A stretch of 64,000 bases of DNA from Blastococcus litoris (GTDB taxonomy: Bacteria; Actinomycetota; Actinomycetes; Mycobacteriales; Geodermatophilaceae), in contig NZ_QCZF01000004.1 of assembly GCF_003075095.1 (NCBI RefSeq), forward strand, positions 62,001-126,000. Direction: 5' to 3'. The translations under genes and the position numbers were made by a program. Each line of letters opens with the position of its first letter. The stretch's first letter is position 1. Below, piece by piece: positions 1-64,000 of the stretch. The notes under the pieces were generated by a model. The model was given only the letters and a program-made list of their open reading frames with translations. It made no database searches and was not told the origin of the DNA.

Positions 1-1574
1 CCCTCGGCGGGCAGGTCCTCCTTGGTCGCCTTGATCAGCAGCCCGGCGACCAGCGCGCCGAGCACGAGGAGCGCGGCCGCCCACGTGAACGCGGTGGTGT
101 AGCCCTCGACCTGCGCCGTCAGGCCGACCGACGGGTCCTGCGGGTTCGCCCCCGAGGTGAGGGCGTCGGCGGTGTAGGCGCTGATCGCCGCCACCGACAG
201 GGAGGCGAGGACGGCGGTGCCGATGGAGGCCCCGACCTGCTGGGTGGCGTTCAGCATCGCCGAGGCCGCGCCGGCGTCGTGCTGGCCGGCGCCGACCAGT
301 GCCAGGTTCGACAGCGGCACGAAGGTGAAACCGAGGCCCAGGCCCAGCAGCAGCTGGCCGGGGAAGGGCAGGGCCCAGAAGCTCGTGTCCAGCCCGACGA
401 ACGACAGCGTGAACAGCCCGCTGGCGGCCAGCAGCCCACCGAGCACCATCAGCGGCTTCGGCCCGACCCGCGGCACCAGCGCACTGGCCGCTCCCGCGGA
501 GATGAAGACGCCGAGCGTCGTCGGCAGCGAGGCGAAGCCCGCTTCGATCGGCTCGTAGCCCAGCACCTGCTGGAAGTACAGGCTGAGGAAGAAGAACGCC
601 CCGATCAGCCCGGCGCCGACCAGCGTCGAGGTCAGGTAGGCCCCGCCCCGGTTGCGGTCGAGCACGATGCGCATGGGCAGCAGCGGGTTGCGGGTCCGCA
701 TCTCGAGCAGCACGAACAGCGCCACCAGGACGAGGCCGACGACGATGAACACCCAGGCGAGGCCGTCGGTCCAGCCGCTGTCCGGGGTCAGCAGGGTCGG
801 GTTGCCCTGCGCGGCGGACTCGGCGTTGGCTGCGGCGGTCTCCGCCGCGTTGGTCTGCGACGCCTCGGCGACCCGGGTGAAGCCGTAGACGATCGAGGCG
901 AGGCCGAGGGTGATGAGGACCGCCCCGGGGATGTCGTACTTCGTGTCACCGGGGGCCTTGCTCTCCGGCACGATCGGGATCGCGAGCGCGATGGCGAGCA
1001 GCGCCACCGGCAGGTTCACCCAGAAGCACCAGCGCCAGTCGGCGTACTCGGTGAGCACGCCACCCAGCAGCAGGCCGACCGCCGAGCCGCCGCCGGCGAT
1101 GGCGCCGTAGACGCCGAAGGCCTTGGCCCGCTCCTTGGGGTCGGTGAACAGGACCGTCAGCAGCGCCAGGGACGCCGGCGCGAGCAGCGCGCCGAAGACG
1201 CCCTGCAGTGCCCGGGCGCCGAACAGCATGGCCTCGTTCTGCGCGACGCCCCCGAGCGCGGAGGCGAACGCGAACCCGCCGGCGCCGACGAGGTAGGTGC
1301 GCTTGCGGCCCCAGAAGTCGGCGATGCGGCCGCCGAGGAGCAGGAAGCCACCGAAGGTCAGCGTGTAGGCGGTGACGATCCACTGCTGCGACGCCGCGCT
1401 GATGCCGAGGTCCTCGGTCACGGCCGGCAGGGCGATGTTGACGATCGTCGCGTCGAGGATGACCAGCAGGACGGTCATCGCGATGACGCCCAGCGCCAGC
1501 CAGCGCTTCTCGTACGGCTCGTCGGCGGGGGTCGCCGCGCCGGCGGCCGAGGTCGTGGGACGGGGTTCGGTCAC
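1..1574 (-). CDS. DHA2-type MFS drug efflux transporter (3' end cut)
   Basis: About 524 residues are visible before the gene runs off the left edge, so the C-terminus is missing. The protein starts VTEPRPTTSA and then shows a chain of hydrophobic segments with the MFS motif A region (GGRIADFWGRKR) after the second helix and a motif-C-like GAIAGGGSAVGLLLGG. The size and long central loop (TRVAEASQTN...) fit the 14-helix EmrB/QacA family of proton-coupled exporters in the inner membrane. The GTG start has a purine-rich site (gaggac) upstream. It is divergent from the phosphoesterase, with 76 nt between them. Substrate cannot be told from sequence. Confidence 0.93.
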   Translation of the reverse strand, partial: MTEPRPTTSAAGAATPADEPYEKRWLALGVIAMTVLLVILDATIVNIALPAVTEDLGISAASQQWIVTAYTLTFGGFLLLGGRIADFWGRKRTYLVGAGGFAFASALGGVAQNEAMLFGARALQGVFGALLAPASLALLTVLFTDPKERAKAFGVYGAIAGGGSAVGLLLGGVLTEYADWRWCFWVNLPVALLAIALAIPIVPESKAPGDTKYDIPGAVLITLGLASIVYGFTRVAEASQTNAAETAAANAESAAQGNPTLLTPDSGWTDGLAWVFIVVGLVLVALFVLLEMRTRNPLLPMRIVLDRNRGGAYLTSTLVGAGLIGAFFFLSLYFQQVLGYEPIEAGFASLPTTLGVFISAGAASALVPRVGPKPLMVLGGLLAASGLFTLSFVGLDTSFWALPFPGQLLLGLGLGFTFVPLSNLALVGAGQHDAGAASAMLNATQQVGASIGTAVLASLSVAAISAYTADALTSGANPQDPSVGLTAQVEGYTTAFTWAAALLVLGALVAGLLIKATKEDLPAE

Positions 1575-1650
1575 GGGGGTTGTCCTCGCTTCGTACGGAT
1601 CGGCCGGATCGCCGGCCGGAGAGAACGTAGCGGCCTGCAACGATGTCGTC

Positions 1651-2160
1651 GTGCCTGTTCCGCTGGTGTTCACCTCCGACACGCACGTACCGAAGCGGGC
1701 GCGTGACCTACCTCATTCCCTGTGGGCGGCGATCGCGGACGCCGACGTCGTCGTGCACGCCGGTGACTGGGTCGACGTCGCGCTCCTCGACCTGTTCGAG
1801 GCACGGTCCCGGCGGCTGGTCGCGGTGCACGGCAACAACGACCACGGCGCCCTGCGGGACCGGCTGCCCGAGATCGCCCGCGCCGAGATCGAGGGCATCC
1901 GCTTCGCCGTCGTCCACGAGACCGGCGACGCCAAGGGCAGGGAGTCGCGATGCGCGGCACGGTTCCCGGACGCCGACGTCCTGGTGTTCGGCCACAGCCA
2001 CATCCCGTGGGACACCACCGCGGCGTCGGGCCTGCGGCTGGTCAACCCGGGGTCGCCCACCGACCGCCGTCGCCAGCCGCACGGCACCTACGTGACCGCC
2101 GTCGCCGACGCGGGGGAGCTGCGGGACGTCGTCTTCCACGCCGTCCCGCCACGTCGGTGA
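1651..2160 (+). CDS. YfcE/MJ0936-type metallophosphoesterase
   Basis: A compact calcineurin-like phosphoesterase of 169 residues. Metal-binding motifs appear in order: SDTHVP near residue 9 (D-x-H), HAGDW near 35, GNNDH near 62 and GHSHIP near 118, followed by NPGSPTDRR, typical of the YfcE subfamily. These enzymes are dinuclear-metal phosphodiesterases whose natural substrate is mostly unknown. I chose GTG 1651 because the SDTH strand must lie about ten residues from the N-terminus; the frame is open further upstream but without family similarity. The stop overlaps the next start by 4 nt (GTGA), so the two genes are probably translationally coupled. Confidence 0.9.
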   Translation: MPVPLVFTSDTHVPKRARDLPHSLWAAIADADVVVHAGDWVDVALLDLFEARSRRLVAVHGNNDHGALRDRLPEIARAEIEGIRFAVVHETGDAKGRESRCAARFPDADVLVFGHSHIPWDTTAASGLRLVNPGSPTDRRRQPHGTYVTAVADAGELRDVVFHAVPPRR

Positions 2161-3032
2161 GCGCCCGGCCGCCGCTGGACGAGCGGGCCGTGGCGCTGCT
2201 GGCCTGCCCCGTCTGCGGCCGGCAGCTGTCCGCGCAGCCGGACGGGGCGGCGTTGCGCTGCCCGGAGGGGCACGCGTTCGACCGGGCCCGGCAGGGCCAC
2301 GTGACCCTGCTGCCCCCGGGGCACCGCCCGCCGTCCGGCGACTCGGCCGGGATGGTCGCCGACCGGGTGGCCTTCCTCGACGCCGGGCACTACGGCCCGG
2401 TCACCGCTGCCCTGGCGGACGCGGTGGAGGCCGACGGGGCGCCGTCGGCGCTGCTCGACCTCGGCGGCGGCACCGGGCACCACCTCGCGGGCGTGCTCGA
2501 CCGGCTGCCGGGAGCGGTCGGGGTGGTGCTGGACTCCTCGCCCTACGCCGCCCGCCGGGCGGCGCGGGCCCACCAGCGGGCGGTGGCCGTCGTCGCCGAC
2601 AGCTGGGCGCGGCTGCCCGTCCGGGACGGCGCCGTGGACCGGGTGCTCGTGGTCTTCGCGCCGCGCAACGGACCCGAGATCGCCCGGGTGCTGCGACCGG
2701 AGGGCCGCCTGGTCGTGGTCACGCCGGCCGCGGACCACCTGGGTGAGCTGGTCGGCCCGCTCGGCCTGCTCCGCGTCGACCCCGACAAGGCGGCGCGCCT
2801 GGCCGCCTCGCTCGAACCCGGGCTCGAACCGGTCCGGACGACGGGCCTGCGGCGACGGCTGCAGCTGTCGCGGGCGGCGGCCGCAACGCTCGTCGGGATG
2901 GGCCCGCACGCGCGGCACACCGATCCGCAGGCGATCGCCGACCGCCTCGCCGGGATGCCCGAGCCGGTCGAGGTGACCGTGTCGGTCGACCTGGGGACCT
3001 ACCGCCCGCGGCGGGGAGCGGTCAACGGCTGA
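2157..3032 (+). CDS. rlmA: 23S rRNA (guanine-N1)-methyltransferase, RlmA/TlrB-like
   Basis: A 291-residue SAM methyltransferase with an N-terminal zinc finger, CPVCGRQL...CPEGHAFD (about residues 15-40), the hallmark of the RlmA(I)/RlmA(II) (TlrB) family that methylates G745 or G748 of 23S rRNA. The SAM site is LLDLGGGTGHHL near residue 100, and VVFAPRNGPEIARVLRPEG is the usual post-motif region. TlrB homologues give tylosin or mycinamicin resistance, but most chromosomal members are housekeeping enzymes; substrate choice between G745 and G748 is not decidable here. It overlaps the upstream phosphoesterase by 4 nt and the convergent glsB-like gene by 11 nt. Confidence 0.88.
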   Translation: MSARPPLDERAVALLACPVCGRQLSAQPDGAALRCPEGHAFDRARQGHVTLLPPGHRPPSGDSAGMVADRVAFLDAGHYGPVTAALADAVEADGAPSALLDLGGGTGHHLAGVLDRLPGAVGVVLDSSPYAARRAARAHQRAVAVVADSWARLPVRDGAVDRVLVVFAPRNGPEIARVLRPEGRLVVVTPAADHLGELVGPLGLLRVDPDKAARLAASLEPGLEPVRTTGLRRRLQLSRAAAATLVGMGPHARHTDPQAIADRLAGMPEPVEVTVSVDLGTYRPRRGAVNG

Positions 3033-3300
3033 CCGACCGCCGGCCCCGACCGGCGACGGCCACGTAGATGCCCAGCACGACGATGGCGCCGAGGATGGAG
3101 GCCCACCAGCCGCCGAGGTCGAAGGTGGCCTCGCCGTCGCGGATGAGGCTGACGATCAGGTTGCCGACGACGGAGCCGATCAGGCCGAGGACGAGCGTGG
3201 CGACGATGCCCAGGTCCTGCTTGCCGGGGATGACGGCGCGCGCGATCAGGCCTGCGACCAGGCCGATGACGATCGCCAGGATGATGCCACCGATGGACAT
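3022..3300 (-). CDS. GlsB/YeaQ/YmgE family small membrane protein
   Basis: A 92-residue very hydrophobic protein with three predicted membrane helices (residues 4-24, 30-52 and 62-85). The pattern GLVAGLIARAVIPGKQDLG...ATLVLGLIGSVVGN is the conserved signature of the transglycosylase-associated/GlsB family (Pfam Transgly_assoc), small inner-membrane proteins often induced by envelope or general stress. It has a GGAGG site 7 nt before the ATG. Its 3' end overlaps the rlmA stop by 11 nt in convergent orientation. Confidence 0.9.
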   Translation of the reverse strand: MSIGGIILAIVIGLVAGLIARAVIPGKQDLGIVATLVLGLIGSVVGNLIVSLIRDGEATFDLGGWWASILGAIVVLGIYVAVAGRGRRSVSR

Positions 3301-3369
3301 GGATGGACCTCCGCGTGGTGGTCCGCGGGAGCGGACCGGGCGCCCGGGATCTCCGGTCGCGGGGGAGGG

Positions 3370-3395
3370 GTGCCCTGCCGATCATGATCGAAAAC
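3370..3395 (-). promoter_or_regulatory. Candidate SigF/SigB-type promoter of the glsB-like gene, with embedded palindrome
   Basis: Reading the minus strand, GTTT (3395-3392) is followed by 16 nt and GGGCAC (3375-3370). This resembles the actinobacterial stress sigma consensus GTTT-N15-17-GGGTAT with two mismatches in the -10. The spacer holds a perfect 12-bp palindrome CGATCATGATCG (3379-3390), which could be an operator. A leader of about 60 nt would result. This is inference; no transcript data. Confidence 0.35.
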
Positions 3396-3504
3396 GCGCC
3401 GCCGGAGGGTCCGGGGCGGTCGCCGAGAGGCCTCCGACCGGGGATGTGGGCTCGGTCACCGGCGCGCCCTCCCTGGTCGGCCGAGCGGCTGATAAGGGAA
3501 CGGT

Positions 3505-3510
3505 TAAGCT
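3505..3510 (+). promoter_or_regulatory. -10 box TAAGCT of ctaD, leaderless start
   Basis: TAAGCT fits the actinobacterial -10 pattern TAnnnT and ends 6 nt before the GTG of ctaD, placing the expected transcription start on the start codon itself. No Shine-Dalgarno is present. This supports the chosen start. Confidence 0.5.
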
Positions 3511-3516
3511 CCGACC

Positions 3517-5274
3517 GTGACGATTGCACCGGCGCCCATCGTGAGTCGGCCGAGCCCGGTCCACGTGGCGGAGAAGGGTTCGCGGCTGTCCAGCCTGCTG
3601 CGGACGACCGACCACAAGACCATCGGCCTGATGTACATGGTCACCTCGTTCGCGTTCTTCATCGCGGGCGGGCTGATGGCCCTGCTGATGCGCGGCGAGC
3701 TGGCCAGGCCTGAGCTGCAGTTCCTGTCGCCGGAGCAGTACAACCAGCTGCTGACCATGCACGGCACGGTCATGCTGCTGATGTTCGCGACGCCGCTGTT
3801 CTTCGCGTTCGGCAACCTGATCATGCCGCTGCAGATCGGGGCGCCCGACGTCGCGTTCCCGCGGCTGAACGCGTTCTCGTACTGGCTGTTCCTCTTCGGC
3901 AGCCTCATCGCCGTCTCGGGCTTCCTGACCCCCGGCGGCGCGGCCGACTTCGGCTGGTACGCCTACGCGCCGCTGTCCGACGTCACGAACTCCCCGGGTG
4001 CGGGCGCGAACCTCTGGTTCGCCGGCCTGGCCGTCAGCGGCCTGGGCACGATCCTCGGTGGCGTCAACTTCATCACCACGATCGTCTGCCTGCGGGCTCC
4101 CGGCATGACGCTCTTCCGGATGCCGATCTTCACCTGGAACGCCCTCGTCACCAGCGTCCTGATCCTGCTGGCGTTCCCGATCCTGACCGCCGCGATCTTC
4201 GGCATGCTGGCCGACCGCAACCTCGGCGCCCTCGTCTACTCCGACGAGAACGGCGGGCCGATGCTGTGGCAGCACCTGTTCTGGTTCTTCGGCCACCCCG
4301 AGGTCTACATCATCGCGCTGCCGTTCTTCGGCATCATCACCGAGATCATCCCGGTGTTCAGCCGCAAGCCGCTGTTCGGCTACAAGGGCATGGTCTTCGC
4401 GACCATCGCGATCGGGGCGCTCTCCCTCGCGGTGTGGGCGCACCACATGTACGCCACCGGCGCGGTGCTGCTGCCGTTCTTCGCCTTCCTGACCTACCTG
4501 ATCGCGGTCCCGACCGGCATCAAGTTCTTCAACTGGATCGGGTCCATGTGGCGCGGCCAGATGACCTTCGAGACGCCGATGCTGTTCTCGATCGGCTTCA
4601 TGGTCACGTTCCTCCTCGGTGGCCTGACCGGCGTCCTGCTGGCCAGCCCGCCGATCGACTTCCACCTCAACGACAGCTACTTCGTCGTCGCGCACTTCCA
4701 CTACGTCGTCTTCGGCACCGTGGTGTTCGCCGCCTACGCCGGCATCTACTTCTGGTTCCCGAAGATGTGCGGCCGGATGATGGACGAGCGGCTGGGCAAG
4801 CTGCAGTTCTGGCTGACCTTCATCGGCTTCCACACGACGTTCCTGGTGCAGCACTGGCTCGGTGGCGAGGGCATGCCGCGCCGGTACGTGGACTACCTGC
4901 CGACCGACACCTTCACCGCGCTGAACATGGTGTCGACCATCGGGTCGTTCATCCTCGGTGCGTCGGTCATCCCGTTCGTCTACAACGTCGTCCGGTCGTG
5001 GAAGTACGGCGAGCTCGCCCTGCGCGACGACCCGTGGGGCCACGGCAACTCGCTGGAGTGGGCCACGTCCTCCCCGCCGCCGCGGCACAACTTCGTCGAG
5101 ATCCCGAAGATCCGCTCGGAGCGCCCCGCGTTCGAGGCGCACTACCCGCACCTCCTCCAGCGGCTCCAGGACGAGGCGCACGCCGGCAAGCGGCACAAGC
5201 CCTACGGCGGCGTCAGCGAGCTGGTGCCCGGCACCGGTCCGCGCCAGGGTCCGAACGACCCCGACCCGACCTGA
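3517..5274 (+). CDS. ctaD: Cytochrome c oxidase subunit I (aa3-type)
   Basis: A 585-residue, twelve-helix heme-copper oxidase subunit I of the terminal respiratory oxidase. Visible landmarks: [11 protein letters not shown] at the first helix, the heme ligand region [10 protein letters not shown] near residue 83, the CuB/Tyr crosslink segment FGHPEVYI near 262, the HH pair in VWAHHMY near 310 and HFHYVVFG near 395 with the heme a/a3 histidines. The glutamate of HPEVY, needed for proton uptake in A-type oxidases, is present. Only subunit I lies here; ctaC/E are elsewhere, as is usual in actinobacteria. ctaD beside serB is also the order in Mycobacterium (Rv3043c/Rv3042c). Confidence 0.98.
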
Positions 5275-5292
5275 TCCGCCCGAACTGATCCG

Positions 5293-5333
5293 CCGGAGAG
5301 GCCCAGGACCGTCGTGGTCCTGGGCCTCTCCGG
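5293..5333 (+). terminator. Strong intrinsic terminator hairpin after ctaD
   Basis: A perfect 18-bp stem (5293-5310 with 5316-5333; arm CCGGAGAGGCCCAGGACC) closes on the 5-nt loop GTCGT, 18 nt after the ctaD stop. A U-rich tail is nearly absent, as is common in high-GC actinobacteria. Confidence 0.85.
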
Positions 5334-5364
5334 TTCGTCCGGGCGGGTCAGGCACGATGACGGC

Positions 5365-6621
5365 GTGCAGCTCGACCCCCACCCCCGTCACCCGGCGCCC
5401 GTCCCGGGAACGGCGCAGGCCGTCCTGACCGTCTCCGGCGACGACCGACCCGGGGTGACCGCCCGGCTGTTCGCCGCGCTCGCGTCCGGCGACGGCCCGG
5501 TCCCCGTCGAGGTGCTCGACGTGGAGCAGGTCGTCGTGCACGGGCACCTCGTGCTGGGCGTCGTGGTCGCCGCGCTGCCCGGCGAGGGCGTGCCCGACCA
5601 GGGCGCCCTGCTCGCCCACCTCGGCGCGCTGGCCGGTCAGGTCTCCGCGGACACGGGCCTGGAGGTGACCGTGGAGCCGGTGTCGCCCGACGAGCCGGCG
5701 CCCCGGCCGGCGGACCGCCCGCACCACGTCATCGTGCTGGGCCGGCCGGTGCCGCCGGACGCCGTGGGCGGCGCCGCGCGGGCGATCGCCGACGTCGGGG
5801 GCAACATCGACGCCATCCGCCGGCTCTCGGACTACCCGGTCACCAGCTTCGAGCTCACCGTGTCCGGCGCCGACGGGACGACGCTGCGCACGCGCCTGGC
5901 CGAGGTGGCCGCCACGACCGGGGCCGACATCGCCGTCGAGCAGGTGGGGCTGGCCCGCCGCAGCAAGCGCCTGATCGTGCTCGACGTGGACTCCACGCTC
6001 GTCCGGGGCGAGGTGATCGACGAGCTGGCCGCCCGCGCCGGACGCGCCGCCGAGGTCGCCCGCATCACCGCCGCGGCCATGAACGGGGAGCTGGACTTCG
6101 CCGAGTCGCTGCGAGCCCGCGTGGGCGTGCTGGCGGGGCTGCCCGTGGAGGTGCTCGACGAGGTCCGCGAGCACCTGGTGCTGACGCCGGGGGCGCGGAC
6201 CCTCATCCGCACGCTCCAGCGGCTGGGCTTCCGCTGCGGGATCGTCAGCGGCGGCTTCACGCAGATCACTGACCCGCTCGCCGAGACGCTGGGCCTCGAC
6301 TTCGCCGCCGCCAACACCCTGGAGGTCGTCGACGGGAAGCTGACCGGCGGGCTCGTGGGCGAGATCGTCGACCGCCCCGGCAAGGCCCGGGCGCTGGCCC
6401 GCTTCGCCGCGCAGTACGGGATCCCGCTGGAGCAGACGGTCGCGGTGGGCGACGGCGCCAACGACCTCGACATGCTCAGCACCGCGGGGCTCGGGATCGC
6501 CTTCAACGCCAAGCCGTTCGTGCGCGAGCAGGCGCACACCGCGCTCAACCAGCCCTACCTGGACGCCGTCCTGCAGGTGCTCGGCTTCACCCGCGACGAG
6601 GTCCTCGACGCCGTTCCCTGA
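5365..6621 (+). CDS. serB: Phosphoserine phosphatase with N-terminal ACT domains
   Basis: A 418-residue enzyme that hydrolyses O-phosphoserine to serine. The N-terminal 170 residues hold two ACT-like regions (VLTVSGDDRPGVTARLF and HHVIVLGRPVPPDAVGG), which usually bind amino acids for feedback control. The C-terminal HAD domain has motif I DVDSTLVRGEVIDELA, motif II SGGFTQ, a Lys near GKARALA and motif III VGDGANDLDML. The length equals mycobacterial SerB2. GTG 5365 is preferred because the frame upstream runs through the ctaD terminator. Serine and CysM (10.7 kb) compete for O-phosphoserine. Confidence 0.95.
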   Translation: MQLDPHPRHPAPVPGTAQAVLTVSGDDRPGVTARLFAALASGDGPVPVEVLDVEQVVVHGHLVLGVVVAALPGEGVPDQGALLAHLGALAGQVSADTGLEVTVEPVSPDEPAPRPADRPHHVIVLGRPVPPDAVGGAARAIADVGGNIDAIRRLSDYPVTSFELTVSGADGTTLRTRLAEVAATTGADIAVEQVGLARRSKRLIVLDVDSTLVRGEVIDELAARAGRAAEVARITAAAMNGELDFAESLRARVGVLAGLPVEVLDEVREHLVLTPGARTLIRTLQRLGFRCGIVSGGFTQITDPLAETLGLDFAAANTLEVVDGKLTGGLVGEIVDRPGKARALARFAAQYGIPLEQTVAVGDGANDLDMLSTAGLGIAFNAKPFVREQAHTALNQPYLDAVLQVLGFTRDEVLDAVP

Positions 6622-6640
6622 TGATCAGGGTCCCTGATCA
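6622..6640. repeat. TGATCAGGG/CCCTGATCA hairpin repeat, copy 1
   Basis: A perfect 9-bp inverted repeat around one T, starting 1 nt after the serB stop. It is followed by CCACGGGTCC and a second imperfect stem (GGGTCC...GGACCC). The same arrangement recurs twice at 54.87-54.95 kb, so this looks like a dispersed intergenic element that may also end transcription of serB and pncA. Confidence 0.7.
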
Positions 6641-6710
6641 CCACGGGTCCCCCTCGTGGTCGACCGTGAGGAAGGACCCGGAACGGTGAGGGAGGACGCG
6701 GGTCGGGTCC

Positions 6711-7277
6711 CTACGGGCGGTGGACGGCGCCCTCGAGCTCGACGCCCGCCGTGCGGAGCTGGTCCAGGGCCGCGTCGGTCGACGCCTCGGCGACGCCCGC
6801 GGTGAGCGGCAGGAGGACCCGCGTGGCGAAGCCGCTGCCCACCCCGTCGAGCGCGGTGGCCCGCACGCAGTGGTCGGTGGCGATGCCGACGACGTCGACG
6901 GCATCCACTCCGCGCTCCCGCAGCCAGTCGGCCAGCAGCACGCCGTCGGACCTCGCCTCGAACCCGGAGTAGGCCGCGGCGTACTCGCCCTTGTCGAACA
7001 CCGCCTCGATCGGCCCGCGGTCCAGCGCCTCGTGGAGCTCCACGCCGCCGGTGCCGACGACGCAGTGCGCCGGCCACGTCTCGAGGAAGTCCGGCTGATC
7101 GGCGAAGTGGTGCCCCGGATCGATGTGGTGGTCCCGGGTGGCGACGACGTGGTCGTAGGCCGTCGACGACATGTGCTCGGTGATCGCGGCCGCGACCGCG
7201 GCACCGCCCGCCACGGCGAGGCTGCCGCCCTCGCAGAAGTCGTTCTGGACGTCGACGACGATCAGCGCGCGGGTCAC
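6711..7277 (-). CDS. pncA: Nicotinamidase
   Basis: A 188-residue isochorismatase-fold amidase converting nicotinamide to nicotinate in NAD salvage. It starts VTRALIVVDVQNDFCEGG with the catalytic Asp in DVQNDF. The metal-site cluster is DHHIDPGHHF near residue 54, and the nucleophile Cys sits in VGIATDHCVRATALDG near residue 140. The GTG overlaps the pncB stop by 4 nt (GTGA), so pncB and pncA form a coupled two-gene salvage operon. Start GTG 7277 follows from this overlap and from the family N-terminus. Confidence 0.95.
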   Translation of the reverse strand: MTRALIVVDVQNDFCEGGSLAVAGGAAVAAAITEHMSSTAYDHVVATRDHHIDPGHHFADQPDFLETWPAHCVVGTGGVELHEALDRGPIEAVFDKGEYAAAYSGFEARSDGVLLADWLRERGVDAVDVVGIATDHCVRATALDGVGSGFATRVLLPLTAGVAEASTDAALDQLRTAGVELEGAVHRP

Positions 7278-8581
7278 GAGGACGCAGTCTCCAGCACCGG
7301 CTCGCCGCGGGACAGTGCCCAGGCCTCCGCCGGGAGGGATTCGCGGACCCGCTCGTGGTGCGCGCGTGCGCGGGTCAGGGCGTCGGCCGGGCCGACCTCC
7401 TCGCAGAGCTCGCCGCCCCGCACCAGGGGGACGACGAGGTCGCGGTCGCCGTCCCGGGGCGTGACCGGCGCGCTGCTGACCACCTCCGCGGTCGCGATGC
7501 CGTCGGCGTCGTGCCGGCGGACGGCGTGCTTGCGGCCCCCGACGGAGCGCTTGCCCTCCGACTTCTTCGCCACCGGGACGCCGTCGCGCTCGACGAGCTT
7601 GTAGACCATCCCGACCGTGGGGGCGCCGGACCCGGTCACCAGGGAGGTGCCGACGCCGTAGCGGTCGACCGGCGCGGCCATGAGACCGCTGATCGCGTAC
7701 TCGTCCAGGTCGCTGGTGACCACGATGCGGGTCTTCGTCGCGCCGAGGGAGTCGAGCAGCTCGCGGGCGTGGGTGGCCAGCGTGGGCAGGTCGCCGGAGT
7801 CGAGGCGGATGCCGCCCAGCTCGGGCCCGGCCACCTCGACCGCCGTCCGGATGCCCTGGTCGACGTCGTAGGTGTCCACGAGCAGCGTCGTCCCGGGGCC
7901 GAGGGTGTCCACCTGCGCCTGGAAGGCCGAGCGCTCGTCGTCGTGCAGGAGCGTGAAGGCGTGCGCGCTGGTGCCGCTGGTGGGGACGCCGTAGCGGCGG
8001 CCGGCCTCCAGGTTCGAGGTGGTCGCGAAGCCGACCAGGTAGGCGGCACGGGCGGCGGCGACGGCTGCCTCCTCGTGGGTGCGCCGCGAGCCCATCTCGA
8101 TGCAGGGCCGCTCGCACGCCGCGGCGACCATGCGGGCGGCGGCCGAGGCGATGGCGCTGTCGTGGTTGAGGACCGAGAGGGCGAGCGTCTCCAGCAGCAC
8201 GCCCTCGGCGAACGGGGCGCGGACGGTGAGCACCGGCGAGCCGGGGAAGTAGAGGTCCCCCTCGGCGTAGCCGTCGACGTCGCCGGAGAACCGGAAGTCC
8301 GCCAGCCAGTCCAGGAGGCGGGCGTCGGTCAGCCCCTGCTCGCGCAGCGCGGCCAGCTCGCCGTCCCCGAAGCGGAAGTAGGGCAGCGCCTCGAGCAGCC
8401 GCCCGGTGCCGGCGAGGACGCCGTAGCGCCGGCCGTGGGGGAGGCGGCGGGCGAAGACCTCGAAGACGCAGTCGCGCCCGGCGGTGCCGTCGGCCAGCGC
8501 GGCGGCGACCATCGTCAGCTCGTACCTGTCGGTGAAGAGCGCGGGTGCCGGCGGGGGAGTCAGCCCGGTGTCCACAACCAT
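7274..8581 (-). CDS. pncB: Nicotinate phosphoribosyltransferase
   Basis: A 435-residue enzyme making nicotinate mononucleotide from nicotinate and PRPP. The N-terminus holds the family signature ALFTDRYELTM; SGTSAHAFTLLH carries the active-site histidine region near residue 205, and GGIRLDSGDL and VTSDLDEY are phosphate/PRPP-binding strands. It lacks the longer C-terminal extension of some homologues. The ATG at 8581 follows a TACGCT -10 box by 8 nt. Gene order pncB divergent from clpS equals Rv1330c/Rv1331 of M. tuberculosis. Confidence 0.95.
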   Translation of the reverse strand: MVVDTGLTPPPAPALFTDRYELTMVAAALADGTAGRDCVFEVFARRLPHGRRYGVLAGTGRLLEALPYFRFGDGELAALREQGLTDARLLDWLADFRFSGDVDGYAEGDLYFPGSPVLTVRAPFAEGVLLETLALSVLNHDSAIASAAARMVAAACERPCIEMGSRRTHEEAAVAAARAAYLVGFATTSNLEAGRRYGVPTSGTSAHAFTLLHDDERSAFQAQVDTLGPGTTLLVDTYDVDQGIRTAVEVAGPELGGIRLDSGDLPTLATHARELLDSLGATKTRIVVTSDLDEYAISGLMAAPVDRYGVGTSLVTGSGAPTVGMVYKLVERDGVPVAKKSEGKRSVGGRKHAVRRHDADGIATAEVVSSAPVTPRDGDRDLVVPLVRGGELCEEVGPADALTRARAHHERVRESLPAEAWALSRGEPVLETASS

Positions 8582-8589
8582 GATCGGGG

Positions 8590-8634
8590 AGCGTAGGCGG
8601 GGCCGGGGACCAGGGCAGATCGGCGTCCTAAGGT
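8590..8634. promoter_or_regulatory. Divergent leaderless promoters of pncB and clpS
   Basis: Only 60 nt separate the two starts. On the minus strand TACGCT (8595-8590) ends 8 nt before the pncB ATG; on the plus strand TAAGGT (8629-8634) ends 7 nt before GTG 8642 of clpS. Both fit TAnnnT with transcription starting at or next to the start codon. The two RNA polymerase sites must overlap in their -35 parts, so the genes may compete. Confidence 0.45.
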
Positions 8635-8641
8635 GGAGTGC

Positions 8642-8938
8642 GTGTCCGGACCTCTCGCCCCGACGGTGATCCCGGAGACCACCGACGAGGAACGCGGCGA
8701 CCTCGACCGCCCGTGGGTGACCGTCGTGTGGAACGACCCCGTCAACCTCATGACCTACGTGACGTTCGTGCTGCAGGAGCTGTTCGGCTACGACGAGCCC
8801 ACGGCCACGACGCTGACGCTCCAGGTCCACCACGAGGGCAGGGCGATCGTGAGCTCCGGCCCGCGGGAGCGGATGGAGCACGACACCAGCCGGCTGCACG
8901 CCTACGGGCTGTGGGCGAGCTTCCAGCGGGACTCATGA
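8642..8938 (+). CDS. clpS: ATP-dependent Clp protease adaptor ClpS
   Basis: A 98-residue adaptor that hands N-degron substrates to ClpA/ClpC-ClpP. The core VTVVWNDPVNLMTYVTFVLQELFGY is the canonical N-end-binding segment (Asn-Asp after a Trp), and LQVHHEGRAIV carries the conserved histidines. I chose GTG 8642 because of the TAAGGT box 7 nt upstream; GTG 8633 would lie inside that box. The stop overlaps the DUF2017 start (ATGA). Confidence 0.95.
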   Translation: MSGPLAPTVIPETTDEERGDLDRPWVTVVWNDPVNLMTYVTFVLQELFGYDEPTATTLTLQVHHEGRAIVSSGPRERMEHDTSRLHAYGLWASFQRDS

Positions 8939-9432
8939 GGCCCTTCCGCGCCACGGGCGGCAGCGTCGTCGCCCGCCTCGAGCCGGCCGAGTCCGGCATC
9001 GTCGGACTGCTGCTCGACCAGCTCGAGCAGCTGCTGGACGCCGACTCGGACGACGTGGGTGGCGACCCGGTCATGGCCCGGCTGCTGCCCCCGGGGCACC
9101 GGGGGGACGCCGAGCTCGCCGCCGACTACCGGGAGCTGACCGAGAGCGCGCTGCGCAGCGGCAAGGCCGACGACCTCGCGACCGTCCGGGCCACCCTGCC
9201 CGACGGCGGCGGAGAGGTCCGCCTGGACGCCGACCAGGCGGCGGCCTGGCTGCGGACGACGAACGACCTGCGGCTGGCGCTGGGCACCCGGCTGGACATC
9301 AGCGAGGACACCGAGCCGCCGGAGGAGATCACCGGCGACGAGGACCAGCAGCTGGCCGTCTACTACTGGCTCACCGCGCTGCAGGGCTCACTCGTCGACG
9401 CACTGATCGCCGCGCGCGCCGGCCGAAGCTGA
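8935..9432 (+). CDS. DUF2017 family protein
   Basis: A 165-residue protein recognised by position and by the pattern ARLEPAESGIVGLLLDQLEQLL...DPVMARLLPPGHRGD...EAAAWLRTTNDLRLALGTRLDI...YYWLTALQGSLVDAL. DUF2017 follows clpS throughout actinobacteria (Rv1332 in M. tuberculosis), which suggests a role with the Clp machinery, but no function is established to my knowledge. It is coupled to clpS by a 4-nt overlap. Its last 62 nt overlap the convergent membrane-protein gene. Confidence 0.9.
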   Translation: MRPFRATGGSVVARLEPAESGIVGLLLDQLEQLLDADSDDVGGDPVMARLLPPGHRGDAELAADYRELTESALRSGKADDLATVRATLPDGGGEVRLDADQAAAWLRTTNDLRLALGTRLDISEDTEPPEEITGDEDQQLAVYYWLTALQGSLVDALIAARAGRS

Positions 9433-9724
9433 GCACGATCAGCAGCGCGAGCAGGACGTCCAGGCCGAACAGCACGTAGACCATGCCGTGCAGCGGGACG
9501 TCGACGACGACCGCGCCGACGGTCGACACGAGGACGACCGCGGAGAGCGCGAGCACGAGCAGCAGCACCAGCGCGCGGAGGGCGACCACCAGTACGTAGG
9601 AGACGCGGTCGGCCGGTTCGTCGGCGCTGTAACCGGGGCGCTTCATCAGGCCCCGGGCCCCCATGACGAGAGCGGGAACCGGGAGGACGAGCACCCCCGC
9701 GGCCACCAGAAGCTTCACCAGCAC
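9371..9724 (-). CDS. Small three-helix membrane protein of unknown function
   Basis: I do not recognise the family. The 117-residue product has three hydrophobic segments (about residues 2-18, 43-65 and 70-96) with an Arg-rich cytoplasmic tail (FGRRARRSVRRRVS). GTG 9724 is one of two possible starts (the other is GTG 9718). The 3' end overlaps DUF2017 by 62 nt; since the only stop in this frame lies there, the overlap is real if the gene is real. The hydrophobic pattern and the short upstream gap to mec argue for a real gene. Confidence 0.65.
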   Translation of the reverse strand: MLVKLLVAAGVLVLPVPALVMGARGLMKRPGYSADEPADRVSYVLVVALRALVLLLVLALSAVVLVSTVGAVVVDVPLHGMVYVLFGLDVLLALLIVLSFGRRARRSVRRRVSPAAR

Positions 9725-9802
9725 GTCACGCAACGTATCGGTACGGGCAGCGCATCGGACGGTCGGGCGGGACCACGCCATGGGCGGCCGGATCGCGCCA
9801 CC

Positions 9803-9808
9803 TAGACT
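9803..9808 (+). promoter_or_regulatory. -10 box TAGACT of mec, leaderless start
   Basis: TAGACT ends 6 nt before GTG 9815 and no Shine-Dalgarno precedes the start. This fits a leaderless transcript and fixes the mec start. Confidence 0.5.
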
Positions 9809-9814
9809 GGTGCC

Positions 9815-10288
9815 GTGCTGCGCATCGACCGCGCGACCTACGACGCCATCGTGGCCCACGCCCGGGAGGACCACCCGGACGAGGCCTGTGGCGTCGTCGC
9901 CGGGCCCGAGGGCAGCGACCGCCCGGAGCGGTTCATCCCGATGCTCAACGCGGCGCGGTCCCCGACGTTCTACGAGTTCGACTCGGCGGACCTGCTGAAG
10001 CTGTACCGGGACATGGACGCCCGCGACGAGGTCCCGGTCGTCGTCTACCACTCGCACACGGCCACCGAGGCCTACCCCTCGCGGACCGACATCAGCTACG
10101 CGTCCGAGCCCGAGGCGCACTACGTGCTGGTCTCCACCCGTCACCACGGGGAGCGGACCGGCCTGGTCGAGGACGAGGTCGAGTTCCGCAGCTTCCGCAT
10201 CGTCGGGGGCGAGGTGCGCGAGGAGGACGTCGAGGTCGTCGAGTCCTACCTGTTCGGGCACACCCCGACGACCGTCGTCTACGACTGA
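9815..10288 (+). CDS. mec: Mec: JAMM-type CysO-cysteine peptidase
   Basis: A 157-residue zinc peptidase with a complete JAMM/MPN+ motif: Glu in DEACGVVAG near residue 23, then HSHTATEAYPSRTD (H-x-H-x10-D) near 76-89. In M. tuberculosis Mec (Rv1334) cuts cysteine from the C-terminus of the carrier CysO. Here it lies directly before cysO and cysM in the same order, which supports this role over a general deubiquitinase-like function. Confidence 0.93.
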   Translation: MLRIDRATYDAIVAHAREDHPDEACGVVAGPEGSDRPERFIPMLNAARSPTFYEFDSADLLKLYRDMDARDEVPVVVYHSHTATEAYPSRTDISYASEPEAHYVLVSTRHHGERTGLVEDEVEFRSFRIVGGEVREEDVEVVESYLFGHTPTTVVYD

Positions 10289-10410
10289 CACGTGATCTGC
10301 CCCGCGGTCCGGAATCGGCCGCGGGCGAGGGGCGTTGCCCCGACCAGACGCACGAACGCTGCCGTACCGCGGCGCCCTGACACCCCTGCTCGCGAGGAGA
10401 ACCGCACGCC

Positions 10411-11641
<1,231 letters not shown>

Positions 11642-11691
11642 ACCCGGCCCGGTCGGTCACACGCGGTCTGCGGAGCGTCAGCACCGGCCGC

Positions 11692-11737
11692 TAGCCTGAC
11701 CCGCGCCATGGAGATGCGACGGGGGGAGGCGGCGTGA
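11692..11737 (+). promoter_or_regulatory. Promoter box and 9-codon leader ORF before the MBL gene
   Basis: TAGCCT (11692-11697) is a good TAnnnT box. From 11708 a short frame MEMRRGEAA ends in a TGA at 11735-11737 that overlaps the GTG start of the MBL hydrolase (GTGA). The same stretch carries the GGGGGGAGG ribosome site. Translation of this mini-ORF could be coupled to the downstream gene, or it may be chance. Confidence 0.3.
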
Positions 11738-12474
11738 GACTCACCGTCGTCGGCTGCTCGGGCAGCGCCCCCGGTCCGCGGTCGGCCGCGTCCTGCTACC
11801 TCGTGGAGCAGGACGGGTTCCGCCTGCTGCTCGACCTCGGCAACGGGGCGTTCGGCGCGCTGCAGGGCCTCGCCGACCCCGACTCGATCGACGCGGTGTT
11901 CCTCTCCCACCTGCACGCCGACCACTGCCTCGACGTCGCGCCGTTCGTCGTCTGGCACCGGTACTCCGGCCGTGCGACGAAGGAGCAGGTGCCGCTGTAC
12001 GCACCGGTCGCCGCGGAGCGGCGGCTGGCCCTCGCCTACGACGCCGACGGCGAGGGCGTCACCGACGTCTTCGACTTCGTGCCGGTCGGCCCGGGTTCGT
12101 TCACCCTCGGCCCGTTCGACGTGACGCTCGCGCGCACCGCGCACCCCGTCGAGTGCTACGCCATCCGGCTCACCGCCGGCGGCCGTTCCCTGGTCTACAC
12201 CGGCGACACCGGTCCCAGCGACCGGGTCGTCGAGCTCGCCCGCGGCGCCGACGTCCTGCTGGCGGAGGCCGCCCACCCGCCGGGGCCCGACCTGCCCGGC
12301 GGTCTGCACCTGACCGGCAGGGAAGCGGGGGAGCACGCGGCGGCCGCCGGCGTCGGCCGGCTGCTGCTCACCCACATCCCGGCGTGGGTGGACGAGATCG
12401 GCCAGCTGTTCGCCGCCAGCGCGGTGTTCTCCGAGACCGAGCTGGTCCGCTCCGGCGCGACGTACGAGATCTAG
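11734..12474 (+). CDS. MBL-fold hydrolase, Rv1339-type (atypical class II cAMP phosphodiesterase)
   Basis: A 246-residue metallo-beta-lactamase-fold enzyme. The metal motif is [10 protein letters not shown] near residue 61, with further ligands in [21 protein letters not shown] and LLLTHIPAW. The N-terminus [24 protein letters not shown] matches the Rv1339 group, reported to hydrolyse cAMP; the position between cysM and rph is also that of Rv1339. I regard the family as firm and cAMP as the likely but unproven substrate. Confidence 0.85.
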
Positions 12475-12482
12475 GCTCGGAC

Positions 12483-13436
12483 GTGGCCGAGGAGGAGCGC
12501 GACGGCGTCACGTTCTCCAGCCTGGACGCGCCCCTGGGCGACGGGCTCGAGGTGACGAAGCGGGCGCTGGTCGACTACGCCGACGCCGTCGCCGACCGGC
12601 TGGTGCCGCTGCTCGCCGGCCGGCCGCTGTCGGTGAAGCGGGTGCGGCCGGGCCAGGCGCCGTTCATGCAGCGCAACGTCAGCAAGGGCGCTCCCGACTG
12701 GGTGCGGACGGCGCCGATGTGGTCGGAGGGTTCCCACCGCGAGATCCAGCAGGTCCTCTGCGACGACCGGCGCACGCTGCTGTGGCTGGCCAACCAGCGC
12801 GCCGTCGAGCTGCACGTCCCCTTCTTCCGGGTCGGCGAGGACGAGCCCACCGGCCTCGTGCTCGACCTGGACCCGCCCGAGGGCGCCGACTTCCCGGTCG
12901 TCGTGGCCGCCGCGCGCCTGGTCCGGCAGGCGCTCGACGGCTCGGGTCTCACGGGTGCGGTCAAGACCAGCGGTTCCAAGGGCCTGCACGTCGTCGTCCC
13001 GGTGGGCGGGTCGCCGTTCGAGGACGTCGCCGCCGCCACGCGCGCGCTGGCCGCCCGCACCGCCGCCCTCGACCCGGAGCTGGCGACCACGGCCTACATC
13101 AAGGAGGACCGGGGCGGCCGGGTCTTCGTCGACTCGACCCGCTCGGGTCAGGGCACGATCGTGGCGGCGTACAGCCCGCGGATCCGGCCGGAACTGCCGG
13201 TGTCGTTCCCCGTGGCCTGGTCCGACCTCGACGACGTGCGTCCCGCCGACTTCACGGTGACGACGGCGCCCGGCCTGCTCGGCGACCGCGACCCGTGGGC
13301 GGAAGCGCTGCCGGAGCCGCAGCGGCTGCCGGCCGACCTCGTCGCGGAGGGCCACACCATCCCGATCGCTCGGGTGCAGGCCATGCACGAGGGCAAGCGC
13401 CGCAAGCGAGCGGCACGGGAGTCCGGCGGCGGCTGA
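12483..13436 (+). CDS. Standalone LigD-type polymerase domain (archaeo-eukaryotic primase-polymerase)
   Basis: A 317-residue protein matching the polymerase/primase domain of LigD. Key parts: [24 protein letters not shown], the catalytic metal motif [10 protein letters not shown] (D-x-D) near residue 122, [13 protein letters not shown] with the catalytic His, and the R...D segment [16 protein letters not shown]. No ligase or 3'-phosphoesterase module is attached and no ku gene lies in the window. Such separate polymerases (Rv3730c and Rv0269c in M. tuberculosis) act in end joining or gap filling. It starts 8 nt after the MBL stop. Confidence 0.9.
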
Positions 13437-13519
13437 CCGCCGTCCCCAGGGCGGGCGCCCGTCCACAGGCCGCCGGTGGGGCAGGGCGTTCTGTCGGTCC
13501 TCCGGCGCACGCTGCCCCC

Positions 13520-14005
13520 ATGACGCACGACCCGCAGACGCTCGCCTGGCTCGACCAGGAGGACGCGCACCTCGCGCAGACCATCCGCGCCCACCGCTGG
13601 GCGGTCCAGTACGTCGGAGCGGGCGACGGCCCCGACGAGCCGGCGTTCGGTTACACGATCGGCCTGTTCGGCCTCGGCCACCCGGAGCTGGTGCTCGTGG
13701 GGCTGGGGCACGACAACGCGCACGGGATCCTCGGCCGGGTGGCCGGCATGGTGGCCGACGGGCGCGACCTGGTGGCCGGTGAGCTGCTGACCTGGCCGGA
13801 CCGGGGCGGCCGGATCGTGGTCGAACCGCTGCCCAACCCGGGGGAGGTGCTGCTCGCCGCGAACCGCTTCTACGAGCGGCCCGCCGAGTACTCGGTGCCC
13901 GCCCACCAGCTCACGTGGAGCCACGCGGACGGGACGTTCCCCTGGGACGACGACTACCCCTGCGGCCCGGAGTGCCAGCCGCGGCCGGGGACGTGGCGCG
14001 CGTGA
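13520..14005 (+). CDS. DUF4262 domain protein
   Basis: A 161-residue soluble protein. The pattern [21 protein letters not shown]...ANRFYERP is that of DUF4262, a widespread actinobacterial family of unknown function. The C-terminus is acidic and carries a Cys pair region (YPCGPECQP) that might bind metal. The gene stands alone, 83 nt after the polymerase gene, and ends 3 nt before the convergent bcp. Confidence 0.8.
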
Positions 14006-14008
14006 GAC

Positions 14009-14497
14009 CTAGTCGATCCCGAGGTCGCGCATCAGCTTCGCGACGTGCCCGGTCGCCTTGACGTTGTAGGACGCCTGCTCGATGCGGCCCTCGGCGTCGA
14101 CGATGAACGTCGAGCGGATCACGCCGACGACCTCCTTGCCGTACAGCTTCTTGGGGCCGTAGGCGCCGTAGGCCCGCAGCACGGTCTTCTCGGTGTCGGA
14201 GACCAGCGTGATGCCGAGGTTCTCCTTCTCCCGGAACCGCAGCAGCTTGTCGGGCTCGTCGGGCGAGATCCCGATGATGTCCAGCCCGGCCTCCGCGAGG
14301 TCGCCCGCGGCCGCGGTGAAGTCGACGGCCTGCGTGGTGCACCCAGGGGTCATCGCCGCCGGGTAGCAGTAGACGATCACGCGGCGGCCGCGGTGGTCGG
14401 CGAGGGAGACCGGCTTCCCGTCGGCGTCGGGGAGCGTGAAGGCCGGCGCCGGGTCGCCGGGGGAGAGGCGGACGGGGGCGGAGACGGACTCGCTCAT
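14009..14497 (-). CDS. bcp: Peroxiredoxin Q/Bcp
   Basis: A 162-residue thioredoxin-fold peroxidase. The peroxidatic Cys lies in YPAAMTPGCTTQAVDF near residue 48, with the Thr of TPGC preceding it. In E. coli Bcp a resolving Cys sits five residues later; here that place is Val, so the enzyme may be 1-Cys-like or use the Cys nine residues earlier (VIVYCYPAA). ATG 14497 is preferred (family start) over ATG 14506; a CAGGAT box lies 7 nt upstream. Confidence 0.92.
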   Translation of the reverse strand: MSESVSAPVRLSPGDPAPAFTLPDADGKPVSLADHRGRRVIVYCYPAAMTPGCTTQAVDFTAAAGDLAEAGLDIIGISPDEPDKLLRFREKENLGITLVSDTEKTVLRAYGAYGPKKLYGKEVVGVIRSTFIVDAEGRIEQASYNVKATGHVAKLMRDLGID

Positions 14498-14557
14498 GCC
14501 CCGCATCCTGCCGTGCGCAGGTGCCGCAGCGGGAGGGGGGCTCGGGGGGCGGGCCCG

Positions 14558-14962
14558 TCAGCCGCCCAGGAACGAGAACCGGACGTGGCGGGTGTGGTTG
14601 TCCACGTTGGTGTCCACCAGGCAGATGCGCTGCCACGTGCCCAGCTGCATGAGGCCCTCGAGGACCGGCACGGTCGCGTGCGGAGGCACGAATGCGGGGA
14701 GGACGTGGTCCCGGCCGTGTCCTGCGGAGCCGTGCCGGTGGCGCCACCGGTCGTCCCGGGGGAGGAGCTCGTCGAGCTGGGCGAGGAGGTCGTCGTCGCT
14801 GCCCGAGCCGGTCTCCAGGATCGCGATGCCGGCCGTCGCGTGCGGCACGAACACCTGCAGCAGCCCGTCGGCCTCCTGGCGCACGAAGTCGGCGCACTCG
14901 TCGGTCAGGTCCACCACCACGGGGACGCCACCGGTCCGGACGGCACGCAGCTCCGATCGCAT
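14558..14962 (-). CDS. YjbQ/UPF0047 family protein
   Basis: A 134-residue protein with the YjbQ core: [36 protein letters not shown]...[45 protein letters not shown]. Conserved His and Asp residues suggest a metal-binding barrel. Some members show thiamine-phosphate synthase side activity; the physiological role is unsettled. ATG 14962 is the family-typical start, with a CAGGAT box 7 nt before it. It is divergent from rph. Confidence 0.9.
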
Positions 14963-15025
14963 GCCGACGATCCTGGCCGGGCGGGGGCGGTGGTGCACGG
15001 CGGCGGGCCGTGCGGGGCGCCCCAC

Positions 15026-15031
15026 TACCCT
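15026..15031 (+). promoter_or_regulatory. -10 box TACCCT of rph, leaderless or nearly leaderless start
   Basis: TACCCT ends 8 nt before GTG 15040, which has no Shine-Dalgarno. This supports the rph start and a promoter for the rph-rdgB pair. Confidence 0.45.
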
Positions 15032-15039
15032 GGGTCCCC

Positions 15040-15758
<719 letters not shown>

Positions 15759-15762
<4 letters not shown>

Positions 15763-16370
15763 CCACCCGCCTGCTCCTGGCCACCCGCAACGCCGGCAAG
15801 CTCGCGGAGCTGCAGCGGCTGCTGGAGACCGCCGTCCCCGGCGTGGAGGTGATCGGACTCCGGGACGTGCCGGAGTATCCGGAGGCGCCCGAGACGGGCG
15901 CGACCTTCGAGGAGAACGCCCTCCTCAAGGCGCGCGAGGCGGTGCGGTACACCGGGCTGCCGGCCGTGGCCGACGACTCGGGTCTCGCCGTCGACGCCCT
16001 CAACGGGATGCCCGGTGTGCTGTCGGCGCGCTGGTCGGGCCGGCACGGGGACGACGACGCCAACACCGCGCTGCTGCTGGGCCAGGTCGCCGACGTGCCC
16101 GACGAGCGGCGGGGGGCGGCGTTCGTCTGCGCGGCCGCGCTCGTCACGCCCGACGGCGCGGAGCGGGTGATCGAGCGGCACTGGCGCGGGCGGGTGATCC
16201 GCGAGAAGCGCGGCACCAACGGGTTCGGCTACGACCCGGTGTTCGTGCCCGAGGGGCTCGGGCTCACCTCGGCGGAGCTGAGCCCGGCCGAGAAGGACGC
16301 GCGCAGCCACCGCGGCCAGGCCTTCGCGGCACTGGTGCCGGTGCTGGCCGAGGTGCTGGCGCCCCGCTGA
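15759..16370 (+). CDS. rdgB: XTP/dITP diphosphatase (RdgB/HAM1)
   Basis: A 203-residue house-cleaning pyrophosphatase for non-canonical purine triphosphates. The substrate loop [17 protein letters not shown] is at the N-terminus; [25 protein letters not shown] and [15 protein letters not shown] are family signatures. Its ATG overlaps the rph stop. Confidence 0.97.
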
Positions 16371-16373
16371 CGA

Positions 16374-16631
16374 TCAGCGGCGGGCAGTCCGGAAGCCCAG
16401 CCACGCCAGCGAGTCCGCCTCGTCGCGCCTCGGGTCGTGCAGCTCGCGGCTCCACTCGGTCTCGGCGTGCCGGCCGGAGCGCTTGAGGTCGTCCGGGGTG
16501 GCGATGCGGATCTCGCCGGGCACCTCCGGAGCGGCGTGACGACCGCGCCGCGGCACGTCCTGCGCCGGGGGAGCGGGAACGACGGCGGCGCGGACGATGG
16601 CGGCGGGCAGCCACGAGGCAGAGCTGGTCAT
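16374..16631 (-). CDS. Hypothetical protein, 85 aa
   Basis: I do not recognise this protein. The N-terminal 20 residues are weakly hydrophobic (MTSSASWLPAAIVRAAVVPAPP), followed by a basic linker and a charged C-terminal half ending DEADSLAWLGFRTARR. It lies between rdgB (convergent, 3-nt gap) and the methyltransferase gene on the same strand. Composition and coding frame look plausible for a small actinobacterial protein, but no motif confirms it. Confidence 0.5.
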   Translation of the reverse strand: MTSSASWLPAAIVRAAVVPAPPAQDVPRRGRHAAPEVPGEIRIATPDDLKRSGRHAETEWSRELHDPRRDEADSLAWLGFRTARR

Positions 16632-16701
16632 GGGGATGAGGTCGGCCGGCGCGCGGCTCCACCTCAGCGCCGCCGGCGCTGTTCCACCCCGAGGGGTGAG
16701 G

Positions 16702-17313
16702 TCAGGCGCGGGCGCGGCCCTCGTACATGTACCCGGCGGCCTTCGGAGCCCCCGGCTCGTACCCGGTGCGCAGATCCGTCACGGTCAGGGGCGAGCGGTC
16801 CAGGAGGCCGACGACGTCGTTGTCGAGGACGCAGCCGGACACCACCCGGTTGATGCGGTTGCCCCGTCGCTGCCACCGGACCACACCCGGGTCGGGCGCC
16901 AGGCCGTGCTCGACGAAGTGCACCTCGCCGCCGGGCTTGAGGACCCGGGCGAGCTCCCTCAGCGCGGCGTCGCCGTCCGGGATGCCGCAGAGCACCCAGG
17001 TGCACAGCGCCGAGTCGAACCGGCGGTCCGGGAACGGCAGCACCTGCGCGTCCTCCCCGGCGACGACGACCGGGACCGCGGAGGCCTCGCGCCGGGGGAG
17101 CGAGAGCTCCAGCGCCGTCGCCGACGGCTCTACGGCCCAGACGCCGGTCACTCCTGCCGGTAGGTGGGGCAGGTTCAGGCCGCTCCCGAAGCCGATCTCC
17201 AGGACGTCCCCGGCCAGGCCGTCGCACACCCGGTCGCGCACCTCGCCGGTCAACCGCTCGTTCAGGGCGTACGTGTGCAGGCGGGGCCGGAGATGTCGTC
17301 CGTAGAAGCCCAT
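16702..17313 (-). CDS. Class I SAM-dependent methyltransferase
   Basis: A 203-residue UbiE/Methyltransf_11-type protein. SAM motif I is GDVLEIGFGSGLNLPHLP near residue 35, motif II VWAVEPS near 58, motif III FDSALCTWVLCGIPD near 99 and motif post-III LKPGGEVHFVEHGL near 125. The small size and VEHG motif resemble a widespread group of unassigned small-molecule methyltransferases. A CATGCT box lies 6 nt before the ATG. Confidence 0.85.
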   Translation of the reverse strand: MGFYGRHLRPRLHTYALNERLTGEVRDRVCDGLAGDVLEIGFGSGLNLPHLPAGVTGVWAVEPSATALELSLPRREASAVPVVVAGEDAQVLPFPDRRFDSALCTWVLCGIPDGDAALRELARVLKPGGEVHFVEHGLAPDPGVVRWQRRGNRINRVVSGCVLDNDVVGLLDRSPLTVTDLRTGYEPGAPKAAGYMYEGRARA

Positions 17314-17387
17314 CGCCGCAGCATGCTGCAGCCGTCCTCCGGACGGAAGCCCGCGTGGGACGAGCGGCCCGCGGGCACAGAACGCCC

Positions 17388-18308
17388 GTGCGGGTTCACG
17401 TGGACGACGTCAGGGCGCTGCGGTTCGACGACGGCACGCCGGTGACCGCCGCGTCCGGGATCTCTCCGCTGGGGCCGGGCTGGCTGGTCGCGCAGGACGA
17501 CGCGACCGTCGCTGCGTGGCTGCACGGGCGGCGGGTGGCACCGGTCCGGCTGCTCCCACCGGTCGAGGGCCTGGACAGGTTCGGCGAGGCGGCCGGCACC
17601 AAGCACCTGAAGCCCGACCTCGAGGTCGCCTGCCCCGCCGAGGTCGACGGCGAGCCCGCGGTCGTCGTCCTCGGGTCCGGGTCCACGCCGAGGCGCATGC
17701 GCGGAGTCCTGGTCCGCCGGTCGGGGGCTGGGTTCCAGGTCGAGCCGGCCGAGCTCGGGCCGCTCTACGCGAGCGTTGCCGCCGAGCTCGGCCTCCCGGT
17801 GGAGCACCTCAACCTGGAGGGAGCCAGCCGGCACGGCGGCACCGTGCGCTGGTTCAACCGCGGCAACCTGGCGGCCGGTGTGCCGTCGTGCAGCGTCGAC
17901 GTCCCGCTGGAGGCGCTCGTCGACGCGCTGCTCGGCCGGGCCGACTCCGGGGCGGTGGAGGTCCGCCGGCCCCGCGTCTACGAGCTGGGGAAGGTCGAGG
18001 GCGTGGGGCTGGCGGTCACCGACGCCGTCGCGCTGCCCGACGGGCGGGTGCTGCTGAGCGCCGCGGCGGAGGACACCCCGAACGCCGTCGACGACGGCCC
18101 CGTCGTGGCCACCGCCCTCGCCCTCCTGGACGACGAGGAGGTCCTCGCAACCGCCGCCATCCCGGAGGTCGGGGGCCGCGTGCACAAGGTCGAGGGCCTC
18201 GCCCTCCGCCGCGTGCACGGCGGTGAGCTGCACCTGCTCGCGGTGGTCGACGACGACGACCCGGAGACCCCGTCGACGGCGATCGAGCTGCGCGTGCAGC
18301 TCGGGTGA
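17388..18308 (+). CDS. Unrecognised protein, probably beta-propeller fold
   Basis: A 306-residue soluble protein with no signal peptide. Repeating beta-rich units with Gly-Asp turns (SGISPLGPGWLVAQDD, GEPAVVVLGSGSTPRRMRGVL, VEGVGLAVTDAVALPDGRVLLSAAAEDT, VGGRVHKVEGLALRR) suggest a propeller like those of phytase-like or SMP-30 proteins, which is inference. HLNLEGASRHGGTVRWFNRGN is a distinctive central motif. GTG 17388 fits the first VRVHVDDVRAL strand. It ends 1 nt before the 3' end of the tRNA on the opposite strand. Confidence 0.7.
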   Translation: MRVHVDDVRALRFDDGTPVTAASGISPLGPGWLVAQDDATVAAWLHGRRVAPVRLLPPVEGLDRFGEAAGTKHLKPDLEVACPAEVDGEPAVVVLGSGSTPRRMRGVLVRRSGAGFQVEPAELGPLYASVAAELGLPVEHLNLEGASRHGGTVRWFNRGNLAAGVPSCSVDVPLEALVDALLGRADSGAVEVRRPRVYELGKVEGVGLAVTDAVALPDGRVLLSAAAEDTPNAVDDGPVVATALALLDDEEVLATAAIPEVGGRVHKVEGLALRRVHGGELHLLAVVDDDDPETPSTAIELRVQLG

Positions 18309-18309
18309 G

Positions 18310-18390
18310 TGCGGGAGGCGGGAGTCGAACCCGCACGCCCGAAGGCACCAGATCCTAAGTCTGGCGTGGCTGCCGTTACACCACTCCCGC
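18310..18390 (-). tRNA. tRNA-Leu (anticodon UAG)
   Basis: An 81-nt class II tRNA. The acceptor stem GCGGGAG pairs with CTCCCGC and the discriminator is A; the anticodon arm is CCAGA-CTTAGGA-TCTGG with anticodon TAG (18357-18355); the long variable arm (TGCCTTCGGGCGT) and the T arm GGGTTCGACTC are clear. The CCA end is not encoded. Confidence 0.95.
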
Positions 18391-18480
18391 TCGGCTCCCG
18401 GAGTGTAGGAGCAGCCCGCACGGGTGGCCTCGCCGTTCCCGGACGCGCCCCGCCGGAGAACGTCTGGCAGGCTGTCGCCC

Positions 18481-18711
18481 GTGCCTCGCGACCCACGACA
18501 GATCCAGCTGGAGATCGACGCCGCCCGCGAGTCGCTGGCCGCCACGCTGGACCAGCTGACCTACCGGACCAGCCCGGCGCGCATCAAGGCCAAGGGGCGG
18601 GACGCCGTCCAGCGCTTCCTGCAGACCCCGGCCGGCATGGCCACCGTCGGCGCGGTCGGCCTCCTGGTCACCGTCGTCGTCGTCCAGCGGATCCGGCACC
18701 GCAACGACTGA
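18481..18711 (+). CDS. DUF3618 protein with one membrane helix
   Basis: A 76-residue protein. The pattern DPRQIQLEIDAARESLAATLDQLTYRTSPARIKAKGRDAVQRFLQTP followed by one helix (ATVGAVGLLVTVVVVQ) is DUF3618, common in actinobacteria and of unknown function. A CAGGCT box lies 7 nt before GTG 18481, consistent with leaderless translation. Confidence 0.85.
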   Translation: MPRDPRQIQLEIDAARESLAATLDQLTYRTSPARIKAKGRDAVQRFLQTPAGMATVGAVGLLVTVVVVQRIRHRND

Positions 18712-18715
18712 CCGC

Positions 18716-19210
18716 ATGCACCCGCGCCCCGACCCCGTCGGGCCCGGCCAGGAATCGGTCTGGGACTACCCCCGGCCGCCGTCGGCCGAGGTCACCCCGC
18801 GGCACGTCGTCGTCGAGCTCGGCGGCCGGGTCGTCGCGGACACCGTCCGCGCGGTCCGCGTCTGCGAGACCAGTCACCCGCCGGTCTACTACGTGCCCCG
18901 CGAGGACGTCGCGGACGGCGTCCTGGAGCGGGCCGCCGGCTCGTCGTGGTGCGAGTGGAAGGGCGCGGCGACCTACTGGGACGTCGTCGTCGACGGGCGG
19001 CGCTCCGCGGCCGCCGGCTGGTCCTACGAGGACCCCACCCCCGGGTACGAGCACCTCCGGGGCGCTGTCGCCTTCTACCCCTCCCGCGTGGACCGCGCGA
19101 CGGTCGACGGCGAGGAGGTCAGGCCCCAGGCCGGCGGGTTCTACGGCGGCTGGATCACCGACGAGGTGACCGGGCCGTTCAAGGGGGACCCGGGCACCCT
19201 GGGCTGGTGA
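18716..19210 (+). CDS. DUF427 domain protein
   Basis: A 164-residue soluble protein. The conserved features are VVVELGGRVVADTVRAVRVCETSHPPVYYVPREDV, GSSWCEWKGAATYWDVVV and the C-terminal VAFYPSRVDRATVDGEEVRPQAGGFYGGWI, the DUF427 signature. The fold is known but the function is not. It starts 4 nt after the DUF3618 stop, so the two are probably cotranscribed. Confidence 0.88.
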   Translation: MHPRPDPVGPGQESVWDYPRPPSAEVTPRHVVVELGGRVVADTVRAVRVCETSHPPVYYVPREDVADGVLERAAGSSWCEWKGAATYWDVVVDGRRSAAAGWSYEDPTPGYEHLRGAVAFYPSRVDRATVDGEEVRPQAGGFYGGWITDEVTGPFKGDPGTLGW

Positions 19211-19217
19211 GCCGCGC

Positions 19218-19841
19218 TCAGGCGGTCGCGGCGGCCGAGCGGATCAGCGGCATGACGACGGTGGCCAGCACCTCGTCGGCGTAGGCCTCGTCGACCGGGC
19301 GCCCGGTGAGCAGCCAGCGCTGCACCATCAGGGCGCTCGTGGTCTCGGCGATCACCGAGTTCGCCAGCCCGGGGGCGATCTCGCCGCGCGCCTCGGCGCG
19401 GGCCCACAGCTCCTGGAACGACGAGCGCCAGACGGCGAGGGGCCCGTCCTGGAACGCCTGCGACAGCGCCGGCTGGTGCGGGATCGTCGACAGCAGCGAC
19501 AGCGTCGCCGCCCCCGTCGGGCCGTCGATCATCGCCACCATCTGGTGCATCATCGCGCGCAGGTCGCCCTCGAGGGTCCCGGTGTCGACCACCTCGGCCT
19601 GGGCCCGGTTCAGGTCGGAGATCGTGTCGACCACGAGGTCCTGCTTGGTGCGCCAGCGGCGGTAGATCGTCGCCTTGCCCACACCCGCCTCGGAGGCCAC
19701 CGCGTCCATCGTCAGCGCGCCGTAGCCGACGTCGGCCAGCAACCGGAGGATCGCCGCCCGGATGACGCCGTCGCGGCTCGGGTCGCGCGGGCGCCCACCA
19801 CGGCTGGGGCGCGGGATGCTGGGCGAGGCGAGGGCGGTCAT
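19218..19841 (-). CDS. TetR family transcriptional regulator
   Basis: A 207-residue repressor. The N-terminal helix-turn-helix (AAILRLLADVGYGALTMDAVASEAGVGKATIYRRWRTKQDLV) is near residues 28-70; the C-terminal ligand domain ends ALMVQRWLLTGRPVDEAYADEVLATVVMPLI. ATG 19841 lies 7 nt after a TAAGGT box. It is divergent from the EAL gene, so it may control itself and that gene through the palindrome at 19868. Confidence 0.92.
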   Translation of the reverse strand: MTALASPSIPRPSRGGRPRDPSRDGVIRAAILRLLADVGYGALTMDAVASEAGVGKATIYRRWRTKQDLVVDTISDLNRAQAEVVDTGTLEGDLRAMMHQMVAMIDGPTGAATLSLLSTIPHQPALSQAFQDGPLAVWRSSFQELWARAEARGEIAPGLANSVIAETTSALMVQRWLLTGRPVDEAYADEVLATVVMPLIRSAAATA

Positions 19842-19848
19842 GATCGAG

Positions 19849-19882
19849 ACCTTAGACAATAAAGCTAGGAACGTTCCAGAAC
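19849..19882. promoter_or_regulatory. TetR promoter box and candidate operator
   Basis: The minus strand has TAAGGT (19854-19849) 7 nt before the TetR ATG. Next to it is the perfect 10-bp palindrome GGAACGTTCC (19868-19877), which overlaps a second inverted repeat GTTC-CA-GAAC (19873-19882). Their place between the divergent TetR and EAL genes makes them likely binding sites. Confidence 0.4.
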
Positions 19883-19958
19883 TTGGCTGTCAGTTCACTG
19901 GGCAATCACCTGACCGGGCTCGCGAGGCGCCGCGCGCCTGCCCGGAACGTGCCGCGGC

Positions 19959-21089
19959 GTGGGTCATCCTGCGACGGTGGGAACCATCTGCGGCGGTGTC
20001 TGCGGTTGCCGCCGGAACTGGGAGGTCCCGGGGCCCGCGACCCGCGCCCTGTTGGCCACCTCCGCCGACCACGTGCTGCCGACCGTCGCCCGCCTGGCCA
20101 AGGCGCTGGGGATGACCGTGCGCTCCTCGCCCCAGCTGGTCGACGTCCTCGACGACTGGGGCGGGCGGCGGCTCGAGGTCCTCTTCCAGCGGTTGGCCCG
20201 GGAGCTCACCGCGGCCGAGACCGAGGCGCTGCGGGTCGTCACCGACCCGCCGACCGAGCCGACCGCGCTCACCGCCCGCCTGCTCACCGCGCCGACCCTC
20301 GCCGTCGAGCTGGCCCGGCGGGGAGTCACGGTCGAGGTGGGGGTCCTCGCCGAGGCGGAGTTCTGGTCGGTCTACCAGCCGATCGTCTCCCTCGCCGACC
20401 GCTCCGTCGTCGCGCACGAGGCGCTGCTGCGCGGCGTCGTCGACAACCGCGAGGTGGGCGGCGGCGACCTGTTCTTCGTGGCCGAACAGGCCGGCTGGCT
20501 GGACCGGCTCGACCGCATCGGCCGGGAGTCGGCGATCACCGGCGCCGTGCCCTGGCTCGGGGACGACGACCTCTACGTCAACTTCAACCCGACGTCGATC
20601 CTGCGGCCGCAGGTGTGCCTGGCCAGCACCGAGCGCGTCGTCCACGAGACCGGGATCGACCCCGGGCAGCTGGTGTTCGAGGTGGTGGAGTCGCACGCCA
20701 TCGCCGACCGCGGGCACCTCGTCTCGATCCTCGACCACTACCGGACCCTGGGGTGGCGCGTGGCCCTCGACGACGTCGGCGCCGGCTGGTCCAGCCTGTC
20801 GCTGCTGGCCGCGGTGCGCCCCGAGGTGGTCAAGCTCGACAAGGCGCTGGTGCAGGAGCTGCCCGACGACGGCGCCCGCACCGTCCTGAAGGCCGTCACC
20901 GACCTGGCGCACCAGCTGGGCGCCGTCGTCGTCGCCGAGGGGATCGAGACCGAGCGGCTCGCCGACGAGGTGACCGCGCTCGGGGCGGACCTGGGCCAGG
21001 GCTGGCTCTTCGGCCGCCCGGTGCGGCCGGAGCCGCCGGTGGAGGAACCGGCGGGACGCTGGCAGCCGGTCACCCCTGCCCGGCGCTGA
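19959..21089 (+). CDS. EAL-domain c-di-GMP phosphodiesterase
   Basis: A protein of up to 376 residues. The C-terminal EAL domain has VYQPIVSLADRSVVAHEALLRG (EAL motif, with Leu-Leu-Arg following), NFNPTS, VFEVVESHAI, ALDDVGAGWSSL, VKLDKALV, VVAEGIETE and LGQGWLFGRP; all catalytic and metal-binding acidic residues and the Lys appear present, so it is probably active. There is no GGDEF domain. The N-terminus carries a CGGVCGC cysteine cluster followed by an unrecognised alpha-helical region of about 100 residues. The start is unsure: GTG 19959 or GTG 19977; both include the Cys cluster. Confidence 0.88.
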   Translation: MGHPATVGTICGGVCGCRRNWEVPGPATRALLATSADHVLPTVARLAKALGMTVRSSPQLVDVLDDWGGRRLEVLFQRLARELTAAETEALRVVTDPPTEPTALTARLLTAPTLAVELARRGVTVEVGVLAEAEFWSVYQPIVSLADRSVVAHEALLRGVVDNREVGGGDLFFVAEQAGWLDRLDRIGRESAITGAVPWLGDDDLYVNFNPTSILRPQVCLASTERVVHETGIDPGQLVFEVVESHAIADRGHLVSILDHYRTLGWRVALDDVGAGWSSLSLLAAVRPEVVKLDKALVQELPDDGARTVLKAVTDLAHQLGAVVVAEGIETERLADEVTALGADLGQGWLFGRPVRPEPPVEEPAGRWQPVTPARR

Positions 21090-21098
21090 CCTCGCGCA

Positions 21099-21698
21099 TC
21101 AGGGGCAGCCGGTGTTCCAGCCGGTCAGGGCGGGCCAGTCGTGCTCGTGCCCCAGGACGCCGTAGCGACCGGTCGCCAGCGGGAAGAGCGCGCCGGCCTC
21201 GGGGTCGAGCCCCAGCCAGCGGGCGGTGAGGATCCGCAGCACGTGGCCGTGCGCGACCAGGGCGACGTCGCCGTCCGCGAGCAGCGGGCGGACGGTGCCC
21301 AGCACGCGGTCCACGCGCGTCGCGACCTCCGCCAGGGTCTCTCCGGGGGTGTCGCCGGGGACCGTGCCGTCCGCCCACAGCGACCAGGGCCGTCCCAGGT
21401 CCGCGCTGATCTCCTTGGTCGTCCGGCCCTCGTAGCCGCCGTAGTCGACCTCGACCAGGTCCGGCTCCAGCTCGGTCGCGACGGCGCCGTCCATCAACCC
21501 GGCCAGCTCGGCGGTCCGGCGGGCGCGGGCGAGCGGGCTGACGAAGGCGTGCGTGATGTGCCGCCCCGCGAGGACCGGCCGCAGCCGCCGGCCGTCGTCC
21601 TCCCCGTCGGGGAGCAGCGGGAGGTCGGTCAGGCCCGTGTGCTGCCCGTTCCGGCTCCACTCGGTCTGCCCGTGGCGCACCACGATGACTTCGCCCAT
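21099..21698 (-). CDS. Histidine phosphatase superfamily protein (phosphoglycerate mutase-like)
   Basis: A 199-residue protein. The catalytic RHG motif is [25 protein letters not shown] near residue 9; the second acid/base and His regions are [19 protein letters not shown] and [13 protein letters not shown]. This pattern fits the SixA/CobC/acid-phosphatase group rather than true glycolytic mutase. It is convergent with the EAL gene and divergent from the aldo/keto reductase. Confidence 0.92.
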
Positions 21699-21750
21699 GC
21701 GGCCATCGAACACGCCGCCGGGAACACCCGCGCGTCGTCCCGTGCTGGCC

Positions 21751-22611
21751 ATGTCCATGACGACCGCACAGATCAGCGACACGTTCACCATCGGCGGGGA
21801 CCTCCCCGTCCACCGGCTCGGCTACGGCGCGATGCAGCTCACCGGCCCCGGCGTCTGGGGTGAGCCGGCCGACCGGCCCGGTGCCCTCGCGGTGGTCAGG
21901 GCGGCGATCGAGCAGGGCGTCGACTTCATCGACACCGCCGACTCCTACGGCCCCCAGGTCAGCGAGCAGATCATCGCCGAGGCGGCGTACCCGTACCCCG
22001 ACGGCCTCGTCATCGCCACGAAGGCCGGGCTGACCCGGACCGGTCCGGGCGAGTGGCCGGTGTGCGGGCGGCCCGAGTACCTCACCCAGCAGGTCGAGCT
22101 GTCCCTGCGCAACCTGAAGGTCGACCGCATCGACCTCATCCAGCTGCACCGCATCGACCCGCAGGTACCCCTGGCCGACCAGCTCGGCGCCTTCAAGGAA
22201 CTCCAGGACCAGGGCAAGGTGCGCCACATCGGCGTCTCGGAGGTCTCCGTGGCGGAGCTGCAGGCGGCGCGGGAGATCGTCGACGTGGTCAGCGTCCAGA
22301 ACCTCTACAACCTGACCAACCGGCAGAGCCAGGACGTGCTCGACTACGCCACCGCCGAGGGAATCGCGTTCATCCCGTGGTTCCCGATCGCCACCGGCGA
22401 CCTCGCCGCCCCGGACAGCCCGGTCGCCGACATCGCCCGCGAGCTCGACGCGACGCCGTCGCAGGTCGCGCTGGCCTGGCTGCTGCAGAAGTCGCCGGTC
22501 GTGCTGCCCATCCCGGGCACCAAGTCCGTCGACCACCTCACCGAGAACCTCGGCGCTGCCCGGCTGACCCTGTCCGACGAGGACATGGCCCGGCTCGACG
22601 CCCTGGCCTGA
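21751..22611 (+). CDS. Aldo/keto reductase
   Basis: A 286-residue NADPH-dependent oxidoreductase barrel. Catalytic residues: Asp and Tyr in [11 protein letters not shown] near residue 62, Lys in VIATKAGL near 91 and His in LIQLHRIDP near 129. Cofactor contacts are at the C-terminus ([17 protein letters not shown]). The substrate is unknown. Start ATG 21751 or 21757. Confidence 0.93.
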
Positions 22612-22614
22612 GCC

Positions 22615-23091
22615 TCAGCGACCGTGACCGGCGGCCACCAGGTCGCCGGTCACGGAGGCGGCCGCCCGGCGCACCCGCCGGCCGGATGCCCGTGCGGCGA
22701 CGTTGCCGCGGAAGGCCGCGGCGGGCCGGACGACGTCGAGCTGGAGCCCGGCCGTCAGGTTCGCCATCCCGATCAGCCGCCGGGTCGCCGGCTGGGCGGC
22801 CACGACGCGGCAGGACCGGCCGGCGGCCTGCAGCTCCCGGGTGAACCGCACGAGCTCGTGCAACCCGGAGCAGTCCCAGAACCGCGCGGACCCCAGGTCG
22901 ACGACCACCTGCGGCGTGCCCAGCCCCGCCGCCTGCCCGAGCGCGTCGGCGACCAGGGGTGACGTGGAGAGGTCGACGTCACCGGTGAGCCGGAGGACGA
23001 CCTGGTCGGGAGCGGGGACGAGAGCGACGTTCAGCTGCGGCACCTTGCCTCCGTGGACCGGATGCGTCGGCCACCTGTGTTCGGCGGCCAT
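22615..23091 (-). CDS. STAS-domain anti-sigma-factor antagonist
   Basis: A 158-residue protein with a STAS domain in residues 20-115. LRLTGDVDLSTSPLVADAL is the first half and VVVDLGSARFWDCSGLHELVRFTREL contains the phosphorylatable serine region (DCSGL). Such proteins release sigma factors from anti-sigma kinases in partner-switching systems; SpoIIE-type phosphatases such as the phytochrome fusion at 48 kb can dephosphorylate them, but a link is only inference. The ATG 23091 start is set by its promoter; GTG 23043 with GGAGG is the alternative. Confidence 0.88.
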   Translation of the reverse strand: MAAEHRWPTHPVHGGKVPQLNVALVPAPDQVVLRLTGDVDLSTSPLVADALGQAAGLGTPQVVVDLGSARFWDCSGLHELVRFTRELQAAGRSCRVVAAQPATRRLIGMANLTAGLQLDVVRPAAAFRGNVAARASGRRVRRAAASVTGDLVAAGHGR

Positions 23092-23096
23092 CTCCG

Positions 23097-23125
23097 AGCC
23101 TAGGTCGGACGGAACCTCTTCACAA
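23097..23125 (-). promoter_or_regulatory. SigA-type promoter of the STAS gene, leaderless
   Basis: On the minus strand TTGTGA (23125-23120), a 17-nt spacer and TAGGCT (23102-23097) make one of the best matching promoters in the window. Five nucleotides separate the -10 from ATG 23091, so transcription should begin on the start codon. Confidence 0.6.
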
Positions 23126-23219
23126 CGGAGAGCAACCGATTGATTGCAGGAAGTTCACGGAATGGGACGCCGGCCGTCTCCGGACCCCGGCGGGAGGCCG
23201 GTCCGCGGCGCGCGTCACC

Positions 23220-24380
23220 ATGACCGGCGTGGACACCGCTGACTTCCGCCAGATCCGGGACGCCGTGCGCCAGCTGGTCCGCGGGTCCGTCGTCCCCCGC
23301 GAGGAGCAGATCGAGGACGAGGACCGCATCCCCGACGACCTCCGGGCGCAGGCCGCCGACATGGGCCTGTTCGGGTACGCCCTGCCCGAGGAGCACGGCG
23401 GGCTCGGCGTCACCATGACCGAGGACGTGCAGCTGGCCTTCGAGTTCGGCTACACCACCCCCGCGTTCCGCTCGCTGTTCGGGACCAACAACGGCATCGC
23501 CGGCCAGGTCATCGCCAAGTTCGGCACCGACGAGCAGAAGGTGACGTACCTGCCGCGGCTGGCCGCCGGCGAGCTGATCGGCTCCTTCGCGCTCACCGAG
23601 GCCGAGGCGGGTTCCGACCCGGCCGGCCTCCGGACGACCGCCCGCCGCGACGGCGACCAGTGGGTCATCAACGGCAGCAAGCGCTACATCACGAACGCGC
23701 CGATCGCCGACCTGTTCGTCGTCTTCGCCCGCAGCAACCCCGAGGAGAAGGGCGGCCGGGGCATCTCCAGCTTCGTCGTCGAGACCTCGACGCCCGGCGT
23801 CACCGTCGGCCCCAAGGACAAGAAGATGGGCCAGTCGGGCGCCTGGACGGCGGAGGTCTTCTTCGACGACGTCCGGGTGCCGGCCGACGCGCTGATCGGC
23901 GAGGAAGGGCGCGGGTACGCGAAGGCGCTCACCGTGCTGTCCCGCGGCAGGTTGCACATCGCCGCGCTCTGCGTCGGCATGGCGCAGCGGGTGCTGGACG
24001 AGTCGGTCGCCTACGCCGCGACCGCGAAGCAGGGCGGAGCACCGATCGGTCGGTTCCAGCTGGTGCAGGGCCTGCTCGCCGACATGCACGCCGAGCTGCT
24101 GGCCGGCCGCGCTCTGGTGCGCGAGGTGGCCGAGCGGTACGACAGCGGCGAGGACATGTCGATCGGCCCGTCGTCGGCCAAGCTCTTCTGCACCGAGATG
24201 GTGGGCCGGGCGACCGACGCGGCTGTCCAGGTGCACGGCGGCATGGGCTACCTGCGGACGACGCCGGTCGAGCGCTTCTACCGCGACGCCCGGCTGTTCC
24301 GGCTCTACGAGGGCACCAGCGAGGTCCAGCGCGTGATCATCGGCGGCGGCCTCCTGCGCGAGGCCGGGATGAGCCGGTGA
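23220..24380 (+). CDS. Acyl-CoA dehydrogenase
   Basis: A 386-residue FAD enzyme. The N-terminal helical part (GYALPEEHGGLGV), the FAD/substrate strand FALTEAEAGSDPAGLRTTA, and the C-terminal QVHGGMGYLRTTPVERFYRDARLFRLYEGTSEVQR are typical; the catalytic base Glu is in YEGTSE near residue 365. The acyl chain specificity cannot be told. The stop overlaps the thioesterase start (GTGA), so the two act in one transcript, probably in fatty or aromatic acyl-CoA breakdown. Confidence 0.95.
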   Translation: MTGVDTADFRQIRDAVRQLVRGSVVPREEQIEDEDRIPDDLRAQAADMGLFGYALPEEHGGLGVTMTEDVQLAFEFGYTTPAFRSLFGTNNGIAGQVIAKFGTDEQKVTYLPRLAAGELIGSFALTEAEAGSDPAGLRTTARRDGDQWVINGSKRYITNAPIADLFVVFARSNPEEKGGRGISSFVVETSTPGVTVGPKDKKMGQSGAWTAEVFFDDVRVPADALIGEEGRGYAKALTVLSRGRLHIAALCVGMAQRVLDESVAYAATAKQGGAPIGRFQLVQGLLADMHAELLAGRALVREVAERYDSGEDMSIGPSSAKLFCTEMVGRATDAAVQVHGGMGYLRTTPVERFYRDARLFRLYEGTSEVQRVIIGGGLLREAGMSR

Positions 24381-25033
24381 GCCGCGAGGTCCGGCGCGCG
24401 GCGGTGGGGGAGCTCGGGTCGGCGCTGCGCGACCTGGTCGACGCCGCCGTCCGCACCGAGGTCTCCCTGGAGGACCTGGCAGCCGCCACCGACGGCGCCC
24501 GGCAGCTGGCGGCGCTGCTGCGCGCGGAGACCCGCGGTCTGCACGACATCGCCGGGGTCGACGACCCGGAGACCGGCGAGCGCTGGTACAGCCCGGTCTA
24601 CGGGCCGGGCAACCCCGTCGCACCGCCGATGGAGGCCTCGAGCACGCCCGACGGCCGGGCGACCGGTCGGGTCACGCTGGGGAAGCCGCACGAGGGGCCA
24701 CCCGGGCTCGTGCACGGCGGCGTCGTCGCGACGCTGCTCGACCACGTCCTGGCGCGGGCGGTGCGCGCCGCCGGCCGCGGCGGGCTCACCGCGACGCTCA
24801 CCGTCACCTACCGCCGTCCGGTGCACCTCGGCGTCCCGCTCCTCGCCACGGCCGAGGTCGGGACCACCGAGGGGCGGCGCACCACCGCGACCGCGCGCAT
24901 CGTCGCGGAGGACGACCCCGGTTCGACGCTCGCGGAGGCGGAGGGGTTGTTCGTGGCGCTGCGGCCGGAGCGCGCGGCCGACGTCTTCGCCCCGACCGGC
25001 CGTGACGTGGGGGCCTGGACCAGCCGCAGCTGA
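24377..25033 (+). CDS. PaaI-type hotdog thioesterase
   Basis: A 218-residue protein. An N-terminal helical stretch of about 60 residues precedes a hotdog fold with the PaaI/YbgC pattern GRVTLGKPHEGPPGLVHGGVVATLLDHVLARAVR...LTATLTVTYRRPVHLGVPLLATAEV; the His-Gly-Gly segment carries the active-site region. Members hydrolyse acyl- or aryl-CoA thioesters. It is translationally coupled to the acyl-CoA dehydrogenase. Confidence 0.88.
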   Translation: MSREVRRAAVGELGSALRDLVDAAVRTEVSLEDLAAATDGARQLAALLRAETRGLHDIAGVDDPETGERWYSPVYGPGNPVAPPMEASSTPDGRATGRVTLGKPHEGPPGLVHGGVVATLLDHVLARAVRAAGRGGLTATLTVTYRRPVHLGVPLLATAEVGTTEGRRTTATARIVAEDDPGSTLAEAEGLFVALRPERAADVFAPTGRDVGAWTSRS

Positions 25034-25063
25034 AAGGCCGCGCGCGAGCCTGCCTGGTTCCGC

Positions 25064-25069
25064 TACGGT
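25064..25069 (+). promoter_or_regulatory. -10 box TACGGT before the AAA ATPase gene
   Basis: TACGGT fits TAnnnT and would give a leader of about 20 nt, with GCAGGAGGC as ribosome site before GTG 25097. Confidence 0.35.
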
Positions 25070-25096
25070 CCGCCTCCCGACGAGCAGGAGGCGGCA

Positions 25097-26572
25097 GTGG
25101 CGAGGTACGGGTGGAGCGCCTACCCCGGAGCGGTCCCGGGTCCCGTCGGCGCGCCCGCGGACGGCGACCTGCGCCCCGAGCTCGCCGACGTGGGACGGCT
25201 GGCCCGGCGCGGGCTGCGGGCGGTGGTGGGCGCTGCCCGCGCCGCCGAGCGACCGCGGCTGTCGCGGATCCTCAACGACCACCTGGGCGCCGGGGCCTCG
25301 ACCCTCGAGGTGGTCGAGGAGACCTGGCCCGGCTACGACCACGTCAACGTGCAGGCGGGGCTCGACGCCTGGCTCGCCGCGCCCGGCCGGACGTGGGAGC
25401 TGGTCGGGGTCACGAACTTCCAGCACGCGATGTTCGGGCTCGGCGATCTGGTCGCGGCCGGCGACGGCGTCCACGACCCGTACGGCCTGAGCCCTGGCAA
25501 CCCGGCGACGGTCAACCTCGCGTCCGGTCCGGACGGCGAGGTGCGGGCCTGCCTGCGCTGCGGCATCTACCTGGTCACGGAGGGGGAGGTGCGCACCGCT
25601 CTGCTGCTGCGCGGAGCCACCCCGGAGTTCGGCACCAACAACGCCTCCGTGCAGCTCGTCAGCACCGATCCCGAGGCGGCGCTGCGGTCCGCCGCGGCGA
25701 TCCGGGCCGCCACCCTCGAGCACAACGTCTTCCGCGGGCAGGTGCTCAGCTTCGGGCAGGAGGTGTTCGGCCACGGCCAGACGCTGCTGCAGTTCCACCG
25801 CCGGCCGGTGATGACCGCCGACCAGCTGATCCTCGCGCCCGAGACGCTGGCGGAGGTCCGCCGGCAGGTGGTGGAGGTGGCCCGGCACAAGGAGCGGCTG
25901 CTCGCCGCCGGCCAGCACCTCAAGCGCGGCCTGCTGCTCTACGGGCCGCCGGGCGTCGGCAAGACGCACACCGTCCGCTACCTGACCAGCAGCCTGGTCG
26001 GCACCACGGTCCTGCAGCTGACCGGCAACGCGCTGCACCTGATCGCCGAGGCGTGCTCGGTGGCCCGGGCGCTGCAGCCGGCGATGCTGATCATCGAGGA
26101 CGTCGACCTGATCGCCGAGGACCGCGGCATGCATCCCGGCCAGCACCCGCTGCTGTTCCAGCTGCTCAACGAGATGGACGGGCTGGCCGAGGACGCCGAC
26201 GTCGTCTTCGTCCTGACCACGAACCGTGCGGACCTGCTCGAGCCCGCGCTGGCGGCGCGCCCGGGGCGGGTCGACCAGGCGGTCGCGCTCGAGCTGCCGG
26301 ACGCCGCCGGGAGGCGGGCGCTCTTCGCGCTCTACCGGGGCGATCTCCGGGTGGACACCTCCGGTCTGGACGACGTCATCGCCCGCACCGAGGGCGTGAC
26401 GGCGTCCTTCCTCAAGGAGCTGCTCCGGCGTGCGGCGTTGCTCGCGGCGACGCGCACGGCCGACGGCGAGGAGCTCGCGGTCTCGGCCGCCGACCTCTCG
26501 GGTGCGCTCGACGAGCTGCTCGACACGCGCAACGCCATGACGCGCACGCTGCTGGGCAGCACGCCCGCCTGA
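25097..26572 (+). CDS. AAA+ ATPase of the CDC48/FtsH-like group, unknown role
   Basis: A 491-residue protein. The C-terminal half is a classic AAA module: Walker A GPPGVGKTH near residues 283-291, Walker B MLIIEDVDLI near 330, sensor 1 LTTNRADLL near 374 and the arginine region ARPGRVDQA. The N-terminal 240 residues have no recognised domain; they include ETWPGYDHVNVQAGLDAWL and two Cys (CLRCG). There is no protease or membrane segment. Single-copy AAA unfoldases of this type stand alone in many actinobacteria; substrate unknown. Confidence 0.85.
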   Translation: MARYGWSAYPGAVPGPVGAPADGDLRPELADVGRLARRGLRAVVGAARAAERPRLSRILNDHLGAGASTLEVVEETWPGYDHVNVQAGLDAWLAAPGRTWELVGVTNFQHAMFGLGDLVAAGDGVHDPYGLSPGNPATVNLASGPDGEVRACLRCGIYLVTEGEVRTALLLRGATPEFGTNNASVQLVSTDPEAALRSAAAIRAATLEHNVFRGQVLSFGQEVFGHGQTLLQFHRRPVMTADQLILAPETLAEVRRQVVEVARHKERLLAAGQHLKRGLLLYGPPGVGKTHTVRYLTSSLVGTTVLQLTGNALHLIAEACSVARALQPAMLIIEDVDLIAEDRGMHPGQHPLLFQLLNEMDGLAEDADVVFVLTTNRADLLEPALAARPGRVDQAVALELPDAAGRRALFALYRGDLRVDTSGLDDVIARTEGVTASFLKELLRRAALLAATRTADGEELAVSAADLSGALDELLDTRNAMTRTLLGSTPA

Positions 26573-26573
26573 G

Positions 26574-27689
26574 TCAGTCCGCGCGCCCGTCCGGTGTGTT
26601 CGCCGGGTCGCCGGACGGGTCGAGGGTCCGGCCGCCGGCGGGTCCCAGGAGGTCGCCCGGTGCGCCGTCGCCCCGTCCGAGCGCGGCGACGAACTGGGTG
26701 AGCACCTCGTCGCTCCGGTGGGTGGGCACCCAGTCGAGGAGCCGGCGGGCCCGGGTCGTGTCCTGCGCGGGCAGCTGCGTCCCCAGGTCGAGCCACCCCG
26801 GTTCCGTGGGCACCAGGTGCGCGGCGAAGGCCGCGTGCAGGCCGGCCCGCAGCACGCGCGCCGGGACGGGCACGCGCACCGTGCCGAGGGCCCGGGCGAT
26901 CCCGTCGGGGTCCAGGACCGGCTCGGCGGCCAGGTTGAACGGTCCCGGAGCCCGGCGGTCGAGCATGCGCACGAGGGCGTCCGCCACGTCGTCCGCGTGC
27001 ACGAACGAGACGGCGAGGGCCGGCAGGGGGAGGGGCAGCAGCCGCGCCACGGCACCGGGCACGGCGCGCGCCGCCCCGAACAGCAGCGGGCCGAGGAAGT
27101 AGCGGCCGATCTCGCTGCCCGCCTCCGGCTGCAGCACCAGGGTCGGCCGGACGACGGTCAGGGTGGTCGGCTGGCGGCCCAGGACCTCGCGGACGACCCG
27201 CTCGGCCTCGGACTTGTCGCGGCTGTACTGGGAGCTCTGCACGCCGGTCGTCGGCCAGTCCTCGGTGACCCGCTGCCCCACGGCTCCGCCGGTGTAGGCG
27301 CCGATCGAGGACATGTGCACGAACTGGGCGACCCCTGCTGCGGCGGCGGCGCGTGCCACCCGCTCGGTACCCTCGACGTTGACGCGGCGCAGGACGTCGG
27401 GCCGGCGTCCCGGCTGCAGCGCCCACGCGAGGTGCACCACGGCGTCGGCGCCGTCCAGGAAACCGGGGAGCTCCTCCAGGCTCGCCTCCTCCCCGAGGTC
27501 GGTCAGGTGCCACCGCACCCCGGCGTAGGGCGCGATGTCCGGCGGCCGGCGGCGGGCCAGGCCGCGGACCTCCGCCACGCCGGAGCCGGGTGCGGTCAGG
27601 CGCCGGAGCAGGGCGGTGCCGACGTTGCCGGTGGCGCCGGTGACGGCGACCGTCAGGCCGTCCAGGTGGCCGGGGGAGAGTTCGGGCAT
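26574..27689 (-). CDS. NAD(P)-dependent epimerase/dehydratase family protein
   Basis: A 371-residue extended SDR. The cofactor motif VAVTGATGNVGTALLRRL is at residues 12-30, and the catalytic triad region is VHMSSIGAY...QYSRDKSEAER (Ser, Tyr and Lys) near 125-165. The C-terminal part (FNLAAEPVLDPDGIARALG) binds the substrate, which is unknown. It is convergent with the AAA gene (1 nt gap). Confidence 0.92.
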   Translation of the reverse strand: MPELSPGHLDGLTVAVTGATGNVGTALLRRLTAPGSGVAEVRGLARRRPPDIAPYAGVRWHLTDLGEEASLEELPGFLDGADAVVHLAWALQPGRRPDVLRRVNVEGTERVARAAAAAGVAQFVHMSSIGAYTGGAVGQRVTEDWPTTGVQSSQYSRDKSEAERVVREVLGRQPTTLTVVRPTLVLQPEAGSEIGRYFLGPLLFGAARAVPGAVARLLPLPLPALAVSFVHADDVADALVRMLDRRAPGPFNLAAEPVLDPDGIARALGTVRVPVPARVLRAGLHAAFAAHLVPTEPGWLDLGTQLPAQDTTRARRLLDWVPTHRSDEVLTQFVAALGRGDGAPGDLLGPAGGRTLDPSGDPANTPDGRAD

Positions 27690-27698
27690 GGGCTGGCG

Positions 27699-28997
27699 CT
27701 ACCCGATCGGGTCGCGCGCAACCCGGCTGACCGCCGCCTCCGACCCCGCGCCGCGGCGGTCGGCCCGGAGCCCGAGAGACACCACGGCCAGCAGCAGCAT
27801 CCCGGCGGCCCCGGCGAGCAGCCCCGCGGGCAGCCCGGAGCTGTCGGCGAGCCGGGGGAGCAGCAGGTTGCCCAGCAGGCCGCCGACCATGAGCGCCAGC
27901 GACGACGCCGAGACGGTGGTGGAGCGCTGCGCCGACGTCGTCTGGTCGTGCATGAGCTGCTTGCGCAGCGGCCAGGCCGACGCGTTCAGCAGGTAGAAGA
28001 CCGAGTAGGCGACCGCCGCGACCACCACCCCGGGCGCCAGGGCCACCGCCGCGATCGCGCCTGCGGCCAGCACGGAGGTCCCCGCGCTGACCAGCACCAC
28101 CGAGCCGCCGGCGGCGCGGCCCAGGGCCGGGGCGAGCAGCGAGCCCACCGAGGCCGCGGCGAACGACACCGCGGTGACGATGCCGAAGACCGCGGAGCCC
28201 ACCTCGGCCGATCCGGAGAGCTCGGCGAAGTGCAGCGGCCCGAGGAGTTCCAGGGAGGTGAGGACGAGCCCGACGAGGAGGGACACCGCCAGCAGCAGCC
28301 GCAGCAGCCGCTCGTGGAGGACCAGCCGCACCGTCGCCGTGACGACCACGGGGACGTCGCGGAGGCCGCCGCGCAGCGCCGCGGCCCCCGACCCGTGGCC
28401 CCCGTGGACCGGGACGACCAACAGCAGCACCGCCACGACGTGGACGACCGCGAAACCCGCCGCGAGCAGCAGCGGCACGGCGAGCGCTGCCGCCCCGTCC
28501 CGCTCCACCAGCAGCGGCAGCACCCCGCCGAGGACCGCGCCGACGGTGAGGCCCGCCGCGTCCGCGGCGGCCGCCCGCGACAGCCCCGTGGTGATCTCCG
28601 CGTCCGGGTCCCCCCGGTGCACGGTGTCGACGAACCAGGCCTCGAGCGGGCCCGAGTCGAGTGCCCGCGCGACCCCCTTGAGCGCCCAGGCGATCGAGAA
28701 CACCAGCATGCTGTCGGCGACGGCCATCGTGAGCAGCCCGGCCGTGGTGAACAGGCCGGAGAGCGCCAGCACCGGCCGGTGGCCGATGGCGTCGGCGAGC
28801 CCGCCGGTGGGCAGCTCGAGCAGCAGGGTCACCGCTCCGTAGATCGCGACGGTGACGCCGATGTCGGCCGGCGAGAGCCCCCGCTCGGTCGCCAGCAGGA
28901 CCGAGACCGGGACGGCGACGCCCACGGGCAGCCACCGCAGCGCGGTGAGCCCGACGAACCGGCGGCGGGCCTGCTCCGGCGTCAGGACCCCGTTCAC
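27699..28997 (-). CDS. MFS transporter controlled by the adjacent ArsR-type regulator
   Basis: A 432-residue, twelve-helix MFS protein with LPTGGLADAIGHRPVLALSG as motif A between helices 2 and 3. It starts VNGVLTPEQARRRFVGLTALRWLPVG. The GTG start overlaps the regulator stop by 4 nt (GTGA), so the two form one operon. The arrangement suggests an exporter induced when the regulator releases DNA; the substrate is unknown. Confidence 0.9.
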   Translation of the reverse strand: MNGVLTPEQARRRFVGLTALRWLPVGVAVPVSVLLATERGLSPADIGVTVAIYGAVTLLLELPTGGLADAIGHRPVLALSGLFTTAGLLTMAVADSMLVFSIAWALKGVARALDSGPLEAWFVDTVHRGDPDAEITTGLSRAAAADAAGLTVGAVLGGVLPLLVERDGAAALAVPLLLAAGFAVVHVVAVLLLVVPVHGGHGSGAAALRGGLRDVPVVVTATVRLVLHERLLRLLLAVSLLVGLVLTSLELLGPLHFAELSGSAEVGSAVFGIVTAVSFAAASVGSLLAPALGRAAGGSVVLVSAGTSVLAAGAIAAVALAPGVVVAAVAYSVFYLLNASAWPLRKQLMHDQTTSAQRSTTVSASSLALMVGGLLGNLLLPRLADSSGLPAGLLAGAAGMLLLAVVSLGLRADRRGAGSEAAVSRVARDPIG

Positions 28998-29575
28998 AGG
29001 GGGTAGTCCTTCAGCGTGAAGAGGTCCAGCAGCACGTGCACGAGCGGCTGGTCCGGTTCCTCCTCCTCGTCGCGCCACCGCTGGACGACGGCGTTCAGCT
29101 CGCCGATCAGCTCCCGGGCGCGGCCGGGGGAGAGCCGCAGCGCCCAGTCGTTGAGCGACGCGGCGGTGCGCCAGTCGTCGTCGGTCGAGTCGCGCTCGGC
29201 GGCGAAGGCGGCGAGCATCCGCCGCTGGTGCGCGACCAGCCGGTCGGTCAGCTCGTCGAAGAGCTCGCGTCCGCCGGGCTGGTCGAGCACCTCCTCGGAG
29301 TCCCAGCGCGTGCTGCGGTGCAGGGCGCGCCACCACCGCTCCCGGCCGGTGCCCTCGTCCGGCACCTCCTCGACGAAGCCGAAGCCGGCCAGCTGGCGCA
29401 GGTGGTAGCTGGTCGCGCCGCTGCTCTCGCCCAGGCGCTCGGCGAGCCGGCTGGCGGTGGACGGCCCGTCGCTGCGCAGCGCCGCGAGGAGGCTCATGCG
29501 CAGCGGGTGGGCGAGCGCGCGCAGGGCCCGCGGGTCGTGGACGTCGATCGCCCTACCGGGAGGGATGTCGGCCAT
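28994..29575 (-). CDS. ArsR-type winged-helix transcriptional regulator
   Basis: A 193-residue regulator. The N-terminal winged helix (LRALAHPLRMSLLAALRSDGPSTASRLAERLGESSGATSYHLRQLAGFGFVEE) is near residues 18-72; the C-terminal half is helical and acidic. There is no ArsR metal Cys motif, so it is of the non-metal HTH_20/ArsR type. ATG 29575 lies 7 nt after a TACCGT box; the alternative ATG 29596 would sit inside the operators. It probably represses itself and the MFS gene. Confidence 0.9.
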   Translation of the reverse strand: MADIPPGRAIDVHDPRALRALAHPLRMSLLAALRSDGPSTASRLAERLGESSGATSYHLRQLAGFGFVEEVPDEGTGRERWWRALHRSTRWDSEEVLDQPGGRELFDELTDRLVAHQRRMLAAFAAERDSTDDDWRTAASLNDWALRLSPGRARELIGELNAVVQRWRDEEEEPDQPLVHVLLDLFTLKDYPL

Positions 29576-29582
29576 GCCGACG

Positions 29583-29588
29583 ACGGTA
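29583..29588 (-). promoter_or_regulatory. -10 box TACCGT of the ArsR-MFS operon
   Basis: TACCGT (29588-29583) is 7 nt before the ATG. A 17-nt spacer places the -35 at TTTGCA (29611-29606), the centre of the operator pair, so bound repressor would block polymerase. Confidence 0.55.
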
Positions 29589-29592
29589 GATC

Positions 29593-29622
29593 GCAAAGAC
29601 CTCTTTGCAAAGGTTTCTTTGC
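29593..29622. promoter_or_regulatory. Two overlapping operator palindromes of the ArsR-type regulator
   Basis: GCAAAGACCTCTTTGC (29593-29608) is a 7-bp perfect inverted repeat around CC. GCAAAGGTTTCTTTGC (29607-29622) is the same element with one changed base. They share two bases, and their junction forms CTTTGCAAAG. Their position over the -35 of the regulator gene is what an autorepressor site needs. Confidence 0.7.
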
Positions 29623-29624
29623 AT

Positions 29625-29819
29625 CTATCCCAGCGAGAGCCCGTGGTCGGCCAGGGCCGTTCGGAGGACGGCGACGGCCTTGGGGCCCACGCCGTGCATG
29701 GCGAGCAGGTCGCGTGCCGGTACGCCGTCGAGAGAGCGGAGGGTGGTGTAGCCGGCCTCGGTCAGCGCGGCCGTCGCGGGGCGGCCGATCTCGCGGGGTA
29801 GTTCGCCGGGGGCGCTCAC
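29625..29819 (-). CDS. Small helix-hairpin-helix protein
   Basis: A 64-residue protein resembling the C-terminal domain of RNA polymerase alpha and other helix-hairpin-helix modules: GRPATAALTEAGYTTLRSLDGVPARDLLAMHGVGPKAVAVLRTALADHGL. The MHGVGPKA hairpin is the DNA-contacting element. It overlaps the cupin gene by 4 nt (GTGA) and closes a three-gene operon. Confidence 0.8.
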   Translation of the reverse strand: MSAPGELPREIGRPATAALTEAGYTTLRSLDGVPARDLLAMHGVGPKAVAVLRTALADHGLSLG

Positions 29820-30172
29820 GTGCGCGGTGCTGCCGGTCGGTCGGGCCCCAGGGAGGCGCCCGGGGCGGCGCCGGCGCCCTCCTTCAGCTCCACGAACAGC
29901 ACGTGGGTCGGGGTGTCGCCGATGTTCTCGCCGCTGTGCTCCTGCGCCGGGAGCCACCCGGTCAGGCCGGCGGGCATCTCGACGTCCCGGTGGGCCTCTC
30001 CTGCGTGCAGCCGCCGCCGGAACGCGCTCAGGGTGTGCATGACGCTGTCGGGGTGCGCGTGCGGCGTCGTCCGGTCGCCGGGCCCGTCGGTGTACTCGAG
30101 GACGCGTACCCGCTCGTTCTCGAAGACGACGCGGTAGTGGTCGGGGTTGGTGGCGACCGGGTCGAGGGTCAT
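29816..30172 (-). CDS. Cupin-domain protein
   Basis: A 118-residue cupin. The N-terminus DHYRVVFENERVRVLEYTDGPGDRTTPHAHPDSVMHTLS carries one cupin motif (PHAHPD...) and the C-terminal half the second strand set (EHSGENIGDTPTHVLFVELK). The function is unknown; it may bind a small molecule or metal. Both ends overlap neighbours by 4 nt (ATGA with the MFS gene, GTGA with the HhH gene). Confidence 0.85.
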   Translation of the reverse strand: MTLDPVATNPDHYRVVFENERVRVLEYTDGPGDRTTPHAHPDSVMHTLSAFRRRLHAGEAHRDVEMPAGLTGWLPAQEHSGENIGDTPTHVLFVELKEGAGAAPGASLGPDRPAAPRT

Positions 30173-31545
30173 GCCCCCTGACTGTGCTCCGCTCCCGGGC
30201 CCCGCGACAGGCCTTCCGGTGTGGTGTCGTCCAGCGACCGGCCGCGGCGTTCGGGCAGCCACCACGTGGCCAGCCCGCCCAGGACGAAGAACGCCGCGAA
30301 GGTGCCGAAGACGAGCCCGGTGCCGCCGGCGTCGAGCAGCGGCGGCACGCAGAGGGGTGCGGCGATCGAGGCCAGCCGGCCGAAGCCCGCGGCGGCACCG
30401 GCACCGGTGGCCCGCAGGACCGTCGGGTAGACCTCCGGGGTCACCGCGTAGAGGGCGCCCCACGCGCCGAGGTTGAAGAACGACAGCGCCATCCCGGTGA
30501 GCAGGACGGCCGTCTCGCCGTCGGCGGCGGCGAACAGCCCGGCACCCATCGCCGAGCCGGCGAGGAAGGTGGCCAACGTCGCCCGCCGTCCCCAGGTCTC
30601 GATGAGGAGGGCGGCCACCGCGTAGCCGGGCAGCTGGGCGAGGGTGATGACCAGGGTGAAGCCGAAGGAGCGGACGAGCGAGAACCCGTCGGCCACGAGG
30701 AGCGTCGGGAGCCAGATGAACGCGCCGTAGTAGGCGAAGTTGATGCTGAACCAGACCACCCAGAGCGCCGCCGTCCGCAGCCGCGCGCCCGCTGCCCACA
30801 GGGCCGCCGGACCAAGGGAGGGGACCCGGACCGGCTGCGGGGACGGGACCGGCTCGACGCTCGCCGCCCGCTCGAAGCGCCGGACCGCCGCCTCGGCCTC
30901 GTCGACCCGGCCCCGGGCCTCCAGGAAGCGCACCGACTCGGGCAGCCCGCGCCGGACGAACGCGGCGTAGAGGGCCGGCAGCGCGCCGATCGCCAGTGCC
31001 CACCGCCAGCCGTCGTCGCTGCCCGGGACGACGAAGTACCCGATCAGCGCCGAGAGGGTCCAGCCGACGGCCCAGAACGCCTCCAGCAGCACGACGACCC
31101 GCCCGCGCACCCGCGCGGGGGCGAACTCGCTCACCAGGGTCGAGGCCACCGGCAGCTCCGCGCCCAGCCCGAGGCCGATCAGGAAGCGGAAGACCAGGAG
31201 CGCGCCGACCGACCAGGCGAGAGCGGCCGCCCCCGTCGCCAGGCCGAAGACCAGCAGGGTGAGCGCGAAGACCTGCCGCCGGCCGAACCTGTCGGCGAGC
31301 AGGCCGCCGAGCGTGGCGCCCAGCGCCATCCCGGCGAAACCGATGGAGGCGATCCAGGACAGCTGGGTCGCCGACAGGTCCCACTGCACGGCGAGCGCGG
31401 CCATGACGAAGGAGATGAGCCCGACGTCCATGGCGTCCAGCGCCCAGCCGAGCCCGGACCCGACGACCAGGCGGCCGTGCTCCCGGGTGAAGGGCAGCCG
31501 GTCGAGCCGCTCGGCCCGGGGGAGCTCGGTCCCGGTCGCGGTCAC
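30169..31545 (-). CDS. MFS transporter, sugar-porter/aromatic-acid type
   Basis: A 458-residue, twelve-helix permease. ALDAMDVGLISFVM, GGLLADRFGRRQVFAL (motif A), RFLIGLGLGAELPVASTLVSEFAPARVRGR and PEVYPTVLRATGAG fit the SP/AAHS-like groups that carry sugars or aromatic acids with protons. Nearby epoxide hydrolase and paa genes make an organic-acid substrate possible, but that is inference. Start GTG 31545 has a GAGGA site. First gene of the MFS-cupin-HhH operon, 10 nt after the hydrolase. Confidence 0.9.
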   Translation of the reverse strand: MTATGTELPRAERLDRLPFTREHGRLVVGSGLGWALDAMDVGLISFVMAALAVQWDLSATQLSWIASIGFAGMALGATLGGLLADRFGRRQVFALTLLVFGLATGAAALAWSVGALLVFRFLIGLGLGAELPVASTLVSEFAPARVRGRVVVLLEAFWAVGWTLSALIGYFVVPGSDDGWRWALAIGALPALYAAFVRRGLPESVRFLEARGRVDEAEAAVRRFERAASVEPVPSPQPVRVPSLGPAALWAAGARLRTAALWVVWFSINFAYYGAFIWLPTLLVADGFSLVRSFGFTLVITLAQLPGYAVAALLIETWGRRATLATFLAGSAMGAGLFAAADGETAVLLTGMALSFFNLGAWGALYAVTPEVYPTVLRATGAGAAAGFGRLASIAAPLCVPPLLDAGGTGLVFGTFAAFFVLGGLATWWLPERRGRSLDDTTPEGLSRGPGAEHSQGA

Positions 31546-31555
31546 CGGTGCGTCC

Positions 31556-32386
31556 TCAGGCGGCGCGGACGTGCGCGGTGACCAGCTCGGCCACGCGCTC
31601 CGGCGCCAGTTCGGGGATCCAGTGCGTCACGCCGTCGAGCACCTCGAGGCGGTACGGGGCGTCCACGAACTGCTCGGTCGCCTCGGTCGCGGCACGGCCC
31701 AGGAACGCGTCCCCGGTGCTCCACAGGTGCAGGGTGGGGACCCGCACCCTGCCCACCGGATCGCGACCGCTCCAGGGGAGTGCGCGGTACCAGCCCAGCG
31801 CGGAGGACAGCGCCCCGGGCTCGCGCATCCGGGCGACGTAGCGGTCGACCGCGTCGTCGGGCAGCCCGCCCCGCCTCAGCACCCGTCGCAGGGCCGCGCC
31901 CTTGCCGGCCAGCAGCAGCCGCTCCGGCAGCAGGGGCAGCTGGAACAGCGCCATGTAGTACGAGCGCAGCGCCTGGTCGCTGGTGACCATCGCCTTCGCC
32001 ATCGCGGCTGGGTGCGGTACCGACAGCGCGGTCAGCGTCCGGACGCGGTCGGGGTGCCACGCGCCCAGGGCCCACGCGGCGATGCCGCCCCAGTCGTGGC
32101 CGACGACGTGCGCGCGCTCGAGGCCGGCCGCGTCGAGCAGGGCGAGCACGTCCTTCGTCGTCTCCCGGAGCGCGTAGTGCTTCCGGGTGCGCGGCCGGGC
32201 CATGGGGGAGTAGCCGCGCTGGTCCGGGGCGAGCGTGCGCAGCCCGTGCTGGTGCAGCGCCGGTGCGACCCCGTCCCAGGCCGTGCAGTCCTGCGGGAAC
32301 CCGTGCAGGAGGACGACCGGCTCCCCGTCGGAGGGACCGGCGTCGATGACGTCGAAGGTCAGGCCGTCGCGGCGGAAGCTGTCCAC
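31556..32386 (-). CDS. Alpha/beta hydrolase, epoxide-hydrolase-like
   Basis: A 276-residue protein. HGFPQDCTAWDGV is the oxyanion region near residue 28, GHDWGGIAAW holds a nucleophilic Asp near 99 (Asp rather than Ser marks epoxide hydrolases and dehalogenases), and GVTHWIPEL the catalytic His near 255. Lid-domain Tyr residues (YYMALFQLP) resemble soluble epoxide hydrolases. It is next to the TetR and paa genes, which make a ring epoxide; a link is speculative. Confidence 0.88.
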   Translation of the reverse strand: MDSFRRDGLTFDVIDAGPSDGEPVVLLHGFPQDCTAWDGVAPALHQHGLRTLAPDQRGYSPMARPRTRKHYALRETTKDVLALLDAAGLERAHVVGHDWGGIAAWALGAWHPDRVRTLTALSVPHPAAMAKAMVTSDQALRSYYMALFQLPLLPERLLLAGKGAALRRVLRRGGLPDDAVDRYVARMREPGALSSALGWYRALPWSGRDPVGRVRVPTLHLWSTGDAFLGRAATEATEQFVDAPYRLEVLDGVTHWIPELAPERVAELVTAHVRAA

Positions 32387-32423
32387 GACGCGACAGTGCC
32401 CCGCCGGGTCACCGGTCCATGCA

Positions 32424-33041
32424 TCAGGGGGTGCGCAACCCGGAGAAGGCGGTCGCGACGACGGCGTCGGCGAGCTGCTCCCGGGTGAGCGGCCCATCGG
32501 GGCGGTACCACTCGGTCAGGGAGTTCACCGTGCCGAAGAGGAGGCGAGCGACGACGCCCGCGGGCACGTCGGCGCGGACGGTGCCCTCCGCGGCTGCGGC
32601 GCTCACCAGGCCGGTGACGATCCGGTCGAACTCGCGGCGGCGCTGGAGGGCGGCCACCTCGACATCGGAGTTCCCGCGCACGCGCAGCAGGAGGGTCACG
32701 AACGGCAGTTCGGCGGTGAGCACCCCGACCGATCCGCGGACGACGTGCTCGAGCCGGTCGATCGCCCGGCCCGCACGGGCCCCCGGCTCCCGGGTGACGG
32801 CGAACAACCCGTCCAGCGCGCGGTCCAGCGCCAGGCGGAGCAGCTCGTCCTTGCGCGGCACGTGGTGGTAGATCGCCGACTTGGTGACGCCGAGCCGGCC
32901 GGCCAGCTCGTCCATGCTGGTCGCCTCGAAGCCCCGCTCGTTGAAGACGGCGACCGCGACGGCCAGCAGCGAGTCGAGCGAGTGGCCGGGGCGGCCGCGG
33001 CGCACGACACCGGCGGTCGGCTGCTGTGACTCAGGTCTCAT
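32424..33041 (-). CDS. paaR: TetR regulator, PaaR-like, divergent from paaABCDE
   Basis: A 205-residue TetR protein with the HTH in residues 20-65 (AVAVFNERGFEATSMDELAGRLGVTKSAIYHHVPRKDELLRLALD). It is divergent from paaA with 52 nt between starts, and a TetR-type operator overlaps both -10 boxes. By position it should repress the paa genes until phenylacetyl-CoA is present, as PaaR does elsewhere. The symbol is a positional assignment. Confidence 0.85.
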   Translation of the reverse strand: MRPESQQPTAGVVRRGRPGHSLDSLLAVAVAVFNERGFEATSMDELAGRLGVTKSAIYHHVPRKDELLRLALDRALDGLFAVTREPGARAGRAIDRLEHVVRGSVGVLTAELPFVTLLLRVRGNSDVEVAALQRRREFDRIVTGLVSAAAAEGTVRADVPAGVVARLLFGTVNSLTEWYRPDGPLTREQLADAVVATAFSGLRTP

Positions 33042-33048
33042 GACGCGG

Positions 33049-33074
33049 TAGACTTTACCGACCGGATGGTCAGT
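33049..33074. promoter_or_regulatory. Overlapping paaR/paaA promoters with TetR operator
   Basis: The plus strand has TAGACT (33049-33054) as the paaA -10; the minus strand has TAAAGT (33057-33052) as the paaR -10. Next to both is ACCGACCG-GA-TGGTCAGT (33057-33074), an imperfect inverted repeat of the ACnGACC type common to actinobacterial TetR sites. A repressor there would shut both promoters. Confidence 0.55.
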
Positions 33075-33093
33075 TATTCGACGAGGAGGGTGT

Positions 33094-34032
33094 GTGACGG
33101 TCGATTCGCCCCCCGCGCCCGACCTCGAGCGCGACTTCGAGGCCACGATCGCGGCCGACCACCGGATCGAGCCGCGGGACTGGATGCCCGAGGGGTACCG
33201 CCGGACGCTCATCCGCCAGATCGCCCAGCACGCCCACTCCGAGATCATCGGGATGCAGCCCGAGGGCGACTGGCTGCTGTCGGCGCCGAGCCTCCGGCGC
33301 AAGGCGATCCTGCTGGCCAAGGTGCAGGACGAGGCCGGGCACGGGCTCTACCTCTACTCGGCCGCCGAGACGCTCGGCGCCGACCGCGCCGACCTCACCG
33401 ACAAGCTCATCGAGGGCCGGCAGAAGTACAGCTCCATCTTCAACTACCCGACCCTGTCCTACGCCGACGTCGGCGTCATCGGCTGGCTGGTCGACGGCGC
33501 GGCCATCTGCAACCAGGTGCCGCTGTGCCGGTCGAGCTACGGGCCCTACGCCCGCGCGATGATCCGCATCTGCAAGGAGGAGTCGTTCCACCAGCGGCAG
33601 GGCTACGAGCTGCTGCTGACGATGATGCGCGGCACCGACGAGCAGCGGGCGATGGTCCAGGACGCCGTCGACCGGTGGTGGTGGCCCTCGCTCATGATGT
33701 TCGGCCCGCCGGACGCCGACAGCCCCAACACCGCGCAGTCGATGGCGTGGGGGGTCAAGCGGCACACCAACGACGAGCTGCGCCAGCGGTTCGTCGACAT
33801 GACGGTGCCGCAGGCGGAGTTCCTCGGCGTCACGCTGCCCGACCCGGAGCTCTCCTGGGACGCCGACGCCGGGCAGCACCGCTTCGGCGCGATCGACTGG
33901 GCGGAGTTCAGGAAGGTGATCAGCGGTGAGGGGCCGATGAACCGGGTGCGGATCGCCCGCCGGCGGGCGGCGCGGGACGACAACGCGTGGGTGACCGAGG
34001 CGGCCACCGCGTACGCCGAGAAGCACGCGTGA
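33094..34032 (+). CDS. paaA: Phenylacetyl-CoA epoxidase subunit A (catalytic)
   Basis: A 312-residue diiron monooxygenase subunit that forms the ring 1,2-epoxide of phenylacetyl-CoA. The diiron ligands are in [27 protein letters not shown] and [15 protein letters not shown] (E-x2-H pairs). The GTG start has a GAGGAGG site 5 nt upstream. First gene of paaABCDE; it overlaps paaB by 4 nt (GTGA). Confidence 0.97.
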
Positions 34033-34394
34033 GCAGCGACCTCACCGCCGAGGGCGGCCACGGCGCCGTTCCGCTGACCGGGGTCCCCGTGCAGCCCCAG
34101 CCGTCGGTGGCCCGCCGCGACTGGCCGCTGTACGAGGTGTTCGTCCGGGGCAAGCGCGGGCTCAACCACGTGCACGTCGGCTCGCTGCACGCTCCGGACG
34201 ACGAGATGGCGGTGCACGCCGCGCGCGACCTGTACACGCGCCGCAACGAGGGCGTGAGCATCTGGGTGGTCCGCTCGGCCGACATCACGGCGTCCAGCCC
34301 GGACGAGAAGGACCCGATGTTCGCCCCCAGTGGCGACAAGGTCTACCGGCACCCGACCTTCTACGACATCCCCGACGACGTCCCGCACATATAG
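34029..34394 (+). CDS. paaB: Phenylacetyl-CoA epoxidase subunit B
   Basis: A 121-residue structural subunit. After about 30 disordered residues comes [50 protein letters not shown], the PaaB core. It bridges PaaA and PaaC and is needed for activity. The following 94-nt gap, unusual in this tight operon, has alternative hairpins. Confidence 0.95.
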
Positions 34395-34396
34395 GA

Positions 34397-34450
34397 CCCC
34401 CTTCCTCCCCACCACCTCGTACCTCGGCGGCGGGCCCCTGGAAGGGGGCC
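34397..34450 (+). promoter_or_regulatory. Alternative hairpins in the paaB-paaC gap
   Basis: GGAAGGGGG (34440-34448) can pair with CCCCCTTCC (34397-34405), 9 bp, or GGGGCC (34445-34450) with GGCCCC (34433-34438), 6 bp. The two pairings exclude each other. They may tune mRNA stability or partial termination within the operon. Confidence 0.35.
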
Positions 34451-34488
34451 TTCCGGCCTCTCGTCAGTCAGACAAGGAGCGTCGCGCC

Positions 34489-35400
34489 ATGGGTCACCTG
34501 GAGACCGTGTACGACGCGCTGACCGCCGCCCACGGCGACGAGGCGCGCTGGGCGTTCGGCACGGGCTTCGACGACCCGCTCGCCGGCGTCGACACCGCTC
34601 TGCCCGCCGGCGCCGACCCGGCCGACCTCGGCGCCTACTGCCTCATGCTCGGCGACGACGCGCTCGTGCTCAGCCAGCGCCTCACCGGGTGGATCACCCG
34701 CGCCCCCGAGCTCGAGGAGGAGGTGGCGCTGGCCAACATCGCCCTCGACCTGCTCGGGCAGGCGCGGCTGCTCCTCTCCCGCGCCGGGTCGTGCGGGGTG
34801 CTCGGCCGGTCGCGGGAGCGCGCGGGCGCGACGGTCCCGGACGAGGACGCGCTGGCCTACTTCCGCGACGCCGACGAGTTCCGCTGCGCGGGCCTGGTCG
34901 CCGCACCGGACGGGGACTTCGGGCACACCGTCGTCCGCCTGCTCGTGGCCTCGACGTGGCGCCTCGCCCTGGCCGCCCGGCTGCGCGGGTCGCGCGACCC
35001 GGTGCTGGCCGCGGTCGCCGCCAAGGCCGTCCCCGAGCTGACCTACCACCGCGACCACGCCGCGCGCTGGGTGCTGCGGCTCGGTGACGGGACGGCGGAG
35101 TCGCACCGGCGCGCGCAGGCGGGCGCCGACGCCGTCTGGCCGCTCACCGCGGACCTCTTCACGCCCACCGACGTCGAGCGCCGGCTGGCGGGGGAGCGGG
35201 TGGGGGTGGACCCGACCGATCTGCGCGACGAGGTCCGCGGCGTCCTGACCCAGGTGCTGGAGCGGGCCACGCTCGCCGTTCCGCCGTGGCCGGGCGACGT
35301 CCCGCCCCGCGGGCGCGTCGGCGCGCACGGGCCCGAGCTGGCCGTGCTCCTCGCGGGGCTCCAGGGCCTGTCCCGCGCGCACCCGGGGGCGACGTGGTGA
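34489..35400 (+). CDS. paaC: Phenylacetyl-CoA epoxidase subunit C
   Basis: A 303-residue ferritin-like partner of PaaA. ELEEEVALANIALDLLGQARLLLSRAG and the later PELTYHRDHAARWVLRLGDGTAESHRRAQAG are family segments; the iron-binding residues of PaaA are mostly missing, as usual. ATG 34489 has an AAGGAGC site 8 nt upstream. Its stop overlaps paaD (GTGA). Confidence 0.95.
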   Translation: MGHLETVYDALTAAHGDEARWAFGTGFDDPLAGVDTALPAGADPADLGAYCLMLGDDALVLSQRLTGWITRAPELEEEVALANIALDLLGQARLLLSRAGSCGVLGRSRERAGATVPDEDALAYFRDADEFRCAGLVAAPDGDFGHTVVRLLVASTWRLALAARLRGSRDPVLAAVAAKAVPELTYHRDHAARWVLRLGDGTAESHRRAQAGADAVWPLTADLFTPTDVERRLAGERVGVDPTDLRDEVRGVLTQVLERATLAVPPWPGDVPPRGRVGAHGPELAVLLAGLQGLSRAHPGATW

Positions 35401-35942
35401 GCGGGCGGACGCTGCGGCAGCCCGGCCGGCGCGGGGACGTGCGGGTCGACCCGCGCCCGGTCGCCGAGGCCGTCGTCGACCCGGAGCTGCCGGTGCTGAC
35501 CCTCGCAGACCTCGGCGTCCTCCGGGACGTGCGCACGGGGGACGACGGCACGGTGGTCGTCGAGATCACCCCGACCTACTCGGGCTGCCCGGCGATGGGC
35601 GTGATGCGCGCCGACCTCCTGCACGCGCTGCACGACGCCGGTTTCGAGCAGGTCGACGTCCGGACGGTGCTCTCGCCGGCGTGGAGCACGGACTGGATCT
35701 CGGCCGAGGGCCGCCGGAAGCTCGCCGAGGCGGGCATCGCGCCCCCGGGTGCCGCCCCCGCCCGCACGCCCGGACCCGTCCCCCTGGACCTGGACCTCGA
35801 CCGGCCGCGCCGGACGGCGGCGTGCCCGCTGTGCGGGTCGCCGGACACCGAGGAGGTCAGCGAGTTCGGCGCCACCGCCTGCACCGCCCTGCGCCGCTGC
35901 CGGCAGTGCCAGGAGCCCTTCGAGCACGTGAAGGAGATCTAG
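35397..35942 (+). CDS. paaD: PaaD, iron-sulfur maturation factor of the epoxidase
   Basis: A 181-residue protein with a DUF59/MIP18-type N-terminal domain (VVDPELPVLTLADLGVLRDV...ITPTYSGCPAMGVM) and a C-terminal zinc finger CPLCGS...CRRC/CQEC type (ACPLCGSPD and RRCRQCQEP). It assists assembly of the PaaE cluster. It overlaps paaC by 4 nt and paaE by 1 nt (TAGTG). Confidence 0.93.
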   Translation: MSGRTLRQPGRRGDVRVDPRPVAEAVVDPELPVLTLADLGVLRDVRTGDDGTVVVEITPTYSGCPAMGVMRADLLHALHDAGFEQVDVRTVLSPAWSTDWISAEGRRKLAEAGIAPPGAAPARTPGPVPLDLDLDRPRRTAACPLCGSPDTEEVSEFGATACTALRRCRQCQEPFEHVKEI

Positions 35943-37024
35943 TGACGGCCGCGCCCGTGCTGACCCGGCGGCGCACGTTCCACCGGCTGACCGTCGCCCG
36001 CGTGGACCGGCTGACCGACGACGCCGCGGCGGTCACCTTCGACGTCCCGGAGGAGCTGGCCGCGGAGTTCGCCTTCCGGCCGGGACAGTCGCTCACGCTT
36101 CGGCGCACCGACGGCGGGCGCGACGAGCGCCGGGACTACTCGATCTGCGCGCCCGCGGGGGCGGCCCTGCGCATCGGCGTCCGCGAGGTGCCCGGCGGGC
36201 TGTTCTCCTCCTGGCTGGTGCACGCGGTGCGTCCCGGCGACGAGGTGGAGGTGCTGCCGCCGTCGGGGCGGTTCACGACCGACCTGGCGGTCCCGGCCGA
36301 CCACGTCTTCGTGGTCGCCGGTTCCGGCATCACGCCGGCGCTCTCCCTGGCGTCCACGGCGCTCGCCGACGGCAGGTCGACGGTCACCCTGCTGTACGGC
36401 AACCGCCGGGCGGACACGGTGATGTTCGCCGACGAGCTGGCCGACCTGAAGGACCGGCACGGTCCCCGCTTCACGCTGCTGCACGTGCTGTCCCGCGAGG
36501 CCCGCGACGCCGACGTGACCAGCGGTCGGCTGGAGGGGGAGCGGCTGCGGCGGCTCGTCGGCGCGCTGGTCGACACCGAGCGGGTCGACCACTGGTGGCT
36601 GTGCGGACCGCACGGGCTGGTCACCGACGCCCGCGCGCTGCTGGACGGTCTCGGCGTGCCGCGGGAGCGGGTGCACCAGGAGCTGTTCTACGTCGACGAC
36701 GTGCCGCCCGAACCCGTCCGGGGCGACGCCGCCGCGGTGACCGGACCCGCCAGCGAGGTGACCGTCGTCCTCGACGGCCGTGCGACGCCGCTCACCCTGC
36801 CCCGCGACGTCCCGCTGCTGGACGCGGCCCAGCGGGTGCGGGGCGACCTCCCGTTCGCCTGCAAGGGCGGCGTCTGCGGCACGTGCCGGGCGCGGGTGAC
36901 CGGAGGGGAGGTGCGGATGCGGCGCAACTACGCCCTCGAACCCGACGAGGTGGCCGCCGGTTACGTGCTCACCTGCCAGTCCCTGCCCGTCTCGGACGCC
37001 GTCACCGTCGACTACGACGCCTGA
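35942..37024 (+). CDS. paaE: Phenylacetyl-CoA epoxidase reductase subunit
   Basis: A 360-residue NADPH-dependent reductase. The FAD domain has FRPGQSLTLRR and RRDYSICAP (RxYS), the NADPH domain GSGITPALS and LYGNR, and the C-terminal ferredoxin domain ACKGGVCGTCRARV with a further Cys in LTCQS for a plant-type 2Fe-2S cluster. It passes electrons to PaaAC. Last gene of the operon. Confidence 0.96.
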   Translation: MTAAPVLTRRRTFHRLTVARVDRLTDDAAAVTFDVPEELAAEFAFRPGQSLTLRRTDGGRDERRDYSICAPAGAALRIGVREVPGGLFSSWLVHAVRPGDEVEVLPPSGRFTTDLAVPADHVFVVAGSGITPALSLASTALADGRSTVTLLYGNRRADTVMFADELADLKDRHGPRFTLLHVLSREARDADVTSGRLEGERLRRLVGALVDTERVDHWWLCGPHGLVTDARALLDGLGVPRERVHQELFYVDDVPPEPVRGDAAAVTGPASEVTVVLDGRATPLTLPRDVPLLDAAQRVRGDLPFACKGGVCGTCRARVTGGEVRMRRNYALEPDEVAAGYVLTCQSLPVSDAVTVDYDA

Positions 37025-37073
37025 TCGGGACGCGGGCGCGGCGCGGCGGCCGCGCGTCGGGGACGATGGATCC

Positions 37074-37616
37074 GTGACGACCACCGCCCAGGAGCTCATC
37101 GTTCTCGTCGACGACGACGGGCGGTCCGTCGGCACGATGCCCAAGCGCCTGGTGCACCACGGGGAGACCCCGCTGCACCGCGCCTTCTCGGCCTACCTCT
37201 TCGACGACGCCGGCCGCCTGCTGATCACCCGCCGGGCGGTGGACAAGGCCACCTTCCCCGGCATGTGGACCAACACCGTCTGCGGCCACCCGGGCCCCGG
37301 TGAGGACGACGCCTCGGCGATCGCCCGGCGCGCCCGCTTCGAGCTCGGCCTCGGCGTCGCCGACATCCGCCCCGCCCTGCCCGGCTACCGCTACCGCGCC
37401 GAGTTCCGGGGCGTGGTGGAGAACGAGATCTGCCCGGTCTACCTGGGCCGGTTCACCGGGTCGCCCGAGCCCGACGCCTCCGAGGTGGAGGAGTGGGAGC
37501 TGCTGGACTGGGCCGGGTTCCGCCGCCGCCAGGAGAGCGAGGGCGACGCCTGGTCCCCGTGGTGCCGCGAGCAGGCGCGCCTGATCGAGGAGGCCGGGCT
37601 GGTGCCCGCCGCCTGA
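37074..37616 (+). CDS. idi: Isopentenyl-diphosphate delta-isomerase, type 1
   Basis: A 180-residue Nudix-fold isomerase of IPP and DMAPP. The active-site Cys is in TNTVCGHPGPGE near residue 67 and the Glu in VENEICPVYLG near 118; LHRAFSAYLFDDAGRLLITRRA starts the fold. The N-terminus is typical (LIVLVDDDGRSVGTM). A GACGAT box lies 6 nt before GTG 37074. It is a separate gene from paaE and convergent with the GGDEF-EAL gene. Confidence 0.95.
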   Translation: MTTTAQELIVLVDDDGRSVGTMPKRLVHHGETPLHRAFSAYLFDDAGRLLITRRAVDKATFPGMWTNTVCGHPGPGEDDASAIARRARFELGLGVADIRPALPGYRYRAEFRGVVENEICPVYLGRFTGSPEPDASEVEEWELLDWAGFRRRQESEGDAWSPWCREQARLIEEAGLVPAA

Positions 37617-37621
37617 GCCGG

Positions 37622-40249
37622 TCAGGCCGGCGCCAGCTCCCCGGCCGGCTCGTCCCAGTCGCTGTCGACGGCCCGGGGCTGGATGGCCTCGGAGACCTGC
37701 GACGCGGACATGACGGCGCTGACCGCCTCCGCCTCGATCGGCCGGGAGAACAGGTAGCCCTGGGCGATGTCGCACCCGAGCGCCGCGACGGTCTCCGACT
37801 GCTGCGTGGTCTCGATGCCCTCGGCCACGGTGAGCAGGCCGAGGGTGCCGGCCAGCTCCACGATCGCGCGGGTGATGACGTCGTCGTGCGCGTCGCGGCC
37901 GAGGCCGTCGACGAACTCGCGGGCCACCTTGAGCATGTCGATCGGGAAGCGGCGCAGGTAGGCCAGCGACGAGTAGCCGGTGCCGAAGTCGTCGATCGCG
38001 ATCCGGACGCCGAGGCCCTTGAGCAGCCACAGGGTGGCGGCCGCGGCGTCGCGGTCCTGCATGAGGACCGTCTCGGTGATCTCCAGGACGAGGCGGTGCG
38101 GCTCCAGCCCCGAGCTCGCCAGCGCCTCGCGGACCTGCTCGACGATCTGGTCGTCGGCGACCTGCCGAGCCGACAGGTTCACCGTCACCAGGAGGTCGTC
38201 CTGGTCGGGCGACTCGGCCACCCAGCGGGCGGCCTGCGTGCAGGCGTCGTTGAGGACGAGCTCCCCGATCTTGGTGATCAGGCCGCTCTCCTCCGCCAGC
38301 CCGATGAACTGGTCGGGAGTGCGCAGCCCGTCGACGGGGTGCTGCCACCGGACGAGGGCCTCGGCGCCGATGGGGCGGCCGGTGCGCATGTCGATGAGCG
38401 GCTGGTAGACGGTCCGCAGCTCGCCGTTGGCGATGCCCTGGGCCAGCTCGGCCGCGACGTCCTTGCGCGTCGACGTGGTGTTGCCCAGGCCGGGCTCGTA
38501 GACGACGAAGTCGTTGCCCGCGGAGCGCTTGGCCGTGTACATCGCGATGTCGGCGTGCCGGACCAGCGTGTCGGCGTCCGGGACGTCGTCGCCCAGGGCG
38601 ACACCGATGCTGGCGCCGACCGTCGCGACGACGTCGTCGCCGAGCACGACGGGGACGTCGAGCTGGGCGCGGATGCGCTCGATGACGCGGGCGACACCGA
38701 AGCGGTCGATCGGCCCGTTGAGCAGGACGACGAACTCGTCACCACCCAGGCGGGCGGCGGTGTCGGCCGGGCGCAGGCACCCGCGGAGGCGGTCGGCGAC
38801 CGCCCGGAGGAGCACGTCGCCGGCCTCGTGGCCGAACGTGTCGTTGACCGGCTTGAAACCGTCGAGGTCGAGGTAGAGCACGGCGGGGTGGACGCCGCTG
38901 CGGCCGGCGGTGTCGACGGCGTGCCGCACGCGGTCCAGGAACAGGGTGCGGTTGGGCAGCCCGGTCAGCGGGTCGTGCAGCGCCTGGTGACGCAGCTGCT
39001 CCTTGAGGTCGGTGACCTGGCGGAGGTTCTCCTCCAGGCGGCCGCGCTCGAGCGAGGTGGCGACGTGCCGGGCGAAGGTGTCCAGCAGCGCGAGGTCGCG
39101 CGAGGTGAACGTGGTGACGTCACCGATGCGGCCACCGACCAGCAGCAGCCCGTGCACGCGGTCCTCGGTGCGCAGCGCGGCGGCGACGGCATCCTTGAGG
39201 CCGCGCTCGGCGGCGTAGCTGTCGAGCGCCGCGCCGGGGCCGGTGCCCGTGCGGGTGGTGAGGGCGCCGGACGAGGTCGCCAGGCGCAGCAGGCGGTGGT
39301 GGTCCTCCGGGTTCTCCAGCGGAGCCATGACGACGGGGTCGGCACCCTCGCGGCTGCGGCTCACCGTCGCGCCGTCGCGCCCGGCCGGGCCGAGCAGCAC
39401 CAGTTCGGCCATCTCGGCGCGGAAGGCCGAGCGGACGGAGTCCAGGAAGTCGCCGAGCGCCTCCTGGGTGTCGCCGGCGTGCAGCAGCGAGGTGACCTCG
39501 TGCAGCAGGCGCAGGTTCTCCTGCTGCTCGCGGGCGCCGGTGTAGGCGCGGTACGAGGCGATGATCAGGATGGTGGGCAGCGCCAGCAGGGCCAGCGCGG
39601 CGGGGTCGGCAACGGCGGTGCGGGCGACGAGCAGCCCGATCGCGGCGGAGGCGAGGGCGGCCGGCACCGTGAGGGTGCACATCGCCAGGAAGTTGCCCGG
39701 GTCGACGCGGCCCTCGGAGACGCTCATGACCGCGAAGATGCTCGCGTTGCCGACCAGGGTGGCACCGACGATGGCGACCAGCGCCGCCAGCCAGTACCAG
39801 CCCGGGGTGAGCGGCGAGCACAGGAGCGCGTAGACCGTCGTCGCCACCGAGCCGGTGAGGGCGAACAGGGCGGTGTTGAAGGCGAGCTTGAGCCCGCGCT
39901 GACGGCGGTGCAGGGCGAGGGCCGCCGCGACGCCCACCACCTGGGCGACGACGAGGTCGCCCGGGGTGGTCAGCACGAGGCCGGCAGCCATCACCAGGTC
40001 GCTGACGGAGAAGGTGTGCGCGTCCCGCTTGACCTGGACGTGCACGGGGAACGCCTCGCTCACGGCGAAGGCGACCGCCCAGACCACCCACGGCAGGGGC
40101 AGAGCCGTGGACGCTCCGGCGAGCGGGTGGACGACGATGACGAACAACGCCACCGCGACCGCGGCCAGCACGCCCGTGAGCAGCATGATCCGCTGGGGAA
40201 CAGTGAGCCGGTTCGCGCCGGCCTTGGTCTCAGGAACGTCGTTCGTCAT
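37622..40249 (-). CDS. Membrane-bound GGDEF-EAL protein with GAF domain
   Basis: An 875-residue bifunctional c-di-GMP enzyme. The N-terminus has about seven membrane helices (residues 20-235), then a GAF domain (260-400), a coiled linker, a GGDEF domain with intact LGGDEF near 502 and an RxxD inhibitory site (RPAD) five residues before it, and an EAL domain with EALVRW near 630, NLSARQ, EITETVLM, IDDFGTGYSSL, EGIETT and IAQGYLFSRP. The usual KIDRSFV reads KVAREFV, with Ala for Asp. Start ATG 40249 has GGGAGG 8 nt upstream. It follows the subtilase stop by 16 nt and is most likely in its transcript. Confidence 0.93.
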   Translation of the reverse strand: MTNDVPETKAGANRLTVPQRIMLLTGVLAAVAVALFVIVVHPLAGASTALPLPWVVWAVAFAVSEAFPVHVQVKRDAHTFSVSDLVMAAGLVLTTPGDLVVAQVVGVAAALALHRRQRGLKLAFNTALFALTGSVATTVYALLCSPLTPGWYWLAALVAIVGATLVGNASIFAVMSVSEGRVDPGNFLAMCTLTVPAALASAAIGLLVARTAVADPAALALLALPTILIIASYRAYTGAREQQENLRLLHEVTSLLHAGDTQEALGDFLDSVRSAFRAEMAELVLLGPAGRDGATVSRSREGADPVVMAPLENPEDHHRLLRLATSSGALTTRTGTGPGAALDSYAAERGLKDAVAAALRTEDRVHGLLLVGGRIGDVTTFTSRDLALLDTFARHVATSLERGRLEENLRQVTDLKEQLRHQALHDPLTGLPNRTLFLDRVRHAVDTAGRSGVHPAVLYLDLDGFKPVNDTFGHEAGDVLLRAVADRLRGCLRPADTAARLGGDEFVVLLNGPIDRFGVARVIERIRAQLDVPVVLGDDVVATVGASIGVALGDDVPDADTLVRHADIAMYTAKRSAGNDFVVYEPGLGNTTSTRKDVAAELAQGIANGELRTVYQPLIDMRTGRPIGAEALVRWQHPVDGLRTPDQFIGLAEESGLITKIGELVLNDACTQAARWVAESPDQDDLLVTVNLSARQVADDQIVEQVREALASSGLEPHRLVLEITETVLMQDRDAAAATLWLLKGLGVRIAIDDFGTGYSSLAYLRRFPIDMLKVAREFVDGLGRDAHDDVITRAIVELAGTLGLLTVAEGIETTQQSETVAALGCDIAQGYLFSRPIEAEAVSAVMSASQVSEAIQPRAVDSDWDEPAGELAPA

Positions 40250-40265
40250 CGTCGTCACCTCCCTC

Positions 40266-42365
40266 TTAGGACCAGTCCGCGCCGGACCAGCTGACCCCGG
40301 ACCAGCTCACGCCGGACCAGGAGACACCGCTCCAGCTGACACCGGACCAGGACACACCGGACCAGCTGACGCCGGACCAGGACACGCCGCTCCAGCTCAC
40401 GCCGGACCAGCTCACGCCGCTCCAGCTGACGCCGGACCAGGAGACACCGCTCCAGCTGACGCCGGACCAGCTGACGCCGGACCAGCTGACGCCGGACCAG
40501 GACACGCCCGACCAGCTGACGCCAGTGAGCTCGGCCTGCTCGGCGACCTCGGCCTGCTGCGCGGGCGGCAGGTCCTCGATCACCTCGGCCTGCTCCTGGG
40601 CGGGCAGCTCGGAGATGGCCTCGACCGTCTCCGCGGCGGCCTCCTCGGTGATCTCGGTGACGCCCTCGGCGAGCGACTCGGCGGTCGACTCCTCGATGGC
40701 CTGACCGGTCACGTCGACCTCACCGGTGACGGCCTCGCCGTCGACCTCCACGACCACCGACCCACGGGCGGCGTCCAGGGAGCCCGCACCGGTCGAGCGC
40801 GCGTGCGTCTGCACGGCGTTCACCGGCGTGGGGGTGTTCAGCGCCTCGGCCAGGTCGATCAGACCCGCACCCTGGCGAGCGGCCGTGGCGCCGGGGATGG
40901 TGTTGGCCGTCCCCATGAGCAGCGCCTTGACCTCGTCCGGCGTGATCTCCGGACGCTGGCTGATCAGCAGCGCCGCGGCGCCCGAGACGACTGCCGCCGC
41001 CTGGGAGGTGCCGCTACCGCGGAACAGCTTCTCCCCGATGCGAGCACTCGGCGCCGACTGGTCCAGGAAGGAGTTCGGGCTGCGGAGGCTCACGACGCGC
41101 TCGCCGGGGGCGACCACGTCGGGGTTGCGGGTGCCGTCACCGTCGTTCGAGAACGCGGAGACGGTGTCGTCGGCGGTGTCCGCCGTGCCGTTGGTGGCGG
41201 CACTACCGACGGCGATGACGTAGGGGTCGGTGGCCGGGTTGTTGACCTTCCCGGTGCCGAAGCCCTCGTTGCCGACGGCGACGACGACCACGATGCCCTT
41301 GTGCCAGGCCTGCTCGGCGGCGTAGGCGAGCGGGTCGAGCTGGTAGCTCTGGACGCCGTCGGTGCCGAACGACATGTTCACCACGCGCACGTTCAGACCC
41401 TCGTCGTCACCGTGCTCGGTGACCCAGTCGATGGCCGCGATCGCCTGCGAGACGTCGGTGTGCCCCAGGGCGTCAGCGACCTTGATGCTGACGATGCGGG
41501 CGTCCGGCGCCATGCCGACGTAGTTGCCCGAGTCACCGGAGTACGGAGCGCTCGCGGCGTCGTCACGGCCGGCGATGATGCCGGCCATGTGCGTGCCGTG
41601 ACCGTTCGTGTCCAGGTTCTCCAGCGGGGTCCCGACCTCGAAGGACAGGTCAGGGCCGTACACGAGCTTGCCGGAGGCGGTGAAACCGTCGACGGGGACG
41701 GCGCCCGAGTCGATGACGGCCACGTCCACGCCCGCGCCGGTGTAGCCGGCGTCCCACATCGCCGAGGCGCCGGTGACGTCGTTGGCGATCGTGTAGAGCG
41801 AACCGGTCTGGCCGGCCTGGCCCGCGACGACCTCGTTGACGGTCCTGGCCACGGCAGCCGTGGTGCCCGCAACCGTCGTCGTCGTGTTCTCGACGACCGG
41901 CTCGACGACGTCCGTCACCGGCTGGGTGACGGTCGTGGCGGCCTGGGTGACCGCCGAGAACAGGCCGCCCAGGGTGCCGCCGGTCAGGCCGTTGAGGGTC
42001 AGCGACGCGTTCTCGCTGACCGACTCGACGCCCGCGACGCCGCGGAGCGCGTCGATCCGGTCGACGGGGACGTCGGCGGTGAAGCCGCCGATGATCCCGA
42101 GCTCACGCGTGATCGAGCCCCCGTACGCGGCCACCGCCCGCTCGGGAGCGTTCCCCGAACCGGCAGCCTCGCGCACGATGACCGACACCTGGTCGGCCGA
42201 CGACGAGAGCGACGCCGCGGACGCGGTGGCGGGGCCGAAGAGCCCTGCCGCCACGAGCGTGGCAACGGCGACAGTCATCGCCCGCTTCGCCTGCAATGGG
42301 ACGCCGCCCCAGGTCACGCCGTAATCCGGCGCGTCCGGCGGGGAGCCCTGCACAGTGCTGCGCAT
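40266..42365 (-). CDS. Secreted S8 subtilisin-like protease with C-terminal VSWSG repeats
   Basis: A 699-residue protease. The signal peptide has a long n-region with KR and a hydrophobic core ending ATASA (cleavage near residue 52). An I9 inhibitor propeptide follows (DQVSVIVREAAG...VAGVESVSENASL), then a Thr/Val-rich linker. The catalytic triad is Asp in VAVIDSG near 219, His in NGHGTHMAG near 258 and Ser in GSGTSQAAA near 453; Asn of VGNEG near 366. A Glu-rich helix (about 560-612) leads to 16 perfect VSWSG units plus ADWS. ATG 42365 has GGAGG 8 nt upstream; GTG 42374 has none. Confidence 0.95.
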   Translation of the reverse strand: MRSTVQGSPPDAPDYGVTWGGVPLQAKRAMTVAVATLVAAGLFGPATASAASLSSSADQVSVIVREAAGSGNAPERAVAAYGGSITRELGIIGGFTADVPVDRIDALRGVAGVESVSENASLTLNGLTGGTLGGLFSAVTQAATTVTQPVTDVVEPVVENTTTTVAGTTAAVARTVNEVVAGQAGQTGSLYTIANDVTGASAMWDAGYTGAGVDVAVIDSGAVPVDGFTASGKLVYGPDLSFEVGTPLENLDTNGHGTHMAGIIAGRDDAASAPYSGDSGNYVGMAPDARIVSIKVADALGHTDVSQAIAAIDWVTEHGDDEGLNVRVVNMSFGTDGVQSYQLDPLAYAAEQAWHKGIVVVVAVGNEGFGTGKVNNPATDPYVIAVGSAATNGTADTADDTVSAFSNDGDGTRNPDVVAPGERVVSLRSPNSFLDQSAPSARIGEKLFRGSGTSQAAAVVSGAAALLISQRPEITPDEVKALLMGTANTIPGATAARQGAGLIDLAEALNTPTPVNAVQTHARSTGAGSLDAARGSVVVEVDGEAVTGEVDVTGQAIEESTAESLAEGVTEITEEAAAETVEAISELPAQEQAEVIEDLPPAQQAEVAEQAELTGVSWSGVSWSGVSWSGVSWSGVSWSGVSWSGVSWSGVSWSGVSWSGVSWSGVSWSGVSWSGVSWSGVSWSGVSWSGVSWSGADWS
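40269..40520 (-). repeat. Tandem 15-nt repeat coding 16 x VSWSG plus ADWS
   Basis: 252 nt in exact 15-nt periods. The peptide is identical in all 16 units while the DNA varies at silent sites: Val GTC/GTG, both Ser AGC, TCC or TCG, Gly GGC/GGT. The array ends on the stop codon. Confidence 0.97.
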
Positions 42366-42457
42366 TCCGTACACCTCCTTGGTGACATCCGTACTTCCAT
42401 GTGCGTCATCCCTTCGGCACGGAGCGCGGGGTACTGAAACTTTCTAGAACCGCTACA

Positions 42458-42487
42458 GCCGCTCACCCCCCGCAGGGGTGAGACGGC
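42458..42487. promoter_or_regulatory. Strong hairpin in the leader region between subtilase and deacetylase
   Basis: GCCGCTCACCCC (42458-42469) pairs with GGGGTGAG-A-CGGC (42475-42487), a 12-bp stem with one bulged A and the 5-nt loop CCGCA. It lies about 95 nt upstream of the subtilase start. It may be an mRNA leader structure or a two-way terminator; no U tail is seen. The rest of the 269-nt gap (42366-42634) shows no recognised riboswitch. Confidence 0.45.
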
Positions 42488-42621
42488 GGCTGCAGACGGC
42501 ATGCGACGGGTCCGGAGCGGTCAGTCGGGCGGGCGGTCACCCGGTGGATGCGGCCGCTCGCGGGGCGAAGTGGTCCGGCGCGTCGGCCGAGTCGCTTCCG
42601 GGACACGCCCGGGCGGCTCAC

Positions 42622-42627
42622 TACCGT
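42622..42627 (+). promoter_or_regulatory. -10 box TACCGT of the deacetylase gene, leaderless start
   Basis: TACCGT ends 7 nt before ATG 42635 and no ribosome site is visible. This sets the start codon. Confidence 0.5.
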
Positions 42628-42634
42628 CCGCCGC

Positions 42635-43465
42635 ATGGAACGCCGGAGGTTCCTCCTCGCCCTGGCGGCCGGCCTGGCCGGCGCCGCGGTGGGCCACGGC
42701 GTGACCCGCGACGACCCCCGACCGCGCCCCCGCGAGGCGCCACCCCTGGCGGCCTCGGCCGCCGCCGTCGAGGCGCCCGCACCGCCTCCGCCGCTCCTCC
42801 CGCCCACCGGGGTGGTGCACGGCCTGCCGGGCGGCGGCACCTCGCTCGCCCTCACCGTCGACGACGGCACCAGCACCGAGGTGGTCGCCGCCTTCGCCGC
42901 GTTCGCCGCCGACAGCGGGACGCGGCTGACCTTCTTCCCGAACGGCTGCTACCGGTCGTGGGAGGAGAACGCGGCGGCGCTGCGACCCCTCGTCGACTCC
43001 GGCCAGATCGCGCTCGGCAACCACACCTGGTCCCACCCCGACCTCACCACGCTGGACGACCGTGCCGTGGGCGAGGAGATCGGCCGCAACCGCGACTTCC
43101 TGCGTGACGTCTTCGGCGTCCGCGACAGCCCGTTCTTCCGACCGCCGTACGGGGCGCGCGACGAGCGCATCGACCGGATCGCCGCCGACCAGGGGCACCC
43201 CACCGTCGTGATGTGGGACGGCACGCTCGAGGACTCGCGGGTGCTGACCCCGGCCGAGCTCATGGACGCCGCCCGGACGTGGTTCACCGCCCAGCGCATC
43301 GTCGTCGGCCACGCCAACCACGCCACGGTGACGACCCTGTACGGCGACCTGCTGGCGCTGATCGCCGAACGCGGGCTGAGCACGGTCACGCTGGCCGACG
43401 TCTGGGCGACCCCGGCGCAGCGGCTCCGCGGCACCCGGGCGGCCGCCAGCGCGACGGTCGTCTGA
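42635..43465 (+). CDS. Exported polysaccharide deacetylase (NodB fold)
   Basis: A 276-residue protein. The N-terminus MERRRFLLALAAGLAGAAVG resembles a Tat signal. The NodB domain has motif 1 LTVDDG (metal Asp pair), motif 2 NHTWSHPDLTTL (metal His residues), motif 3 RPPYGARD and motif 5 VVGHANHA. Such enzymes remove acetyl groups from peptidoglycan, chitin or other glycans outside the cytoplasm. The Pro/Ala-rich linker after the signal is common in actinobacterial surface enzymes. Confidence 0.92.
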   Translation: MERRRFLLALAAGLAGAAVGHGVTRDDPRPRPREAPPLAASAAAVEAPAPPPPLLPPTGVVHGLPGGGTSLALTVDDGTSTEVVAAFAAFAADSGTRLTFFPNGCYRSWEENAAALRPLVDSGQIALGNHTWSHPDLTTLDDRAVGEEIGRNRDFLRDVFGVRDSPFFRPPYGARDERIDRIAADQGHPTVVMWDGTLEDSRVLTPAELMDAARTWFTAQRIVVGHANHATVTTLYGDLLALIAERGLSTVTLADVWATPAQRLRGTRAAASATVV

Positions 43466-43508
43466 CCGACGCCGCCGACCTGCGCCCGGCCGCGTCTTCG
43501 GGAAGGCT

Positions 43509-43533
43509 GTCCGTGACGAGCAGGATCACGGAC
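43509..43533. promoter_or_regulatory. Inverted repeat before the SDR gene
   Basis: GTCCGTGA and TCACGGAC form a perfect 8-bp inverted repeat with a 9-nt centre, just before the GGAGGG ribosome site of the SDR gene. It could be an operator or an mRNA hairpin. Confidence 0.3.
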
Positions 43534-43542
43534 GGAGGGTCG

Positions 43543-44322
43543 ATGGACGACAGCGGTGCCCTGAAGGGCCGGGTCGCACTGGTCACCGGCGGCGCCAGCG
43601 GGCTCGGGCGTGCCACGGCGGTGGCGCTGGCCGAGGCGGGGGCGCACGTCGTGGTGGCCGACATCGACGCGGCGGGCAGCGAGGAGACCCGCTCCCGGGT
43701 CACCGAGGCCGGGGGATCGGCCGAGGTCGTCCCGCTCGACGTGACCGACGACGTCAGCCGGCGGGACGTGGTGGCCCAGCTCTTCGACCGGCACGGCGAC
43801 GCCTTCGACGTCCTGGTGAACGTGGCCGGCATCGACCGGCCCGGGTACGTCACCGACATCGACCTCGACGACTACCGGCGGGTCCAGGCGGTCAACTTCG
43901 AGGGGCCGGTCTTCCTGACCAGCGAGTTCATGAAGCGCGTCCAGCACCTGCCGGAGGGGCGCACCGCGGACGTGGTGCACATCGTGTCCCTGTCGGCGAT
44001 CACCTCCGGCAGCGGCGCCATCGCCTACAACGGCTCGAAGGCGGGTTTCCTCAACGCCACCCGGTGCATCCAGCGGGAGCTGCGCGAGAAGGCGGTCACC
44101 CTGCCGGACGGTTCCGAGCGACCGTTCCCGTGCCGGGTGCAGGCGGTGATCCCCGCCGCCATGGACACCCCCATGATGGAGCAGTGGGGGATCCCGTCCC
44201 ACCTGATGATGCCGCCGTCGGCGGTGGCGGAGATGGTCCGGACCCTGCTCCTGCTGCACCCGTCGAGCTTCGTGCCCGAGATGCAGATCGTGCCCCGGCT
44301 GGAGCCGAACTTCCCCCGCTGA
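43543..44322 (+). CDS. Short-chain dehydrogenase/reductase
   Basis: A 259-residue classical SDR. NAD(P) motif VTGGASGLGRATAVAL near residue 13 (with VVADID suggesting NAD), NVAGIDRPG near 93, catalytic Ser in HIVSLSAITSG near 148 and YNGSKAGF (YxxxK) near 163. The insertion LPDGSERPFPCRVQAV is unusual. Substrate unknown. Followed by a small acidic gene after 20 nt, probably one transcript. Confidence 0.93.
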   Translation: MDDSGALKGRVALVTGGASGLGRATAVALAEAGAHVVVADIDAAGSEETRSRVTEAGGSAEVVPLDVTDDVSRRDVVAQLFDRHGDAFDVLVNVAGIDRPGYVTDIDLDDYRRVQAVNFEGPVFLTSEFMKRVQHLPEGRTADVVHIVSLSAITSGSGAIAYNGSKAGFLNATRCIQRELREKAVTLPDGSERPFPCRVQAVIPAAMDTPMMEQWGIPSHLMMPPSAVAEMVRTLLLLHPSSFVPEMQIVPRLEPNFPR

Positions 44323-44342
44323 GCCCGGCAGAGGAGAACCCC

Positions 44343-44627
44343 ATGAGCATGGCCGGACCGAACGGCACCGACCCCGACAGCGGCATGGCGTCGGGGTCCG
44401 ATGCGGGGGAACCGGGCGGCCACCTGGGCCCCGGCGACCTCGCTCCCGACGAGGAGCGGCTGCTCGCGGCGCTCGAGCGCGATGCCCGCGATCTCGGGCA
44501 GCCCTCGGTGGAGGAGTCCCTCCCGATGGTGCGCGCGGCCGAGGACGAGGCGCCGCTGCCTGCCCGGGGCGGCCCGCCGGACGACGGGCTGACCCCCACG
44601 TTCACCGCCCCCGACCTGGACGGGTGA
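44343..44627 (+). CDS. Small acidic hypothetical protein
   Basis: A 94-residue protein without recognised domain, rich in Gly, Asp, Pro and Glu and likely disordered; the middle (PDEERLLAALERDARDLGQPSVEESLPMVRAAEDE) may form a helix. ATG 44343 has a GAGGAG site 7 nt upstream. It is followed directly by a terminator-like hairpin. Confidence 0.65.
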   Translation: MSMAGPNGTDPDSGMASGSDAGEPGGHLGPGDLAPDEERLLAALERDARDLGQPSVEESLPMVRAAEDEAPLPARGGPPDDGLTPTFTAPDLDG

Positions 44628-44630
44628 ACG

Positions 44631-44669
44631 ACCGGTCCACCGCGCCCGACGAGGGCCGGTGGGACCGGT
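44631..44669 (+). terminator. Intrinsic terminator-like hairpin
   Basis: ACCGGTCCACCG (44631-44642) pairs with CGGTGGGACCGGT (44657-44669) with one bulged G; the inner GCCC/GGGC pair extends the stem to about 16 bp with the loop GACGA. It starts 3 nt after the small acidic gene and closes that operon. Confidence 0.65.
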
Positions 44670-44690
44670 AGGACGTGGCACGATCGCCGG

Positions 44691-45140
44691 GTGACGAGCG
44701 CATCCGCCGAGGAGCAGCGCCTGCGCGACCTCGTGCGCCTGCGCCGGGTCCGCGACCGGATCGACCGCGAGTACGCGCAGCCGCTCGACGTGGAGGCGCT
44801 CGCGCGCGGCGCGCACATGTCGTCGGGCCACCTCAGCCGCGAGTTCCGCGCCGCGTTCGGGGAATCGCCCTACGCCTACCTCATGACGCGGCGCATCGAG
44901 CGCGCCATGGCGCTGCTCCGCCGCGGCGACCTCAGCGTCACGGAGGTGTGCTTCGCCGTGGGCTGCTCGTCGCTGGGCACGTTCAGCACCCGCTTCACCG
45001 AGCTGGTCGGTGTCCCACCCAGCGTCTACCGGCGGCAGCAGGCAGGTGCGACGGCGGGGATGCCCTCCTGCGTGGCCAAGCAGGTGACCAGACCGGTCAG
45101 GAATCGAGAAGCTCCGGCGTCGGCGCCGTCCCTAGCGTGA
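44691..45140 (+). CDS. AraC-family regulator (DNA-binding domain only)
   Basis: A 149-residue regulator made of the two helix-turn-helix units of AraC/XylS: DVEALARGAHMSSGHLSREFRAAFGESPYAYLMTRRIERAMALLRRGDLSVTEVCFAVGCSSLGTFSTRFTELVGVPPSVYRR. There is no sensing domain, like MarA/SoxS. It lies 5 nt before the VOC protein gene, a common pair in actinobacteria; it may regulate that gene. A CACGAT box lies 6 nt before GTG 44691. Confidence 0.9.
   Translation: MTSASAEEQRLRDLVRLRRVRDRIDREYAQPLDVEALARGAHMSSGHLSREFRAAFGESPYAYLMTRRIERAMALLRRGDLSVTEVCFAVGCSSLGTFSTRFTELVGVPPSVYRRQQAGATAGMPSCVAKQVTRPVRNREAPASAPSLA
45133..45138 (+). promoter_or_regulatory. -10 box TAGCGT of the VOC gene, leaderless start
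   Basis: TAGCGT lies inside the end of the AraC gene and ends 7 nt before ATG 45146, giving the VOC gene its own promoter. Confidence 0.45.
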
Positions 45141-45145
45141 GGGCC

Positions 45146-45565
45146 ATGCAGACCCCCGACGTCACCATCCACTCGAGCTTCCTCCCGCACACCGACCCCG
45201 ACGCCTCCCTGGCCTTCTTCCGCGACGCCCTCGGGTTCGAGGTCCGCCTCGACGTCGGCTACGACGGGATGCGCTGGATCACCGTGGGCCCGCCCGGCCA
45301 GCCCGACACCAACATCGTCCTGCACCCGCCGACCGCCACCCCCGGCCTGACCGACGACGAGAAGCGCACGCTCCTCGAGCTGATCGCGAAGGGCAGCTAC
45401 TTCGGGGTCAACCTGGCGTCCCGGGACCTCGCCGGCACCTTCGCGGCGCTGGAGGCCAGCGGCGCCGATGTCGTGCAGGAGCCGACCGACCAGCCGTACG
45501 GCGTCCGCGACTGCGCCTTCCGCGACCCCGCGGGCAACATGATCCGCATCCAGCAGATCAGTTGA
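45146..45565 (+). CDS. VOC (glyoxalase/bleomycin-resistance fold) protein
   Basis: A 139-residue protein with two beta-alpha-beta units: SSFLPHTDPDASLAFFRDALGFEVRLDVGYDGMRWITVGPPG and GVNLASRDLAGTFAALEASGADVVQEPTDQPYGVRDCAFRDPAGNMIRIQQ. The Glu/Asp of the metal site are not all clear. Function unknown. Confidence 0.9.
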   Translation: MQTPDVTIHSSFLPHTDPDASLAFFRDALGFEVRLDVGYDGMRWITVGPPGQPDTNIVLHPPTATPGLTDDEKRTLLELIAKGSYFGVNLASRDLAGTFAALEASGADVVQEPTDQPYGVRDCAFRDPAGNMIRIQQIS

Positions 45566-45622
45566 GCGGCCCCCGGGCGTCCTAGCAGGCAGCGGACCCG
45601 ACCCCCGTACCGAGGGAGACAC

Positions 45623-48010
<2,388 letters not shown>

Positions 48011-48018
48011 GCCGGGAC

Positions 48019-50346
48019 CTACCCGCGCAGGCGCACCGCCACGAGCGCGACGTCGTCCTCGGCGCGCTCGGGCAGCAGCCGGTCGAGCAGTTCGTCGCAC
48101 AGCTGCTCGACCGGCCGGTCGCGCAGGTCGGTGAGCACCCGGCCGAGCAGCTCGATGCCGTCGTCGAAGACCTGGTCCCGCCGCTCGACCAGCCCGTCGG
48201 TGTAGAGCAGGAGGGTGCTGCCGGGCTCCACCGGGGAGACGTGCTCGGTGCGGGTGGTCGACGGGTCGACGCCGAGCAGCAGGCCGGGGCGCCCTCCGGT
48301 GAGCAGCTGCGTCCGGCCGTCCGGACCGGTCAGCACCGGAGGCAGGTGGCCGGCGCTCGCCCAGCGGAGCCGGGTCGCGCCGTCGGCCTCCTCGACCCGG
48401 CCGACGAGGACGGTGGCCATGGTGCCCAGCCCCAGGCCCTCGACCGCGGAGTCGAGCCGCGACAGCACGGCGGCCGGCCCGTCGGCGCTGTCGTAGGCGA
48501 TGCCGCGGAGCAGCCCGCGCAGCTGGCCCATGCCGGCCGCCGCGGCGGTGTCGTGGCCGACGACGTCGCCGATCACGAGGGTGGTCGAGCCGTCCGGCTG
48601 CTGGAACACGTCGTACCAGTCGCCGCCGACCTGCGACTCGCGGGCCGCGGGCACGTAGCGCACCGCGAGCTCCAGGTGGTCGTGCGCCGGCGGGTCCGTG
48701 AGCAGGCTGCGCTGCAGGGTCTCGGCCGCCTGCGCCACCCGGCGGGAGCGGGCGTACAGCGCCTCGAGCAGGTGGGTGCGCAGCTCGGCGGCGACGGCGA
48801 GCTGCGTCGCCGTCCACGGGTCCGACCTGTCGCGCACCGTCTGCCGCCAGCGCTCGAAGGACTTCCGCGGGCTGAGCCGGACCTCGTCCCCCTCGCGCTC
48901 GGCGATCGCCTTGTTGTGCGGGTCGCCGCCCCAGTCGATGTGGTGGACCTGCTCGCCGCGGAACCACAGGAGGTGCTGGCCCTCGGGCAGCGGCAGCGCC
49001 AGCACCCCGCAGGCCACCTCGACGGGCGTCACGAGACCCGGTGCGGTGTTCGGCAGGGAGTCGGTGGCCACGACGTCGTCGTCCCGGCCGGCGGCCCACG
49101 CGGCGACGGCGTCCGCGACGTCCGCGGGGAGCGCCGCACCGAGGGCGGTGGTGTGCCCCTGCAGCCGCACGACCACGCCGTCGGCCGGCACGAGGTCGAG
49201 CAGGTTCGGCGTGCCGAGCAGCGTCTCGGCCAGCGGGCGTGCCTCGTCGAGGGTGGCGGCGGTCAGCCAGGCCAGGGTGGAGCGGACCTGCAGCGCGCGG
49301 CGGACCTCGTCCTCCTCGGCGCGGTCCACCAGGCGCAGCGACAGCGTGGACCCGAGGAACTCGGCGGCGGCGCGGGTGGCGAAGGGCGGGGCGTGCGGGC
49401 CGCTGTAGTGGTGGCAGGCGATGAGGCCCCACAGCTCGTCGTCGCGCAGCAGGGAGATCGACATCGACGCCTGGACGCCCATGTTCTTCAGGTACTCGAC
49501 GTGGATCGGGGAAACGCTGCGCAGCGTGGCGTGGGTGAGGTCCAGCGGCCGGCCCGTGGCGGGGTGGTCGGTCGGCAGCAGCGGCGACGGCACGTAGCCG
49601 ACGTCGGAGATCAGCCGGATCCAGTTCTTCTCGTAGAGCGCCCGTGCCTGCGCGGGGATGTCCGAGGCGGGGTAGTGCAGTCCGAGAAAGCTGTTGAGGG
49701 GTTCCGACTTGGCCTCGGCGACGACCTCGCCGTTGTAGTCGGCGTCGTAGCGGTAGACCATCACGCGGTCGAAGCCGGTGAGCGTGCGCACCGCCTGCGC
49801 CGTGATGTCGTACAGCTCCTGCAGCGACGACGCGCGGTTGAGCTCGCCGATCGTGCCCCGGACCGCCTGGTAGGTGTTCGGGAAGGAGAACGGCCGCGGG
49901 CCGCGGGCCGGCTCCAGCTCGACGAGCAGTCCGGCCAGCGGGGGGTCGCCCGCCGGCTGCTGCTCGGCGGCCGAGCGCAGGACGACGCGGTGCAGGATCG
50001 CGTCGACCGGGACGGGGTCGCCGTCGACGTCCAAGGTGATCTCGACCGGGTTGCGCTCGCGGAGGTCGCCGAACGCGCTGGCCGACCGCAGGACCGCCCC
50101 CGCCGGCACCACGCCCAGCACGTCGGCGAGGGGGCGCCCCAGGGCGGCGCGCCAGTCGACGCCGGTCAGGTCGGCGAGGTTCTCCGACACCTGCTGCACG
50201 ACGTGGTCGGGGTCGCTGACCACCAGCAGCACGCCCCGCGGCTGGATGCTGCCGGGGACGTGGATCGGCTCGCGCTCGCAGTTGCTGAGGTCGACCGGGG
50301 TGCCCGGGGCGAGGAAGTCGATCCCCGTCACGGCGCTGTCGGTCAC
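48019..50346 (-). CDS. bphP: Bacteriophytochrome fused to a SpoIIE/PP2C phosphatase
   Basis: A 775-residue photoreceptor. The biliverdin Cys is at residue 23 in NCEREPIHVPGSIQPRG, followed by a PAS domain; the GAF domain (about 155-330) has PASDIPAQAR near 226, SPIHVEYLKNMG near 280 and GLIACHHYSG near 310; the PHY domain (330-520) has the tongue motif PRKSF near 494. Instead of a histidine kinase there is a PP2C phosphatase (VGGDWYDVF, IGDVVGHDTAAA, SAGHLPPVL, LYTDGLVERR and EDDVALVAV). So red light probably controls dephosphorylation of an anti-sigma antagonist. It overlaps bphO by 4 nt. Confidence 0.95.
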   Translation of the reverse strand: MTDSAVTGIDFLAPGTPVDLSNCEREPIHVPGSIQPRGVLLVVSDPDHVVQQVSENLADLTGVDWRAALGRPLADVLGVVPAGAVLRSASAFGDLRERNPVEITLDVDGDPVPVDAILHRVVLRSAAEQQPAGDPPLAGLLVELEPARGPRPFSFPNTYQAVRGTIGELNRASSLQELYDITAQAVRTLTGFDRVMVYRYDADYNGEVVAEAKSEPLNSFLGLHYPASDIPAQARALYEKNWIRLISDVGYVPSPLLPTDHPATGRPLDLTHATLRSVSPIHVEYLKNMGVQASMSISLLRDDELWGLIACHHYSGPHAPPFATRAAAEFLGSTLSLRLVDRAEEDEVRRALQVRSTLAWLTAATLDEARPLAETLLGTPNLLDLVPADGVVVRLQGHTTALGAALPADVADAVAAWAAGRDDDVVATDSLPNTAPGLVTPVEVACGVLALPLPEGQHLLWFRGEQVHHIDWGGDPHNKAIAEREGDEVRLSPRKSFERWRQTVRDRSDPWTATQLAVAAELRTHLLEALYARSRRVAQAAETLQRSLLTDPPAHDHLELAVRYVPAARESQVGGDWYDVFQQPDGSTTLVIGDVVGHDTAAAAGMGQLRGLLRGIAYDSADGPAAVLSRLDSAVEGLGLGTMATVLVGRVEEADGATRLRWASAGHLPPVLTGPDGRTQLLTGGRPGLLLGVDPSTTRTEHVSPVEPGSTLLLYTDGLVERRDQVFDDGIELLGRVLTDLRDRPVEQLCDELLDRLLPERAEDDVALVAVRLRG

Positions 50347-50969
50347 GCGGGCACCGGAGCGACCGGGCGGCACCAGGTCGCGAGGGCGCGGAAGGTCGCG
50401 CGTGCCGAGTCGACCATCGTGCCCGGGCTGCCGCCGGCGGCGACCCGCTCGCGGGTCACCCGACGGAAGGCAGCCCACATCGCACCGGTCTCGCCGCCGT
50501 AGGGGGAGAAGGCGCGGACGCGGACGCCCGCCAGGTGGGGGAGCGAGGCGAGGTGGCGGTCGATGAAGGTGCCCCCGAGGGTCGAGCCCTCCAGGACGTA
50601 GAGCCGGCCCAGGGCCTCGTCCGTGCCGGCCAGGGGAGGCAGCGACGGACCGGCGGCCGCGGGCGCCGCGTCCAGGGAGCGCAGGTCGCCGGCGAACAGC
50701 GCCGCCCTGCGCCGGCGCGGCCAGTCGACGGCGGCAGCGTCGCCCGGGTGCGCGCCGGCCCACGCGTCGAGGCCGGCCTCGGCGGCCAGCCAGAACCCGT
50801 GCATGCGCTCGAGCACCGCGGCGAGCCGGTCCCGCGCCAGGTCGGGGTCGAGCAGGTCCAGGGTGCGCTCGACGTCCTCGTGCTCCTCGGCGGTGCCGGT
50901 GCGCAGCCGGCGCAGGACGTCCTCGCCCCCGCTGCGGTGCCCGGCCTGCGCCACCCCGTCCGCAGCCAT
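50343..50969 (-). CDS. bphO: Heme oxygenase, biliverdin supply for the phytochrome
   Basis: A 208-residue protein. The proximal His is in GTAEEHEDVERTLDLLD near residue 29, and the distal helix in RLYVLEGSTLGGTFIDRHLA near 125; both fit bacterial BphO. It opens heme to biliverdin IX-alpha, the chromophore of the downstream phytochrome. A TACGCT box lies 7 nt before the ATG; bphO and bphP form an operon. Confidence 0.92.
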   Translation of the reverse strand: MAADGVAQAGHRSGGEDVLRRLRTGTAEEHEDVERTLDLLDPDLARDRLAAVLERMHGFWLAAEAGLDAWAGAHPGDAAAVDWPRRRRAALFAGDLRSLDAAPAAAGPSLPPLAGTDEALGRLYVLEGSTLGGTFIDRHLASLPHLAGVRVRAFSPYGGETGAMWAAFRRVTRERVAAGGSPGTMVDSARATFRALATWCRPVAPVPA

Positions 50970-50976
50970 CCCGACG

Positions 50977-50982
50977 AGCGTA
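50977..50982 (-). promoter_or_regulatory. -10 box TACGCT of the bphO-bphP operon
   Basis: TACGCT on the minus strand ends 7 nt before ATG 50969, fitting a leaderless transcript. Confidence 0.5.
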
Positions 50983-51011
50983 GGCGACCGGCGCCGGACC
51001 CGCGGGGTCGG

Positions 51012-52142
51012 TCAGGGACGCCCGGTGAGACGCGCGGCACGCAGCGAGGTGTGCAGCAGCAGGCGGGCGTCGCCGTCGGCCAGGTCCAGCCCGGTGACCG
51101 CCTCCACGCGGGAGAGCCGGTAGTACAGCGTCTGCCGGTGCACCCGGAGGGCGGTGGCCGCCCGGGAGGCGCTGCCGCCGCAGTCGAGGAAGACCTCCGC
51201 CGTCCCGGCGAGGACCGGATCAGCGAGCAGGGGGGCGACGGCGGGGTCGGGGCCCGGCAGGGCGGTGACGAGGCGCCACGCGCCCAGCTCCGCCCAGTGG
51301 GCGACGGGGGAGAGGTCCGGGACGGCGGCGGCCACGCGAGCGGCGGCCCGGGCCTCCGCCCACTGCGCGGGGAGGTCGCCCACCCCGGTGCGCGCCTGCG
51401 AGACGCCTGCGGCGCTGCCGCGGGGCAGCCCGGCGAGGGAGGCGGCGGCGAGCGCGCCGGCCGGGCGGAGGTCCCCGGTCCGGCTCAGCGGGACCAGCAC
51501 GGCGGCGACGGGACCGGAGGGGTCGTCGAGGACCGCCGCGACGGCCCCGGCGCCGGGCCGGCGCCAGCGGTCGGGCAGGCCGTCGGGGCCGGGCACCAGC
51601 GCGACGAGCACGAGGGGCAGCCGGTCGTCGAGCGTCCCGGCCAGGGCCCGCGTGGCCTGCGCCCGGGCCGTCGAGCTCCCCGTGAGCGCAGCCGCCAGGC
51701 TCCGGCCGAGGTCGTCACCCCCGGCCCGCTCGGCGAGCAGCTTCCCTGCGTCCGCCGCGAGGTCGACCGCGGCCGCGAGTGCCGGATCGCCCGGGTCCGA
51801 CGGGTCGATGCGCCCGCCGTCCAGCAGCCAGAGGTAGCCACGGGTGCGCCCCTCGTGGCGGACGGGGATCACCAGGCGGGTGAGGATCCCGGCCTCCGGG
51901 TCGGCCGGCGTGCGCAGCGGCCCCTCGGCGGAGGCGATGCCGAACTCCTCGAACCACGCGCGGGTGGGCGCGGGAGAACCGCGGGTCAGGATCGAGCGGG
52001 TGCGGACGGCGTCCATCGCGCCGTCCTGGCTGTCGTCGTGCGCGCAGAAGGCGAGCAGGGTGAACTCGGCGTCCTCGAGCGTGGCCGGCGCGGCCAGCAG
52101 CCGCGACACCTCGTCGACCAGCTCCTGCAGGTCGTCCCGCAC
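51012..52142 (-). CDS. PucR/CdaR-type regulator, likely of proline catabolism
   Basis: A 376-residue regulator. A GAF-like sensor fills the first 150 residues; the C-terminus has the PucR helix-turn-helix LDCGGSASRAATALRVHRQTLYYRLSRVEAVTGLDLADGDARLLLHTSLRAARL. It is divergent from pruB-pruA, and PruR/PutR-type members of this family activate proline use. GTG 52142 is preferred because of a GGGGAGGGGG site; ATG 52189 is an alternative. Confidence 0.88.
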   Translation of the reverse strand: MRDDLQELVDEVSRLLAAPATLEDAEFTLLAFCAHDDSQDGAMDAVRTRSILTRGSPAPTRAWFEEFGIASAEGPLRTPADPEAGILTRLVIPVRHEGRTRGYLWLLDGGRIDPSDPGDPALAAAVDLAADAGKLLAERAGGDDLGRSLAAALTGSSTARAQATRALAGTLDDRLPLVLVALVPGPDGLPDRWRRPGAGAVAAVLDDPSGPVAAVLVPLSRTGDLRPAGALAAASLAGLPRGSAAGVSQARTGVGDLPAQWAEARAAARVAAAVPDLSPVAHWAELGAWRLVTALPGPDPAVAPLLADPVLAGTAEVFLDCGGSASRAATALRVHRQTLYYRLSRVEAVTGLDLADGDARLLLHTSLRAARLTGRP

Positions 52143-52175
52143 CGCCGTCCCCCTCCCCGGGCCATCGTGCCCACT

Positions 52176-52229
52176 CAGGATCCTGTACATCTGTATGAGA
52201 GCACGGGCGCGGGTTCTGGACACTTGTCC
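52176..52229. promoter_or_regulatory. Palindromes between the PucR-type gene and pruB
   Basis: CAGGATCCTG (52176-52185) is a perfect 10-bp palindrome and GGACA-CT-TGTCC (52218-52229) a 5-bp inverted repeat. Both lie in the 151-nt divergent gap and are candidate regulator sites. TACCGT at 52254-52259 is a likely -10 for pruB. Confidence 0.4.
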
Positions 52230-52293
52230 CTGGCTCGAAGGGGTGGCGGTGCCTACCGTCGGCGGTGTTCGAGTCCCTGGAGCTGGAGGCCCC

Positions 52294-53223
52294 GTGGTCC
52301 TGCAGAAGGCCTTGCTCGCCGCGTCCCGCCGACCCGGTCTCCGGCGGGCGGTGACCGGCAACCCCGCGACCCGGCGGGTCGTCGAGCGGTTCGTCGCCGG
52401 GGAGACGCTCGACGAGGCGCTCGCCGTCGTCCGGACCCTGGACGGCGACGGCATCGCCGTCACCCTCGACCACCTGGGCGAGGACATCACCACCCGCGCC
52501 GAGGCCGAGCACTCCCAGGACGCCTACCTGGCGCTGCTCGACGGACTGGCCGCCCTGGAGCTGGGCGCGGGCGCAGAGGTGTCGGTGAAGCTGTCGGCCT
52601 TCGGGCAGGCGCTGCCCGACGGGCACGAGACGGCGCTCGAGCTCGTGCGGCCCGTGGTGGAGGCCGCCACCGCGATCGGCACGACCGTGACCCTCGACAT
52701 GGAGGACCACCGCACCGTCGACTCGACGCTGGCTGCCCTCGCCGAGCTGCGCAAGGAGCACCCGGGTACCGGCGCCGTCCTGCAGGCGATGCTCTTCCGG
52801 AGCGAGGACGACGCCAAGGCCCTCGCCGTCACCGGGTCGCGCGTACGGCTGGTGAAGGGCGCCTACAACGAGCCGCCGACGGTCGCGCACCAGAAGAAGA
52901 GGGACGTCGACGCCGCCTACGCCCGGTGCCTGGAGATCCTCATGGCCGGCCCCGGCTACCCGATGGTCGGCTCGCACGACCCGGCCATGATCGCGCGGGC
53001 CCACGAGCTGGCCGCCCAGCACGGGCGGGCTCCCGACTCGTGGGAGGTGCAGATGCTCTACGGCATCCGCCCCGACGAGCAGCGCCGGCTGGCCGCCGCG
53101 GGCACCCGGGTCCGGGCCTACGTGCCGTACGGCGTCGACTGGTACGCGTACTTCATGCGCCGGCTCGCCGAGCGCCCGGCCAACGTCGGCTTCTTCCTCC
53201 GCTCCCTGATCACGAAGTCCTGA
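52294..53223 (+). CDS. pruB: Proline dehydrogenase
   Basis: A 309-residue FAD-dependent barrel enzyme that oxidises proline to pyrroline-5-carboxylate. Family segments: VTLDHLGEDIT, VSVKLSAFG (Lys), TLDMEDHRTVD, RLVKGAYNEP (FAD site), GSHDPAMI and YGVDWYAYFMRRLAERPANVGFF. The single-domain form is typical of actinobacteria. Start GTG 52294 has GGAGG 4 nt upstream; pruA follows after 10 nt. Confidence 0.95.
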   Translation: MVLQKALLAASRRPGLRRAVTGNPATRRVVERFVAGETLDEALAVVRTLDGDGIAVTLDHLGEDITTRAEAEHSQDAYLALLDGLAALELGAGAEVSVKLSAFGQALPDGHETALELVRPVVEAATAIGTTVTLDMEDHRTVDSTLAALAELRKEHPGTGAVLQAMLFRSEDDAKALAVTGSRVRLVKGAYNEPPTVAHQKKRDVDAAYARCLEILMAGPGYPMVGSHDPAMIARAHELAAQHGRAPDSWEVQMLYGIRPDEQRRLAAAGTRVRAYVPYGVDWYAYFMRRLAERPANVGFFLRSLITKS

Positions 53224-53233
53224 GAGGTCTCCG

Positions 53234-54859
53234 ATGGATGCCGTCACCCGAGTCCCGGCCCCGCGCAACGAGCCGGTCCTCACCTACGCACCCGGCTCGG
53301 CCGAGCGCGCCGAGCTCGAGTCCCGCCTCAAGGCGCTGGCCGCCGAGCCCCTCGAGCTGACCAGCACGATCGGCGGAAGGCAGCGGATGGCCTCCGGGGC
53401 GGCCTTCGAGGTCGTCCAGCCGCACCGGCACGCCGCCGTCCTCGGTACCTCGGCGCACGCCACCCACGGCGACGCTCAGGACGCCGTCCGCGCCGCGAAG
53501 GAGGCCGCGCCGGCCTGGCAGGCGCTGTCGTTCGACGACCGCGCCGCGGTGTTCCTCAAGGCCGCCGACCTGCTGGCCGGGCCGTGGCGGCAGACGCTCA
53601 ACGCCGCGACGATGCTCGGGCAGAGCAAGACCGCCTACCAGGCCGAGATCGACGCCGCCTGCGAGCTGATCGACTTCTGGCGCTTCAACGTCCACTTCGC
53701 GCGGCAGATCATGGCCGAGCAGCCGGAGTCCTCGCCCGGTGTCTGGAACCGGGTCGACCACCGCCCGCTCGAGGGCTTCGTCTACGCGATCACGCCGTTC
53801 AACTTCACGGCGATCGCCGGCAACCTGCCGACCGCGCCGGCGCTCATGGGCAACACCGTCGTCTGGAAGCCCTCGCCCACCCAGCAGTTCGCCGCGCACC
53901 TGACGATGCGGCTGCTCGAGGCCGCGGGTCTCCCGGACGGCGTCATCAACCTGGTCACCGGCGACGGGATCCCGGTGTCGGAGGTCGCGCTGGCCGACCG
54001 CGACCTGGCCGGCATCCACTTCACCGGGTCGACGCCGGTCTTCCAGCACCTCTGGCGCACCGTGGGCGAGAACATCGCGGGCTACCGCGGTTACCCGCGG
54101 ATCGTCGGGGAGACCGGCGGCAAGGACTTCGTCGTGGCCCACTCCTCGGCCGACGTGGACGTCCTGCGCACCGCGCTGGTGCGGGGTGCGTTCGAGTTCC
54201 AGGGCCAGAAGTGCTCGGCTGCCTCGCGCGCCTACGTGCCGCGCAGCGTGTGGGCCCGCCTGGAGGACGACCTGGTCTCGACGACGGAGTCCCTGTCGAT
54301 GGGCGACGTCACCGACTTCTCGAACTTCATGGGCGCGGTGATCGACCGGAAGTCGTTCTCGAAGCTGTCCGGCGTCCTGGACCGCGCGAAGGACGACGAC
54401 GCGCTGACGGTGATCGCCGGGGGCACGGCCGACGACAGCGAGGGCTTCTTCGTGCGGCCCACGATCATCACGGGCACCGACCCCGGCCACGACGTCTTCA
54501 CGACCGAGTACTTCGGCCCGGTGCTCGCGGTGCACGTGTACGACGACGCCGACTACGACGCGGTGCTCGCGCAGATGGAGTCGGTGGCGCCGTACGCGCT
54601 GACCGGCTCGATCATCGCGCAGGACCGGGCCGCCATCGCCCACGCGCAGCAGTTCCTGCGCAACGCGGCCGGCAACTTCTACGTCAACGACAAGCCGACC
54701 GGTGCCGTCGTCGGCCAGCAGCCCTTCGGCGGCGGGCGGGCGTCCGGGACGAATGACAAGGCCGGGGCCCCGCAGAACCTGCAGCGCTGGACGAGCACCC
54801 GGTCGATCAAGGAGACGTTCGTGCCGGCGACCGACCACACCTACCCGCACATGACCTGA
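53234..54859 (+). CDS. pruA: 1-pyrroline-5-carboxylate dehydrogenase
   Basis: A 541-residue NAD-dependent aldehyde dehydrogenase making glutamate. ITPFNFTAIAGNLPTAPALMGNTVVWKPS binds NAD, IVGETGGKDFV holds the catalytic Glu near 290 and FEFQGQKCSAASR the nucleophile Cys near 325. The pruB-pruA pair completes proline breakdown. The transcript ends at a strong hairpin 32 nt later. Confidence 0.97.
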   Translation: MDAVTRVPAPRNEPVLTYAPGSAERAELESRLKALAAEPLELTSTIGGRQRMASGAAFEVVQPHRHAAVLGTSAHATHGDAQDAVRAAKEAAPAWQALSFDDRAAVFLKAADLLAGPWRQTLNAATMLGQSKTAYQAEIDAACELIDFWRFNVHFARQIMAEQPESSPGVWNRVDHRPLEGFVYAITPFNFTAIAGNLPTAPALMGNTVVWKPSPTQQFAAHLTMRLLEAAGLPDGVINLVTGDGIPVSEVALADRDLAGIHFTGSTPVFQHLWRTVGENIAGYRGYPRIVGETGGKDFVVAHSSADVDVLRTALVRGAFEFQGQKCSAASRAYVPRSVWARLEDDLVSTTESLSMGDVTDFSNFMGAVIDRKSFSKLSGVLDRAKDDDALTVIAGGTADDSEGFFVRPTIITGTDPGHDVFTTEYFGPVLAVHVYDDADYDAVLAQMESVAPYALTGSIIAQDRAAIAHAQQFLRNAAGNFYVNDKPTGAVVGQQPFGGGRASGTNDKAGAPQNLQRWTSTRSIKETFVPATDHTYPHMT

Positions 54860-54868
54860 GGCCCGTCG

Positions 54869-54887
54869 TGATCAGGTCTCCTGATCA
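54869..54887. repeat. TGATCAGG-TCT-CCTGATCA hairpin repeat, copy 2
   Basis: A perfect 8-bp inverted repeat with a 3-nt loop, 9 nt after the pruA stop and directly before the terminator stem. Tail TCAGGGGTCC, similar to copy 1. Confidence 0.75.
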
Positions 54888-54891
54888 TCAG

Positions 54892-54927
54892 GGGTCCTGG
54901 CTCACGGTCGATGGTGAGCCAGGACCC
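54892..54927. terminator. Terminator hairpin between pruA and DUF488
   Basis: GGGTCCTGGCTCAC (54892-54905) pairs perfectly with GTGAGCCAGGACCC (54914-54927) over 14 bp with an 8-nt loop. It is symmetric between two TGATCAGG repeats and can serve both convergent genes. Confidence 0.8.
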
Positions 54928-54931
54928 AGAA

Positions 54932-54950
54932 TGATCAGGTCTCCTGATCA
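54932..54950. repeat. TGATCAGG-TCT-CCTGATCA hairpin repeat, copy 3, inside the DUF488 3' end
   Basis: Identical to copy 2 over 19 nt. It supplies the last codons (DDQET) and the stop of the DUF488 gene, so the element has landed in or replaced the end of that gene. Tail TCACGGGCC. Confidence 0.75.
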
Positions 54951-55477
54951 TCACGGGCCGGCCAGCGGAGGAGGCCGTCGCCCCCGAGCTCCGCGCCCTC
55001 GGACGGGCGGTGCGGCGAGAGCCGGCCGCCGGGCATGAGGTGCTGCACCGGCTCGCCGCGGGCCAGGACGGTGACGTCGGCGATCAGCCGGCGGTGGCAG
55101 CGCCACCAGACCGTCTCGCTGCACATCACCGCGACGGTGCGCCCGTCCGCCTCCGCGAGCACCGCGTCGAGGGCCGCGCTGAACTCCGGCGTCCGGGTGT
55201 GCGCGGCGTAGGCGGCGAACTGGGCGACGGTCCACCAGCCGTCCTCCACCGGCCGGCCGGGCTCGAGGCGGCGCCGGCCGCCGAGCCGCTCCTCCCACCG
55301 GTAGCCGACGCCGAGCGCCGGGAGCCAGTCCTCCAGGGCGTCCCGCGAGACGTCCGGGTTGTTGCGGCTGCCCGGGAAGCGGCGCACGTCGACCAGCCCC
55401 TGGACCCCGGCACCGGTCAGCAGCGCCCCGAGCTCCGCCCGGTCCTGCGGTCCGTGACCGACGGTGAGCAACGGCAT
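54935..55477 (-). CDS. DUF488 domain protein
   Basis: A 180-residue protein with TVGHGPQDRAELGALLTGAGVQGLVDVRRFPGSRNNPDVSRDAL, the DUF488 N-terminal core, and VAVMCSETVWWRCHRRLIADVTVLARGEPVQHLMPGG (CxE and WxCHR) in the C-terminal half. Function unknown. ATG 55477 is preferred over GTG 55483. The C-terminal residues DDQET are coded by a dispersed repeat. Confidence 0.9.
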   Translation of the reverse strand: MPLLTVGHGPQDRAELGALLTGAGVQGLVDVRRFPGSRNNPDVSRDALEDWLPALGVGYRWEERLGGRRRLEPGRPVEDGWWTVAQFAAYAAHTRTPEFSAALDAVLAEADGRTVAVMCSETVWWRCHRRLIADVTVLARGEPVQHLMPGGRLSPHRPSEGAELGGDGLLRWPARDDQET

Positions 55478-55520
55478 CGTCACTGCCTACCCGGCCGCGG
55501 CCCTTTGGCATGCTCGGGGG

Positions 55521-56690
55521 GTGGGTGGGGGGAGGACCGAGGTCCGGACGGCGCTCTGGCGCGTCCGCGGCATGCAGGCGCTGGTCGGCGTGACGGTGCT
55601 CGGGTTCGCCAGCTTCTGCCTGACCCTGGCCTCGCTCCCCGTCTACGCGGTGACCGGGGGCGCCTCGGCCAGCACCGCCGGACTGGTCACCGCTGTCTTC
55701 CTCGTCGTCACCGTCGCGTGCCAGGCGACGATCCCGACGCTGACCGCGCGCTTCGGTGTCGGGCCGGTGCTGGTCACCGGGCTGGTGGCCATGGGCCTGC
55801 CCTCGCCGTTCTACGCGCTCGACGACTCGCTGGCGTGGATCTGCGCGCTGTCAGCGGTGCGGGGCGCCGGCTTCGCCGTCCTCACCGTGCTCGGCGCCAC
55901 CCTGGCCGCCCGCGTCGCGCCGCCGGAGCGCCGGGGCGAGTCGGTCGGGCTCTACGGCCTGGCCATCGCCATCCCGAACCTCGTCGCCGTGCCGGCCGGT
56001 GTCGCCCTCGTCCTCGACGGCCACGTCGGGTGGCTGTCCTGGCTGGCGGCGTCGCCGGTGCTGGGCGCGGTTCTGGTGCCGCTCCTCGTCCGGTCCGTGG
56101 CGCCCGAGCCGGGGCCTGCGGCGGCCGGCGCCCGCCGCGCCGCCGTGCTCGCCGCGCTGACGCCGTCCGCGGTGCTGTTCTTCGTCACGATGGCCGGCGG
56201 CGGGCTGGTCACCTTCCTCCCGATCGAGCGCCCGGACGGCGTCCTGGCGACCGTGGCCCTGCTCGTCTTCGGGGTCACCGGCGCGATCACCCGCTGGCGC
56301 TCGGGGACGCTGGCCGACCGGCTGGGCACCGGCCGGCTGCTGCCCACGGCGCTGGTCGTGGCTGCCGCCGGGCTGGTGCTGACGGCGGTCGGGCTGTCGG
56401 CGGGCGCCGGGTGGGTGCTGGCGGGGGCCGCGGTGTTCGGCGCCGGCTACGGAGCCACGCAGAACCTGACCCTGGTCGCCGCCTTCGCCCGGGCGGGGAA
56501 CGCCGGGACGACCACCGCCAGCGCGATGTGGAACGCCTCGTTCGACGCCGGGACGGCGGCCGGGGCGCTGGCGCTGGGCTTCCTGGCCGCGGGGATCGGG
56601 CTGGACTGGACCTACGCGGTGGTCGCCGCGTCGCTGGCGGCGGCGGTGCCGTTGGCCTCGGCGGCCGCGCGGGCCCCGGCCCACGCCTGA
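55521..56690 (+). CDS. MFS transporter
   Basis: A 389-residue, twelve-helix permease of the drug-efflux type (DHA1-like). LTARFGVGPVLVTGLVAMG replaces a typical motif A; RWRSGTLADRLGTGRLLPTALVVAAAG is the second-half motif. GTG 55521 has a CATGCT box 6 nt upstream. The last 79 nt overlap the convergent hypothetical gene. Substrate unknown. Confidence 0.88.
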   Translation: MGGGRTEVRTALWRVRGMQALVGVTVLGFASFCLTLASLPVYAVTGGASASTAGLVTAVFLVVTVACQATIPTLTARFGVGPVLVTGLVAMGLPSPFYALDDSLAWICALSAVRGAGFAVLTVLGATLAARVAPPERRGESVGLYGLAIAIPNLVAVPAGVALVLDGHVGWLSWLAASPVLGAVLVPLLVRSVAPEPGPAAAGARRAAVLAALTPSAVLFFVTMAGGGLVTFLPIERPDGVLATVALLVFGVTGAITRWRSGTLADRLGTGRLLPTALVVAAAGLVLTAVGLSAGAGWVLAGAAVFGAGYGATQNLTLVAAFARAGNAGTTTASAMWNASFDAGTAAGALALGFLAAGIGLDWTYAVVAASLAAAVPLASAAARAPAHA

Positions 56691-57037
56691 TCGGCGGCGA
56701 CCACCCGGTCGGCGATCTCCCGCAGGGAGCGGAGCAGCACGATCTCCTCGCCCGCCTGCCGCAGCCAGCTGCGCAGGCCCTCGGGGTCGCTGCGGTGGGC
56801 GTCCCGCAGCTGGCCGAGCCGCAGCTGCCGGGTGTTGGCCTGCGCGCGCTGCGCCGGCGGCAGGGAGCGGGCCTCGGCTCGGGCTACCGCGGTGAGCCCG
56901 GCGCCCAGGAACACCAGCTCGCGGACCTCGGCGACGCCGTCGAGCAGAGCGAGCGCGGCGGGCTCGTCGGTGCCCAGCAGCGAGAGGAACTCGTCGGCGC
57001 GGCGTGCGCCCTCGGCCATCGGATCGGGGGAGGTCAC
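56612..57037 (-). CDS. Hypothetical helical protein
   Basis: A 141-residue protein of unknown family, predicted to be all helical: ARRADEFLSLLGTDEPAALALLDGVAEVRELVFLGAGLTAVARAEARSLP...SDPEGLRSWLRQAGEEIVLLRSLREIADRVVAADQAW. Start is GTG 57037 or ATG 57019. It overlaps the MFS gene by 79 nt at the 3' end. Confidence 0.6.
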   Translation of the reverse strand: MTSPDPMAEGARRADEFLSLLGTDEPAALALLDGVAEVRELVFLGAGLTAVARAEARSLPPAQRAQANTRQLRLGQLRDAHRSDPEGLRSWLRQAGEEIVLLRSLREIADRVVAADQAWAGARAAAEANGTAAASDAATTA

Positions 57038-57084
57038 CCCACCACTGTGCCCCGGCCGCCCGGACCGGGGCACAGCAGGGCGGG

Positions 57085-57918
57085 TCAGGCGTCGCGACGG
57101 CGGAACTGCGCGTAGCCGATCAGGGTCAGCAGGGCGACCTCGCCGGCGAACACCGCGAACCCGGTCCACGGCGCGAGCAGCTCGGGGTTGAACGAGACCG
57201 GCGTCGTGACCGCCGACCCGGCGTTGCCCGGCATCGCCTTCGCCACCCACTCGCCCCAGGTGCCGGGCAGCAGCCAGGCCATCTGGCCGACGACGAACAC
57301 CAGCCCGAGCACCGTCGAGAGCACGGCGGCGGTGTGCCGGACCAGGAGCCCGACGGCCGCCGCGAACAGCCCGAGTCCGGCCAGGTAGAGCCCGCTGCCG
57401 AACAGCGAGCGCAGGACGCCCTCGTCGGTCAGCGCCAGCCCGACCCCCTCGCGGTCGAGGAACCAGTTGCCGGCGACGTAGCCGAGGAACGCGGTGGCCG
57501 TGCCGACGACGAACAGCGTCGCGGTCAGCACGAGGGCCTTCGCCGCGAGCACCGCACCGCGGCGGGGTGTCGCAGCCAGGGTCGCGCGGATCATGCCGGT
57601 GCCGTACTCGGAGGTCACGATCATCGCGCCCAGGACCACAGCGGTGATCTGGGCGATCATCATCCCCCAGGTCACGAAGGAGCCCGGGGACTCACCGGCT
57701 GCGCCGCTGGCGATGTCCTCCGCCGCGAGGGCGCACACCAACGTCGTGAGGCCGGCGCCGAGGACGACGAGCGAGGCCGTGGACCAGAAGGTCGAACGGA
57801 CCGTCCAGAACTTGATCCACTCGGACCGGAGGGTGGCGCCGAAGCCGGGACGGGGCGCGCCGGGCACGCCGCGGTTCGGGTCGAGGTCGACGGTGCGGGA
57901 GAACTCGGTGGTGGTCAT
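57085..57918 (-). CDS. ABC-2 type transporter permease
   Basis: A 277-residue membrane protein with six helices and the ABC-2 pattern LRSEWIKFWTVRSTFWS near residue 30 and AMIVTSEYGTGMIRATLAATPRRGAVLAAK near 98. It pairs with the ATPase directly upstream (ATGA overlap). Such pairs export lipids, peptides or drugs, or give immunity to peptides; substrate unknown. Confidence 0.92.
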   Translation of the reverse strand: MTTTEFSRTVDLDPNRGVPGAPRPGFGATLRSEWIKFWTVRSTFWSTASLVVLGAGLTTLVCALAAEDIASGAAGESPGSFVTWGMMIAQITAVVLGAMIVTSEYGTGMIRATLAATPRRGAVLAAKALVLTATLFVVGTATAFLGYVAGNWFLDREGVGLALTDEGVLRSLFGSGLYLAGLGLFAAAVGLLVRHTAAVLSTVLGLVFVVGQMAWLLPGTWGEWVAKAMPGNAGSAVTTPVSFNPELLAPWTGFAVFAGEVALLTLIGYAQFRRRDA

Positions 57919-58835
57919 GCGGGGATCCCGGCGGTCGTGGTGGCGTGGTACTCGACGCTGTCGGCGGTCAGGGTCATGAACGCGTCCTCCAGCGACGAGC
58001 GGACGAGCGTGAGCTCGTGGAGGAGCAGGCCGGAGCGGCCGACGAGCTCGCCGACGGCGGCGGCGTCGAGGCCCTGGACGCGCAGCTCCTGGTCGTGGAC
58101 GGCCACGTCGAGGCCCTCGCGGCGGAGCAGGTCGGCGACCTCCCCGCGCTGCGGGCTGGCGACCCGCACGTAGGACGCCGCGTGGTCGGCGATGAAGTCC
58201 GACATGGAGCTGTCGGCCAGGATCCGGCCCCGGCCGACGACCACCAGGTGCTCGGCGGTCAGCGCCATCTCCGACATCAGGTGGCTGGACACGAACACGG
58301 TCCGGCCCTGGCCCGCCAGCTCGCGGGCGAGATTCCGGACCCAGCGGATGCCCTCCGGGTCCAGACCGTTGACCGGCTCGTCGAGGACGACGACCGGCGG
58401 GTCGCCGAGCAGCGCCACGGCGATGCCGAGCCGCTGGCCCATGCCGAGCGAGAACTTGCCCACCCGCTTGTCCGCCACCGCCTCGAGGCCGACGAGGCCG
58501 AGCACCTCGTCGACGCGGGCCCGGGGGATGCCGTTGCTGGCGGCCATCCAGCGGAGGTGGTCGCGGGCCGAGCGGCCCGGGTGCAGGGCGCGGGCCTCGA
58601 GCAGGGCGCCGACCTCGCGCAGCGGCGCGGGGTAGTCGGCGTAGCGGCGGCCGTTGACGGTGACGCTGCCCGCGGTGGGCCGGTCGAGGCCCAGGATCAT
58701 CCGCATCGTCGTCGACTTGCCGGCCCCGTTCGGGCCCAGGAAGCCGGTGACCCGGCCGGGCTCGACGGTGAACGTGATCCCGTCGACGGCGGGCTTGTCG
58801 CCGTAGATCTTGGTGAGTCCGTGGGCGGCGATCAT
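57915..58835 (-). CDS. ABC transporter ATP-binding protein
   Basis: A 306-residue ATPase. Walker A GPNGAGKST near residue 38, signature FSLGMGQRLGIA near 135, Walker B PVVVLDEPVNGLD near 155 and a C-terminal extension that ends with SSLEDAFMTLT, typical of the DrrA/CcmA group. First gene of the operon; three phased repeats lie upstream. Confidence 0.94.
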   Translation of the reverse strand: MIAAHGLTKIYGDKPAVDGITFTVEPGRVTGFLGPNGAGKSTTMRMILGLDRPTAGSVTVNGRRYADYPAPLREVGALLEARALHPGRSARDHLRWMAASNGIPRARVDEVLGLVGLEAVADKRVGKFSLGMGQRLGIAVALLGDPPVVVLDEPVNGLDPEGIRWVRNLARELAGQGRTVFVSSHLMSEMALTAEHLVVVGRGRILADSSMSDFIADHAASYVRVASPQRGEVADLLRREGLDVAVHDQELRVQGLDAAAVGELVGRSGLLLHELTLVRSSLEDAFMTLTADSVEYHATTTAGIPA

Positions 58836-58893
58836 GCGATCGACCCGCTGCGGGGCAGGGAAGGAGTCATGCCAGAACGATGTCGTCCGAGGG

Positions 58894-58912
58894 CCCCCGA
58901 ATACATCGGGGG
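58894..58912. promoter_or_regulatory. Palindrome in the ABC operon promoter region
   Basis: CCCCCGA and TCGGGGG form a perfect 7-bp inverted repeat with centre ATACA, 3 nt from the direct repeats. On the minus strand TGTATT within it may be the -10. Confidence 0.4.
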
Positions 58913-58915
58913 AAG

Positions 58916-58945
58916 CCCTGAACAGACCCTGAACGCTCCCTGAAC
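58916..58945 (-). promoter_or_regulatory. Three phased direct repeats GTTCAGGG upstream of the ABC operon
   Basis: On the minus strand GTTCAGGG occurs three times (58945-58938, 58934-58927 and 58923-58916), exactly 11 bp apart, about one helical turn. This layout is that of OmpR/PhoB-family response-regulator boxes; the GTTCA core is like the actinobacterial PHO box. The site is 80 nt upstream of the ABC start codon. No such regulator is coded in the window. Confidence 0.6.
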
Positions 58946-58952
58946 CGGGAAC

Positions 58953-60038
58953 TCAGGCCGTGCGGGGGAGTTCCCCCGGGTCGCGCAGCAGGCGGCGCAG
59001 CCGGCGCGCGGCGGCCTGACCGGCCCGGTTGGCGCCGATGGTGCTCGCGGAGGGGCCGTAGCCGACGAGGTGGATGCGGGGCTCGCCGGCGACGTGCGTG
59101 CCGTCCATCCGGATGCCACCGCCGGGTGCCCGCAGGTGCAGGGGCGCCAGGTGCGAGACCGCCGCCCGGAAACCGGTGGCCCAGAGGATCGCGTCGGCCC
59201 GCACGGACCGGCCGTCCGCCCACGCCACCCCCTCCTCGGTGATGCGGTCGAACACCGGCAGCCGCTCGAACACGCCGCGCTCGAGCCCGTCGGCGATGTA
59301 GGGCGTGGAGACCAGCAGCCCGGTCAAGCCGACGACGCTGCCGGGACGGCGGCCCTCGCGCACCGCCTCCTCGACCTTGGCCACGACCTCGCGGCCGACG
59401 TCCTCGCTGAACGGACCTTCGCGCCAGACCGGCGGCCGGCGGGTCACCCAGGTCGTCGTCGCGACCCGGGAGATCTCGCCGAGCAGCTGGGTGGCCGAGG
59501 CGCCGCCGCCGACCACGACGACGTGCTGCCCGGCGAACTCGGCGGCGTCGCGGTAGTCGACGGTGTGCAGCTGGCGGCCGCGGAACAGCTCCTGGCCGGG
59601 GTAGCGCGGCACGAACGGGCGGGTCCAGGTGCCGGTCGCGTTGACGATCGCCCGCGCCGTCCAGTCGCCGGCGTCGGTCTCCACGCGGAACCGGTCGTCG
59701 TCCGTGCGGCGGACGGCGCGGACGCGGACCGGCCGGTGCACCGGCAGGCCGAACCGTCGCTCGTACTCCGCGAAGTAGGCGGGGACCGAGTCGACCGCCG
59801 GGGTGTCGTCGGCGGCCGGCTCGAACCGCATCCCGGGCAGGTCGTGCACGCGGTGCGTGGTCGCCAGCGTCAGTGACGGCCAGCGGTGCTGCCACGCGCC
59901 ACCGGGGGCCTCGTCGGCGTCGAGGACGACGAAGCCGGAACCCGGCTCGAAGCCCTGCCGCGCCAGCGCCCAGGCCGTCGAGAGCCCCGCCTGCCCGGCG
60001 CCGATCACGACGACGTCGACGTCCCGGGCCAGGTCCAC
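58953..60038 (-). CDS. Flavin-containing monooxygenase-like oxidoreductase
   Basis: A 361-residue protein. FAD motif VVVIGAGQAGLSTAWAL at residues 7-23, NADPH motif VVVVGGGASATQL near 172, and ATG motifs NATGTW and ATGFRAAV. PGGAWQHRWPSLTLATTHRVHDLPG is like FMO/CzcO-type proteins. No membrane segment. It may oxidise a small S- or N-containing compound. 38 nt downstream of the MFS gene on the same strand. Confidence 0.9.
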   Translation of the reverse strand: MDLARDVDVVVIGAGQAGLSTAWALARQGFEPGSGFVVLDADEAPGGAWQHRWPSLTLATTHRVHDLPGMRFEPAADDTPAVDSVPAYFAEYERRFGLPVHRPVRVRAVRRTDDDRFRVETDAGDWTARAIVNATGTWTRPFVPRYPGQELFRGRQLHTVDYRDAAEFAGQHVVVVGGGASATQLLGEISRVATTTWVTRRPPVWREGPFSEDVGREVVAKVEEAVREGRRPGSVVGLTGLLVSTPYIADGLERGVFERLPVFDRITEEGVAWADGRSVRADAILWATGFRAAVSHLAPLHLRAPGGGIRMDGTHVAGEPRIHLVGYGPSASTIGANRAGQAAARRLRRLLRDPGELPRTA

Positions 60039-60076
60039 GGGTGGAAGAACGCCGGCCCGTGCCGCCGGCTTCCCGG

Positions 60077-61252
60077 TCAGCCGGCCGGCCGGCGGCGCAG
60101 CTCGGACCACAGCCACCCGGCCAGGCCCACGGGGACGACGAGGAAGCCGGTGAGCGCGGGCACCGCGCCGAACCTCTCCCCGAGCCAGGCGAGCAGGAGC
60201 GGGGTGCCGAAACCGATGTAGGCGAAGGCGTAGAAGGCGCTGTTCATGGCGCCGCGGGTGGCCGGTGGGGCCAGCCGTGCGGTGAGCGTGAGCCCGGCGG
60301 TGAGGCAGAACCCGCCACCGGCGCCGAGCAGGGCCGCCGCCGGCAGGAGCAGCGCCTGCGACTCCAGGACGACGGCGACCACGCCGAGGCCGTAGCCGGC
60401 CGCCCCCAGCGCCATGCCCAGCGGTGCCCCGCTCCGCACGCTGCGCCCCAGCCGGGCCGCGACCGCGCTGGCACCCAGGGCGAGACCACCCAGCAGGCCG
60501 GCGTAGGCGACGCCGACGCCGTCGGGGACGACGAGCAGCGGCAGCAGCGTGGCCGCCACCGAGGGGAAGGCGAAGACCCCGAGTGCCGTCGGGGCGAGCA
60601 GGGCCCGGAACGGGCGCCGGGCGTCGGCCGGCAGGCCCAGGTGCATCAGCCGGGCGGGCCGGCGCTCGTGCACGGTCTCCGGGACGACGAGGAGCGCAGC
60701 CAGGCCCGCGACGAGGACACCGACGTGCACCAGGTAGGGCAGCGTCGTTGGCGCGGGGCCGTACTGCGCGAGCACCCCGCTCATGGCCGGGGCGATGGCG
60801 AACCCGAGGGAGGTCGAGACCGCTCCGCGGGTCGCCGCCGCCTGCTGGCGGTCGGGACCGGCCAGCTCCTGCAGCCACGCGTTGGCGACGGAGAAGACCA
60901 CACCCGAGACCGCGCCCTGCAGCAGGCGGCCGGTGTAGAGCAGCGGCAGGCTCTCCGCGGCGGGGATGAACAGCAGCGACACCAGGCCGGCGACGACGCC
61001 GAACGGCAGGACGAGGGCGCGGCGGCCGAACCGGTCCGAGGCCGCTCCCGAGACGCTCAGCGCGAGGATCAGGCCGACCGCGTAGCAGCCGAAGACGGCG
61101 GTCAGGTCGGAGGCGGACAGCCCCAGCGTCTCCTGGTAAACGAGCAGCAGCGGGGTGGGGACGTTCGTGCCGAGGGCGACCGAGAACAGGGCGAACGTCA
61201 GGGCGTCGAGCTGCCGCCGGGCGGGGTCCCGGCGAGGCGTCCCCGTCCGCAC
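60077..61252 (-). CDS. MFS transporter
   Basis: A 391-residue, twelve-helix permease: SVSGAASDRFGRRALVLPFGV is motif A, AMSGVLAQYGPAP is helix 5 and RGAMNSAFYAFAYIGFGTP lies in the second half. GTG 61252 follows a TAGCGT box by 7 nt. It may be cotranscribed with the monooxygenase. Substrate unknown. Confidence 0.88.
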   Translation of the reverse strand: MRTGTPRRDPARRQLDALTFALFSVALGTNVPTPLLLVYQETLGLSASDLTAVFGCYAVGLILALSVSGAASDRFGRRALVLPFGVVAGLVSLLFIPAAESLPLLYTGRLLQGAVSGVVFSVANAWLQELAGPDRQQAAATRGAVSTSLGFAIAPAMSGVLAQYGPAPTTLPYLVHVGVLVAGLAALLVVPETVHERRPARLMHLGLPADARRPFRALLAPTALGVFAFPSVAATLLPLLVVPDGVGVAYAGLLGGLALGASAVAARLGRSVRSGAPLGMALGAAGYGLGVVAVVLESQALLLPAAALLGAGGGFCLTAGLTLTARLAPPATRGAMNSAFYAFAYIGFGTPLLLAWLGERFGAVPALTGFLVVPVGLAGWLWSELRRRPAG

Positions 61253-61259
61253 GCCCGGG

Positions 61260-61265
61260 ACGCTA
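61260..61265 (-). promoter_or_regulatory. -10 box TAGCGT of the MFS-monooxygenase operon
   Basis: TAGCGT on the minus strand ends 7 nt before GTG 61252; leaderless start. Confidence 0.45.
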
Positions 61266-61336
61266 CCGGGCTCGGGGCGCGGAACCCCGACGGCCGGGCC
61301 AAGATCAGCGGCAGGCCGTCCGAGGGGAGGTGCGAC

Positions 61337-61723
61337 GTGAACCTGGAGAAGGTGGTATTCGGCTTCTTCGTGCTGCTCGCCGCCACGCTGAACTTCGGCT
61401 TCTTCATCGGCGACATCTCCGACGCCACGCTGCACAACCCGTACGAGCTGTTCGCCGCGGTCGTGGTCAACCTGATCGCGACCGTGCTGAAGTTCGGCGA
61501 TCGCACCCAGATCGGTGCGGTGCACCTGGCCACCAGCCTGGTCGCCGACCTCCAGCTGATCGGCGCCGCCCTGATGTTCGGCTACGCGACCTACATCTCC
61601 AGCGCCGGCATGAACGAGGCCTGGACGGCGAGCGTCGTCTCCCTGTCGGGCGGCGCGCTGCTGGCCAACATCGTCTCCGTCGTCCTGCTCGTCGTGGAGA
61701 CGGTCTCCTTCCACCGCGGCTGA
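61337..61723 (+). CDS. Four-helix membrane protein, DUF6394-like
   Basis: A 128-residue membrane protein with about four helices: VVFGFFVLLAATLNFGFFIGDI, PYELFAAVVVNLIATVLKFGDRTQIGAVHLATSLVADLQLIGAALMF and a C-terminal helix. I think this is DUF6394, often next to TrkA-N channels, but the match is from memory. It ends 12 nt before the K+ channel gene, so a role with that channel is likely. A GGGGAGG site precedes GTG 61337. Confidence 0.8.
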   Translation: MNLEKVVFGFFVLLAATLNFGFFIGDISDATLHNPYELFAAVVVNLIATVLKFGDRTQIGAVHLATSLVADLQLIGAALMFGYATYISSAGMNEAWTASVVSLSGGALLANIVSVVLLVVETVSFHRG

Positions 61724-61735
61724 CCGGAGGCCGCC

Positions 61736-63577
61736 ATGGGCAACCCCCTGCTCGCGTTCTGGAAGACCATCTTCACGACCGACGAGGACGACCGGCGCAT
61801 CCGCCGGGCGACCTTCCGGGTCGCCGCCAACTCGGCCGCTCAGGCCTCGGCGACGATCTTCCTGATCCTGCGGCGCATGCGGGCCCCGCTGATCGTGCTG
61901 ATCGTCATCTTCTCGGTCAGCGTGCTCGGCCTGACGGTGATCCCGGGCCAGGACGCCGACGGCGACCCGCTGCGGATGGGCTTCTTCGACGCCTTCTACG
62001 TCATGAGCTACACGGCGACGACGATCGGCTTCGGCGAGATCCCGTACCCGTTCACCTACAACCAGCGGATGTGGGTGACCATCTCGATCTACCTCACGGT
62101 GATCGGGTGGGCCTACGCCATCGGCTCGCTGCTGGCGCTGCTGCAGGACCGCGCCTTCCGGTCCGCGCTGGCCCTCCAGCACTTCAGCCGCAAGGTGGCA
62201 CGGCTGCGCGAGCCGTTCCTGCTGATCGCCGGCTACGGCCGCACGGGCGAGCTGCTGGGCCACTCCTTCGACGCGCTGGGCCGGCGCTTCGTCGTCCTGG
62301 ACCGGGACAACGAGCGCATCGACGGCCTCGAGCTGGACAGCTACCACGCCGACGTCCCCGGCCTCACCGCCGACGCCCGCGACCCCGGGCACCTGGCCGT
62401 CGCCGGCCTCGGCCACGCGTGCTGCGAGGCGGTGGTGGCCCTGACCGACGACGAGGAGGCCAACCTCGCCATCGTCATGGCCGCCGCGCTGCTGCGTCCC
62501 GACCTGCCGGTGATCGCCCGGGTGACGTCGCGGACGATCGCCGAGCGGATGCAGGCGTTCGGGAGCCCGGCCACGGTCAACCCCTTCGACAGGTTCGGCG
62601 ACCACCTGCGGCTGGCACTGCGGGCGCCGGCGTCCTACCAGTTGCTCACCTGGCTGGAGAGCGGTCCGGGGGCGGCGCTGCCCGAGCGCGGCTCGCCACC
62701 ACGCAGCGGTCGCTGGATCGTGTGCGGCTACGGCCGGCTGGGCCGGGAGCTGACCAACGACCTGCGCGCCGAAGGCCTCGAGGTGACCGTGATCGAGTCG
62801 GGCAGGCCCGACGTCGAGGACGCCGACCTGCTCGTCGGCGACGGCTCGGACCCATGGGTGCTGGCGCAGGCCGACCTCGATCGCGCCGTCGGGCTGGTGG
62901 CGGGCACGGACAACGACACGACGAACCTCTCCCTGGTCGCCGCGGCCCGCCGGAGCAACCCGGCCCTCTTCCTCGCCGCCCGGCAGAACCGCGCGGCCAG
63001 CGCACCGCTGTTCGCCGCGATGGAGGTCGACGCGCTGCTGGTGCCGACGGAGGTGGTCGCCCACGAGGTGTACGCGCAGCTCTCGACGCCGCTGCTGTGG
63101 CGGTTCCTGCGGGACATGCCCGCGCAGGGGGACGAGTGGGCGGCGACCATCGTCGACCGGCTCAAGGGACTGTGCGGCACCCACCTCCAGGCGCTGTGGA
63201 AGGTCCGGCTCACCGCTCAGGAGGCACCGGCTCTGGGCTGGTGGCTGGACGGGGATGACGCCCGCCTCGGCCAGCTGCTGCGCAACCCCGAGGACCGGGA
63301 CGAACCGCTGCACGCGTTCGTCCTCCTGGTCATGCGCGACCGGGAGGTGATCCTGGCGCCGGAGGACGACTTCGTCCTGCGACCGGGGGACGAGCTGCTG
63401 CTCGGGGGCTGGGCCGCCGCCCGCCGCGCGCTCGACACGATCCTGCTCGTGCCCGGGGTCCTCGAGTACCTCGTGACGGGGACACGGGTCCCGTCCAGCT
63501 GGATCTGGCGGAAGCTCACGGGGACGCCGGAGACGGCGCGCCGCGGACCGGATGCGGCTCCCGCCCGGCGGGCCTAG
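61736..63577 (+). CDS. Two-helix potassium channel with two TrkA-N (RCK) domains
   Basis: A 613-residue channel subunit. An N-terminal basic segment is followed by helix 1 (residues 51-68), the pore loop with filter TATTIGFGEIPY (TIGFG near 96-100) and helix 2 (115-140). Two RCK modules follow: LIAGYGRTGELLG near 163 and IVCGYGRLGRELTND near 330, each with a TrkA-N NAD-binding fold; the C-terminal LAPEDDFVLRPGDELLLGG is TrkA-C. The filter reads GFG in place of GYG, still seen in K+ channels. Confidence 0.93.
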   Translation: MGNPLLAFWKTIFTTDEDDRRIRRATFRVAANSAAQASATIFLILRRMRAPLIVLIVIFSVSVLGLTVIPGQDADGDPLRMGFFDAFYVMSYTATTIGFGEIPYPFTYNQRMWVTISIYLTVIGWAYAIGSLLALLQDRAFRSALALQHFSRKVARLREPFLLIAGYGRTGELLGHSFDALGRRFVVLDRDNERIDGLELDSYHADVPGLTADARDPGHLAVAGLGHACCEAVVALTDDEEANLAIVMAAALLRPDLPVIARVTSRTIAERMQAFGSPATVNPFDRFGDHLRLALRAPASYQLLTWLESGPGAALPERGSPPRSGRWIVCGYGRLGRELTNDLRAEGLEVTVIESGRPDVEDADLLVGDGSDPWVLAQADLDRAVGLVAGTDNDTTNLSLVAAARRSNPALFLAARQNRAASAPLFAAMEVDALLVPTEVVAHEVYAQLSTPLLWRFLRDMPAQGDEWAATIVDRLKGLCGTHLQALWKVRLTAQEAPALGWWLDGDDARLGQLLRNPEDRDEPLHAFVLLVMRDREVILAPEDDFVLRPGDELLLGGWAAARRALDTILLVPGVLEYLVTGTRVPSSWIWRKLTGTPETARRGPDAAPARRA

Positions 63578-63580
63578 CCT
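63575..63580 (+). promoter_or_regulatory. -10 box TAGCCT, leaderless start of the small gene
   Basis: TAGCCT overlaps the channel stop codon and ends 6 nt before ATG 63587. Confidence 0.45.
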
Positions 63581-63586
63581 GCGGGG

Positions 63587-63889
63587 ATGGTCAGGAAGGA
63601 CCTGCAGGACCTGGTGCGGCGCCGGCTCTGGGAGCTGGCCCGGACGCCGGAGGACGCCGCGCGCATGGCCCGCTGGGTGATCCCGCCGGAGACCCTCAAG
63701 CGCATGGCTCGCAGCGGTGGCGCCAGCTTCATCAGCGAGGGGCTCGCAGAGTTCCTGGCGCGGGCGCTGGACGTCCCGGAGAACCGCGTCCGGCGGGCCG
63801 CCGGCCTGCCGCTGGTGCCCGACGACCGGGAGAGCATCACCACCCGGCCCCACCTCCGCCTGGTCCCGAGGACGGGGGACGAGCGCTAG
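63587..63889 (+). CDS. Small hypothetical helical protein
   Basis: A 100-residue basic protein: VRKDLQDLVRRRLWELARTPEDAARMARWVIPPETLKRMARSGGASFISEGLAEFLARALDVPENRVRRAAGLPLVPD. Not recognised; the middle part resembles small helix-turn-helix proteins of the XRE type. Start fixed by the TAGCCT box. Its stop abuts the stop of the next gene on the other strand. Confidence 0.65.
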   Translation: MVRKDLQDLVRRRLWELARTPEDAARMARWVIPPETLKRMARSGGASFISEGLAEFLARALDVPENRVRRAAGLPLVPDDRESITTRPHLRLVPRTGDER

Positions 63890-64000
63890 TCAGGCGTTCT
63901 GCCGGTGCATCGCGAGCATCCGGCCGATCACCTCGTGCCAGGCGGCCTGCACGTGCGGCGGCTCCTCGCTGACGATCGTCGTCACCTGCGCGGCGGTGCC
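63890..64000 (-). CDS. C-terminus of an unidentified protein (5' end cut)
   Basis: Only the last 36 residues are visible (ending VIGRMLAMHRQNA). They are helical and not enough to assign a family. Confidence 0.6.
   Translation of the reverse strand, partial: GTAAQVTTIVSEEPPHVQAAWHEVIGRMLAMHRQNA

Follow-up and report, generated by a model that had tools for sequence, protein, structure and literature searches.

The window, a 64,000-nucleotide stretch of the Blastococcus litoris genome, carries on its minus strand the gene of a probably secreted subtilase that ends in tandem Trp repeats, and beside it the gene of a membrane signalling protein. The partner's start codon lies 8 bases past the subtilase stop codon, on the same strand. 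In window coordinates, the features are:

40266..42374, minus strand: W-tailed, probably secreted subtilase gene (ORF; Pfam PF00082)
42216..42374, minus strand: probable signal peptide, residues 1-53 (by eye; consensus of alignment A1)
42009..42197, minus strand: propeptide-like beta-alpha domain, residues 60-122 (AF2 pLDDT mostly 88-95)
40863..41738, minus strand: S8 catalytic domain, residues 213-504 (Pfam Peptidase_S8, PF00082, E 1.4e-43, 149.7 bits, cut-off 21.8; alignment A1)
40761..40790, minus strand: GxGSLxxxRG motif, residues 529-538, between catalytic domain and tail
40524..40682, minus strand: Glu-rich helical spacer, residues 565-617 (AF2 helices)
40269..40520, minus strand: Trp-repeat tail, (VSWSG)x16 plus ADWS, residues 619-702 (sequence; disordered in AF2)
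37622..40258, minus strand: partner gene, 878 aa, MASE9-related membrane domain, GAF, GGDEF and EAL (Pfam, synteny)
39482..40213, minus strand: MASE9-related polytopic sensor domain of the partner, ECF S-component fold predicted (profile comparison, structure model)
38513..38983, minus strand: partner GGDEF domain (PF00990, E 3.8e-40; GGDEF letters intact by eye)
37739..38449, minus strand: partner EAL domain (PF00563, E 2.9e-72)

The subtilase ORF runs from 42374 to 40266, opens with GTG and encodes 702 amino acids. An in-frame ATG at 42365, which a reading of the DNA made from the sequence alone had taken as the start of the gene, is its codon 4. The catalytic triad (D222, H259, S457) and the oxyanion N369 are invariant in 28/28 rows of alignment A1, window included; that reading had called the triad complete. 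A count over 75 subtilase fragments, with gaps set aside, gave D in 61/62, H in 62/67, S in 66/74 and Asn in 65/72; the misses in L039, L042, L045, L046, L136 and L055 come from cut or shifted fragments whose residues are present in A1, and those of L191, L193 and L214 stand as counted from fragments. In the A1 consensus, a conserved GVTWGG precedes the basic and hydrophobic stretches of the signal region. The propeptide-like domain of the window subtilase takes up residues 62-121 in the AF2 fold; no propeptide family was matched when Pfam was run at E 0.001. The S8 match above cut-off, the signal peptide seen by eye and the propeptide-like domain of the AF2 model agree with the sequence-only reading that the subtilase is probably secreted and proteolytically active. 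The GxGSLxxxRG pattern recurs in 53/72 intact W-tailed subtilases, and the Glu-rich spacer, a helix expected from the sequence and modelled as helices by AF2, is missing or different in relatives.

The last 84 residues are indeed VSWSG sixteen times plus ADWS. TRF placed the array at 40280-40523, with periods of 15 and 60. Its 16 units are written in 11 distinct DNA words with a single translation, and TCC and AGC are mixed at both Ser positions; not one amino-acid difference separates the units, though 558 of the 720 single changes that could occur are nonsynonymous. The DNA of the array has therefore drifted apart under a protein sequence that was kept, and these features together rule out a fresh product of DNA slippage. 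When the full subtilase was modelled with AF2 from a shallow alignment of 28 rows, the tail had a pLDDT of about 26-32 and no strands. The beta-solenoid that had been suggested for the tail is not supported by this model, nor by the six-residue or irregular spacing of Trp in the sister peptides described below. A Pfam scan of six tails at E 10 matched no wall- or carbohydrate-binding family, which argues against the wall- or glycan-binding ribbon of the sequence-only reading. For the window tail the top match was Lamprin (E 4.6e-5, 23.7 bits, below the cut-off of 34), which was taken as a low-complexity likeness, and no Pfam family scored above its cut-off on the tail.

Subtilases with a tail in which every fifth residue is Trp were found across the phylum, in 20 family codes by our own count from the search tables. 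This bears out the sequence-only reading, which had pointed to similar tails in some actinobacterial subtilases, and the tail is not a recent expansion of one strain. The close relatives include Blastococcus sp. TBT05-19, B. tunisiensis DSM 46838, B. saxobsidens 67B17 and Geodermatophilus sp. YIM 151500. Searching 61 genomes at the protein level brought up tails built from VSWSG, VTWSG, MSWSG, MTWSG, LSWSG, LSWNG, LTWNG, AKTWS, SSTWA and SARWS, and searches of the order and phylum added GQAWS, GTRWT, GKSWT, AARQW and others. The unit is often near-uniform inside one protein and different between proteins, and the number of units varies. Among 72 intact tails the commonest letters are G at W-3, a mixture at W-2, and S or T at both W-1 and W+1; in 50/72 the last Trp is the penultimate residue (p 1.7e-19 if one phase in five is expected, ancestry uncorrected), and 14/72 have at least three residues after it. 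The commonest unit is therefore G-x-[ST]-W-[ST], with its last residue at the C terminus. Searches with the TGG(N12) pattern were noisy, and because the reversed-pattern control often matched equally, their tallies were not used as counts and only loci with a proven S8 domain were kept. The W-like frames at L044 (G012:C42) proved to be overlapping low-complexity frames with no W-tailed S8 and were excluded from the counts. A plasmid search returned four S8 peptidases, of Priestia, Pseudalkalibacillus and Bacillus.

In the partner, Pfam recognized GAF_3, GGDEF and EAL. Its sensor domain gave no Pfam MASE9 match at E 0.1, and the MASE9 model matched in 0/57 genomes of the window's family. MASE9 (PF20972) is matched at E <= 0.1 by 10 of the 34 partner domains in the alignment, the best at 4e-8, and the cut-off of 24.3 bits is passed by partners in other classes, L130 (32.2) and L144 (26.6). 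When hhalign set the window type against five domains of the kinase type, L130 and L144 included, the probability was 99.5% and E 7.3e-23. The domain is called MASE9-related because this comparison ties the window type to the group that holds the two MASE9-passing partners; judged by these profiles, it is homologous to MASE9 through intermediates, while itself missing the Pfam model.

The AF2 model of the sensor domain has a pLDDT of 93. Its best solved matches in Foldseek are ECF S-components, at E 0.18. In VIA the top 19 rows are all ECF-transporter membrane components, with Z of 10.7-13.3 and the next row at 7.4, though for helical membrane models a Z under about 13 may reflect a common arrangement only. 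The top rows are mostly vitamin S-components, plus the metal-transport entries 4m5b, 4m58 and 5x3x. The domain is tentatively predicted to share the six-helix fold of S-components such as RibU, BioY, ThiT and FolT, at 7-14% identity in the structural alignments; unlike them, it is fused to signalling domains. The ligands that S-components bind from outside the cell are small vitamins, often aromatic ones. By analogy, a Trp-bearing peptide may sit in an S-component-type pocket of the sensor.

Most partners end in GGDEF-EAL; the remainder carry a histidine kinase, in several cases together with PAS or GAF domains. When 58 pairs are placed on a tree of S8, the output label has to change 4 times, 2 of these changes being forced by starred branches, against a shuffled mean of 15.8; the sensor tree likewise requires 4 changes. 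The 58 pairs are the ones that passed length filters, which dropped the close window relatives L039, L042, L045 and L046. On these trees, the conserved part of the partner is the membrane domain, while the output, GGDEF-EAL or kinase, switches.

The pairing of tail and sensor was evaluated from both sides. Starting from the subtilase, 42 W-tailed subtilases were gathered by S8 homology or the TGG pattern, blind to their neighbours, and the sensor was detected with profile models built from the window's genes. In 39 of the 42, a gene with a MASE9-related domain lies directly downstream on the same strand and starts within 431 nt; the sensor domain starts less than 400 nt downstream in 38/42, and at 431 nt in L046. 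The three exceptions are L049, which meets a contig end, L143, whose sensor gene lies upstream, and L040, where no sensor was found. Outside the 42 are the W-tailed S8 genes of G004, G014 and G022 (L062-L064), all three with the sensor domain downstream, and the second tail-like match that some genomes have (among them G001:C194, G007:C228 and G036:C6). A control set was made of 20 further S8 loci whose protein-search matches stopped short of the tail. Three of these proved to be W-tailed after all (L257, L258 and L259, whose W-runs have lengths of 7 and 8 and, for L259, just 4), and all three have the sensor; among the 17 tail-less loci it was found in none, within the 2.0-4.1 kb fetched downstream. 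The sensor thus accompanies 42/45 tailed and 0/17 tail-less subtilases, a difference with a Fisher p of 1.5e-12 that shared ancestry inflates. The pairs span 20 family codes by our own count. Distances between S8 domains and between sensors are correlated (r 0.79, 0/2000 permutations), as expected under co-inheritance. Beyond common descent, no coevolution of tail motif and sensor was found in 30 subtilase pairs (partial r 0.043, p 0.32), and the tail is weakly correlated with the S8 domain (partial r 0.20, p 0.012). As read from gene order, the adjacency shows a functional association, not binding.

Starting from the sensor, a search of 296 genomes of the phylum found the domain in 78 genomes at E 1e-8 or better. 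Eighty new matches were inspected, the strongest first plus some weak ones, and two were without upstream sequence. A locus was counted if a frame ending at most 300 nt upstream contained the same W-containing 4-mer three or more times. Of the 78 loci that had 400 nt or more of upstream sequence, 38 pass by this rule, 30 of them as subtilases, against 9 of 3099 random placements. The other 40 have no upstream W repeat by the rule, including the strong relatives L179 and L184, and none was found before the 8 weakest matches (E above 1e-25). In four of the eight passes that are free of S8, a small repeat protein with a signal-like N terminus, judged by eye, precedes the sensor: L227, L229, L244 and L247, whose repeats comprise GISWV, GISWT and EVRWN. 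The eight also include L243 (a 117-aa frame) and L234, both doubtful as peptides, and L235 (cut by the contig start). Repeats without S8 beside the sensor mean that the protease is optional and that the pair consists of repeat and sensor. Further loci lie outside the 38: L177 and L185 are S8 proteins with mixed W tails, L233 has GLSWL twice, L214 has a W-tailed S8 that is divergent, on the opposite strand, and L208 has an exported-looking (GASLT)n with Leu instead of Trp. L242 and L248 carry secreted-looking ORFs of 46-48 aa with one Trp upstream of the sensor, and were excluded from the count.

Within the window's family the sensor domain occurs in 55/57 genomes, with 93 matches, of which 69 were inspected. 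Among L280-L302 an upstream W-repeat was seen by eye in 20/23 (in L280 at 431 nt, the distance also found for L046); 12 of the 23 are genes already covered above, and 8 of the 11 new ones have the repeat. The stronger-scoring L309-L319 have it in 2/11, both S8, and the remaining nine show that orphan sensors exist. A family-wide paralogue of the sensor (sensor E above 1e-45; within L303-L348) is preceded in 30 of 35 loci by a short W-repeat ORF, against 38 of 1202 random placements; L344, among the five other loci, has two copies of the repeat. Examples are MNE(RGAKWA)5, MSSTESV(RGNRWS)4 and MSSTA(RTGKWA)4, and the window genome's own copy of the paralogue is preceded by MSVSN(RGGKWA)4. An SD-like sequence stands before 25/30 of the short peptides. 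In 27/30 loci the extended -10-like sequence TG[TC]TAGCCT, which occurs 28 times in 187 kb of strand sequence, lies between the peptide stop and the sensor start, which suggests that the sensor has its own promoter. No signal peptide was seen by eye in these family-wide short peptides.

The cleanly framed arrays show synonymous differences between units and almost none in the protein. Among true units, protein differences were found only in L333 and L334; the total of 208 nonsynonymous differences includes flanking or spacer "units" in L307, L330, L338, L339, L342 and L347. When the RGGKWA pattern was searched in the 57 family genomes, it matched its own genome only. A reading of the small ORF as non-conserved was rejected, since orthologous sensors have other hexapeptides upstream in its place. 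Repeat letters that differ between species fit ligand specificity, and would also be expected from drift with homogenization.

Several known systems resemble parts of this arrangement. The window subtilase shares the catalytic domain and triad of peptidase family S8, and differs by its C-terminal Trp tail and near-constant sensor neighbour. In quorum sensing of the Agr/ComQXPA type a small peptide gene likewise stands beside a polytopic sensor, often a histidine kinase, and the letters are lineage-specific; here each peptide consists of Trp repeats in tandem, a protease may bear it, and the receptor it would face often ends in GGDEF-EAL. LapD-LapG, a c-di-GMP receptor and a periplasmic protease, likewise links a GGDEF-EAL membrane protein to a protease beyond the inner membrane; the window pair has another protease family and another sensor domain, GGDEF and EAL letters intact by eye, and the Trp tail. 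In plants, subtilases are reported to initiate peptide ligand-receptor signalling (PMC13082318); there too a subtilase is tied to a peptide and its receptor, as is proposed here.

By using the tail, the pairing and the sister peptides together, we are led to suspect that the Trp repeat is a ligand or docking element of the adjoining membrane sensor, a reading to which we give a probability of about 0.58. On export the window subtilase would bear the repeat as its C-terminal end, and the tail would then engage the MASE9-related domain of the downstream GAF-GGDEF-EAL protein. It may do so as a tether, or through pentapeptides (G-V-S-W-S) that would be cleaved from the tail; the protease might free these units, or report its own presence. 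A released peptide seems somewhat likelier than a tether because precursors without a protease exist. Binding would change c-di-GMP, in one direction or the other. In other lineages the same input pair may drive a histidine kinase, or the repeat may act as a stand-alone small peptide.

The tail might instead be a surface anchor or a binder of glycan or wall, a Trp ribbon that holds the protease in place while the neighbouring c-di-GMP or kinase gene simply forms part of one attachment programme with it. Carbohydrate-binding proteins often contain Trp-rich repeats, attachment is under c-di-GMP control in many bacteria, and the protease is extracellular judging by its N terminus. Yet the six tails scanned held no binding-module family, the kept neighbour is one membrane domain even where the output changes to a histidine kinase, and an anchor does not predict the protease-free peptides of 3-5 units that precede the same sensor type, so we regard this as unlikely. 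The repeat could also act in cis, its Trp codons stalling ribosomes when Trp-tRNA is low and so tuning expression of the sensor by attenuation. Most repeats do stop shortly before the sensor gene, on its strand; a strong SD precedes the short ORFs, and past their stop lies a G+C-rich stretch that folds strongly, as computed without a shuffled control. Against this stand the non-Trp residues, which are kept despite synonymous changes, the secretory-looking N termini of the window subtilase and several small proteins, and the sensor promoter suggested by TG[TC]TAGCCT; moreover L214 is divergent, in L143 the sensor gene comes first, and L208 uses Leu. Attenuation therefore seems improbable.

VSWSG also loosely fits the pentapeptide-repeat consensus [STAV][DN][LF][STR]G, and a Trp-centred quadrilateral beta-helix would explain the period of five, the GASLT repeat of L208 and two weak matches, to Qnr (E 0.02) and to Pentapeptide_4 (PF13599 and relatives; E 0.26, 11.8 bits, below the cut-off of 38). 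It is hard to reconcile with the strandless AF2 tail, with the Met or Leu that several tails have at the inward-facing i-2 site, and with sister peptides of only 2-5 copies spaced by six residues or irregularly, and we consider it very improbable. Hardly credible, finally, is a neutral low-complexity expansion without function: tandem arrays do grow and shrink, and the unit number here varies, but the 16 units are identical in protein across many synonymous differences, and the repeat keeps a fixed neighbour through 20 family codes by our own count.

The reading of the repeat as ligand or docking element has points on both sides. The tail, its pairing with the sensor, their conservation across the phylum, the switching of output, the stand-alone peptides and the kept letters can all be read from the genomes. 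Counting against it are the lack of excess coevolution of motif and sensor, the sensors without a repeat and the tail without a sensor in L040; in addition, the family-wide short peptides look leaderless by eye and have no known exporter, and one repeat, in L208, has no Trp. Of the sequence-only reading, the secreted, probably active subtilase and its genuine W repeat stood, the solenoid and wall ribbon found no support, and the sensor neighbour had been missed.

More tentatively, and at somewhat less than even odds, these loci may represent a new, phylum-wide form of actinobacterial peptide signalling, in which tandem Trp repeats are lineage-specific ligands of receptors that are related to MASE9, take the ECF S-component fold and act on c-di-GMP or a kinase, the repeats being carried either by a subtilase that may release them itself or by tiny stand-alone precursors. 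Among the matches listed in the open literature, where subscription journals are largely absent, nothing was found on a pairing of Trp-repeat subtilase and sensor, and a search of the same literature found no ligand or partner of MASE9. If the proposal is true, the repeats would be the first ligand class for a MASE domain of this type. The genome itself points to the partner, by placing a short, easily synthesized Trp peptide with species-specific letters beside the sensor, and the identity of the ligand, its specificity and the role of the protease would become directly testable in soil and stone bacteria.

The subtilase encoded in the window carries a conserved motif, GxGSLxxxRG (40761-40790, minus strand), in the region where its catalytic domain joins its Trp-repeat tail. 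The same motif was found in 53 of the 72 intact S8 proteases with such a tail, the W-tailed subtilases, and it could be a site of processing or docking. At its other end, the window protein has a GVTWGG motif at residues 19-24, ahead of the hydrophobic stretch of its probable signal peptide (encoded within 42374-42216); this motif is conserved in the consensus of an alignment of 28 subtilases, the window protein included, and is similar to one unit of the tail. Elsewhere, two cassettes of a W-tailed subtilase plus a sensor gene lie within about 11 kb of a single genome (L226 and L236; G471:C16, 82-93 kb); GWGWD and GWSWH abound in the tails of these proteases.

Short ORFs with no protease also precede sensor genes. 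One case comes from the genome to which the window belongs: at L245 (G000:C3:399435-400124), a short ORF encoding MSVSN(RGGKWA)4 lies before another MASE9-related GGDEF-EAL gene, the second in this genome. At another locus (L208:2570-2965), a small, exported-looking (GASLT)n protein is encoded immediately ahead of a MASE9-related GGDEF-EAL gene; here Leu replaces Trp, while the position before the sensor gene is unchanged. Two very short secreted-looking ORFs, at L242:2484-3002 and L248, lie upstream of further MASE9-related GGDEF-EAL genes and have one Trp each, near the C termini VVWTMGSAR and GSTWR.

Within the window's family (L303-L348), the DNA motif TG[TC]TAGCCT is conserved between the peptide stop and the start of the family-wide sensor gene at 27 of 30 loci, with 28 occurrences in total across these loci. 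In the same family, no W repeat was found upstream of the sensor genes at L309-L312, L314-L317 and L319, which encode strong MASE9-related domains; these proteins are possibly orphan receptors.
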